From the NCBI GenBank assembly GCA_003554605.1, contig PWGU01000070.1, positions 1 to 45,015 of the forward strand: a stretch of 45,015 bases of DNA. The letters run 5' to 3'. Shown here piece by piece: positions 1-45,015 of the stretch. The DNA comes from Halorubrum sp. Lineage in GTDB: Archaea > Halobacteriota > Halobacteria > Halobacteriales > Haloferacaceae. The notes beneath the pieces are model-generated. The model worked only from the letters and a program-made list of their open reading frames with translations. It did no database searches and was not told where the DNA came from. The position numbers and the translations under genes are program-made. Position 1 is the first letter of the stretch; every line of letters begins with the position of its first letter.

Positions 1-17
1 GGTCACAGTAGGTCGGT

Positions 18-1691
18 ATGTCCGACTTTGGAGCGCTCTCGGTCGTGCCGCCGTTGCTCGCGATCGCGTTGGCGATACTCACACGAAAGGCGGTACTGTC
101 GCTGTTTCTCGGCATCTGGGCCGGGGCGGTGATCTACACCGGTGGGCTCGGGATCGTCCAGACGTTCGAGTGGATCGTCGCCGCGATAGCCGACGATTTC
201 CACGCGACCATCATCGTGTTCACGCTCCTCCTTGGCTCCGGGGTCGCCATGGTCTGGAACCTTGGGGGAACCTATGCGGTCAGAAACTGGGCGTTAACAC
301 GGCTCGATACCCCACGAAAGGCCGGCCTCGCCGCATGGGTACTCGGCTTAGCCATGTTCTTCGACGATTACGCAAACACGGCGATCGTCGGATCCGCGAT
401 GAAGGACGTCTCCGACTCGCTGCGGATCTCCCGTGAGAAGCTCTCCTACATCGTCGATTCCACGGCCGCACCAGTCGCGACCATCGGCATCTCCTCGTGG
501 GTCGCCTTCCAGCTCTCGCTCATCGTCGACGGGTACGAGGCCGCCGGCGTCGACGCCGCCGACCGGCCGAGCACCTTCGAGGTCTTCCTCTCGGCTATCC
601 CGTTCAACATGTACGCCATCCTCGCCATCGTGATGGTCGCCATCATCGTCGTCTGGGGTCGCGATTACGGCGAGATGTTGACCGCGGAACACCGCTCGTG
701 GACGACGGGCAAGGTCACCCGCGACGACGCCGTCCCGATGCAGGACGTCGCCGCCGAACTCGGCGAGCCGCCGGCGTCGACCCCTCGGCTCATCAACTTC
801 TTCGCACCTGTCGCGGTGCTGATCGTGATGACGCTCGCGACCGCGCTGTGGACGGGTGGGTTCTCCGTCGGCGCGTTCGTGGGGGACCTCATCGCGGGCG
901 ACGTTGAGGGTGCGGGTGGTCTGCTCTGGGATGCCACGCTCGATGCCGCCTACGAGACCGCGCTGATGATCGGCTCGTTCGCGATGGTCGCGACCGGGTT
1001 CCTGCTCGGCAAGGTCTACGACATCTTCGGCGTCGGCGAGGCCACGGAGTACACCATCGACGGGTTCGGGATCATGATCACCGCGGTCTCCATCCTTGTG
1101 CTCGCGTGGGGGATCGGCGAAACCATCGGCGCGCTCGGTACGGGCGATTACGTCGCGGCGATAGCCGTCGGGGCCGTCTCCGCTGAGCTACTCCCGGCGC
1201 TCGTCTTCCTCGTCGCCGGCTTCATCGCCTTCTCGACGGGGACCTCGTGGGGAACGATGGGGATCATGACCCCCATCGCGATCCCGGTCGCCTGGCAGAT
1301 AAGCGGCGGCGGCGCGGAGGGGCACACCCTCGTCGCCGTGATGGTCGGCGTGATCTTCTCGGGGGCGATCCTCGGCGACCACAGTTCGCCGATCTCCGAT
1401 ACCTCCGTGCTGTCGGCGACTTTTACCGGTGCGGACCTCATCGATCACGTCCGGACCCAGCTCTATTACGCCGTCACGGTGGGCGTCGTGGTCGTGCTCC
1501 TGCTTTTGACCTGGGGGTTCACCGGCGTGACGCCGTTCGTGCTCCTGCCCATCGGGGCGTTGGCGCTCGCCGCGCTGGTCTATCTCCTCTCGGAGGTCGA
1601 CGGCCGTCGCAAGCGCATCGACCCCGTCTCGGTCAACGAACCGCGCGAGGGCGGTGAGACGATCGTCGCCGGGAGCGAGAAGGGGGAGTAG
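18..1691 (+). CDS. Na+/H+ antiporter, NhaC family
   Basis: 557-aa multi-TM ORF; NhaC-like segments (FFDDYANTAIVGSAMKDV, SAELLPALVFLVAGFIAFSTGTSWGTMGIMTPIAIPVA, GDHSSPISDTSVLSATFTG). Confidence 0.9.
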   Translation: MSDFGALSVVPPLLAIALAILTRKAVLSLFLGIWAGAVIYTGGLGIVQTFEWIVAAIADDFHATIIVFTLLLGSGVAMVWNLGGTYAVRNWALTRLDTPRKAGLAAWVLGLAMFFDDYANTAIVGSAMKDVSDSLRISREKLSYIVDSTAAPVATIGISSWVAFQLSLIVDGYEAAGVDAADRPSTFEVFLSAIPFNMYAILAIVMVAIIVVWGRDYGEMLTAEHRSWTTGKVTRDDAVPMQDVAAELGEPPASTPRLINFFAPVAVLIVMTLATALWTGGFSVGAFVGDLIAGDVEGAGGLLWDATLDAAYETALMIGSFAMVATGFLLGKVYDIFGVGEATEYTIDGFGIMITAVSILVLAWGIGETIGALGTGDYVAAIAVGAVSAELLPALVFLVAGFIAFSTGTSWGTMGIMTPIAIPVAWQISGGGAEGHTLVAVMVGVIFSGAILGDHSSPISDTSVLSATFTGADLIDHVRTQLYYAVTVGVVVVLLLLTWGFTGVTPFVLLPIGALALAALVYLLSEVDGRRKRIDPVSVNEPREGGETIVAGSEKGE

Positions 1692-1735
1692 CGACGAACG
1701 AGGTTTTTAACCCCGGCGGCGACGAATACGAATTT

Positions 1736-1910
1736 GCGTGCCACTAAGTCCCCGCGCGAGTGATCCCGGACGGGAGCGATGAACACGCGGAGAACCCAGG
1801 CACGTGACAGACCCGTCGCGTTCGCGACGCGCCCGCCGCCACGTAAGGCGGTCGCCCGGCACGAGGGTTTCCCGGTCGACACGGCACGCCGCCGGAGATG
1901 AGACCGGTCG
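1736..1910. ncRNA. Possible structured non-coding segment of unknown family
   Basis: No convincing ORF; nested complementary arms GCGTGCC(1736-1742)/GGCACG(1799-1804) and CCGCG/CGCGG, hairpin GTCGC-GTTC-GCGAC near 1815-1828, CCGCC/GGCGG near 1836-1851, CCGGTC/GACCGG near 1872-1907. Does not match SRP or RNase P RNA motifs known to me. Confidence 0.25.
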
Positions 1911-1987
1911 TTAGTGTTCCGGGCGGACATTCTCTGAAACGTCCCGTACAGGATGAGTTGACAATACCGGTCGCTCGCCGTATCGCG

Positions 1988-2032
1988 GTGGTGGCTCGGT
2001 CGAAACTGATCGTCACAAGGGGCTCAGTGGGG
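1988..2032 (+). repeat. Copy X of a non-coding repeat (GTGGTGGCTCGGT...TCACAAGGGGCT...GGGG)
   Basis: Shares 13-bp and 12-bp exact blocks with 2099-2142; also contains the 12-mer AACTGATCGTCA (2004-2015) found at 2145-2156 and 8759-8770. Confidence 0.85.
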
Positions 2033-2098
2033 ATAAGCCGAGAACTACTAATAGAATCCGTCAGACAACAGGCCGTACTTTCCGCTCAACGTTTAGTG

Positions 2099-2166
2099 GT
2101 GGTGGCTCGGTGGAAGTTTTCATCACAAGGGGCTAAGAGGGGGTAACTGATCGTCATCGCCACCAC
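2099..2166 (+). repeat. Copy Y of the repeat, closed by inverted ends GTGGTGGC...GCCACCAC
   Basis: GTGGTGGC at 2099-2106 and its reverse complement GCCACCAC at 2159-2166. Confidence 0.8.
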
Positions 2167-2167
2167 A
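2139..2167 (+). promoter_or_regulatory. 29-bp conserved upstream element (copy A), 23 bp 5' of TATAAAAG
   Basis: GGGGGTAACTGATCGTCATCGCCACCACA, identical to 8753-8781; TATAAAAG at 2190-2197. Confidence 0.7.
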
Positions 2168-2189
2168 TCCAGAACAGCGCGTCATGATA

Positions 2190-2197
2190 TATAAAAG
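2190..2197 (+). promoter_or_regulatory. TATA box-like element
   Basis: TATAAAAG in an AT-rich context 23 bp after the 29-bp element. Confidence 0.55.
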
Positions 2198-2394
2198 ACC
2201 CATGTTTGTGACTTTTTATCGCAAGCGGTGATGGTGACCATTCGTGTTCGTGGAGCGTTCGTTCGTGTGCTACACCGCGACCGAATAGAGTCCCCGGGAG
2301 TACGCCAACTGTGCCACTGTGCAATGTTCGGAATACGATCCGGTGGATACGTCGTCGATTGTATGGAACGAAATGGCTCGTTTGTTACATTATC

Positions 2395-2460
2395 TACATA
2401 GATCTATATTTCTATATTGTCCCGTACAAACGCCTCTAATTAAACTATAGCTTATCAGTC
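2395..2460 (+). promoter_or_regulatory. AT-rich promoter region upstream of pstS
   Basis: AT-rich block with TATA-like strings (CTATATTTCTATATTG, TTAAACTATAGC) in an otherwise GC-rich region, just upstream of the pst operon. Confidence 0.55.
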
Positions 2461-2515
2461 ATCGATATATGTCACATAGCATACTACTTATCCTCGATGG
2501 CCTGACGTTGCGGTG

Positions 2516-3550
2516 ATGGCACCCAGCCAGCGAAACCCAACGCGCGGTATCACTCGACGACAATCGCTCGCGACGATCGCGGGCGTCGGCGCGGTCGCGG
2601 TCGCGGGCTGTATGGGCGGCAACGGCGGCGAGGAAGGCGGCGTCGCCGGCACCATCGACGCCTCCGGGTCGAACACGGTCGCGCCCATCACCTCGTGGGC
2701 CGGCGAGAACTTCGCCGAGGAGTTCCCTGACGTCCTCGTCGACGTCGCCCCCGAGGGGACCGGCGCGGGCTTTCAGGAGTTTTGTCGCGCCAACTCGGCC
2801 GTCCAGAGCGCGAGCCGGCAGATCAGCGACGAGGAGGTCGCCCTCTGTGAGGAGAACGACGTCGACTACGACTTCCTCGAGGTCGGTCTCGACGGGATCT
2901 CGGTAGTGAAAAACTCCGAAAACGACTGGATGGAGGAGGTCACCCTCGACGAGCTCAGGATGGTTTGGGAGTTCGATGCGACCGGCGAGATCACCCAATG
3001 GAGCGACATCCGCGACGAGTATCCCGACGAGGACCTTCAGCTGCACGCCCGTGACTCCGCATCGGGGACGTTCGACTACTTCACGCTGGAGATCTGTGGC
3101 GAGGTGGGCGACATCCGCGACGACTACTCCGCCACCAGCCAGACGAACGAGATCATGGGCGCGGTCGCCGGCGACCAGTACGGCTTCGGGTGGGGTGGAC
3201 TCGGGTACCTCCGTGACATCGAGGACGATGAGCCGATCGAGGCCGTGCCGGTCGAAAGCGATCAAGACGGCGAGTTCTACCTCCCCGAGGAGGAGAGCAT
3301 CGAGTCGGGGACCTACTCCCCGCTCGCACGACCGCTCTTCGCGTTCTTCAACCTCGCGAGCCTCGAGGAGGAGCCGGAACTGATCGGTTCGTTCGCCCGC
3401 TTCTACGCGAACCGCGCACAGGAGTTCGCGCGCGACGAGGGCTTCTATGCCGCCCCTGACGAGATCACCGAAGAGAACCACGACAAGATCGACTCGTGGC
3501 TTGAGAGCGTCGGCTACTCGCCCGAAGATCTGCCGGTCCAGCGCGCATAA
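2516..3550 (+). CDS. pstS: Phosphate ABC transporter substrate-binding protein PstS (Tat/lipoprotein)
   Basis: N-terminal RRQSLATIAGVGAVAVAGC twin-arginine lipobox; SGSNTVAPIT and SASGTFDYF phosphate-binding motifs; followed by pstCAB. Confidence 0.95.
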   Translation: MAPSQRNPTRGITRRQSLATIAGVGAVAVAGCMGGNGGEEGGVAGTIDASGSNTVAPITSWAGENFAEEFPDVLVDVAPEGTGAGFQEFCRANSAVQSASRQISDEEVALCEENDVDYDFLEVGLDGISVVKNSENDWMEEVTLDELRMVWEFDATGEITQWSDIRDEYPDEDLQLHARDSASGTFDYFTLEICGEVGDIRDDYSATSQTNEIMGAVAGDQYGFGWGGLGYLRDIEDDEPIEAVPVESDQDGEFYLPEEESIESGTYSPLARPLFAFFNLASLEEEPELIGSFARFYANRAQEFARDEGFYAAPDEITEENHDKIDSWLESVGYSPEDLPVQRA

Positions 3551-3565
3551 CGAGGGCCCCACTAA

Positions 3566-4582
3566 ATGAGCACTGACACGGACCCGGGACCGGGGATCAC
3601 CGGCGACGCGGCCGCGACGGATGCGAAGCAGCGGAACAAGCGGGCCAGACAGGTGTTGTTCGGCTGTGCCGCCTTCACGGTCCTCACGACGCTCGCCATC
3701 TTTTTGGTCCTGATCGACAACGCCATAAGCTACTTTTACGGCGCACGCGCGACGGAAATGATCTTCCTTGGCGTGGAGCCACAAAGCGCGGTCGGCCTCA
3801 TCGAGTTCTTAAACGTCCGCGAGTTACTCGCGGGTGAGGCCCGCTGGGCACCCGAACACGCAACGCCGAGTCACAACGCATGGCCGATCATCTTCGGAAC
3901 GCTCGCGATCACGGTCGGCGCGGCGTTCGTGTCGATCCCCATCGGCACGGCCACGGCGCTCTACGTCTCCGAGTACGCCTCTCCGGAGGTCCGCTCGAAG
4001 CTCAAGCCGACCCTTGAGGTTCTCGCCGGCATCCCGACGATCGTCTACGGCTACTTCGCGATCGCGTTCATCAACCCGGTCGTACTCGGACCGATCGCTG
4101 GGCTGTTCGGGATCAACATCGGCCGGTACAGTATGCTGTCGGGGATGCTTGTGGTCGGGATCATGACGATCCCGATGGTTTCCTCGATAAGCGAGGACGC
4201 GATGCAGGCAGTTCCGGACGACCTGCGAAACGGCGCATATGCGCTCGGGGCGACGAAATACGACGTCTCCGTCAGCGTCGTGACGCCCGCGGCGATCTCC
4301 GGGATCTTCGCCTCGTACATTCTCGCGGTCTCACGGGCGATCGGCGAGACGATGGCGGTGACGCTCGCGGCGGGCTTCAACGCCAACATCACCGCGAACC
4401 CGTTCTCGGAGATCATGACGATGACCGCCTACATGGTGTCGATGGCGCGCGGCACGTCCGCGATCGGCACCATCGAGTACCAGAGCCTGTTCGCGGTCGG
4501 GCTGGTGCTGTTCTGCATGACGCTCATGATGAACCTGCTCAACGACTGGTTTAAACGCCGATTTCAGGAGGAGTACCGATGA
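3566..4582 (+). CDS. pstC: Phosphate ABC transporter permease PstC
   Basis: Permease motif (LAGIPTIVYGYFAIAFINPVV, ALGATKYDVSVSVVTPAAISGIFASYILAVSRAIGETMAVTLAAG); operon position. Confidence 0.95.
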   Translation: MSTDTDPGPGITGDAAATDAKQRNKRARQVLFGCAAFTVLTTLAIFLVLIDNAISYFYGARATEMIFLGVEPQSAVGLIEFLNVRELLAGEARWAPEHATPSHNAWPIIFGTLAITVGAAFVSIPIGTATALYVSEYASPEVRSKLKPTLEVLAGIPTIVYGYFAIAFINPVVLGPIAGLFGINIGRYSMLSGMLVVGIMTIPMVSSISEDAMQAVPDDLRNGAYALGATKYDVSVSVVTPAAISGIFASYILAVSRAIGETMAVTLAAGFNANITANPFSEIMTMTAYMVSMARGTSAIGTIEYQSLFAVGLVLFCMTLMMNLLNDWFKRRFQEEYR

Positions 4583-5526
4583 GCGACAGTCCAGACTCGA
4601 AGCGACGAGCCGACGGCGGGACCGCGACGGAACGAACCCGGGGGGAGGAGCTGTTTGCGGACATCGATCTGCGCCGGGAGCACCTCAAAAATCGGGCCTT
4701 CCTTGGGCTCATCTTCGCGGCCTCGATGTTCGGCGTCGTCGCGCTCGCGCTGTTGTTGCTCGACGTGGTCACCGACTTCTACGTCGGACTTACCGAGTTC
4801 GAGATCAGCCTCGTCCAGTTTCTCACCGCTGACGGCTCCCGTCGCCCCGAACGTGCCGGCTTCTTCGGGGCGATCATCGCCTCGGTGATGCTGATGGCGC
4901 TGACCGCCGTGCTCTCGTTTTTCGTGGGCGTCGGGGCGGCCATCTATCTGGAGGAGTACGCACCGAACAACCGGATCACGCGGCTCATCAAGGCGAACCT
5001 CTCGAACCTCGCTGGCGTCCCCTCCATCGTCTACGGGCTGCTCGTGCTCGCCGCGCTCGTCAACGGAATCGGCGTCGGGCCGATCCTCCTCGCCGGGTCG
5101 GTCGCGCTCGCGCTGCTCGTGATGCCGATCATCATCGTCTCCGCACAGGAGGCGATTCGGGCAGTTCCTGACGGCGTACGAAACGGCTCGTACGCGACCG
5201 GCGCGACGAAATGGCAGACGATCCGGCAGGTGGTTCTCCCGTCGGCGATGCCGGGGATCCTCACCGGGACGATTCTCGCGCTCGCCCGCGCGATCGGGGA
5301 GACGGCACCGCTTCTGATGATCGGTGCGCTCTTCGTCAACCGGACGCCCTTCGGCCCGTTCGACCGGTTCAGCGGGATGCCGACGCAGATCTACGCGTGG
5401 GCGGCCGAACCGAGCCAACACTTCATCCACCTCGCGGCGGTCGGGATCGTCGTTCTGTTGACGATCCTGTTGTCGATGAACGCGGTGGCGGTGTACCTGC
5501 GAAATAAATACGAGACGGCGGTGTAA
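4579..5526 (+). CDS. pstA: Phosphate ABC transporter permease PstA
   Basis: [60 protein letters not shown]; overlaps pstC stop by 4 nt. Confidence 0.95.
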
Positions 5527-5528
5527 CC

Positions 5529-6353
5529 ATGTCAACAAGTGAAGAATCACTCATCACGACGGAGGTATCGAGCGAACGAACCGGCCGCAGCGACCGGCCC
5601 GACGCGACCGTGCTCGCCGCACGTGACCTCGACGTCTACTACGGCGACGATCGGGCGCTCGCGTCCGTCGATGTCGAGATCCCTGAACACAAGGTGACGG
5701 CGATCATCGGTCCGTCCGGCTGTGGGAAGTCGACGTTCCTCCGGTGTATCAACCGAATGAACGACCAGATCGCGGTCTGTCGGGTCGACGGCGACCTCTC
5801 GTTCCACGGAAAGAACGTCTACGACGACGACGTGGATCCGGTGGCGCTTCGGCGACGGGTTGGGATGGTATTTCAGAAACCCAATCCGTTCCCCAAGTCG
5901 ATCTACGACAACGTCGCATATGGCCTGAAGATTCAGGGCTTCGATGGCGACATGGATGCCCGCGTCGAGGAGGCGTTGCGCGGAGCGGCCCTGTGGGGCG
6001 AAGTGAAGGATCAACTCGACTCCTCGGGGCTCGACCTCTCGGGCGGCCAGCAACAGCGGCTCTGTATCGCCCGGGCCATCGCGCCCGACCCCGAGGTGAT
6101 CCTCATGGACGAGCCGACGAGCGCGCTCGACCCGGTGGCTGCCTCGAAGATCGAGGACCTGATCGACGAACTCGCCGAGCAGTACACGGTCGTGATCGTC
6201 ACCCACAACATGCAGCAGGCGGCCCGAATCTCGGATAAGACGGCCGTCTTCCTTACCGGTGGCAAGCTCGTCGAGTTCGATGACACGGCGAAGGTGTTCG
6301 AAAACCCCGACGAACCGCGCGTCGAGGAGTACATCACGGGGAAGTTCGGATAG
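5529..6353 (+). CDS. pstB: Phosphate ABC transporter ATP-binding protein PstB
   Basis: Walker [10 protein letters not shown], signature [14 protein letters not shown], Walker [14 protein letters not shown]. Confidence 0.97.
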
Positions 6354-7040
6354 ATGCCCCGAGAGGAGTTTCAGCGACAGCTCGATACGCTCCGCGACGA
6401 CGTCGTTGCGATGGGCGATCTCGTGTTGACGCGGTATGATGAGGCGATCGAGGCGGCCGCGACGGGTGACGCCGGGCGGGCCAACCGGGTGATCGAGGGC
6501 GACGCGGACGTGAACGAGCGGTACCTCGAACTCGAAGAGCGGTGTACCCAGATCATCGCGCTCCAACAGCCCGTTGCGGGTGACCTCCGACTCGTGACGG
6601 CGTCGTTCAAGATCATTACCGATCTCGAACGCATCGCTGACCTCGCGACCAACCTCGCGAGCTATGGTCGTCCAGACAGCGGGATCCATCCCGACGTTGA
6701 CGTGCGCGACCTCGCGGGCGACGCGGGTGAGATGGTCTCGATGGCGCTGGCGGCGTACGAGGACGAGGACCCGGAGGCGTGTTTCATCGTCGCCGACCAA
6801 GACGACGCGCTCGATGAACGGTGCGAGCGAGCCAGCAAACGTGTCGTTCGGGGCCTGCTCGACCGTCAAGCCGCGGAGACACACAGCGTGGACGAAAGCG
6901 ACGCATTCGCAGCCGAACTCGATGAGGTGTCACGTGCGCTGCTCACCGTCCGCGACTTAGAGCGTGTCGGCGACCACGCCGTGAACATCGCCGCACGCAC
7001 CCTCTACATGATCGAAACCGACGACGCCCTGCTCTACTGA
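6354..7040 (+). CDS. phoU: Phosphate signalling complex protein PhoU
   Basis: PhoU repeat helices (ERYLELEERCTQIIALQQPVAGDLRLVTASFKIITDLERIADLATNLA; LERVGDHAVNIAARTLYMI). Confidence 0.95.
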   Translation: MPREEFQRQLDTLRDDVVAMGDLVLTRYDEAIEAAATGDAGRANRVIEGDADVNERYLELEERCTQIIALQQPVAGDLRLVTASFKIITDLERIADLATNLASYGRPDSGIHPDVDVRDLAGDAGEMVSMALAAYEDEDPEACFIVADQDDALDERCERASKRVVRGLLDRQAAETHSVDESDAFAAELDEVSRALLTVRDLERVGDHAVNIAARTLYMIETDDALLY

Positions 7041-8068
7041 TGGCCCGAAACGAGCCGTACGAACGGAAGGTCCAGCTGACCGGCGGCACGACATACACGG
7101 TTTCACTGCCAAAAGCGTGGGCGAACGAACAGGCTATCGAGACCGGAAGCCGGCTCCGGCTGTATCCACGCGGTGACCGCCTGTTGTTGACACAGCCGGC
7201 GGCCGATGAGCAGCGTCGAACGACCAGTATTTCGGCCGCTCGACACGATCCGGATCGTATCGGTCGGTTGATCGAGGCCGCCTACATCGCGGGCGCGGAG
7301 ACGATCCACATAATCGAGGGTCCAAACCGGGCGGAGCGCGTGGCCGTGCGTGATGCAGTCGCCGGGCTGGTCGGTATAGAGGTAGTCTCTGAGGAAGAGG
7401 GGATCGTCGAGATCCAAGCAATGCTTGACGCCGAGGACCTCTCGCCCAAGCAGACAGTCATGCAGATGGAGCGCATGGCAGCGTCGATGCACGAGGAGGC
7501 GATGGCGGCGGTGCTCGCGGGAGACCTCGAATCGGGAACGCATATCTCCGGGCTAGATGATACGGTTGATCGACTGTTCAGCCTCGTCGCTCGCGAGTTT
7601 CAAGGCTCGCTCGTCGATGTCCACGTAGATCGCGCCGGAAACGGACTCACCGCCTTCGACTACTATACCGTCGCACGGCAGATCGAGCGCGTTGCGGATC
7701 ATGCAGAAAAGATCGCCAATGCAGCGATCCTTCTCGAAGGGGAGCCGCCCGCCGAGTTTCGTGAGGAGCTGACACACATCGGAGCCGACGCACGAGAGAT
7801 CGTTCGACGGGCCGTCAGTGAGACGATGAACGGCCGCGATATCGATGCGCTGGCCGCGATCCTTGCGGACGGTCACACGGTCGTCACAAAGACCGCTGAA
7901 CTCGATCGGGAGTTACACGAGCGCAACCCTACGGATGCATACGCGCTCGCGACCGTGCTCGATAGTATCGAACGAACGGCGGAGTACGGGATCAATGTCG
8001 CCGAGGCGGGGTTACAGGCCACGCTCCGACGGAACGGTGATGCCGACGCTCCACAACTAAACGGCTGA
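7040..8068 (+). CDS. AbrB/SpoVT-PhoU domain transcriptional regulator (second PhoU-like protein)
   Basis: N-terminal RKVQLTGGTTYTVSLPKAWANEQAIETGSRLRLYPRGDRLLL (AbrB-like) and C-terminal PhoU-like helices (IERVADHAEKIANAAILLE). Confidence 0.9.
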   Translation: MARNEPYERKVQLTGGTTYTVSLPKAWANEQAIETGSRLRLYPRGDRLLLTQPAADEQRRTTSISAARHDPDRIGRLIEAAYIAGAETIHIIEGPNRAERVAVRDAVAGLVGIEVVSEEEGIVEIQAMLDAEDLSPKQTVMQMERMAASMHEEAMAAVLAGDLESGTHISGLDDTVDRLFSLVAREFQGSLVDVHVDRAGNGLTAFDYYTVARQIERVADHAEKIANAAILLEGEPPAEFREELTHIGADAREIVRRAVSETMNGRDIDALAAILADGHTVVTKTAELDRELHERNPTDAYALATVLDSIERTAEYGINVAEAGLQATLRRNGDADAPQLNG

Positions 8069-8134
8069 CCGATCCTGTCACCGTCGAATCGGCTCACAGT
8101 CGAACGGGAACACACAAACACGAACAACAGACGA

Positions 8135-8611
8135 ATGATGCCAACCGACAACCCCGAACTCACGGACGTCGAATCGAAACCCGACGAGCAACACACATCC
8201 ACGCCGACCACGCTCACGTTCATGTGCGTGCGCAACGCCGGCCGAAGTCAGATGGCGACGGCCTTCGCCGAACGCGAACGGGCGGCACGTGGTCTTGCGG
8301 ATGCTGTCGAGATCGTTACGGGAGGCACCGATCCCGCCGATACTGTTCACGAAATCGTTGTTGAGGCACTTGCCGAAGTAGGCCTTGACGTCGCCGGGCG
8401 CACCCCTCAGCACATATCGGAGGCGACTCTCATCGAGTCCGATTTCGTCGCGACGATGGGCTGCTCGACGCTCGAACTCGATGGCGTCGATACCGAAGAT
8501 TGGCCGCTTGAAGACCCCGGTGAGCGGCCGATCGAGGAGGTCAGACCGATCCGTGATGAGATCGAACGGCGGGTGGTTGCGCTCTTCGACGACCGGTTCG
8601 GCGAGCGCTGA
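8135..8611 (+). CDS. Low-molecular-weight phosphotyrosine phosphatase / ArsC-like protein
   Basis: CX5R P-loop CVRNAGRSQMA; C-terminal DWPLEDPGERPIEEVRPIRDEIERRV as in ArsC/LMW-PTP; only two Cys. Confidence 0.85.
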   Translation: MMPTDNPELTDVESKPDEQHTSTPTTLTFMCVRNAGRSQMATAFAERERAARGLADAVEIVTGGTDPADTVHEIVVEALAEVGLDVAGRTPQHISEATLIESDFVATMGCSTLELDGVDTEDWPLEDPGERPIEEVRPIRDEIERRVVALFDDRFGER

Positions 8612-8752
8612 TATCGAGGCTGTTGGCGAACTGTCTCAATGCGGCGAGGAAAGACCACCGGAGCAACACGATCTGCACGATCAACAATAGCGGTGAATTT
8701 TAACTTCAAAACGGCTAGGAAATGGATCTATTAGTAGAAATCGCGTTGCAGT

Positions 8753-8781
8753 GGGGGTAACTGATCGTCATCGCCACCACA
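8753..8781 (+). promoter_or_regulatory. 29-bp conserved upstream element (copy B), 23 bp 5' of TATAAAG
   Basis: Identical to 2139-2167; TATAAAG at 8804-8810 has the same spacing as copy A. Confidence 0.7.
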
Positions 8782-8902
8782 CACAGATTATCGGGTTGTT
8801 TGGTATAAAGGAATCGAGATAGCGACTGCGCAATGGCAAATACGCGGGGAAAATCCCTCACAGCGGCCATCCACGGCCATCACCGAAACGGTTAATCCAC
8901 CG

Positions 8903-8918
8903 CTCCCGGAAGCGGGAG
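8903..8918 (+). promoter_or_regulatory. Hairpin covering the Shine-Dalgarno of the first CPA2 antiporter
   Basis: CTCCCG-GAAG-CGGGAG; the 3' arm contains most of SD GGGAGG, 8 nt before ATG 8928. Confidence 0.55.
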
Positions 8919-8927
8919 GCAGACTCG

Positions 8928-10682
8928 ATGGTTTCGGCAGTCACACTCTCGTTGGATCTCGCGATCATCCTTCTGGCGGCGACGTTCGCGGGCTTCCTCG
9001 CGAGACGGACCGGGCAACCCACCATCATCGCCTACATCCTTGCGGGGGTGGTCGTCGGGCCGGTCGTCCTCGGGCTCGTCGAGGTGACCGAACTCACGGA
9101 GACCCTCTCGGAGTTGGGGCTCGCGTTCCTCCTTTTCCTGTTGGGGATCAAGATGCGGATCGACGAGATCAAACACGTCCTCGCGCCGATCATCAAGATC
9201 TCGCTCCCGCAGATGGCCGCCGTGGCGGCGGTCGGAGCCGGGGTCTCACTGGCATTGGGCTTCGGCCCGATCGAGTCGGTCATCATCGGCCTCGCCGTCA
9301 TGTACAGTTCGACGGCGGTCGTGATCAAGATGCTCACCGACCTGGACGAGGCGACCACGCTCCACGGCAAGATCGACGTCGGGGTCCTGCTGGTGCAGGA
9401 CGTCGTCGTCGTGATCCTGTTGGCGGTACTGGCTGCCGGCCGACCCGAGAGCGCAACGGAGGTCGCGACGACGTTGGCGATCGTCTTAGCGCTCGTGGCG
9501 CTCATTACCGTGGCCGCCCTCGCGGCGTCGAAATACGCGCTTCCACCGCTATTTCGTCGCATCGCCGACGACCGGCAGATCTTCTTCCTCGTCGCCATCT
9601 CGTGGGCGTTCCTCTTCGTCTTCGTTTCGGACAACATCAATGTCTTTCTGGCCCCGTTGGGGCTGCAGGCGTACCTCTCGATCGAGATGGGTGCCTTCCT
9701 CGCGGGAGTCGCCATCGCACAGTTGCCCTACAGCAAGGAGCTACAGGACCGGGTGAACCCGCTTACGGACCTGTTCGTGATGATCTTCTTCGCGTCGGTC
9801 GCGTTGTCGCTCGACGCGGGACAGCTGTTGTTCTACTGGCGGGAGGCCGTGATCGCGGCGGTCGTGTTGATGATCGGCAAGTTCGTGGTCTTTTTCACGC
9901 TGCTCAACTGGCAGCGGTTCGACCGCGAGACGACCTTCTTCGGGAGCTTATATATGATCCAGGTGAGCGAGTTCGGCGTCGTCGTCGGCGTCGCCGCCGT
10001 AGCCGGCGGGTTCATCGGCGTCGAGTTCCTCGGCTTTTTGACGCTGTTGGCGCTCATCACGATGAGCATCTCCGTCTACTTCTTCGCGTACGGTGAGGCC
10101 CTCTACGACCGGCTGGAGCCGACGCTCGAACGGTTCGAAGCCGACGAGACGTTCACCGAGCAGAAGCGGGACTATACCGACCACGCGGTCGTCGTCGGCT
10201 ACGACGGGGTGACACGGAACGCGCTCACGCTCCTTGCGGACCATTACCATGACCTCGTCGTGGTCGACCGACAGGCCGCCCACATCGAGGAGCTCACTGA
10301 AAACGGCTACGACGCGGTGTTCGGCGACCTCGCGAGCGGCTCCATTCGGAAGGACGTCGCGCTCAAGCGGGCCGACTTCGTCCTCTCGTCGTCCGATCAG
10401 TTGGAGATCGGCAAGGCGATCCTCCGGGAAACCGCAGCAGACACGACGGTCGTCCTTGAGGCGAAGACCGAGGAGGACGCCCGCCGGCTGTATGCTAACG
10501 GCGCGGATTACGTCATCCTCGGATCGGCCCTCTCGGCCGAACGGCTCGCCGATTACGTGCGAGCGCTGCTCGAGGAGCCGGGGACCTTCGAGGAGGCGAT
10601 CGATCGGGATACCGCGCTGCTGCGGGACGAGACGCCGTTTCCGGACGTTCACGAGCGGATAGTTGGTGATCTCGATGACTGA
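8928..10682 (+). CDS. CPA2 family monovalent cation:proton antiporter with TrkA-N (RCK) domain
   Basis: 584 aa; RRTGQPTIIAYILAGVVVGP, GLAFLLFLLGIKM; C-terminal Rossmann region AVVVGYDGVTRNALTLLADHYHDLVVVDRQ. Confidence 0.9.
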   Translation: MVSAVTLSLDLAIILLAATFAGFLARRTGQPTIIAYILAGVVVGPVVLGLVEVTELTETLSELGLAFLLFLLGIKMRIDEIKHVLAPIIKISLPQMAAVAAVGAGVSLALGFGPIESVIIGLAVMYSSTAVVIKMLTDLDEATTLHGKIDVGVLLVQDVVVVILLAVLAAGRPESATEVATTLAIVLALVALITVAALAASKYALPPLFRRIADDRQIFFLVAISWAFLFVFVSDNINVFLAPLGLQAYLSIEMGAFLAGVAIAQLPYSKELQDRVNPLTDLFVMIFFASVALSLDAGQLLFYWREAVIAAVVLMIGKFVVFFTLLNWQRFDRETTFFGSLYMIQVSEFGVVVGVAAVAGGFIGVEFLGFLTLLALITMSISVYFFAYGEALYDRLEPTLERFEADETFTEQKRDYTDHAVVVGYDGVTRNALTLLADHYHDLVVVDRQAAHIEELTENGYDAVFGDLASGSIRKDVALKRADFVLSSSDQLEIGKAILRETAADTTVVLEAKTEEDARRLYANGADYVILGSALSAERLADYVRALLEEPGTFEEAIDRDTALLRDETPFPDVHERIVGDLDD

Positions 10683-10732
10683 GCGGATCCCCGACGTTCC
10701 GCGGCCCGCATCCGTCGAGGGGGGTGATTCCG

Positions 10733-12412
10733 ATGTCTGAGATGCTCACCGCGGTGGCGATCATCTTCATCCTTGCGGGCCCGTTCCTCGTGGTCGCCAA
10801 CCAGTACGACCTGCCGGTCCCGCCGCTTCTCATCCTCGCCGGCGTGTTGGCGGGGTTCTTTATCCAGGAGGCGGTCGCCCTCGAACTCGCACAGTTCGGG
10901 ATCGCGCTCTTGGTGTTCACCTTCGGCGTCAGCATTCAGACGACCTCGATCGAGTCGGTGATCGCCGACAGCGAGGCAACCGCGTTCGCACAGATCCTCG
11001 TCGTCGGGGGGCTCGGTGCCGGATTCGGGCTCCTCGTCGGTCTTCCACCGGGTGAGACGCTCTTCCTCGGTGTCGCGGCCGCCCTCTCTTCGACCATCGT
11101 CGCGGCGTCACACATGCAGTTGGAGATCCGACGGAACCTCATCTACGGGCGGCTCGGTGAGTCGATCCAGTTCGTCCAGGACCTCTTCGCCGTCGTGTTT
11201 ATCCTCGTCGTGACGGCGGGAGTGGTGGAGCTTGACCCGATCGTCTTACAGATCGGCTATGGGGTCTGTTTCTTCATCGCGGCGGTGCTCGTCAACCGAT
11301 ATCTCTTCGATGCGGTCGGTCGGCTCGCCGATGGGTCCGACGAACTGCTTATCATCGGGGTGGTCTCGCTGCTCGTCCTCTTCATCGGCGCCGCGGCGGC
11401 CGTCGGCGTGCCGGTCGTCGTCGGGGCGTTCGCGGCCGGGCTTGCGGTTCGTCACGACCGGACGCAGTATCTCGGGCTCTTCAACGGGTTGGAGGCGATC
11501 AAGGACTTCTTCGTCGCCATCTTCTTCGTCGTCGTCGGCGCGCTCGTCGTGCTTCCGTTCGTCGAGATCGGGGTCGCCGACTCGGTCGAGAAGCTGGTGT
11601 TGGTCGCCGGGCTCGTCGTATTGACGGTTATCCTCAAGCCCGCGGTGACGATCGCCATCCTGATCTATCGGGGCTACGAGGCGCGGGCGGCAACGTTGAC
11701 CGGGCTGAACACGGATCAGATCAGCGAGTTCTCGCTGATCATCGCCATCGAGGCGCTGTTGATCGGGATGCTCACCCAGGCGGTCTTCGACGCCATCGTT
11801 CTCGCGGCCGCGGTGACGATGATCACCTCGACGGTGACCCAACGGTACAACGAACGGATCTACCGGGGGCTCAGCGCTCGTGGGATCGTCTCCGGCCGCC
11901 ACGACAAGATCGACGAACAAAGCGAGGTACCCGACGACATCACCGATCACGTGATCGTTCTCGGATACAGCCGAACCGGCAAACGGATCGTTGAGACGCT
12001 CGAGGAACTCGACCGATCGTACGTCGTCATCGAGACCGATCCCGACCTACACGAGGCTGTCCGAGTACACTGTGAGTCGTACGTCCTTGCCGACGCGATG
12101 GAGCCGTATACCTGGGAAAAAGCGCGCGCGGAGGAGGCGCGGGCCGTAGTCTCGGTGACGATTTTGCCCGTCGTCTCCCGCCGAGTGCTCGACCTCGGGC
12201 TTGACGCGACGATCGTTCTCCGTGCGGAGACCGAACACGAGGCGCTGGATCTGCTGGATCGGGGGTCGACCTACGTCGCAGTCCCGGACCTCCTCGCCGG
12301 CGAGGAGTTGATCGTCCGGCTGGAGCGGGTCCTTTCGGGCGAGATGACGCCGGGCGGGTTGCGGTCGACGGGGTGGGCGGAGCTGGAGAACGAGGACGTC
12401 GGGGCCGATTGA
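10733..12412 (+). CDS. CPA2 family monovalent cation:proton antiporter with TrkA-N (RCK) domain (second paralogue)
   Basis: LPVPPLLILAGVLAGF, FGIALLVFTFGVSI; C-terminal HVIVLGYSRTGKRIVETLEELDRSYVVIETDPD. ATG 10733 preferred over GTG 10724. Confidence 0.9.
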   Translation: MSEMLTAVAIIFILAGPFLVVANQYDLPVPPLLILAGVLAGFFIQEAVALELAQFGIALLVFTFGVSIQTTSIESVIADSEATAFAQILVVGGLGAGFGLLVGLPPGETLFLGVAAALSSTIVAASHMQLEIRRNLIYGRLGESIQFVQDLFAVVFILVVTAGVVELDPIVLQIGYGVCFFIAAVLVNRYLFDAVGRLADGSDELLIIGVVSLLVLFIGAAAAVGVPVVVGAFAAGLAVRHDRTQYLGLFNGLEAIKDFFVAIFFVVVGALVVLPFVEIGVADSVEKLVLVAGLVVLTVILKPAVTIAILIYRGYEARAATLTGLNTDQISEFSLIIAIEALLIGMLTQAVFDAIVLAAAVTMITSTVTQRYNERIYRGLSARGIVSGRHDKIDEQSEVPDDITDHVIVLGYSRTGKRIVETLEELDRSYVVIETDPDLHEAVRVHCESYVLADAMEPYTWEKARAEEARAVVSVTILPVVSRRVLDLGLDATIVLRAETEHEALDLLDRGSTYVAVPDLLAGEELIVRLERVLSGEMTPGGLRSTGWAELENEDVGAD

Positions 12413-12495
12413 CGCCACTTGAACGGTCGTACGCGTCCCACCGCCTGAACGGTCGATGGGTCCTGAAGCCGCTGGGTTTATAGTCCGTGCTGTGA

Positions 12496-12840
<345 letters not shown>

Positions 12841-13043
12841 GCGAAGTCGCTCATCGATACCTCCTCGAAAAGCGGTTCGTCCGCTCCGCTACCATCCCCG
12901 CTCCGAGAACCGCCACCGATCCGTCCCGGCGGGACCTTTCATCCGCTATCGTGGCGACCCGGCAGCGGACATATTCGCAGCTCTTGTATGCTAAATTAAC
13001 TCATCCAAAACGAATTTATCCCGATGGATCGACGGTTCACTAA

Positions 13044-14504
13044 ATGGGGATCCTCGACGTCTCCCCGGAGGAGATCACGGGGGGAGCAATAGCGCCGGCG
13101 CTGGTGGCGCTGGCGCTCCCGCTTTTAGCACAGAACCTCGTTCACGTCCTCAACCAACTCGTCGATACCTTCTGGCTCGGACGCGTCGGCGAGGCTGAGG
13201 TGGCCGCCGTCGGGCTCAACTTCCCGCTTTTGGCGGTGATGTTCGGAGTGACCGCAACGGCGACCGTCGGCACGCATATCCTCGTCGCCCAGCGGGTCGG
13301 TGCCGACGATGCGTCCGGGGCCCGTCGGATGACCGTCAACGGTACCCTGTTGGCGCTCGGCCTCGCTCTCGTCCTGCTCGCCATCGTCGTCGTTGCCGGC
13401 GACTGGATCACCCATACGCTCTCCGGCCCCGAGGTCGGGCCGCTGGCTGCCGCGTACCTGGGTATCTTCGCGCTCTTTTTGCCGTTTGGGACCGCAAGCG
13501 ACGCAATCGAAGGCGGGTTCGTCGGATGGGGGGATACCCGTGCGGCCCTCTATATCAACCTGGTTGCCGTCGGGGTCAACATTGCGCTCGATCCGTTTCT
13601 CATCCTCGGGTGGGGGCCGTTCCCCGCGCTCGGCGTCGAAGGCGCGGCGCTCGCGACCGGTATCGGCTACGCCTGCGCCTTCGCGACCGGCCTCGTGCTC
13701 GCTACGGGGCGGCGCGATTCATTGCGGCTCTCCCGACGGGATCTCTCCTTGTCGGTCGCCGACCAGCGTGAACTCGTCGACATCGGCGCACCCGTCTCCG
13801 GGCAGCAGCTCGCCGGCCAGTCCGCTCGCGTGGCCATTATCGGCGTCGTCGCGACCGTCGGCGGCGCTGCCGGGCTCGCCGCCTATACCGTCGGCGCTCG
13901 GGTCGCCACCATCGCGTTCGTGCCGGCCGCCGGCTTCGGACAGGCCGCCCAGTCGATGGTGGGACAGAACCTCGGTGCCGACCGTCCCGACCGCGCCCAC
14001 GGCACCATCAGCGTTGGCGTCGCCATGGCCGGCGGGGCACTCTTCGTCGTCGGCGCGATCCAGTGGCTCATCCCGGGGCTGCTCACGGACGTCTTCGTGC
14101 CGACGCTGACCGAGGCCGGCCGCGTGCTCACCGTCGATTATCTCGAGATCCTCGCGTACAGCTATTGGGCGATGGGCGTCTCGGCCGTGCTATTGGCCGC
14201 ATTCAACGGTGCGTCCCGAACCCGGACGGGCTTCGTCATCGATCTCATCAAATACTGGGGGATCCGCATTCCCGCCGCCATCGCCGCGCTCCCGGCCGCC
14301 GCCGTCGTGATCTGGGGTATCCCCCTTGGCGGACTCGGATTCGGCGTCCACGCCGTCTTTTGGGCGGTCACCATCTCGAACGTGCTCACCGCGGTTGGGG
14401 TGGGGATCTACTACCACTTCCGTCACGACCGAATGTTCCACAACGCCGCCATGGATGCCGCCGACGCGACCGCCGAGGAGGGTACTGAGACGGCCGCCGA
14501 TTGA
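13044..14504 (+). CDS. MATE family efflux transporter
   Basis: 486 aa, 12-TM pattern; ALPLLAQNLVHVLNQLVDTFWLGRVGEAEVAAVGLNFP and GAAGLAAYTVGARVATIAFVPAAGFGQAAQSMVGQNLGA. Confidence 0.93.
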   Translation: MGILDVSPEEITGGAIAPALVALALPLLAQNLVHVLNQLVDTFWLGRVGEAEVAAVGLNFPLLAVMFGVTATATVGTHILVAQRVGADDASGARRMTVNGTLLALGLALVLLAIVVVAGDWITHTLSGPEVGPLAAAYLGIFALFLPFGTASDAIEGGFVGWGDTRAALYINLVAVGVNIALDPFLILGWGPFPALGVEGAALATGIGYACAFATGLVLATGRRDSLRLSRRDLSLSVADQRELVDIGAPVSGQQLAGQSARVAIIGVVATVGGAAGLAAYTVGARVATIAFVPAAGFGQAAQSMVGQNLGADRPDRAHGTISVGVAMAGGALFVVGAIQWLIPGLLTDVFVPTLTEAGRVLTVDYLEILAYSYWAMGVSAVLLAAFNGASRTRTGFVIDLIKYWGIRIPAAIAALPAAAVVIWGIPLGGLGFGVHAVFWAVTISNVLTAVGVGIYYHFRHDRMFHNAAMDAADATAEEGTETAAD

Positions 14505-14621
14505 CCCGGTTCGGGCGGCCAGGAGCCGTCGGGGCCTCAGCCACGGGATGCCGGTCACTCGGCGGCCCTACACAAACATCTATTAGGAACCGTGATAATC
14601 CGCCCGTGAGGAAAGATAGCT

Positions 14622-15497
14622 ATGAACACGCTTGTACTGACCAAAGGTGTCCCTGACTTCCGTGAGGGGAAGGTCTCCTTCGATGAGGACGGCCACCTGG
14701 AACGGGGAAAGACGCCGACGGTCATGAATCCGAACGACAAGGTCGCACTCCAGGCCGCCCTTCAGGAGAAGGTTCGTCACGGCGGGACCGTCTCGCTCAT
14801 GAGCATGGGTCCGCCGGGGTATAAGGAGGTGTTACGGGAGGGGATGCGTGAGGTCTACGCCGATGACCTCTACCTGCTTTCCGACCGGGAAATGGCGGCG
14901 GCCGACACGTGGGCGACGGCGATGACGGTGACGACGGGGATCGCCACCCTCGAGGAATCACCGGACCTCATCGTCGCGGGCTTTAAAACGGCGGACGGGG
15001 AGACCGGACACACCGGCCCACAGACAATGTGGTGTCATCACATGAACGATCGGCTCCCGGACCGTCCCCTGCTCACGCACGTCGTCGCGCTCGACATCGA
15101 CATGGAGGAGGGTCGGCTTCGCGCGAAACGACTCGTCTCGGGGGACGTCGACGAGATCGAGACGGTCGAGACCGATCTGCCGGCGTTCGTCGTGATGGAC
15201 CCGGAGTTCGAGCCGAGCTACCGGAAGGCGGACCATCGGCTCCGATATAAAGACCTTCGCGAGGAGACGAAAGCGCGGGCCGAGGCGTTCGAGGATCACC
15301 TCACGATGTGGAACCACGAGGATCTCAACCTCGATCCCGACTTCATCGGCCTCGACGGGTCGCCGACGATCGTCGCCGGCGTCGATCCGATCCCGAAGGG
15401 ACCGGCCGAGCGGGAGGCAACGCCGGTCTCGCCGGACGACGACGAGGCGATGAACGAGGTGCTCGGCGAGCTCACGCCGTTCGCTGGAGGTGACTGA
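14622..15497 (+). CDS. etfB: Electron transfer flavoprotein beta subunit
   Basis: EtfB-like fold (MNPNDKVALQAALQEK; DLIVAGFKTADGETGHTGPQTM); followed by etfA and fixC. Confidence 0.92.
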   Translation: MNTLVLTKGVPDFREGKVSFDEDGHLERGKTPTVMNPNDKVALQAALQEKVRHGGTVSLMSMGPPGYKEVLREGMREVYADDLYLLSDREMAAADTWATAMTVTTGIATLEESPDLIVAGFKTADGETGHTGPQTMWCHHMNDRLPDRPLLTHVVALDIDMEEGRLRAKRLVSGDVDEIETVETDLPAFVVMDPEFEPSYRKADHRLRYKDLREETKARAEAFEDHLTMWNHEDLNLDPDFIGLDGSPTIVAGVDPIPKGPAEREATPVSPDDDEAMNEVLGELTPFAGGD

Positions 15498-15499
15498 TC

Positions 15500-17149
15500 A
15501 TGGTCGAGATCGACCCCACCGACCACGAGATCGCCGAGCTCGGCCCGAAAGTCAACGGGATCGACGACGCCGACGAGCTCCGGGAGATGCTCGACCTTGA
15601 GGCGGCCGGCGAGGACCGCGCCCCGGTGAAGACGCTCATCGAGAGCCGTCTCGAGAAGCTGGAGGCCGACGACGAGGAGGTCGATCCAGAGACGGTCGAC
15701 CTCACCGAGCTCTCCATCGCGGACGTCGCCAACATGGTCCGGGGTGTCGACGACGGCGACGTCCTCCGTGATCTACTGGAACGCGAGAAGGCGGGCGAGA
15801 ACCGAACGGGGGCGATCACCCAGATCGAAAACCGGATCGAGTCGGTCGAGGGAACCGACGAGGGCGATGGGGAAGCCGTGGAGTACGTGCCGCCCGAGGA
15901 GAAACACCCGGACCTCGACCATCCCACCGCGGACAAACAGTACGTCGAGGGCGTCTCCGGGGAGACCTACCGCGACATGTGGGTGTACTGTGAGACCCAA
16001 CAGGGCGAGCTGATCGAGGTCTCAAAGGAGATGCTCGGCCGCGCTCGCGAGATGATGGACGAATACAACAGCGAGGACGGCTACGGGGGCGACGAGGAGG
16101 GGAACCCAGAGGACGTCGTCGCCGTGCTCATCGGTGACGGCGTCGATGAGCTCGCCGAGGAGGCGATCGCCTACGGGGCCGACCGCGTGGTCTATCACAA
16201 CGATCCGCGCCTGGAGCGGTTCCGACACAAGCCGTACACGGAGCTGTACGTCCACATGTGCCGGGATTTCGAGGCGGAGTGGCGCGACTATCACGAGCCG
16301 CGATACAACGTCTTCCCGGCGACCAACAACGGTCGGGACCTCTCGGCGCTCGTGCAGGGTGAACTCGACTCGGGGCTCGCCTCGGACTGTTCGGACCTCT
16401 ACATCGATGACGCGATGATCTCCAACCCGGCGAAGACCGGCAAGCCGGGCGACAGCGTGGAGTTCGAACGGGTCCTCCACATGCCCCGGCCGGACTTCTC
16501 CGGGTTCGAGTACTCCACCATCCTCTGTATCGACAAGCCCCATCGCGACTTCCACCCACAGGGTGCGAGCGTGATCCCCGGCGCGTTCGAGGCCCCGGAT
16601 CCGGACCCCGAACGCGAGGGCGAGGTTGTCGAACACGACATCGACCTCCCGGATGAGTGGTTCCAGGTCGAGATCGTCGACCACGACACGCTTTCGGGCG
16701 GCGTCGACCTCACGGGCCGGGAGGTGATCGTCGCGCTCGGTCGCGGTATCGGCGAGGACCCAACCCGGGGGATCGAACTCGGCGTGGAACTCGTCGATGC
16801 GTTCGACGACGCGGACCTCGGGCTGTCACGCGGCGTCATCACGGCGTCGTACGTGTTCGATGGCCACGTCGAGGACTACGTCACCGAGGAGCGACAGATC
16901 GGCGAGTCCGGACAGGCGGTCGAACCCGACGTGTACATCGCCGCCGGCATCTCCGGGGCGGTCCAGCACAAGGTCGGGATGGACGACTCCGAGGTGATCA
17001 TCGCGATCAACGAGGACCCGGACGCCGACATCCGGGACTTCTCCGATTACTACATCGAGGGGAACCTCTTCGAGGTGCTCCCGAGGCTGACGGAGGCGGT
17101 AGAACAGGGCGGGTCGATCGAGGCGGTGACGGGGGCGAGCGATGACTGA
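15500..17149 (+). CDS. etfA: Electron transfer flavoprotein alpha subunit with N-terminal duplicated helical domain
   Basis: C-terminal FAD domain (LTGREVIVALGRGIGEDPTRGIELGVELVDAF; YIAAGISGAVQHKVGMDDSEVIIAINEDPDADI); long N-terminal extension with two similar segments. Confidence 0.93.
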   Translation: MVEIDPTDHEIAELGPKVNGIDDADELREMLDLEAAGEDRAPVKTLIESRLEKLEADDEEVDPETVDLTELSIADVANMVRGVDDGDVLRDLLEREKAGENRTGAITQIENRIESVEGTDEGDGEAVEYVPPEEKHPDLDHPTADKQYVEGVSGETYRDMWVYCETQQGELIEVSKEMLGRAREMMDEYNSEDGYGGDEEGNPEDVVAVLIGDGVDELAEEAIAYGADRVVYHNDPRLERFRHKPYTELYVHMCRDFEAEWRDYHEPRYNVFPATNNGRDLSALVQGELDSGLASDCSDLYIDDAMISNPAKTGKPGDSVEFERVLHMPRPDFSGFEYSTILCIDKPHRDFHPQGASVIPGAFEAPDPDPEREGEVVEHDIDLPDEWFQVEIVDHDTLSGGVDLTGREVIVALGRGIGEDPTRGIELGVELVDAFDDADLGLSRGVITASYVFDGHVEDYVTEERQIGESGQAVEPDVYIAAGISGAVQHKVGMDDSEVIIAINEDPDADIRDFSDYYIEGNLFEVLPRLTEAVEQGGSIEAVTGASDD

Positions 17150-18806
17150 CGAATACGAACACTACGAGGCGATCGTCGTCGGGGCGGGTCCCGGCGGCGC
17201 GGCGGCGGCGGCAGCATTGGCACGGCAGGGCGTCGAGACGCTCGTGTTGGAGCGCGGGGTCGACGCCGGTTCGAAGAACGTCTCCGGCGGGCTCATCTAC
17301 GCGGAGGAGTCGGCACCGTACACCATCGACGACCTCTTCCCGGCGTTCCGCGAGGAGGCGGCGGAGCGACCGATCGACGAGTACCTGATCCACAACATCG
17401 CCGGGGACAAGGTGAAAACGTTCGATCTGGACCGGATCCACCATCACGATACGGACTGGTGTGACGCGGTGCTCCGGCGACGGATGGATTCCTGGCTCGC
17501 CGAGCGCGTTCACGAGCTCACCCGCGAGACTGGCGGCGGGCTGTTGACGGAGGTCCGGGTCAACGGGCTGTTGCGCGAGGACGGCGAGATCGTCGGCGTC
17601 ACCTGCGATGAGCTCGATCCGATAAAAGCGGACCTGATCGTCGCCGCCGACGGGGTCAACTCGGAGTTGGCGCGGGACGCCGGGTTGATGAACTGGGACG
17701 AGCCGGAGGACTGGTTCCAAGGCGTGAAGGCGGTCGTCGAGATGGAACCCGAGGTCATCGACGAGCGGTTCGGACTCGACGGCGAGCCGGGAGCCGCTCA
17801 CCTCTTTTCGGGCGACCTCTTCGAGACCGTCCGCGGCGGCGGGTTCCTCTACACCAACACCGACTCGCTGTCGATCGGCACGGTGTTCCACCTCGATTCA
17901 CTGGCGGCCGAGCGGGCGGAGCCCCACGAATTGTTGAACGCGCTTCTCACCCATCCGCTGCTCGATCAGTGGCTTCAGGGGGAATACGAGGAGCGTGAAT
18001 ATGCCGCAAAGCTGGTGCCGGATTCGAAGAAGGTCGCACATCCGTCGCCACATCAGGGGCGACTGCTGCTCGTCGGCGACGCAGGCGGACAGATGCAGGC
18101 GCAGGGGCCGATCATCAAGGGGATGAACCATGCCGTCACGGCGGGTGGACTCGCGGCCGAGGCGTACGCGGACGCGAAGACCCGTGGGGACCCCGCGAAG
18201 GCCGGAGAGCTGTACGAACGGAAACTCAACTCGGAGGGCGTGATGGATCAGCTCCGGCCGAGCCGCTACCGCGCGACGCGGGCCATCTCGGAGAGCGGCG
18301 TGGTGACCGGCGTCGGCAGCACGCTGCTCAACTCACCCGTCGGATCGGCGGGGCTCAAAGCGCTCGGCGGCGTCGCCGAACGGGCCTTTAACTCCCCGTT
18401 CCTGTTGGGGATGGTGCCTGACAGCCGGATGTCGTACGTCGAGATCCCGATCCGGATCGCCGAGGTGCTCGGCGAACCGATCGAGGGCGAGGGAGGGACC
18501 ATCGAGCCCCCGAAACTCGCCGACCGGATCGGCGATCTCACCTACGATGTCGGCGACCCACACATCGAACTGATCGACGACAGCTACGCCGCGAGCGGGA
18601 CCGCGGTCACCGCCTGCCCCGTGAGCGCCGAAGGGTTCGGCGGCGGCTGTTACCGCGATGAACGGGTGAAAACGAACGGCGAGGAGAAGCACCTGGTCAG
18701 TCTCGACACCCAGCCCTGTATCGAGTGTGGAACCTGTGCGGTCGTCGCCGACACCCACTGGGAGCATCCGAGCGGCGGCAAGGGTGTCGAGTACAAACGG
18801 GGGTGA
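17142..18806 (+). CDS. ETF-quinone oxidoreductase-like flavoprotein with fused FixX-type ferredoxin (FixCX)
   Basis: N-terminal YEAIVVGAGPGGAAAAAALARQG; C-terminal CPVSAEGFGGGCYRDE...CIECGTCAVVADTHWEHPSGGKGVEY. Confidence 0.92.
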   Translation: MTDEYEHYEAIVVGAGPGGAAAAAALARQGVETLVLERGVDAGSKNVSGGLIYAEESAPYTIDDLFPAFREEAAERPIDEYLIHNIAGDKVKTFDLDRIHHHDTDWCDAVLRRRMDSWLAERVHELTRETGGGLLTEVRVNGLLREDGEIVGVTCDELDPIKADLIVAADGVNSELARDAGLMNWDEPEDWFQGVKAVVEMEPEVIDERFGLDGEPGAAHLFSGDLFETVRGGGFLYTNTDSLSIGTVFHLDSLAAERAEPHELLNALLTHPLLDQWLQGEYEEREYAAKLVPDSKKVAHPSPHQGRLLLVGDAGGQMQAQGPIIKGMNHAVTAGGLAAEAYADAKTRGDPAKAGELYERKLNSEGVMDQLRPSRYRATRAISESGVVTGVGSTLLNSPVGSAGLKALGGVAERAFNSPFLLGMVPDSRMSYVEIPIRIAEVLGEPIEGEGGTIEPPKLADRIGDLTYDVGDPHIELIDDSYAASGTAVTACPVSAEGFGGGCYRDERVKTNGEEKHLVSLDTQPCIECGTCAVVADTHWEHPSGGKGVEYKRG

Positions 18807-18812
18807 ACGCCC

Positions 18813-19259
18813 GTGACCGGCCGTGATGTCGCGGCAGATCGCCACGGGGCGGCGTCGGCGTTTGCCGACCGCATCGCGTCACTCGCGGCGCAGGCGGCCG
18901 CCACCCGCGAACGGTTCGACCCGAGTGCGTTGGACGGACAGGACGTCGAGGCGGTCGAACTCGCCGGTGCGTCCGTCACCGATACCGAGGAGGCGGCGCT
19001 CGTCGCCGCCCGGGACGGGCTCGGGCCGGTCGTGGGGCTGTACGTCGAGGCCCGGACCGCGGCCGAGCCCGTCCGGTTTTCGGCGACGGAGTTGCGACAG
19101 CTCCATGCCGCCACCAGCGACTGGCTCGCCCTGTATGCCCGGTGTCACGGCGTCGAGACGGACCCCGATGTCACGGTTCGGGAGGCCGCCGAGGCGCTCG
19201 TCGCCACCCACGACATCACCGACGTCGCCGCGTTGTTGACGGGGCTGCACCGCCGCTAG
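18813..19259 (+). CDS. Hypothetical protein of the etf cluster
   Basis: 148-aa GTG-start ORF, 6 nt after fixC; no recognised family. Confidence 0.6.
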   Translation: MTGRDVAADRHGAASAFADRIASLAAQAAATRERFDPSALDGQDVEAVELAGASVTDTEEAALVAARDGLGPVVGLYVEARTAAEPVRFSATELRQLHAATSDWLALYARCHGVETDPDVTVREAAEALVATHDITDVAALLTGLHRR

Positions 19260-19331
19260 GCCGCCGCCGGACCCTCAAGCGACGAAGTCACATGGTAAAT
19301 CATTAAGTATTGGTGAGTGGTATTGTCTACC

Positions 19332-20066
19332 ATGCAAATCTCACAGCACATCTCCATCGAGAACCGGGATCGGAAGGACATCTACGGCTATATCGAACAA
19401 CGGGGCTCCGTCCCTGCCGACCAAGTGCGTCGGGAACTCGGCTTCGACGAGCAGGCGTTCGGGCACCACCTCGCGGTGTTGCGGCGCGACGGCTACGTCC
19501 GGCGGGTGGGCGACGACCTGGAGATCTCCTTCGATACTGACAACGGCGTTACCCACGAAGGCGACGATACACGCTATACGATCCGAACCGCTCGGCAGTC
19601 AGATCTCGGCGGGCTCATCGGCGTGTTGCGGCAGGTCGCCGAGGACGGGACCTACATCGAGGCGGAGGCGGTCGCCGACCTGCTCGATTTCGAGGAGGCC
19701 CTTCACCGGAACAACGAGGTGAGCTCTCGAATGTTCTTCGTCGCCACCGTCGAGGACCAGGTGGTCGGTTGGGTGCATCTCGATCTCCCGGAGGCGGACA
19801 AACTGAAACACACCGCACGGCTCACCGTCGGGGTAATGGACGAATACCGCGGGCAGGGTATCGGCGAGAAACTCCTCGAACGGGGGGCCACGTGGGCTCG
19901 CGAGCGGGGCTTCGAGAAGCTGTATAACAGCGTTCCGGTGACCAACGAGACGGCGATGGCGTTCCTCGAATCACACGGGTGGCGTCGGGAGGCGGTGAGA
20001 CAGGATCACTACCGTATCGACGGGGAGTACGTCGACGAGGTGATGATGGCCGTCGACCTCGTGTGA
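19332..20066 (+). CDS. GNAT N-acetyltransferase with N-terminal winged-helix-like domain
   Basis: N-term DIYGYIEQRGSVPADQVRRELGFDEQAFGHHLAVLRRDGYVRRVGDDLEI; C-term GNAT motif A LTVGVMDEYRGQGIGEKLLERGATWARERGFEKLYNSV. Confidence 0.88.
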   Translation: MQISQHISIENRDRKDIYGYIEQRGSVPADQVRRELGFDEQAFGHHLAVLRRDGYVRRVGDDLEISFDTDNGVTHEGDDTRYTIRTARQSDLGGLIGVLRQVAEDGTYIEAEAVADLLDFEEALHRNNEVSSRMFFVATVEDQVVGWVHLDLPEADKLKHTARLTVGVMDEYRGQGIGEKLLERGATWARERGFEKLYNSVPVTNETAMAFLESHGWRREAVRQDHYRIDGEYVDEVMMAVDLV

Positions 20067-20123
20067 CCGCGTGCCGGTCGACCCGGATCGGTCCCACACA
20101 CGCGCCGCCAATTGCGGCTCCTG

Positions 20124-20140
20124 GGTATCCGTTCTTTTTT
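20124..20140 (+). terminator. T-rich terminator downstream of the GNAT gene
   Basis: CCGTTCTTTTTTCGC shortly after the stop codon. Confidence 0.4.
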
Positions 20141-20188
20141 CGCTTCCCCGCCATCCGCCGGTGTCCGTCGGGAGACAGCGATTCGCGG

Positions 20189-21799
20189 TCAGCGGTCGAC
20201 AGTCACCTCGAAGCTGACGCCGCCGGTTGGGGACTCCGCGACCGATATCTCCCAGCCATGGGCCTCGACGAACTCCTCGACGATCGCCAGCCCGTACCCC
20301 GTTCCCCCCGTCTCCGTCGAATAGCCGTGTTTGAAGACCTCGTCACGGAGATCCGGTGGGATCCCGTCGCCGTCGTCTGCGACGGCGAAGCCGGCGATCC
20401 CGCCTCCGTCCTCGATCGGCTCGACCGTGACGGTGATAGGCGGTTCGTTGTGGGCGATGGCGTTTTGGAGGAGGTTTTCGAGGACGTGAGAGAGGAGGCC
20501 GGGATGGGCGCGGACGGTGTACTCCTCGGGAAGCGTTACGGTGAGTGTCGCGTCGGGTGACTCCACGCGGGTCCACGCCTCCCTGACGTGTGCGGCAACC
20601 GGGACGGCGCTCACCCGTTCGAGCGGGCGGTCGTCGCGCGTCAACAACAGGAGCTCCTCGATCATCGTTTCGATACGGTCGTGGGCGGCGCGGATCCGTT
20701 CGAAAGCCTCGGGATCGCCGCTTTCGGCGGCGAGTTCGGTGAAGCCCATCGCGACGTTGAGCGGGTTGCGAATGTCGTGGCTGACCGTCGAGGCGAACCG
20801 ATCGAGCCGCGCGTTCTGTCGTTCGAGATCCCGGGTTCGATCGCGGAGTTGGTTTTCCGCTTCGATCCGGGCGTGCGCCTCCGCAACGCTGTTCGCGAGG
20901 ATCTCGGCGAGTTCGAGATCATGATCGTCGAAGGTACCTGGGGACTCGTGGGCGGCGTTGAAGACCCCGAGATCCCCGACGGGAATGGTCATCGCCGCCC
21001 GCATTCGGTCGGCGGTCGGCCGGGCACCGGGAAGCGCCGTGACGTCGTCGGCGCGTATCGACTCGCCGGTCTCGAACACCTCGTGGGCTTTGCCCCTGCC
21101 GTCGGGGAACGGGTACTCGCCGACGGCGACCGGCGAAGCGTCCGAGGTCATCACGGCCACGAAGCGACCGTCCTCCATCACGTACAACGAGCACCAGTCG
21201 AACCCGAGGACCCCCTCGGACGCCTCGCGCATGAGATCAAAGAGCTCATCCTGGGTCCCGCAGGCGCTGATCTCCGTGGTGATGTCGTGGAGACGGGCGA
21301 GCCGGCGTGTCCGTTCGGTGATCGTTTCCCGGGAGCGGATCGAATCGAGGGCGGCTTCCGCATGCAGCGCGAGGAGTTCGGCGAGTTCGAGGTCGGTTTG
21401 GTCATACGTACCGGGCGTCCTTGAGACCGCCTGCAACACGGCCCCATCGCCGATCGGCACGCTCACGCCCGATCGATACTCCTCGTTCGTTGGCGACGCG
21501 TCTGGCTCACGTCGCAGATCGTGGGCGATCGACGACTCGCCGCGAGCGAACGTCCTCGGGAGCACCCCGTCCTCGATAGCAACCACGGAGCCCACGGGGA
21601 AATGCGAGGAGGCGACCGCTTCGTATCCCTCATCGTGGGGGACGAACACGGTACAGAAATCGAACCCAAGCACCGAGTTCGCCGTCTCCACCGCCGTCGC
21701 GTAGACCGATTCAACGTCGGTCGCGGCCATAAGATCCGTCGCTGCGTGATGGAGCTCACGCAGCCGCCCGACGAGGTTCTCGGAATCCCCTTCGCTCAT
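20189..21799 (-). CDS. GAF-GAF sensor histidine kinase
   Basis: Two GAF-like repeats; H-box FASTVSHDIRNPLNVAMGFTELA; N-box ENLLQNAIAHN; G-boxes DDGDGIPPDLRDEVFKHGYSTETGGTGYGLAIV. Confidence 0.92.
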   Translation of the reverse strand: MSEGDSENLVGRLRELHHAATDLMAATDVESVYATAVETANSVLGFDFCTVFVPHDEGYEAVASSHFPVGSVVAIEDGVLPRTFARGESSIAHDLRREPDASPTNEEYRSGVSVPIGDGAVLQAVSRTPGTYDQTDLELAELLALHAEAALDSIRSRETITERTRRLARLHDITTEISACGTQDELFDLMREASEGVLGFDWCSLYVMEDGRFVAVMTSDASPVAVGEYPFPDGRGKAHEVFETGESIRADDVTALPGARPTADRMRAAMTIPVGDLGVFNAAHESPGTFDDHDLELAEILANSVAEAHARIEAENQLRDRTRDLERQNARLDRFASTVSHDIRNPLNVAMGFTELAAESGDPEAFERIRAAHDRIETMIEELLLLTRDDRPLERVSAVPVAAHVREAWTRVESPDATLTVTLPEEYTVRAHPGLLSHVLENLLQNAIAHNEPPITVTVEPIEDGGGIAGFAVADDGDGIPPDLRDEVFKHGYSTETGGTGYGLAIVEEFVEAHGWEISVAESPTGGVSFEVTVDR

Positions 21800-21867
21800 C
21801 AGTTACCCGTCAGTTCATCCTCATCGGTAATGAATCGTCTGACACAGCGAGAAGGCCCCGCGTTCCG

Positions 21868-22824
21868 TTAACGGCTCGCCGGTCGAAGATGCTCGCAGTC
21901 GCCGGCATGGACCCGTCGGCGATGCCCGTCATCGGTTTCGACGACGAGCGTGCCGGGAAACTCGACATCGATCGCCCGCCCCTCGACCGTCTCGCCGCCC
22001 ATATCAACCCGCACGCGAGCGCCGAGCGTGCTCGTCCGTTCCCGCCAGGCATCGAGGATCCGATCCGGCTCGGTGACGAGGCGGTGATACCGTTCGAGGA
22101 TCCGCTGGAGCAGCCGTCTGCGATCCACGGACTCCCCGCGTTCCTCGGCCAACGAGGTTGCCCCCGATGGGAGCTCCTCGGGTTCGACGTTGGCGTTGAC
22201 GCCGATCCCGACGACGAGCCACGAGACGCGGTCGGCCTCCCCCTGCATCTCGGTGAGGATCCCGGCGACCTTTCGGCCGCCGCGCTCGCCCCCCTCGCCG
22301 ACGAGCACGTCGTTCGGCCACTTGATGTGTGCCTCGACGCCGGCCTCCCGACAGGCGTCGGCGGTCGCGACCGCGGCTGCGAGGGTACACACCGGCGCGT
22401 GGGCCGTCGACAGCGACGGCCGGGTCAGGATGGAGACCCAGACGCCGCCCGACGGTGATCGCCATTCGCGTCGGAGCCGGCCGCGCCCCGTGCGCTGTTC
22501 GTCAGCCACCACGACCAGGTCGGCGGTGTCCGTGTCGTCGGCCAACGCGAGCTCCCGGGCGCGGGCGTTCGTCGAGTCGAGCGTTTCGTGATGCTCCACG
22601 CGATACGGTGCATCGAGCCCGAAGGCGATTCCCGCCGCGGTGTACGGGGGATCGGCCGGGGCCACGTATCCCTCATTCGTCGATTCGACCAAGAACCCCT
22701 CCTCACGGAGCGATTCGACCGCCTTCCAGACGGCCGCTCGGGAGACGTCGAGGTCGGCCGCGAGTTCAGGACCGGAGACCGGACCGTCCGCCAACGCGTC
22801 AAGCAGTGCGCGGCGAGTACGCAT
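21868..22824 (-). CDS. birA: Biotin-[acetyl-CoA-carboxylase] ligase with N-terminal HTH
   Basis: N-term LLDALADGPVSGPELAADLDVSRAAVWKAVESLREEGF; catalytic TGRGRLRREWRSPSGGVWVSIL, KWPNDVLV, KVAGILTE. Confidence 0.92.
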   Translation of the reverse strand: MRTRRALLDALADGPVSGPELAADLDVSRAAVWKAVESLREEGFLVESTNEGYVAPADPPYTAAGIAFGLDAPYRVEHHETLDSTNARARELALADDTDTADLVVVADEQRTGRGRLRREWRSPSGGVWVSILTRPSLSTAHAPVCTLAAAVATADACREAGVEAHIKWPNDVLVGEGGERGGRKVAGILTEMQGEADRVSWLVVGIGVNANVEPEELPSGATSLAEERGESVDRRRLLQRILERYHRLVTEPDRILDAWRERTSTLGARVRVDMGGETVEGRAIDVEFPGTLVVETDDGHRRRVHAGDCEHLRPASR

Positions 22825-22941
22825 GGGTAGTCATCCCGGTACCGCCCGAAAGCCGTTCCGAAAGCGATCCGACCGTCGATAGAAACCTGACCGAGAGGTT
22901 CAAGCAGGACCACTTAACACGTCGCCGCGAGCGGGTGCCGT

Positions 22942-23910
22942 ATGGAGTACACGACGCTCGGCGGGACGGGCACCACGGTCAGTCGGCTCTGTCTCGGCTG
23001 TATGAGCTTCGGGAGCGGGCACGACTGGATGCTCGATGAAACGGAAGGGAAAGCCCTCGTTGAGCGGGCGATCGAACTCGGGATCAACTTCTTCGACACC
23101 GCGAACGTCTACTCGGCGGGCGAGAGCGAGTCCATCCTCGGCGAGGTCCTCGCGGAGTACGATCGGGACGAACAGGTCGTCGCCACCAAAGTTCGGTTCG
23201 CTCCCGACGGTGCCCACCCTAACGCGAGCGGCCTCTCCCGGAAGACCATCGAACAGGAGCTCGAACACAGCCTCGATCGGCTCGGCATGGAGACGATCGA
23301 CCTCTATCAGATCCATCGGTGGGACGATGCGACGCCGATCGAGGAGACGATGGCGGCCCTCGACGACGCGGTCCGTCGCGGGAAGGTACGATACCTCGGC
23401 GCATCCTCGATGTGGGCCCACCAGTTCGCGGAGGCGCTTCACGTCAGCGACCGGGAGGGCTACGACCGGTTCGTGACGATGCAGAACCTCTACAACCTCG
23501 TATATCGCGAGGAGGAACGTGAGATGGTGCCGCTCTGTGAACGCGAGGGGGTCGGCATGCTTCCGTGGAGCCCGCTTGGTGCGGGCTATCTCACACGTCC
23601 GTACGAGAAGGACGATGCGACGGTCCGCGGGGAACACGAAACCGCGCTTGGACGACCGTACCGCGAGGGTGGCGGCGAGGAGATCAACCGCCGCGTCGCG
23701 GAACTCGCGGACGAAAGGGGCGTGAAGATGGCCCAGATCGCGCTCGCATGGGTACTGAGCAAGGATATCGTCACCGCACCCATCATCGGAACCTCCAGCA
23801 TCGAACACTTGGAGGACGCCGTCGAGGCGCTCGACATCGATCTGTCGAACTCGGACGTCGACTGGCTTGAGGAACCCTACGAGCCGGTTCGGGTGTCCGG
23901 TCACGAGTAG
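22942..23910 (+). CDS. Aldo/keto reductase
   Basis: MEYTTLGGTGTTVSRLCLGCMSFG; FFDTANVYSAGESESILGEVL; DLYQIHRWD. Confidence 0.93.
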   Translation: MEYTTLGGTGTTVSRLCLGCMSFGSGHDWMLDETEGKALVERAIELGINFFDTANVYSAGESESILGEVLAEYDRDEQVVATKVRFAPDGAHPNASGLSRKTIEQELEHSLDRLGMETIDLYQIHRWDDATPIEETMAALDDAVRRGKVRYLGASSMWAHQFAEALHVSDREGYDRFVTMQNLYNLVYREEEREMVPLCEREGVGMLPWSPLGAGYLTRPYEKDDATVRGEHETALGRPYREGGGEEINRRVAELADERGVKMAQIALAWVLSKDIVTAPIIGTSSIEHLEDAVEALDIDLSNSDVDWLEEPYEPVRVSGHE

Positions 23911-23974
23911 CCGTTTGGCCGTCGCGTCCCGCCGCCGCCCGAGAAATCGTGTGACGCCGTAACATCCTTAAGAG

Positions 23975-24814
23975 ATGGTCGCATATCGGATGACAGTGGC
24001 ATCCCGACAGGGTGGCCCGGGCGGCGACCGTCCCGGTGCCAGCACGACGGATCGTCCGGACGCACCGCACGCCGGGTCGGCGGGGCCGGGTCCACGTGGA
24101 GCCGACCGCGCCGGTGCCGGACCGCTCGGACGCGCACCATCGGGCCCCGGGGCTCGTGACCGATCGGGGACGCTCCCGTCCCGCTCACGGACGGGCCCAG
24201 CGCTCCATTCGACGACACGGGACCTCCGTGACCCGTATCGATCGAGCGACCCGAGTCGGCTGAACGCGGGGCGAACGCCGGAGGACCCCCCGATCCGGGA
24301 CCCGACCGCCTACGCGCTTACGGACCATTTCTGTGACCGGCTGGGCCAGCCCGGACGATACGTCACCACCCGAACCGTGAGCGAGGCCATCCGCCGGGGA
24401 CAGCTCCGGTGGAACCGCACCGACGGGTGGCGGTTCGCGCTCGTCGAGGACGGAATTCGATCCGTCGTCGTCGTCGGCGACACCGAAACCGACTCGCCGG
24501 TCGTCGTCACCGCATGGACGGAGGTTGCGGACGCCGACAGCGCGCGAACGTCCCCGCGGTTCGACGAGGTCGACGTCGACACCATCGCCGTCCGAAGCGC
24601 GCTGAGCGAGTCGCCGTCGACGCCGATCCCGGATCGGATCCGCCCCCGTCGCGTCACGCGCCCGTTCGAGGTCGGCGAGCATCGGCTGTCGACCGTCCCC
24701 GGCGAGCCGTTCGTCCGCTGTCTGGACTGCGGCTGTCGTTTTCGATCGAAGTCGGGGATAACCGAGCGGCCGTGTCGCCCACGGGCCGCCTCCGACGGCG
24801 GGCGACCGGTCTGA
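23975..24814 (+). CDS. Hypothetical protein: low-complexity N-terminus, compact C-terminal domain, CxxCxC near the C-terminus
   Basis: 279-aa ORF; G/P/R/A-rich first ~100 aa, then DHFCDRLGQPGRYVTTRTVSEAIRRGQLRWNRTDGWRFALVEDGIRSVVVVGDTETDSPVVVTAWTEV. Confidence 0.6.
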   Translation: MVAYRMTVASRQGGPGGDRPGASTTDRPDAPHAGSAGPGPRGADRAGAGPLGRAPSGPGARDRSGTLPSRSRTGPALHSTTRDLRDPYRSSDPSRLNAGRTPEDPPIRDPTAYALTDHFCDRLGQPGRYVTTRTVSEAIRRGQLRWNRTDGWRFALVEDGIRSVVVVGDTETDSPVVVTAWTEVADADSARTSPRFDEVDVDTIAVRSALSESPSTPIPDRIRPRRVTRPFEVGEHRLSTVPGEPFVRCLDCGCRFRSKSGITERPCRPRAASDGGRPV

Positions 24815-24910
24815 ACGGCGAGGACGCGAGTCCCCGACCGAGTTGGCGTCATGGGCGAATCGCACGGGGTTTCAGTAGCTTTTACAGCCTCTCCGGGAAA
24901 CCGATCGGCT

Positions 24911-26317
24911 ATGGGTGAACAATTCCGTATCGAGGAGGACAGTCTCGGCGAGATGCAGGTTCCCGTGGACGCCTACTGGGGCGCACAGACCCAGCGGGCC
25001 GTGGAGAACTTCCCCATCTCCGGGGTCACGTTCGGCCGACGGTTTATCCGGGCGCTCGGCGTCGTGAAGAAGGGAGCCGCGCAGGCGAACCGGGACCTCG
25101 GGTTGGTCGCCGAGGAGACGGCCGACGCGATCGTCGCCGCCGCCGACGAGGTGATCGCCGGTGAGCACGACGAGCAGTTCCCGGTCGACGTCTTCCAGAC
25201 GGGCTCAGGCACCTCCTCGAACATGAACGCCAACGAGGTGATCGCCAACCGCGCCGCGGAGGTCGCCGGCGCGGAGATCGGCGATCGGGTCGTCCACCCG
25301 AACGACCACGTCAACTACGGTCAGTCCTCGAACGACGTGATCCCGACCGCGATGCACGTCGCGGCCCTGGAGGCCGTCGAGAAGGACCTCATGCCGGCGC
25401 TCGAATCGCTCCACGCCGAGTTGGAGGCGAAGGAGGCCGAGTTCGACGGCGTCGTCAAGACCGGCCGCACCCACCTGCAGGACGCCACCCCCGTCCGGCT
25501 GGGCCAGGAGTTCGGCGGCTATCGGACCCAAGTTCAAAAGGGGATCGAGCGCGTGAGCGCCGCCCGTGATCAGCTCCGTGAGTTGGCCCTCGGCGGCACC
25601 GCGGTCGGGACCGGGCTCAACACGCACCCGGAGTTCCCGGCGCTCGCGGCGGAGTACATCAGCGAAGAGACGGGAACGACGTTCCGCGAGGCTGACGACC
25701 ACTTCGAGGCGCAGGCCGCCCACGACGCGATGGGCGACGCCCACGGGGCGCTTCGAACCGTCGCGGGCAGCCTCAACAAGATCGCGAACGACCTGCGGCT
25801 GCTCGCCTCCGGTCCCCGCAACGGGCTCGGCGAGATCGAACAGCCCGAAAACCAGCCCGGCTCCTCGATCATGCCCGGGAAGATCAATCCGGTCGTCGCG
25901 GAGGCGGTGAATCAGGTCCACACCCAAGTGGTCGGCAACGACGCCGCCGTCTCCGCGGGTGCCGCGCGCGGCGAACTCGATTTAAACCTCTACAAGCCGG
26001 TCATCGCCCACAACTTCCTCCAGAGCGCCGAACTGCTATCGAACGCCGCCGAGACGTTCGGCGAGCGCTTCGTCGCGAAGCTCGAAGCCAACGAGGAACA
26101 CTGCGCCGAGCAGGTCGAAAACTCGATGGCGCTCGCCACCGCACTCAATCCCGCGATCGGGTACGACGCCGCCTCGACGGTCGCCAAACAGGCGTTAAAG
26201 GAAGGTAAGACCGTGCGTCAGGTCGCGATCGAGGAGGGCTACCTCACCGAGGCGGAGGCCGACGAGGTGCTCGATCCGGCCGCGATGACCAACCGGGTCA
26301 TCCTCGGCGACGACTAA
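24911..26317 (+). CDS. fumC: Class II fumarate hydratase
   Basis: FRIEEDSLGEMQVPVDAYWGAQTQRAVENFPISG; signature GSSIMPGKINPVVAEAVNQV. Confidence 0.96.
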   Translation: MGEQFRIEEDSLGEMQVPVDAYWGAQTQRAVENFPISGVTFGRRFIRALGVVKKGAAQANRDLGLVAEETADAIVAAADEVIAGEHDEQFPVDVFQTGSGTSSNMNANEVIANRAAEVAGAEIGDRVVHPNDHVNYGQSSNDVIPTAMHVAALEAVEKDLMPALESLHAELEAKEAEFDGVVKTGRTHLQDATPVRLGQEFGGYRTQVQKGIERVSAARDQLRELALGGTAVGTGLNTHPEFPALAAEYISEETGTTFREADDHFEAQAAHDAMGDAHGALRTVAGSLNKIANDLRLLASGPRNGLGEIEQPENQPGSSIMPGKINPVVAEAVNQVHTQVVGNDAAVSAGAARGELDLNLYKPVIAHNFLQSAELLSNAAETFGERFVAKLEANEEHCAEQVENSMALATALNPAIGYDAASTVAKQALKEGKTVRQVAIEEGYLTEAEADEVLDPAAMTNRVILGDD

Positions 26318-26338
26318 GCTGGATGCTTCGGGGAGCGC

Positions 26339-26386
26339 TGATCAAGGGACGTCGGTGACGATTGACCAAGGGACGTCGATGGCGAC
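26339..26386. repeat. 24-bp imperfect tandem duplication
   Basis: TGATCAAGGGACGTCGGTGACGAT / TGACCAAGGGACGTCGATGGCGAC between convergent genes. Confidence 0.75.
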
Positions 26387-26428
26387 TCCGTCGGATGCTG
26401 TGGCCGCGGGCACGTCGGCCCGCTCGCC

Positions 26429-28477
26429 TCACTCCTCCTGATAGATGAGGTTGATCTCGTCGCCGAAGCGGTCGAGGATGTTCCGCCGCTTCTTTTTCAT
26501 CGTCGGCGTGAGCAGGTCGTTCTCCTCGGAGAACTCCTCGGGAACTAACCGGAACCGTTTGATCTGCTCGTGGGACTCGAACGCCTCGTTTACCGCGTCG
26601 ACTTCCGTCTGGATGCGCCCGTGAACCCGGTCGTCGCGGCAGATCGCCGCCGGTTCCTCGGGGAGGTCGATCCCCTCCGCGGCCGCCCACGATCGAACCC
26701 GATCGAAATTCGGGACGAAAAGCGCCGAGACGAACTTCCGGCCGTCCCCGAGCACGACGCACTGCTCGACGAACTCGTTGGCCGCGAAGCGGTCCTCTAT
26801 CGGGCCGGGCGCGACGTTCTTGCCCGTCGAGAGCACGAGGAGCTGTTTCGCCCGCTCGCGGAAACTGATGTAGCCGTCGGGGCGAAGTTGGACGATGTCG
26901 CCGGTTCGGAACCACGGCGCGTCCGGGTCGCCGTCGCGGTCCCCGGGTGGCGTCCCCGCGATCACGGCCGCCTCGTCGAGTTCGTCCGCCTCGATGAACG
27001 CTTCGGCGGTGGCGTCCGGGCGGTTCCAGTACCCCTCGCTGACCTGTGGGCCACGGACGAGCAGTTCGCCGACCGACCCCGGGACCGTCGCATCGTCGGG
27101 ACCCGAGATCGACGTATCGATCGCGATCTCCGTATCGACCACCGGCGGGCCGATCGTGCCGACCTTCGGCGCTTCCGGGGGGTTGACCGCGATCACCGGC
27201 GAGGTCTCCGTGAGACCGTATCCCTCCAATATCGGCAGCTCCATCGCGTGATAGAGCGCACAGAGTTCGGCCGACAGCGACCCTCCGCCGGAGATGAAAA
27301 ACTCGATCTCGCCGCCGATCGCCTCCCGGACCGACGAGAAGACGAGCCGGTCGGCGACGGAGCGTTTGAGATCGAGGAGGAACCCCGGATCCTCGGCCTC
27401 GTGATGTGTTTTTCCGACGTCGACGGCCCACTCGAAGATCCGCTGTTTCACCGGCGACTCGCTCGCCTGTTCGCGGATCGCGTCGTAGAGCTTCTCGTAG
27501 ACGCGCGGGACGCTGGTCGTCGTCGTCGGCCGGACGAGCCCGAAATCCTCCCGAAGCGTGTCGGGGCTCTCGGCGTAGCCGACGGTCGCGCCGGCGGCGA
27601 ACATCATGTAGTGGCCGGCGAGCCGCTCGAAGACGTGCGCGAGCGGGAGGAACGAGAGCGTCGTCGACTCCGCGGAGACGCCAGGAACGTCGGGGTCGCG
27701 GTCGGGTCGGTCGGCGAACCGTTTATAACATTGGTTGAGGTTCTCACGGAAGTTCGCGTGGGTGAGCTGGACGCCCTTCGGCTGGCCGGTCGTCCCGGAG
27801 GTGTAGATGAGGCTCGCGAGGTCCTCAACGTCGGTCGCCTCGAGCCAGGACTCGTAGGCGTCGGGGTCGAAGGCCGCCGCACCCAGTTCGTGGAGTTCTC
27901 CGAGCGTGTGGACTGCGGGCCGATCCTCACGATTCTCACTGTCGCTCTCGGCCACCGAGTCCATCGTGACGACCGCGCTGAGGTCGTGGTCGAGGTCGGG
28001 AGCCACCGCGAGCACCTCATCACGGAGCGCCTCGTTCTCGGCGACGACGACGGTCGCCTCCGGGTCGGCGAGGAGGTACTGAAGCTGTCGCGGCGAGGAG
28101 GAGGGGTAGACCGTGGTGACAACGGCACCGGCGGCGAGCGCGGCGAAGTCGGCGTGGGCCCACTCCATCCGGGTGTGTGCGTAGATGGCGACGCGCGTGC
28201 CGGATTCGACGCCGAGTTCTCGGAAGCCGGCGGCGAGGTTCCGAACGATAGCCCGCATCTCCGCGTAGGTCAGGTCGGCGTAGTCGCCCTCGGGGGCGGG
28301 CTCGACGACGCCCTCGGCCGTGAGGGACCGCTCGTAGATCCCACCTTTATATCGTTGGGCGATCCGGTCGGCGTTCCGATCCGCCGTCCGCTCGAACGTC
28401 CGCGCAAGCGTCTCGCTGGCGACGACGTCGTCGGTAAAGTCACGTTCGGCCGATTCCCAGTCCATATCACCCTCCAT
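26429..28477 (-). CDS. Long-chain fatty acid-CoA ligase (AMP-forming acyl-CoA synthetase)
   Basis: LIYTSGTTGQPKGVQLTHANF; LEGYGLTETSPVIAVN; WFRTGDIVQLRPDGYISFRERAKQLLVLSTGKNVAPGPIED. Start ATG 28477 or 28465 preferred over the longer upstream frame. Confidence 0.93.
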   Translation of the reverse strand: MEGDMDWESAERDFTDDVVASETLARTFERTADRNADRIAQRYKGGIYERSLTAEGVVEPAPEGDYADLTYAEMRAIVRNLAAGFRELGVESGTRVAIYAHTRMEWAHADFAALAAGAVVTTVYPSSSPRQLQYLLADPEATVVVAENEALRDEVLAVAPDLDHDLSAVVTMDSVAESDSENREDRPAVHTLGELHELGAAAFDPDAYESWLEATDVEDLASLIYTSGTTGQPKGVQLTHANFRENLNQCYKRFADRPDRDPDVPGVSAESTTLSFLPLAHVFERLAGHYMMFAAGATVGYAESPDTLREDFGLVRPTTTTSVPRVYEKLYDAIREQASESPVKQRIFEWAVDVGKTHHEAEDPGFLLDLKRSVADRLVFSSVREAIGGEIEFFISGGGSLSAELCALYHAMELPILEGYGLTETSPVIAVNPPEAPKVGTIGPPVVDTEIAIDTSISGPDDATVPGSVGELLVRGPQVSEGYWNRPDATAEAFIEADELDEAAVIAGTPPGDRDGDPDAPWFRTGDIVQLRPDGYISFRERAKQLLVLSTGKNVAPGPIEDRFAANEFVEQCVVLGDGRKFVSALFVPNFDRVRSWAAAEGIDLPEEPAAICRDDRVHGRIQTEVDAVNEAFESHEQIKRFRLVPEEFSEENDLLTPTMKKKRRNILDRFGDEINLIYQEE

Positions 28478-28664
28478 TCTACGTATCCTCATAAACGATC
28501 GGGTGGTTGTTTGTTTGTGCGTTGTTTCGCGTTTATTCGGCGGGCCGCTGGGGGCGTTCCGTCGCTTCCGCTCCGTGAACGGCGGCTCACGACCGAAGAG
28601 ACGTGTGTCCACACGACGCCATTGAACTCATAGTCCCTGCTCAACGGTAACAACCGACGCCTGC

Positions 28665-28730
28665 GATCGGCGACAGCGACCCCCAACAGCGATCGGCGGC
28701 AGCGACCCCCGACAGTGATCGGCGGCAGCA
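28665..28730. repeat. 26-bp tandem repeat, about 2.5 units
   Basis: GATCGGCGACAGCGACCCCCAACAGC / GATCGGCGGCAGCGACCCCCGACAGT / GATCGGCGGCAGCA. Confidence 0.85.
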
Positions 28731-28771
28731 GCCGATGCCGGCAACTACCGTAGTGACCGACGGAACCACCG

Positions 28772-28890
28772 GAGGCCTCAGTCCTCCCCAGCCTCAGCCG
28801 GAGGGGCCGCCGGACTGCTCGGCGGCCCCTCCGGCCTCCCTCGCGCTCGGCTCACGCCTTTATAAAGGCGCTCGCCGGAGCGCGCCGATC
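28772..28890 (-). repeat. GC-rich structured repeat, copy 1
   Basis: On the minus strand: GCGCTCCGGCGAGCGC, palindrome CGCCTTTATAAAGGCG, CCGAGCGCGAGGGAG, 16-bp perfect stem-loop, GAGGCTGGGGAGGACTGAGGC; homologous to 36024-36140 in inverted orientation. Confidence 0.85.
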
Positions 28891-29014
28891 GCTTCCGGCG
28901 AGTCACGGTCGCGTTTCCCACTCCGCTCACGGTCCTCGTCGCCCATGGGTGAATTAAAAAGTTGAATTATGAAGCGCGAGGCTCTGGACGGCTTCCGGTG
29001 TAAGTGAAGTTGTC

Positions 29015-29167
29015 ATGAGCTTCGCCTCTCACACGACGGATGAGGTCTCCGATGAGCAGTTCGGCCGCGAGCTAAAGGTGATCGGTCCGATCTGGATCAC
29101 GCTGTTTTTCGTCTGGACCTACCTCCTCTTGAACTACGGCCATCTCGCGGCCGGGCTCATCGGCTGA
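29015..29167 (+). CDS. Small (50 aa) putative single-TM membrane protein
   Basis: MSFASHTTDEVSDEQFGRELKVIGPIWITLFFVWTYLLLNYGHLAAGLIG; TATA-like GAATTAAAAAGTTG about 60 bp upstream; absent from the ORF track. Confidence 0.65.
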   Translation: MSFASHTTDEVSDEQFGRELKVIGPIWITLFFVWTYLLLNYGHLAAGLIG

Positions 29168-29238
29168 GCGAACGGGCCCCGGGATAACGTCACGTCGTCG
29201 ACCCCTTCCGAGCCTTTTAGGCCGATCCCGCGACAGGG

Positions 29239-31146
29239 GTGGGTGTGGACCCCGATCGGATCCCCACGGAGTTTCCGGCCCCGAGCTTCCGCGGCGCACA
29301 GGAGCGGGCGCTCGCGGACATCCGGGACGCCTTCGCCGCCGGCAACCGGGTCGTGCTCGTGCGCGCGCCAACCGGCAGCGGGAAGTCGTTGCTCGCGCGG
29401 TCGGTGATGGGCGCGGCCCGCGAGATTGCCGATGCCGCCCCGAGCGAGGCGACCGGCGCGTACTACACCCCCCCACAGGTCTCCCAACTCGACGACGTCG
29501 CGACCGACGACCTCCTCGACGATTTTAACGTGATCCGCGGGAAATCGAACTATAACTGTATCCTCCCCGGCGAGCACGACACGCCCGTCAACCGCGCACC
29601 CTGCGTCCGCCAGCGCGGCTTCGACTGTTCGGTTCGGCACCGCTGTCCGTACTTTTCGGACCGTGCGATCGCCTCCTCGCGACGGTTCGCGGCGATGACG
29701 CTCGCGTACTTCATGCAGACCGCGGGCTCGGAGGTGTTCCGCAAACGCGACGTGGTCGTGATCGACGAGGCCCACGGGCTCGCGGAGTGGGCGGAGATGT
29801 ACGCGACCATCGAACTCCGTCCCGACCGGGTGCCCGTGTGGGACGACGTAGGCGTGCCCGACGTCGAGCGCGACGCGGCCGCCGACGAGGACGCCCTCGA
29901 CCGGACCGCACGGTTCGTCGAGACCCTCCGCGACGTCGCAAAGCGCGCGAAGGACGACCTCGTCGGCCGCCCGGAGTTGAGCCGCGAGGAAGTCGCCCGG
30001 CGGGACCGGCTCCAGGAGCTGATCGGCGAACTGGGCTGGTTCCTTGAGGACTACCGCGATCACGAATCGCCGACGACGTGGGTCGTCGACCAGCCGGACG
30101 GCGAGGGCGGCGCGATCACGATCAAGCCGCTCGATCCGGCACGCTACCTCAAACACACCGTCTGGAGCCGGGGGAACCGGTTCGCGTTGCTGTCGGCGAC
30201 CATCCTCTCGAAGGAGGCGTTCTGTCGCGGCGTCGGGTTGGACCCCGGGAGCGTCGCGCTCGTCGACGTCGAACACACCTTCCCGCTCGAACACCGCCGG
30301 CTCTACGACGTAACACAGGGGTCGATGACCTACGAGCACCGCGACGAGACGATCCCGCGGATCGCCCGGCTCATCGTCCAGCTCATGGCGGAACACCCCG
30401 ACGAGAAAGGCCTCATCCACGCGCACTCGTATGCGATCGCCGGTCGACTCGTGGAGAAACTCGTCGAGTTCGGCGTGGCCGCGCGGGTTCGGCGACACAC
30501 CAGAGAGAACCGCGACGCGGAGTTGGAGGCGTGGAAGGCGAGCCCCGACCCCGAGGTCTTCGTCTCGGTGAAAATGGAGGAGGCGCTCGATTTAAAGGGC
30601 GACCTGTGCCGCTGGCAGGTGATCTGTAAAGCGCCGTATCTGAATACGAACGACTCGCGGGTCGCTCGACGCCTCGAGGAGGGCCAATGGTCGTGGTATC
30701 ACCGCGCGGCGCTTCGCACGGTCATTCAGGCGTGTGGGCGGGTCGTGCGCGCGCCCGATGACTACGGCGCGACCTACCTCGCGGACGACTCCCTGCTCGA
30801 CCTGTTCGACCGCGCCGCGGCGGACACCCCGCCGTGGTTCCGCGAGCAGGTCGAGGCGATGACTGCCCCCGAACTACCGGCGTTCGACCCGGCCGCCGCG
30901 CTCGCGGGCATCGACGCGACGCCGTCCGGTCCGGGGCGCGGTTCCCGGCGCACTCGCGGGAAGACGGCCGGTTCCGGTGGACGCTCCGGAACGGGGGCCG
31001 CGGCGGAGGGCACCGGGGGAGGAGCGTCCCGGAGCCACACCACCGGATCGGCCGACAACACCGGTGGTACCACCCGAACACGCACCGAGGAGGACGCGGA
31101 GCGCCGACGAAACCATCCCCTCTCGGACGTGTGGGGGGACGGCTGA
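29239..31146 (+). CDS. ATP-dependent DNA helicase, XPD/DinG-like superfamily 2 with Fe-S cluster
   Basis: Walker A VRAPTGSGKSLLARS; four Cys in YNCILPGE...APCVRQRGFDCSVRHRCPYF; VVIDEAHGLAEW; LLSATIL; QACGRVVRAPDDYG; low-complexity C-terminal tail. Confidence 0.9.
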   Translation: MGVDPDRIPTEFPAPSFRGAQERALADIRDAFAAGNRVVLVRAPTGSGKSLLARSVMGAAREIADAAPSEATGAYYTPPQVSQLDDVATDDLLDDFNVIRGKSNYNCILPGEHDTPVNRAPCVRQRGFDCSVRHRCPYFSDRAIASSRRFAAMTLAYFMQTAGSEVFRKRDVVVIDEAHGLAEWAEMYATIELRPDRVPVWDDVGVPDVERDAAADEDALDRTARFVETLRDVAKRAKDDLVGRPELSREEVARRDRLQELIGELGWFLEDYRDHESPTTWVVDQPDGEGGAITIKPLDPARYLKHTVWSRGNRFALLSATILSKEAFCRGVGLDPGSVALVDVEHTFPLEHRRLYDVTQGSMTYEHRDETIPRIARLIVQLMAEHPDEKGLIHAHSYAIAGRLVEKLVEFGVAARVRRHTRENRDAELEAWKASPDPEVFVSVKMEEALDLKGDLCRWQVICKAPYLNTNDSRVARRLEEGQWSWYHRAALRTVIQACGRVVRAPDDYGATYLADDSLLDLFDRAAADTPPWFREQVEAMTAPELPAFDPAAALAGIDATPSGPGRGSRRTRGKTAGSGGRSGTGAAAEGTGGGASRSHTTGSADNTGGTTRTRTEEDAERRRNHPLSDVWGDG

Positions 31147-31231
31147 GTGCGGCCACGCGGATGGGCGCGCTGAGAAGGACGGTCGCGCCGCTCACGGGAA
31201 CGGGACAGTCCGCGTGGGTGGAGTCTTCACC

Positions 31232-31315
31232 CTACAGAAGGGTCACTCCCCACGCGATCATGGAGGACACCATGATGAACGCGAAGAACAGCGCGATGAA
31301 CTGTTGTCTGTTCAT
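31232..31315 (-). CDS. 27-aa hydrophobic microprotein (putative)
   Basis: ATG...TAG on the minus strand: MNRQQFIALFFAFIMVSSMIAWGVTLL; TATA-like GATATAATG (minus strand, ~31364-31372) about 50 bp upstream. Confidence 0.55.
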   Translation of the reverse strand: MNRQQFIALFFAFIMVSSMIAWGVTLL

Positions 31316-31394
31316 ATCCGACAATGAGCCGTCAAGGGACATAATTCCACCGAGCCGCGGTGAATGGCATTATATCAACCGACCGAGAAGCCGA

Positions 31395-31421
31395 GATACA
31401 TAATACCATATAAGGTGTATC
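31395..31421 (+). promoter_or_regulatory. Inverted repeat GATACA-N15-TGTATC spanning a TATA box
   Basis: GATACAtaataccatataaggTGTATC upstream of the UPF0175 gene; embedded CATATAAGG. Confidence 0.55.
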
Positions 31422-31475
31422 ATGGCCCTCTAACAATTAGTAACCTTCATAATCTTTCGCTTCAGAGGAGGGGGT

Positions 31476-31667
31476 ATGGCAACGAACGGGCTGTCGAGTG
31501 CGCTGACGCTGTACGGTGCGCGAACGCTCACACTGTCGCAAGCGGCCAAGCAGGCCGGCCTCAGCGAGGCCGAATTCATCGACCAACTCCAGCGCCGCGG
31601 GATCGAGGTAACGGAGTCCGAGCGGGTCGCCGCGCGCGAAGCCGACCAGACCGTCCGGGCGGACTGA
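31476..31667 (+). CDS. UPF0175-like small protein (antitoxin-type HTH)
   Basis: SALTLYGARTLTLSQAAKQAGLSEAEFIDQLQRRGIEV matches the UPF0175 pattern; strong SD AGGAGGGGG. Confidence 0.75.
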   Translation: MATNGLSSALTLYGARTLTLSQAAKQAGLSEAEFIDQLQRRGIEVTESERVAAREADQTVRAD

Positions 31668-31700
31668 CGGGACCACCGGGAAGCGACGGGCATCGACCGC

Positions 31701-31741
31701 CGCCCGCCGGATGCCGGGCAATGCCGGGCATCCGGCGGGCG
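31701..31741. terminator. Strong hairpin between convergent genes (candidate bidirectional terminator)
   Basis: CGCCCGCCGGATGCC-gggcaatgccg-GGCATCCGGCGGGCG, 15-bp perfect stem. Confidence 0.5.
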
Positions 31742-31823
31742 GAACATACCTGTTATCTCGACATATACGTCTACTCGAAGGGTTGCGTGCTGCACGGGCC
31801 GTCCGCCTGTTCGGTATCCGTAC

Positions 31824-32933
31824 TCACTCCGGGTCCGGGACGAGGTGGACGCGCCCGTCGTGTTTGATCGCGAGGACGGTCTCGGCATCGGGATCGAAAA
31901 ACGTCGGCCGCGGGACGGTCGTCGCTGCGTACGTCTCTGGGTCGAGGATCTGAACCGCGTGTTCGTCCTCCACGGTGACGACGGTCGTCTCCGTGGCGTC
32001 GTCGCGGTCACCGATCCGGGTCGCCTCGGGGGCGTCGCCCTCCTCGTAGGCCGAGGTGTACGGTTCGCCGGTGGCGAGACGGATCCCCTGCACCCGGTCG
32101 TTCGATCCCGTCACGAGCACCGGTCCCTCGTCGTCGTCCGGGTCGATGATCTCGTCGGGGGCATATCGTGGGAGCCGGATCGCGAAGGTGACGCGGTACA
32201 CCTCGTTTCCGTCGCCATCCTCCGTGACGAGCGTCGGATACGACTCGAAGCTCCCGCCGAGCACGTCGGTGATCCGGCCGGCGACGTTCTCCGCGAGCCG
32301 GTTCGAGGAGAGTTTGATATCGGGCCCATCATCGGTCTCTTTGATCTCCGTGATGAACGCCTCCCGGTCGCCTTTCGCCTCCTGTTTCGCGACGTACGAC
32401 TCGGCGATGGACACCGCTTCGGTACGCTCCGCGGCGGTGAGTTCACGCTCGTCGGCACGGACCTGTACGACCCCGGCGTAGTAGCCGCCCGCGATCCGCC
32501 CACAGCGGTCACAGCTTCCCCGGGAGACCATCACCGGTACCATCACCTCCGCGGTCCGGCGTGTCCCGCGGACGATCCCGGAGAATCGGCAATGCATCCG
32601 GATCGTGTTCGCATCGACCTGTTCGGGCTCGACGCCCCACTCCACGTCGGTGGCGTCGACGTGAACGCCGAGCGCCTCCGCGACTTCCTCAACCGCGATG
32701 TCCGTGTAGTCGCGCGCGCCGACGTCCCGCCACGACTCGCCGCGACGGACCGCCCCGCAGCCGGCACAGACGAGCACCTCGATCCGATCCGGTGCGTCGA
32801 CGAGGTCGAAGTCGGCAAAATAACAATCGTCACACAACAGCGCCGTTCGTCCGCGTGGCCGTCCCGGAAGCGGCTCCGCTCGGTCGGGCACCGGCTCGCC
32901 ACAGCGGGGGCAGAAGTCGCGTGACTCGCTCAT
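31824..32933 (-). CDS. NMD3-family protein (ribosome biogenesis)
   Basis: FCPRCGEPV...[61 protein letters not shown]. Start placed at MSES (32933) rather than the track's 33398. Confidence 0.88.
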
Positions 32934-33060
32934 TGTGGAGGAGTACGCCGCTGGATCGTTTAAACCGCCCGAAGCGGGATCGGCGACCGCTCGCGGGGTG
33001 CTAGACGGGTGCGACGGTGGCTCCGAAATCATTTTTCGGCCGGACCGTGAATGGGCGTCC

Positions 33061-33411
33061 ATGAGCGGGAATCCAGACGACGAACGGCTCGCAGAACTGC
33101 GCGAAAAGAAGATGCAAGAGCTGCAGGAACGGGCCCAGAGCGACGGTAACGAGGAGGCCCAACAGGAGGCCCAAGAGCGCGCGAAAGCCCAACAGGAGGC
33201 CGTCCTCAAACAGCACCTGACCGATGGCGCACGGCAGCGGCTCAACGCCGTCGAGATGTCGAAACCCGAGTTCGCAAAGCAGGTGAAACAGCAGGTCGCC
33301 GCGCTCGCACAGAGCGGCCGGGTGCAGGGTCGCATCGACGAGGACCAGATGCGTGACCTGTTGAAGGAACTGCAGCCGGAGCGCAAGAGCTTCGACATCC
33401 GGCGGCGGTAG
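33061..33411 (+). CDS. DNA-binding protein, TFAR19/PDCD5 family
   Basis: [15 protein letters not shown]...[40 protein letters not shown]. Confidence 0.92.
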
Positions 33412-34005
33412 ATGGAGCTCGCGCTTCTGTACAGCGGCGGGAAGGATTCCTCGCTGGCCGCCCTGCTGCTCGACCGTTTTTATACCGTCCGGTGTGTGAC
33501 CGGGACGTTCGGGCTCACCGACGACTGGAAACACGCCGAGCGTGCCGCCCGCGAGCTCGAGTTCCCGTTCGAGCGGGTCGATCTGGATCACGCCGTCGCC
33601 GAGGAGGCCGCGGAGATGATGCTCGCGGACGGCTATCCCCGCAACGGGATCCAACGGATACACGAACACGCCTTGGAGACGATCGCCGGGCTCGACGTCG
33701 ACGCCGTCGCCGATGGCACCCGGCGCGACGACCGCGTCCCGACGGTCTCTCGGGCACAGGCACAGAGCCTGGAGGACCGACACGGCGTCGACTACATCTC
33801 GCCGCTCTCGGGGTTCGGTCGACATGCCGTCGACCGGCTCGTCGAGGCGACCTTCGAGGTCGAACAGGGGCCGAGCGAGGAGATCACCAAGGCGGACTAC
33901 GAGGGGGAGATCCGGACGCTCCTCGCGGAGACACACGACGAGGCGGTCGTCCGCGACGTGTTTCCCGAACACGATCAGACGTACGTCCACGGCCGGGTCG
34001 AGTGA
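33412..34005 (+). CDS. PP-loop ATPase (alpha-hydrolase-like)
   Basis: ALLYSGGKDSSLAALLL PP-loop; ATG immediately follows the PDCD5 stop. Confidence 0.85.
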   Translation: MELALLYSGGKDSSLAALLLDRFYTVRCVTGTFGLTDDWKHAERAARELEFPFERVDLDHAVAEEAAEMMLADGYPRNGIQRIHEHALETIAGLDVDAVADGTRRDDRVPTVSRAQAQSLEDRHGVDYISPLSGFGRHAVDRLVEATFEVEQGPSEEITKADYEGEIRTLLAETHDEAVVRDVFPEHDQTYVHGRVE

Positions 34006-34117
34006 GCAGTCACGCGATATCGATTCGTTATAGAGGGGGCCGGGGACGTTCAGATTCTTTATATATCGAAGCGGGGGCAGCCGCCGCGCATTTATGTACT
34101 GAGTAAATAGAGCCGCC

Positions 34118-34480
34118 ATGACCAACTGGCGTGCGGTCGGCTACGGGTTCATCGTCATGATCATCGCCGGCCTGTTGGCGACGTTCGCGCCCGTGATCGG
34201 CCACATCGGCGCGGGGCTCATCGGCGGGTTCGTCGCGGGCTACGTCGCCGGCGGTGGGTTGCTCTCGGGCGGCTGGCACGGCCTGCTTGCGGGTTCGGTG
34301 AGCGGGATCATCCTCACCCTGATCCTCGCGGCCTTCGGGGGGCTCGTCGGGCTGATCGGCGGCCCGCTTGGGGGCCTCCTCGGCGGGGCCGGCGTGCTCG
34401 TCATCGGCCTGTTCCTCACCGCCCTGTTCGCGCTCGACGCCGCGCTCGCGGGGATGATCGGCGGGATCCTCGGTGACTGA
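34118..34480 (+). CDS. Small multi-TM protein, DUF5518-like
   Basis: 120-aa Gly-rich membrane protein (HIGAGLIGGFVAGYVAGGGLLSGGWHGLLAGSVSGIIL); TATA-like TTTATATATC about 60 bp upstream. Confidence 0.8.
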   Translation: MTNWRAVGYGFIVMIIAGLLATFAPVIGHIGAGLIGGFVAGYVAGGGLLSGGWHGLLAGSVSGIILTLILAAFGGLVGLIGGPLGGLLGGAGVLVIGLFLTALFALDAALAGMIGGILGD

Positions 34481-34543
34481 CCGGGACCGCACCGACGGGG
34501 AGAAAAGCGTGCTTTCAAGCGGACGCTCGCCAAACCCGCGTAT

Positions 34544-35866
34544 ATGTACGAGGGACTCAAAGGGTTTCGTGACATCTATCCCGGCGAGCAGTCGGCGCGG
34601 CGGTCGGTGACCGACGCGGTGGAGGGGGCCGCCGCGAGCTACGGGTTCCGCGAGGTCGCGACACCCGCGTTGGAGCGGACGCAGATGTACGTCGATAAAT
34701 CCGGCGCGGAGATCGTCGACGAGCTGTACGCTTTCGAGGACAAAGGCGGCCGGGAGGTCGCATTGACGCCGGAGCTGACGCCGACGGTCGCCCGGATGGT
34801 CGTCGCGAAGGGCCAGGAGCTCTCGAAGCCGATCAAGTGGATGTCGACGCGGCCCTTCTGGCGATACGAGCAGGTCCAACAGGGCCGGTTCCGCGAGTTC
34901 TACCAAACGAACATCGACATCTTCGGCTCCGATGCACCGGAGGCGGATGCCGAGGTCCTCGCGGTCGCGGCCGATGCGCTCACGAGCCTCGGGCTCACCG
35001 GCGAGGACTTCGAGTTTCGCGTCTCCCACCGCGACATCCTCGGCGGGCTGGTGCGGGCGCTCGCGGCGGACCCGGATGCGGTCGACACGGCCGCCGCCAT
35101 CCGCGCCGTCGACAAGCGCGCGAAGGTCGACGAGGGCGAATATCTCGGCCTGCTGACCGACGCGGGGCTCGACCGGGAGGTCGCCCGCGAGTTCGACGAC
35201 CTGATCACGGGCGTCGAAACTCCCGCCGACCTCGATGCGGTCGCGGCCGCCGGCGGCGAGGACGTCGCGGCCGCCGTCGAGAACCTGAGCGCGGTCCTTG
35301 CGGCCGCCGACGACTTCGGTGCCGGCGAGTTCTGTGAGATCTCGCTCACCACGGCGCGGGGACTCGATTACTACACCGGCGTCGTCTTCGAGTGTTTCGA
35401 TTCCACCGGCGAGGTCTCCCGCTCCGTTTTCGGCGGCGGGCGCTATGACGACCTGATCGAGAGCTTCGGCGGCCAGCAGACCCCCGCCGTCGGCGTCGCG
35501 CCCGGCCACGCCACCCTGAAGCTGCTCTGTCAACGTGCCGGCGTCTGGCCCGAGGAGACGCTCTCGACGGACTACTACGTGCTCTCAGTCGGCGACACCC
35601 GCGCGGAGGCGGCCGCCGTCGCCCGCGACCTTCGGGCCCTCGGCGACGACCTCGTGGTCGAAGCGGACGTGTCCGATCGCTCCTTCGGGGCACAACTCGG
35701 CTACGCCGACTCGATCAACGCCGAGACGGTCGTCGTCGTCGGCGAACGCGACCTCGAAAACGGCGAGTACACGATCAAGGACATGGAAAGCGGCGCGGAG
35801 ACGACCGTTCCGGTCGAGGAGTTCCCGCCGGAGTCGGGCCGGCCGACCTACGAGGACTACGAGTAG
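34544..35866 (+). CDS. hisS: Histidyl-tRNA synthetase
   Basis: LKGFRDIYPGE; LTPELTPTVARMV; PFWRYEQVQQGRFREFYQTNIDIFG; ARGLDYYTGVVFE; FGGGRYDDLI. Confidence 0.97.
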   Translation: MYEGLKGFRDIYPGEQSARRSVTDAVEGAAASYGFREVATPALERTQMYVDKSGAEIVDELYAFEDKGGREVALTPELTPTVARMVVAKGQELSKPIKWMSTRPFWRYEQVQQGRFREFYQTNIDIFGSDAPEADAEVLAVAADALTSLGLTGEDFEFRVSHRDILGGLVRALAADPDAVDTAAAIRAVDKRAKVDEGEYLGLLTDAGLDREVAREFDDLITGVETPADLDAVAAAGGEDVAAAVENLSAVLAAADDFGAGEFCEISLTTARGLDYYTGVVFECFDSTGEVSRSVFGGGRYDDLIESFGGQQTPAVGVAPGHATLKLLCQRAGVWPEETLSTDYYVLSVGDTRAEAAAVARDLRALGDDLVVEADVSDRSFGAQLGYADSINAETVVVVGERDLENGEYTIKDMESGAETTVPVEEFPPESGRPTYEDYE

Positions 35867-35981
35867 GGTCAGCCCTTTTTAACCGGCTGAAGCGCTGTTG
35901 GAATCCGCGACACCTGCTGTGTGTTGAGCGCTGGTGGTTGGCAGGCGGGACACAACGGGTGAGCCCAAACTCGATCGTTTA

Positions 35982-36020
35982 CTTATAACCCCCACCGAGC
36001 GGTGACGAGGTCGCTTATAA
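35982..36020. repeat. CTTATAA-N25-CTTATAA, left pair
   Basis: CTTATAA at 35982 and 36014. Confidence 0.7.
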
Positions 36021-36023
36021 GCC

Positions 36024-36140
36024 ACCTCCGGCAGTCGGCGCGCTCCGGTGAGCGCCCGGAGGGCGCGACACCGAGCGCGAGGGAGCCCACGGCTGGCGTC
36101 TCCGCCAGCCGTGGCGAGGCTGGGGAGGCCTGAGGCCGCG
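36024..36140 (+). repeat. GC-rich structured repeat, copy 2
   Basis: GCGCTCCGGTGAGCGC, CCGAGCGCGAGGGAG, 12-bp perfect stem CCACGGCTGGCG-TCTC-CGCCAGCCGTGG, GAGGCTGGGGAGGCCTGAGGC; inverted relative to copy 1. Confidence 0.85.
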
Positions 36141-36218
36141 GTGCGGGTGTGAGTACGAGTCCGGGTGTGGGTCCGAGTGCGAGTGCAGGCGTGAGTACGG
36201 GTTTGAGTGTAAGTGCAG
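36141..36218. repeat. Degenerate 6-bp tandem array (13 units, GTGYGA/GTRCGG-like)
   Basis: gtgcgg gtgtga gtacga gtccgg gtgtgg gtccga gtgcga gtgcag gcgtga gtacgg gtttga gtgtaa gtgcag. Confidence 0.85.
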
Positions 36219-36282
36219 CGACGGCATTCGATCCGCGCCTCTCGCTCGTCGCTCCACCGAATACCCCGACTTGCCCTCTCCA

Positions 36283-36321
36283 CTTATAACAAACCTCACG
36301 ACCGCTCATCACTGCTTATAA
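36283..36321. repeat. CTTATAA-N25-CTTATAA, right pair
   Basis: CTTATAA at 36283 and 36315; same 32-bp period as the left pair. Confidence 0.7.
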
Positions 36322-36486
36322 ACAACCCAACCAACCGATCCGAGCAACCAACCGCTCAATCGCCTCCCCCATCGACCGGCTTGCGGACGAACGAATATCT
36401 CAACGAAGCGGATTTCAACAAAGCCCGGTACGAGAAAACCCGGCCGCATCGGGGGCATTGATTAGCGTGGTCGCCAACTGAACCAC

Positions 36487-38145
36487 ATGGATCCGGATCT
36501 CGACCGATTTACCTCACGTCGATCGACCGTCTATGGACCGCGTGGCGTCGTCGCGACGAGTCAACCGCTCGCGAGCGAGGCGGGCATCTCCGTCCTTCGC
36601 GAGGGCGGCAACGCCTTCGACGCCGCGGTGGCGACGGCCGCGGCGCTCAACGTGGTGGAGCCGACCTCGACGGGGCTCGGCGGCGACGTCTTCGCGCTCT
36701 ACCGGACCGCCGAGGGTGAGGTCGGCGCGATGCGTGCCTGCGGCGGCGCACCGGCGGAGGCGACGATCGAGAACGTCCGCGGGGCGCTCGAAGCCGCCGA
36801 GGATATCTCCTCGTACTACCCGGAGGACGGCGGCTACGCCGTCGATGAGAGCCAGGACGCCGGGATGCCCTTTTATGGGCCCCACACCGTCACGGTCCCG
36901 GGAACGGCCCGTGGGTGGGAGGCGACCGTCGAGGAGTTGGGCCGGCTCAGTCTCGGCGACGTGCTCCAGCCGGCGATCCGCTTCGCGACAGAGGGCTTCC
37001 CCGTCTCGGAGGTGATCGCCTCCCACTGGGCCGGCGCGGAGGAGCTGTTCACCGACGATCACGCCCGCGAGGCGTTCCTCGATGACGGAAAGGCACCCGG
37101 CGTCGGTGAGGTCGCCACCCTCCCGCGGCTCGGCGCGTCGATGCAGCTGATCGCCGAGGAAGGCGCGGACGCCGTCTATGAGGGCGAGATCGCCGACGCG
37201 ATCGTCGAGGAGGTGCGCTCGAAGGGCGGGTTCATGAGCCACGCGGATCTCGCCGACTTCGAAGTCGAGTGGCCCGAACCCGTCTCGACGACGTACAACG
37301 GCGCGGAGGTGTACGAACTGCCGCCGAACAACCAGGGGCTCATCGCGTTGGAGGCGCTCAACATCGCGAACGAGGTTGACGCGGGCGAACACCCGTACGA
37401 CTCCCCAGAGCGGGTACACGCCTTCGCTGAGGCGATGAAGCTCGCGTTCCACGACGGCCACCGGTACATCACGGACCCGGAGTTCGAGGAGCATCCGCCG
37501 CTCGGTTCAACCGAGTGGGCGAAAACGCGCGCCGCGGAGATCGGCGACCGGGCGAACCACGGCGTCACCTTCGGCGTCCCCGACGCGAACGCCGAGGACG
37601 CCGACACCGTCCTGCTCACCGTCGCCGACGACGAGGGCAACGTCGTCTCCTACATCAACTCCCGGTTCGCCGGCTTCGGCTCCGGGCTCGTCGCCGGCGA
37701 GACCGGCATCGCCCTCCAGAACCGGGGAGCGTCGTTCTCGCTCGACCCCGACCCCCCGAACCGGCTCGAACCCGGCAAGCGGCCGTTCCACACGCTGATC
37801 CCGGCCGTCGTCAAACTCGATGAGAACGACTGGGCGGCCTTCGGCGTCATGGGCGGCTATATGCAGCCACAGGGCCACGTGCAGGTCATCTCCAACCTCG
37901 TCGACTACGGGATGCCGTTACAGCGCGCGCTGGATGAGCCACGGTGGCGCTACCGGGAGGGTGGCGAGTTGGCGGTCGAGCCCCACTTCGACTCGGCCGT
38001 CGCCGCCCGCCTCGTGCGGAAGGGTCACGAGGTCGCCATGCTCTCGCCGGTCATGTTCGGCGGCGCACAGATCGCGCGTAACAACGACGGCGTCCTCTCG
38101 GCGGCGACCGAACCCCGAAAGGACGGCAACGCGCAGGGGTACTGA
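36487..38145 (+). CDS. ggt: Gamma-glutamyltransferase family protein
   Basis: GVVATSQPLASEAGISVLREGGNAFDAAVATAAALNVVEPTSTGLGGDVFALY; ADTVLLTVADDEGNVVSYINS; GFGSGLVAGETGIALQNRG. Confidence 0.93.
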   Translation: MDPDLDRFTSRRSTVYGPRGVVATSQPLASEAGISVLREGGNAFDAAVATAAALNVVEPTSTGLGGDVFALYRTAEGEVGAMRACGGAPAEATIENVRGALEAAEDISSYYPEDGGYAVDESQDAGMPFYGPHTVTVPGTARGWEATVEELGRLSLGDVLQPAIRFATEGFPVSEVIASHWAGAEELFTDDHAREAFLDDGKAPGVGEVATLPRLGASMQLIAEEGADAVYEGEIADAIVEEVRSKGGFMSHADLADFEVEWPEPVSTTYNGAEVYELPPNNQGLIALEALNIANEVDAGEHPYDSPERVHAFAEAMKLAFHDGHRYITDPEFEEHPPLGSTEWAKTRAAEIGDRANHGVTFGVPDANAEDADTVLLTVADDEGNVVSYINSRFAGFGSGLVAGETGIALQNRGASFSLDPDPPNRLEPGKRPFHTLIPAVVKLDENDWAAFGVMGGYMQPQGHVQVISNLVDYGMPLQRALDEPRWRYREGGELAVEPHFDSAVAARLVRKGHEVAMLSPVMFGGAQIARNNDGVLSAATEPRKDGNAQGY

Positions 38146-38292
38146 AGCAAGTGCGTCGCGATCGGCGGTGACTACGGGCGGTTGGGGGGCCACCGCTCCC
38201 GACGGTTTATACATCCGAGACGCAAACGTTCACCGAACGAGACAGATGACCGGGCACCATGACCACCAACACACATTGGGGAGGCCGCCCGC

Positions 38293-39345
38293 ATGAAGCG
38301 GTTCCTCAGGTACGTCCTCTATCGGGAGCTCTACCGCTGGATCCGTAACGTAGGCAAAGACAGCGGGGGTTCCTCTTCGGGCCGAACACAGGCCACACAG
38401 CCCCGGTCAAACCGGCGTAGCGCCTCGACCCAGCCGATCGAGGAGGGACCGATCGAGGGGCTCGACGAGTTGAAATCCGTCCTCCAGCGGATGGATCCAT
38501 ACGACTTTGAGCACTTCATCGCGGCGCTCTGGGAGCGGATGGGATGGGAGACGAGCGTCTCATCCGAGAGCGCCGATGAAGGCGTCGACGTCACGGCCAG
38601 AAAGGAGTCACCGTATCCGCAGACGCTGCTCATCCAGGCGAAGCGGTACGGGCCGAACACGACCGTCGGATCGCCGGACATCCAGCAGTACGCAAGCTTG
38701 AGACACCAGTATAACGGGGTCGACAAGGTCCTCGTCGTCACCACCAACGAGTTCACCGGACAGGCGAAGGACCTCGCCGACCGGCTCAACGTGAAGCTCA
38801 TCGACGGCGACACCCTCGCGCGACTGATCGTCGACCGGGAGGCGCTCGATCTCGTGGCCGAGTTCCTCGATTTCGTGGAGACCATCGAGGAGCACGAACG
38901 CGAGGACGATCCCGCGGTGGATGGAGACGAGTATGCCGGACACGAGCCCGAACACGCCGAAGAGCCCGCCGATCGACCCACCGAGAGCACGCCCACGAAG
39001 GACCCCCAACAGCGACAGGGCCCGCCCCCGTCGACGATCCCGCAGCGGGCCGTGTTGCTCGCGATCCCGGGCTGGCTGGTCGCGTTCTTCGGCGTGACCG
39101 CCATTCCGGAGACGATCTGGGGGCTGCTCTTTTTCGGCGTCTGGTTCGGGCTCCCGATCGCGATCTTCCTCGACGCGAGACGCGTCCGCGAGCACGCCGA
39201 CTGGCCGAAGCGCACGTGGGTGTACGTGCTCACGTCGTTCGTCTGGCTGCTCGCGATCGTCCCGGCCGCGGTGTATCTCTGGCGACGGCGATCGATAGGC
39301 GAGGAGGCGAAAAGCCGCGGCGACCCCGGTGGTACATCCGTATGA
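38293..39345 (+). CDS. Mrr-like PD-(D/E)XK nuclease with C-terminal TM helices
   Basis: DFEHFIAALWERMGWETSVSSESADEGVDVTARKESPYPQTLLIQAKRYGPNTTVGSPDIQQYASL; C-terminal hydrophobic segments (VLLAIPGWLVAFFGVTAI, IWGLLFFGVWFGLPIAIFL, WVYVLTSFVWLLAIVPAAVYLW). Confidence 0.88.
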   Translation: MKRFLRYVLYRELYRWIRNVGKDSGGSSSGRTQATQPRSNRRSASTQPIEEGPIEGLDELKSVLQRMDPYDFEHFIAALWERMGWETSVSSESADEGVDVTARKESPYPQTLLIQAKRYGPNTTVGSPDIQQYASLRHQYNGVDKVLVVTTNEFTGQAKDLADRLNVKLIDGDTLARLIVDREALDLVAEFLDFVETIEEHEREDDPAVDGDEYAGHEPEHAEEPADRPTESTPTKDPQQRQGPPPSTIPQRAVLLAIPGWLVAFFGVTAIPETIWGLLFFGVWFGLPIAIFLDARRVREHADWPKRTWVYVLTSFVWLLAIVPAAVYLWRRRSIGEEAKSRGDPGGTSV

Positions 39346-40217
39346 GCATGCCCGAGGGGACGGGATCGGTCGCGGTCGTGACCGGCGGCACGAGCGGGAT
39401 CGGCCGACTCCTCGCACGGGACCTCGCCGCGGACGGCATGACCGTCGCCGTCGTGGGCCGCTCGGAGACACGCGGGGCGGCGCTCGTCTCGGATACAGAG
39501 GGGCTGGAGGGCGCGATCCGATTTCACCGGACGGATCTCTCGACGAGGAATGCCGTCCGGTCGCTCGCCCGGGAGCTACTGACGACCTACGACCGGATCG
39601 ACGTGCTCGTCCACAACGCCGGCTGCTCCTCGAGTCGGCGTGTCGAAACCGAGGACGGATTCGAGTTGACCCTCGCGGTCAACCACCTCGCGCCGTATCT
39701 GTTGACCCACGAGCTCCTCGACCGCCTCGTCGCCTCCGCGCCCGCACGGATCGTCGTCACCGCCTCAGGGATCCACACCCGCGCGAGCCTCGAGTTCGAC
39801 GACCTCGGCTGTGAACGCGAGTACGACGCCCTCGACGCGTACGCCCGGTCGAAGCTCGCGAACATCGCGTTCACCGTGGAACTCGCTGACCGCCTCCCGA
39901 CGGAGTCGGGGGTGACGGCGAACTGCGTCCATCCCGGCTTTATCCCGTCGACGAACCTCTTTCGTGATTCCTCGCTCCGAACACGGCTGTTGATCCGGGC
40001 GGCGGCGCTCGTTCCCGGTGTCGGAACGACCGAACGGGAGGGTGCGGAGCGGCTCCGTTCGCTCGTCATGGATCCGATGTATGGCGATCGGACCGGCGAA
40101 TACGTGACCGGGGACGGTCCAACCGCGCCCTCCGCGGAGGCGACCGACCCGGCCGTCAGGGAAATGCTCTGGAACGTGAGCGCGGACCTCGTCGGCGTCG
40201 ATCCAGACTGGCCATAA
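39342..40217 (+). CDS. Short-chain dehydrogenase/reductase, retinol dehydrogenase 11-14-like pattern
   Basis: VVTGGTSGIGRLLARDLAADGMTVAVVGRS; LVHNAGCSSSRRVETEDGFELTLAVNHLAPYLLTHELLDRLVASAPARIVVTASGIH; YARSKLANIAFTVELADRL; overlaps upstream stop by 4 nt. Confidence 0.9.
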   Translation: MSMPEGTGSVAVVTGGTSGIGRLLARDLAADGMTVAVVGRSETRGAALVSDTEGLEGAIRFHRTDLSTRNAVRSLARELLTTYDRIDVLVHNAGCSSSRRVETEDGFELTLAVNHLAPYLLTHELLDRLVASAPARIVVTASGIHTRASLEFDDLGCEREYDALDAYARSKLANIAFTVELADRLPTESGVTANCVHPGFIPSTNLFRDSSLRTRLLIRAAALVPGVGTTEREGAERLRSLVMDPMYGDRTGEYVTGDGPTAPSAEATDPAVREMLWNVSADLVGVDPDWP

Positions 40218-40283
40218 CGGTCGACCGCGGATGGGCTGGAGGCTGGAGCGGGTTATACGCAAGCCGTCGAGATTGACGCCGGC

Positions 40284-41711
40284 TTACGCCATCGACCGCC
40301 CGGGATCCACCGGCCCGTAGAACTGCCCGTGGAACCCGTACGGGAGCCGGTGGGGAAGCGTCGCCCGGCCGCGTTCGCTGAGCGTCTCGGCGTCGAGACA
40401 GCAGAGCACCGAGCGCTCCGCACGGGTGTCGATCCCGAGCGAGAGCAACACCCCATCATCCTCGGCCGACCGCGACGGTGCGGGAACGAAAAGCGGCTCG
40501 CCCGGGTGCAGATGTGGGTCGGCCCATTCGATGGCCGTCGGGCCGGTCACGTCAACCTTGGCGATCCCGGTCGGGAGGCTACCACGGTCGGTTGCCGCCA
40601 GGTAGGCGTACCGATACGGGCGTCCGTTGGACGCGCCGTAGTTGATCGTCGGGAACTCCACCGGGCCGCGACGAAGGAGTTCGCGGCCGGCATCGCCGCC
40701 ATCGAGCGGGAGGGTAAATCGGATGAAATCACCTTGTGGGAGATCAGGGGATTCACTCCGGAGGTTTTCGATCGAGAGGCCCGAAACGGCCGTGTCGTCC
40801 TCGAAGACGACGGCATCGAGCAGGACCGCCCCGTCGCGCTCGAAGGCGTTCGCGATGTGATAGATGAAGAACGGGTCGTCGTGGACGACCGCCACGCGCT
40901 CGCCGGTCCCGCGGTCGAGGAGATGAAATCGCGGCGGGGCGTCCCGTGGACCGAACGCATCGAGGAAGGTCACACCGAACGGCAGCCGAAGCCCGAGGGC
41001 GCGGAAGTCGACGCCGAAGGGTGGCTCCGGGACGACGACGAATCGCTCCGTCAACGCGAACGAATGCAGATACGGCGGGTGGGAATCGAAGACGAGCCGC
41101 GTCAACGGCGTCGGTTCCCCACCGGGGTCGCGACGGAAGAGGGTGTAGGTGCTCTCGGCACCGAATCGGGCGGCGAGCCCCCACTGCACCCCGTCATCGA
41201 CGTGGGTGTGTCCAAGCGTGACGGTGGCGTCGAGCCCTGCGGTGAGGTCACGGCGACCGGTCGTTTCCAACGTCTCCGGATCGATTTGAATTCCGATCGG
41301 GCTCTCGGTGACGGCGTAGAGGTCGCCGTCGAGCTCGACGACGCCGATCGATGGGTTGTCCTGAAACGCGCCGGTCGCCGCACGGTACAGACGGGCCGGC
41401 GGCGAGGCGTCCGCCGGCGTGCCGGGAAGCGATCGGCGGATTCGACCCTCCTCGCGGGCGACGCGGAAGTCCTTGCTTCCGACGAATCGGTTGGTGTACC
41501 GGATCGAACCGTCCGAAAATCGGAAGCCACGGAGCATCGCGAGCGCGTCGAACCAGTGTTCGAGCGCCGTCCCCCCGACCTCGAACTGCCCGGGGCCGTT
41601 AACGATGAACGTCCCTTCAAGCCAGGACGGAAACGACCCCTCGACCGCGAGTTCGACGTCCCGCCGCTCCTCGGCCTGCGTCCGCAGCCCAAGCCGCCAT
41701 GACGGGTCCAT
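40284..41711 (-). CDS. Carotenoid oxygenase (RPE65/CCO family)
   Basis: All four His-ligand contexts recognisable: LGHTHVDDG, LHSFALTERFVVVPEPPFG, FFIYHIANAFERDG, LPYGFHGQFYGP. Confidence 0.9.
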   Translation of the reverse strand: MDPSWRLGLRTQAEERRDVELAVEGSFPSWLEGTFIVNGPGQFEVGGTALEHWFDALAMLRGFRFSDGSIRYTNRFVGSKDFRVAREEGRIRRSLPGTPADASPPARLYRAATGAFQDNPSIGVVELDGDLYAVTESPIGIQIDPETLETTGRRDLTAGLDATVTLGHTHVDDGVQWGLAARFGAESTYTLFRRDPGGEPTPLTRLVFDSHPPYLHSFALTERFVVVPEPPFGVDFRALGLRLPFGVTFLDAFGPRDAPPRFHLLDRGTGERVAVVHDDPFFIYHIANAFERDGAVLLDAVVFEDDTAVSGLSIENLRSESPDLPQGDFIRFTLPLDGGDAGRELLRRGPVEFPTINYGASNGRPYRYAYLAATDRGSLPTGIAKVDVTGPTAIEWADPHLHPGEPLFVPAPSRSAEDDGVLLSLGIDTRAERSVLCCLDAETLSERGRATLPHRLPYGFHGQFYGPVDPGRSMA

Positions 41712-41760
41712 AGCCCTCCTTAGGTCCGAAGGGGCTTACGTGCTTGTGCGGTCCATCCGG

Positions 41761-41803
41761 TCGCACCTCGCCTCCGATCGCGATCGCACCTCGCCTCCGA
41801 TCG
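41761..41803. repeat. Exact 20-bp direct repeat (TCGCACCTCGCCTCCGATCG x2, 23-bp period)
   Basis: 41761-41780 and 41784-41803. Confidence 0.8.
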
Positions 41804-41811
41804 GTTCCCGC

Positions 41812-44268
41812 TCAGGCGGGTGCGGTCCCGTTCGTGTACCGATCCCAGAGGAACAGCGCCGGCGGGAGCGCGACCACGGCGGCGACGAAGGAGTAGAAAA
41901 CGCTGATGGCGATCAGGAGGCCGAAGTCACCGAGGACGGGCGTGATGGCGAGCGCCAGCGCACCCGTCCCGAGCGAGGTCGTCATCATACTGCCCGCGAG
42001 CGCGCCGCCGGTGCCCGAAAGGGTCGTGCGGAGCGAGACGTACACGTCCTCGTTCCCGTCATACTCGTCGATGAACCGGGCCGTGATGTGGACCGAGTAG
42101 GCGATCCCAAGCCCGATGCCGATCGAGAGGATCGTCGCCGTCAGCGCGTTGAGCGGGAACCCGAGGTAGCGCATCGTTCCGACTAACATCGCGATGGCGA
42201 TCAGGATCGGGAAGACGTTCACCACCCCGAGCCATGGCCGACGTTCGAGTATCGCATACGAGATCACGAGGAAGACCCCGGAAAGCCCGAGCGCGAGGAG
42301 CAGTCCCTGAATGGCCGACTCGAAGATCAGGTCGCTGATGACGTCGAAGATGATGATCTCCCCCGTTGCGACCGCGCCGTACCGGAAGCTCTCGGCGTGT
42401 TCGGCCCCGTCGGCGGCAACCTCGCTCTGTGACGCGCTCGTTTCCACGGCATACTCGATCTGTGCGCCGCGGCGATCCTCGGTGAGGTACCGCTCGGCTT
42501 GGCCCCCGGCCTCGGAGGCGAGCAACTCGTCGTAGATCCGATCGAGGTTGCGGTCCGGGATCCCGTTGCCGCTGCGGTCGTTGCGGGCGACGAGCGCACC
42601 GAACTCCTCGTCGGCGTCCGCCTGCGACTGGATGATCGTCACGATACTCGTCGCGTCCGCTTGCCCCCCGGGTCCAACGGCGAGCGAACTCGGTGGGTCG
42701 TCATCGGGGGCGGCGAGCGCCTCCAAAGCGTGGTCCTGTTCGAACGGCCCCTCGACGAATATCGTGATCGATTCCTCCTGATTGGCCTCAAAGCGGGCGT
42801 CGAGCAGGTTGATCGTCGAGGTCACCGTGTACTCGCCGGGCGCGAACGGCTCGGGGATGTACCCCACGTACCACGCCTCCTCCTCGGGCGGGAGGAAGTC
42901 CTCGTTGTCGAAGGTGGTGTCGACGCCGGCCCCGTAGGCACCCAACCCGGCACCGGCGAGGAGCAGGACGACGACGAAGACGGCCGGGGCACGTCGTCCG
43001 ACGATCGCAAACGACCCGAGAAGTCGGCCGAGCAGCGATTCCTCGGAGGCGATCGGGGTCGAGCCGAACTCGGGAACGCCGTATCGCGTACGGAGCCGGT
43101 CCACCTCCAATTTCAGTGCCGGGAGGAAGACCCCGAATAACAGCAGCGTGAAGACGATCCCGATCGCTGAGGCGATACCGAGGTTACGGATCGGATCGAG
43201 TTCGGAGAAGACGTTCGCGCCGAAGCCGAAGACGGCCGTGACGGTGACGATGATGAACGCGATCACTAACTGATTCGCCGCGATCGTCATCGCGGGCTCC
43301 GGCTCGATCCCCTTCACCGTCTCCTCGCGATAGCGGTTGACGATGTGGATCCCGAAGTCGATCCCGACGGCCAACAACAGCACGGGGACGGCGATGAGCT
43401 GCTGATCGAAGGGGATCCCGGACAGCCCGAGGAACCCGAACGCCCAGACGAGCGTCAACATGAGCGTGAACAGCCCGAGCGCCATATCGATCGGGTCACG
43501 ATAGGCGAACGCAAGGAACCCGAACAAAAGCACCAACACGATGGGCATGACGATGGCGAGTGAATCGCCGATGATCGCACCGAACTCGTCGTTGATGATC
43601 CCCGCACCGAAGGCGCGGATATCGCTCGGCTCGTCGCTCGCGAAGTCGTCGATCGTCGTCTGAACGTCGGCCAGGTCGTCGCTGTCGAACCCCTGCGGGA
43701 CGTCGTGTGTGATGACCGTGATGGACGCCGACGCGGAGGCCTGATTCGGGTTGAAATCGTCCGAGAGGATCGCGGAGAACTGGGGGTTCTCGTTCGCCTG
43801 ACGGATCGCCGATCGAAGCTCCGAGTCGGTCGAACGCTCGATAGCGCGCCGCATCTCTGCCGGGCTCTGTGCGCTCGGATCGAGCGTCTGGGCGACGATC
43901 GTCGCGGGGCCGTTCGCGGAGTCATATCGGAGCTGGTCGCGGCTTTCGGTCCGCTCTAACACCCGCAGTATGCTCACCAGCTCACCCCTGGTCAACACGT
44001 CGTTCCCGACGTGGATCAGCTGGGTCGATTCCGAACTTGGCTCGAAGGGGTCATCGAACTCGGCGTTGATAGCATCCAGCGCCTCTTGTTCGGGCAGGTC
44101 ATCGGTAAATCCGCCGGTCGCGTCCGTCTCCGTCTCGATGGCGGACATCCCGCCGGCGAAGACGACGGTGACGAGCAGGAACGCGAGAATGACGGCCTTC
44201 GAGCGACCGACGATCGTCTCGTTGACCCGCCGCGTGAGCGCGTAGATCCGATCGTCGAGGCCCGTCAT
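41812..44268 (-). CDS. RND/MMPL family transporter
   Basis: 818 aa; two sets of TM segments flanking extracellular loops; VLLLAVGIDFGIHIVNRYREE and ATILSIGIGLGIAYSVHITARFIDEYD. Confidence 0.9.
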   Translation of the reverse strand: MTGLDDRIYALTRRVNETIVGRSKAVILAFLLVTVVFAGGMSAIETETDATGGFTDDLPEQEALDAINAEFDDPFEPSSESTQLIHVGNDVLTRGELVSILRVLERTESRDQLRYDSANGPATIVAQTLDPSAQSPAEMRRAIERSTDSELRSAIRQANENPQFSAILSDDFNPNQASASASITVITHDVPQGFDSDDLADVQTTIDDFASDEPSDIRAFGAGIINDEFGAIIGDSLAIVMPIVLVLLFGFLAFAYRDPIDMALGLFTLMLTLVWAFGFLGLSGIPFDQQLIAVPVLLLAVGIDFGIHIVNRYREETVKGIEPEPAMTIAANQLVIAFIIVTVTAVFGFGANVFSELDPIRNLGIASAIGIVFTLLLFGVFLPALKLEVDRLRTRYGVPEFGSTPIASEESLLGRLLGSFAIVGRRAPAVFVVVLLLAGAGLGAYGAGVDTTFDNEDFLPPEEEAWYVGYIPEPFAPGEYTVTSTINLLDARFEANQEESITIFVEGPFEQDHALEALAAPDDDPPSSLAVGPGGQADATSIVTIIQSQADADEEFGALVARNDRSGNGIPDRNLDRIYDELLASEAGGQAERYLTEDRRGAQIEYAVETSASQSEVAADGAEHAESFRYGAVATGEIIIFDVISDLIFESAIQGLLLALGLSGVFLVISYAILERRPWLGVVNVFPILIAIAMLVGTMRYLGFPLNALTATILSIGIGLGIAYSVHITARFIDEYDGNEDVYVSLRTTLSGTGGALAGSMMTTSLGTGALALAITPVLGDFGLLIAISVFYSFVAAVVALPPALFLWDRYTNGTAPA

Positions 44269-45015
44269 CTATCGTTCACGGTAGACGTAGTAGCCGCCGC
44301 CCGCGACCGCGACGATGACCAACGCGCCGATCACGAGGAGCCACGGGATACCGCCCTCGCTCTCAAGGATCGTGATCGCGACCCGTGTGGTGTCCGAGAG
44401 CTGGCTGTTACCCCGCTCGTCGTCATACCGGAAGTCGAACGAGACCGGGTAGGTCTTCGGGGTCGCACCCGACGCCGCCTCCAACTCGAAGGTCATCGTC
44501 GTCGACTCTCCGGGAGCGAGCTCCTCGACGAACGCCTCGTCGTCGTCGCTGTCGAGCGGGTCGTTCGTGAACAGTCGGCCCTCGACGTCCTCGACGGTCT
44601 GATCGAGGTTGTTCGTCACCTCGACGTCGACGAGTTTCGTCTCCCCGGCGGTGATCTCCCGATCGACCATCTCGACGATGAACTGATCGCGCTTCGGCTC
44701 GACCTCGAAGAGCAGTTCGACGTCCTCGTATGCACGGCGTTCGAGGTCGGCGTTTCGGTACTCAATGACCATGTCGGCGGCACGATCGATCGCCTCGGCC
44801 TCACCGCCGATCTCGATGGGGAGCCGGAACTCGCTCGACTCGCCGGGAGCGAGGGTCCCGACCGCGATGGCGTCCTCGATCGGGATCACGTTCGGGGAGT
44901 CCTCGGCGTATCTGACGATAACGTTACGGGCCTCAACCGGGCCCTCGTTGGTCACCGTTCCGATCAGGTCGCCGTCCTCGCCGACGCGGAGGTCGGACTC
45001 GACCGCATCGAGCGA
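44269..45015 (-). CDS. COG1361/CARDB-like S-layer-type domain protein with C-terminal TM (5' end beyond window)
   Basis: Ig-like repeat text (VTNEGPVEARNVIVRYAEDSP..., LAPGESSEFRLPIEIGGEAE, VTNNLDQTVEDVEGRLF); C-terminal TM VIGALVIVAVAGGGYYVYRER; frame stays open to the window edge. Confidence 0.8.
   Translation of the reverse strand, partial: SLDAVESDLRVGEDGDLIGTVTNEGPVEARNVIVRYAEDSPNVIPIEDAIAVGTLAPGESSEFRLPIEIGGEAEAIDRAADMVIEYRNADLERRAYEDVELLFEVEPKRDQFIVEMVDREITAGETKLVDVEVTNNLDQTVEDVEGRLFTNDPLDSDDDEAFVEELAPGESTTMTFELEAASGATPKTYPVSFDFRYDDERGNSQLSDTTRVAITILESEGGIPWLLVIGALVIVAVAGGGYYVYRER

What the first reader, a model, noticed from the sequence alone, without database searches (positions are those of the whole stretch)
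28772..36140. Inverted pair of GC-rich repeats with conserved flanks but swapped, perfectly paired stems
Copy 1 (28772-28890, minus) and copy 2 (36024-36140, plus) share GCGCTCCGG[CT]GAGCGC, CCGAGCGCGAGGGAG and GAGGCTGGGGAGG[CA]CTGAGGC in the same order. Between the last two blocks each carries a different perfect hairpin: GCCGGAGGGGCCGCCG/CGGCGGCCCCTCCGGC (16 bp, loop GACTGCT) in copy 1 and CCACGGCTGGCG/CGCCAGCCGTGG (12 bp, loop TCTC) in copy 2. Preserved pairing with changed sequence implies selection on the fold, or a transposition mechanism needing a hairpin. Similar GC-rich motifs recur in haloarchaeal genomes to my recollection, but I know no described function.
Basis: partly seen in the sequence, partly recalled or inferred. 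Interest (0 to 1): 0.75.

Follow-up and report, generated by a model that had tools for sequence, protein, structure and literature searches.

The report
Haloarchaeal repeats with interchangeable DNA hairpins
Two GC-rich repeats in this salt-loving archaeon belong to a large, apparently undescribed family of roughly 120-320 bp noncoding elements found in every Halorubrum genome checked, in which short sequence blocks stay fixed while the hairpins between them are replaced whole, even at the same chromosomal site in related species, nearly always keeping both arms matched.

Summary
The two hairpins are the only perfect ones with arms of at least 11 bp and loops up to 10 nt in the 45-kb window. 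The window is from Halorubrum. The motif pair CGAGGGAG-N15..45-GAGGCTGGGGAGG occurs in 53/53 genus genomes (5-124 copies; reversed control 0), in a few other haloarchaea, and in neither phages nor (almost) plasmids. A full copy is about 320 bp: GTGG/GTCGG, hairpin P1 with a conserved tandem-GA mismatch, CGAGGGAG, hairpin P2, CGAGGCTGGGGAGG, G-rich tract, large hairpin P3, GGGGCTTTGG; TATA-like sequences lie at both ends. At two orthologous sites (16 and 9 species) the elements share position and orientation, but P1 and P2 are different types, nearly all paired; orthologs share a P2 type no more often than unrelated copies do. P1 and P2 types are unlinked. Copies sit mostly between convergent genes and only on the main chromosome. 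Best reading: a REP/BIME-like archaeal repeat without RAYT transposase, whose hairpins are exchanged as whole cassettes (probably ectopic gene conversion) and kept because the + strand folds (G-T over A-C, 37:16, P=0.005). Mobility mechanism and function are inferred. Novelty: new variant of a known kind.

The parts
28772..28890 (-).
   Evidence: Sequence. Core homology to other copies in the genome spans about -47 to +78 around CGAGGGAG.
28844..28886 (-). Copy 1 hairpin P1: GCGCTCcGGC / GCCGAGCGC outer stem, GA/GA mismatch, CGCC/GGCG, TTTATAAA loop
   Evidence: Sequence. Pairing of the 3 bp below the GA mismatch covaries across the family: 369/411 WC against 49% shuffled.
28836..28843 (-). 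Copy 1 conserved block CGAGGGAG
28797..28835 (-). Copy 1 exchangeable hairpin P2, 16-bp perfect stem, loop AGCAGTC
   Evidence: G28836-T28796 can add a G-U closing pair.
28776..28795 (-). Copy 1 conserved block GAGGCTGGGGAGG-NN-TGAGG
36024..36140 (+).
35953..36381 (+). Extent over which copy 2 resembles other copies of its subfamily in this genome (partial hits, 73-83%)
   Evidence: query 654-1035 and 731-1082 of window 35300-36700
36014..36021 (+). TATA-like CTTATAAG about 22 bp 5' of P1
   Evidence: A TATA-like hexamer lies 14-34 bp 5' of P1 in about 44% of copies against 3.4% of intergenic background windows.
36037..36079 (+). Copy 2 hairpin P1 GCGCTCcGGTGAGCGCCC-GGA-GGGCGCGACACCGAGCGC
36078..36085 (+). 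Copy 2 conserved block CGAGGGAG
36085..36115 (+). Copy 2 exchangeable hairpin P2: G-C closing pair, one bulged C (36086), 12-bp perfect stem, loop TCTC
36116..36135 (+). Copy 2 conserved block GAGGCTGGGGAGG-NN-TGAGG
   Evidence: Downstream positions of TGAGG are 89-99% conserved in 178 copies.

Best explanation
The two repeats are members of a genus-wide, chromosomal, noncoding interspersed repeat family of Halorubrum: a REP/BIME-like composite of two to three hairpins set between invariant single-stranded blocks, without its own transposase. SHOWN: the architecture, genus-wide copy number, intergenic 3'-end/convergent-gene bias, restriction to the main chromosome in four genomes, presence/absence between species, and replacement of whole hairpins in place at orthologous sites with pairing kept. 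INFERRED: (1) hairpins are exchanged by ectopic gene conversion or recombination between dispersed copies, with the invariant blocks as homology; a likely trigger is breakage or stalling at the hairpins (e.g. Mre11-Rad50 cleavage) in polyploid, conversion-prone haloarchaeal cells; (2) an unpaired replacement is eliminated because the + strand has to fold as a single strand, either as RNA (e.g. an mRNA 3'-end or noncoding RNA element protecting or terminating transcripts between convergent genes) or as ssDNA; (3) the original spread was transposition-like but old.
For: Family: 53/53 genomes, 5-124 copies, control 0; 64/394 in the class sample, 7 of 86 genera. In-place exchange: at site L114, 16 species have the element in the same place and orientation with 10 P2 types, at site L142 9 species with 7; ortholog pairs share a type in 10% and 8% of cases, random paralog pairs in 12%. 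P1 and P2 types unlinked in one genome (MI 0.959 against 0.908 shuffled, P=0.31), and exact P2 copies occur next to different P1s. Empty orthologous sites: both window copies, site L114, site L142 (nine species with gaps of 85-130 bp against 372-545 bp in most occupied ones). No recent full-length duplicates in 36 copies of G022: best identity median 84%, maximum 88.7%. Context: 46/102 between convergent genes against 22% of all intergenic regions. Chromosome only: 35/35, 39/39, 23/23 and 7/7 copies on the largest contig; joint chance of none on the smaller contigs about 1e-8. + strand fold: P1 mismatch types G-T 7, A-C 0; P2 events 30:16; together 37:16, P=0.005; tRNA control 27:6. No transposase: Y1 absent in near-complete genomes with 55-69 copies; no half-element with an ORF between the halves in the sampled DNA.
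Against: G-T pairs are rare in P2 (1.7% against 8% in tRNA stems), so the stems are nearly perfect DNA palindromes and RNA selection alone does not explain them. P3 shows no G-T excess (181:223), though my alignment of P3 is poor. The invariant block between P1 and P2 is only about 10 bp, short for homologous recombination. No transcript evidence was available. The TATA-like box lies too close to P1 (about 20 bp) to start a transcript containing all of P1.
Confidence: 0.55

Rival explanations
1. Ordinary MITE/REP-type non-autonomous transposon: a transposase acting on ssDNA (HUH/Y1 type) recognises the imperfect hairpins and flanking tag; site differences are excision and reinsertion.
For: Presence/absence between species. 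P1 is an imperfect hairpin with a conserved mismatch, and 48% of copies have GTGG directly 5' of it, as in GT[AG]G-tagged REPs (PMC6006769).
Against: Y1 transposase absent from G015 (69 copies), G019 (60) and G029 (55). In PMC6006769 the only Y1 subclass observed in archaea is IS200. No autonomous copy in the sample, no recent full-length duplicates in G022, absent from secondary replicons, almost absent from plasmids and absent from phages. 25/25 orthologous copies keep place and orientation.
Confidence: 0.2
2. Structured RNA: each copy is transcribed on the + strand and the hairpins are selected as RNA (3'-UTR element, terminator or small RNA).
For: G-T over A-C asymmetry 37:16; covariation of the P1 triplet stem; 3'-end/convergent location; TATA-like box 5' of P1 in 44% of copies.
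Against: Low G-T content; TATA too close to P1; no Rfam match even at E<=1; hairpin loops and stems exchange freely, so no sequence-specific product is evident.
Confidence: 0.3
3. Neutral mutation bias: replication template switching at quasi-palindromes rewrites one arm from the other, keeping stems perfect without selection (mechanism as in PMC8794818).
For: Near-perfect stems with few G-T intermediates; short loops.
Against: The same P2 sequences recur in many copies and species, some with the same internal mismatch, so whole hairpins are copied between loci rather than made anew. The conserved GA mismatch in P1 is not corrected.
Confidence: 0.12

Closest known systems
REP / BIME elements (GTAG- and CGTC-tagged palindromes; PMC3733652, PMC2817692)
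   Same: Tens to more than 100 intergenic copies per genome, hairpins, preference for convergent and co-directional intergenic space, composite units, GT pairs in stems.
   Different: Unit about 120-320 bp with long invariant single-stranded blocks; the hairpins, not the blocks, vary; the tag is GTGG in only half the copies; no RAYT; archaeal.
Repetitive / double-hairpin elements and GC clusters of fungal and sponge mitochondria (PMC2800124, PMC4478555)
   Same: Modular, mobile-looking intergenic hairpins of divergent sequence but kept structure.
   Different: Organellar, and no invariant block architecture shared over a genus that I know of. The comparison rests on abstracts and my own knowledge, not on an alignment.
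MITEs of haloarchaea (e.g. Haloquadratum walsbyi, PMC3119063)
   Same: Noncoding interspersed repeats.
   Different: MITEs derive from a known IS and have terminal inverted repeats and target duplications; none of these was found here.

Membership tests
REP (GT[AG]G-tagged, RAYT-associated) | GT[AG]G tetranucleotide 0-2 nt 5' of the hairpin | tested here: inconclusive
   GTGG directly 5' of P1 in 101/211 copies (48%); the window copies have TCGG
REP (GT[AG]G-tagged, RAYT-associated) | Cognate RAYT / Y1 transposase in the genome | tested here: not met
   PF01797 absent in 11 of 53 genomes, among them G015, G019 and G029 with 55-69 copies
REP (GT[AG]G-tagged, RAYT-associated) | High-copy intergenic palindromes favouring convergent or co-directional gene borders | tested here: met
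MITE / IS-derived non-autonomous element | Terminal inverted repeats shared with an IS in the genome | tested here: not met
   The ends (GTGGCGCG... and ...GGGGCTTTGGAGGTGTTC) are not inverted repeats of each other; no copy with an ORF between the halves. Transposase families other than Y1 were not scanned.
MITE / IS-derived non-autonomous element | Target-site duplication at occupied against empty sites | tested here: inconclusive
   Sites with and without the element compared, but flanks at species distance are too diverged to call a duplication; TATA-like sequences flank both ends
Structured noncoding RNA family (Rfam) | Match to a described family | tested here: not met
   No match in the window at gathering score or in a full-length copy at E<=1
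Structured noncoding RNA family (Rfam) | Transcription | not testable with these tools
   No RNA-seq available

The most novel reading that the evidence does not exclude
A dedicated system exchanges hairpin cassettes between fixed docking blocks (CGAGGGAG and GAGGCTGGGGAGG) of over a hundred chromosomal elements, recognising the single-stranded fold rather than the sequence, so that a genus maintains a shuffled repertoire of interchangeable hairpins used for chromosome organisation or for processing transcript 3' ends.
Probability: 0.12. Interest if true: 0.88.

Novelty: new variant of a known kind. Interest (0 to 1): 0.64.

Why it matters
Interspersed palindromic repeats are usually recognised by a conserved palindrome. 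Here the palindromes are the replaceable part and the linkers are fixed, and the replacement can be followed at single orthologous sites across many species. That makes a long-standing question directly testable: whether paired stems in repeats persist by selection on a fold, by gene conversion or by template switching. It also gives an archaeal counterpart of REP/BIME elements in a genus that can be cultured, and a warning that covariation in such families is not by itself proof of a functional RNA.

Tried and rejected
IS200/IS605- or RAYT-driven REP: rejected as current driver because Y1 is absent from several copy-rich genomes. Known RNA family: none. Viral or plasmid origin: no phage match, 8 plasmid records with partial matches, 1 viral contig. 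The HF1-group intergenic repeats of Halorubrum viruses are AT-rich promoter elements and not the same thing (PMC7230728). Own promoter: a TATA-like box is strongly enriched 5' of P1 but spaced too closely to transcribe all of P1, and is equally frequent whichever way the neighbouring gene runs. Autonomous relative: no half-element pair separated by a gene. Replication-strand bias: forward and reverse copies are about equal overall, but the position list for G022 was cut after about 39 reverse hits, so no replichore test was possible. Literature: no description of this family found in eight searches; subscription papers are not held.
Full report
OBSERVATION. The two copies are present exactly as described. 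In the 45-kb window the two P2 stems (16 bp with a 7-nt loop; 12 bp with a 4-nt loop) are the only perfect hairpins with arms of at least 11 bp and loops up to 10 nt; six simulated windows gave one such hairpin in total. The window lies in a Halorubrum-genus assembly (named relatives). Copy 1 lies between divergent genes (AMP-binding ligase, minus; a conserved 50-aa ORF, plus), copy 2 between histidyl-tRNA synthetase and gamma-glutamyltranspeptidase, both plus.

FAMILY. GAGGCTGGGGAGG occurs 40 times in the held 2.5 Mb of the host genome (reversed control 0). The pair CGAGGGAG-N15..45-GAGGCTGGGGAGG occurs in all 53 genus genomes, 5 to 124 copies, both strands about equally overall, reversed control 0 in every genome. 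In a 394-genome sample of the class it is found in 64 genomes from 7 of 86 genera, with high numbers outside Halorubrum only in single genomes; Halorussus halobius is one named example. It is absent from phages, in one viral contig, and only partially present in eight plasmid records.

ANATOMY. In most Halorubrum species the unit is about 320 bp (repeat hits at query 729-1048 of L114:2600-4600, 83-90% identity). 5' to 3': TATA-like box (in about 44% of copies against 3.4% background, independent of the neighbour's orientation); GTGG or GTCGG; hairpin P1 with a conserved tandem GA/GA mismatch; CGAGGGAG; hairpin P2; CGAGGCTGGGGAGG-NN-TGAGG; a G-rich tract; GGGACTCAAAGGGGCAGCC, hairpin P3, GGCTGGGGCTTTGGAGGTGTTCACCG; and a second TATA-like box about 40 bp on. 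In the host genome the unit shared by all subfamilies is the first 117-125 bp; copy 2's subfamily is alike over a longer stretch.

HAIRPIN EXCHANGE. P2 inserts differ widely in sequence and length but are paired: 170 clean unique inserts, 94.7% Watson-Crick pairs, 91% with a stem of at least 8 bp against 60% in shuffles with gaps allowed; without gaps 57% against 3%. In P1, the three base pairs below the GA mismatch take 12 different fully complementary forms; 90% of pairs are Watson-Crick against 49% when partners are shuffled, maximum 56% in 500 shuffles. The strongest result is at orthologous sites. At the site of L114, 16 species carry the element in the same place and orientation between the same genes (flanks 78-95% identical to the query species), yet with 10 different P2 types and many P1 types. 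At the site of L142, 9 species carry 7 P2 types. Orthologous pairs share a P2 type in 10% and 8% of cases, random copies within one genome in 12%. In that genome (G022) P1 and P2 types are not associated (P=0.31), and exact P2 sequences sit beside different P1s. Hairpins are therefore exchanged as whole cassettes, independently of each other, while the site persists.

PRESENCE AND ABSENCE. The closest relative, G050 (gene 96% identical), has about 22 bp where the window has about 560 bp around copy 2 (my base-level alignment of that gap was poor). G042 has the flanking genes of copy 1 without the element. Site L114 is empty in G008 and G009 and carries a reverse-oriented, differently built copy in G032 and G036. 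Site L142 is empty in nine species with intergenic gaps of 85-130 bp. Species-level distances are too great to read target duplications. Best within-genome full-length identity in G022 is at most 88.7% in 36 copies, so full-length transposition is not recent there.

LOCATION. With a simple codon-model gene finder, 46 of 102 placed elements lie between convergent genes (22% of all intergenic regions are convergent), 14 between divergent genes, and 13 further copies fell inside predicted genes. In four genomes of two or three contigs all copies are on the largest one: 35/35, 39/39, 23/23 and 7/7, joint chance about 1e-8. Y1 transposases in G017 lie on all three replicons.

WHICH STRAND, WHICH MOLECULE. 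If only double-stranded DNA mattered, G-T and A-C mismatches would be equally frequent. P1 mismatch types are 7 G-T to 0 A-C; P2 events, counted once per sequence cluster, 30 to 16; together 37 to 16 (P=0.005); tRNA control 27 to 6. This points to folding of the + strand as a single strand, RNA or ssDNA. But G-T pairs make up only 1.7% of P2 pairs (8% in tRNA), and P3 shows no excess (with poor alignment), so RNA selection alone does not explain the near-perfect stems. Among distinct P2 inserts 69 of 173 have a central GC-NNN-GC loop, 36 of them GCGAAGC; from my own knowledge d(GCGAAGC) is an unusually stable DNA mini-hairpin, which leaves ssDNA open.

MECHANISM. Shown: cassette replacement in place, pairing kept, blocks invariant. 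Inferred: ectopic gene conversion between copies, with the hairpins perhaps provoking the breaks, and removal of unpaired outcomes by selection on the + strand fold. A transposition origin is likely but old, and no transposase could be linked. Template switching (PMC8794818) may help perfect the stems but does not explain recurrent identical cassettes or the uncorrected GA mismatch.

COMPARISON. It works most like REP/BIME elements (PMC3733652: convergent and unidirectional locations, GT pairs in stems) and looks like the double-hairpin or repetitive hairpin elements of mitochondria (PMC2800124). It is not filed as a GT[AG]G REP: the tag is in only 48% of copies, there is no cognate Y1 in several copy-rich genomes, and the only archaeal Y1 subclass in PMC6006769 is IS200. 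A 2025 survey of REPs in bacteria and archaea (PMC12306157) does not mention Halorubrum. No published description was found, but subscription literature could not be searched.

Noticed in passing
L271 (G048) element; L084 and L097 P3 region: A second, nested double-hairpin module (GTCGCCGGC..GCCGGCTGCCAGAG..CTCGCTG) with its own exchangeable stems sits inside some copies, interrupting GAG|GGAG or P3.
   Followed up: partly
own genome G000 C162:10058-10134, C46:3188-3248, C224:9559-9603; C96:39718-39794: Tandem arrays of the conserved block: 16-bp units GAGGCTGGGGAGGTGT (3-5 copies) and 32-bp units (3 or more copies).
   Followed up: no
L343 about 19200-19400 (G022) and many copies' 3' ends: The 3' tail module GCGGCTGGGGCTTTGGAGGTGTTCACCG..TTTATAAA is tandemly repeated with a period of about 57 bp.
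   Followed up: partly
window 2136-2213 and 8750-8827: An unrelated pair of 78-nt direct repeats sharing AGNGGGGGTAACTGATCGTCATCGCCACCACA.
   Followed up: no
window 38293-39342: Mrr-like restriction endonuclease gene (Pfam PF04471, E=1e-30) downstream of copy 2.
   Followed up: no
L102 (MAG labelled Verrucomicrobiales): A single pattern hit in a bacterial MAG; odd taxon, possibly misbinned or chance.
   Followed up: no
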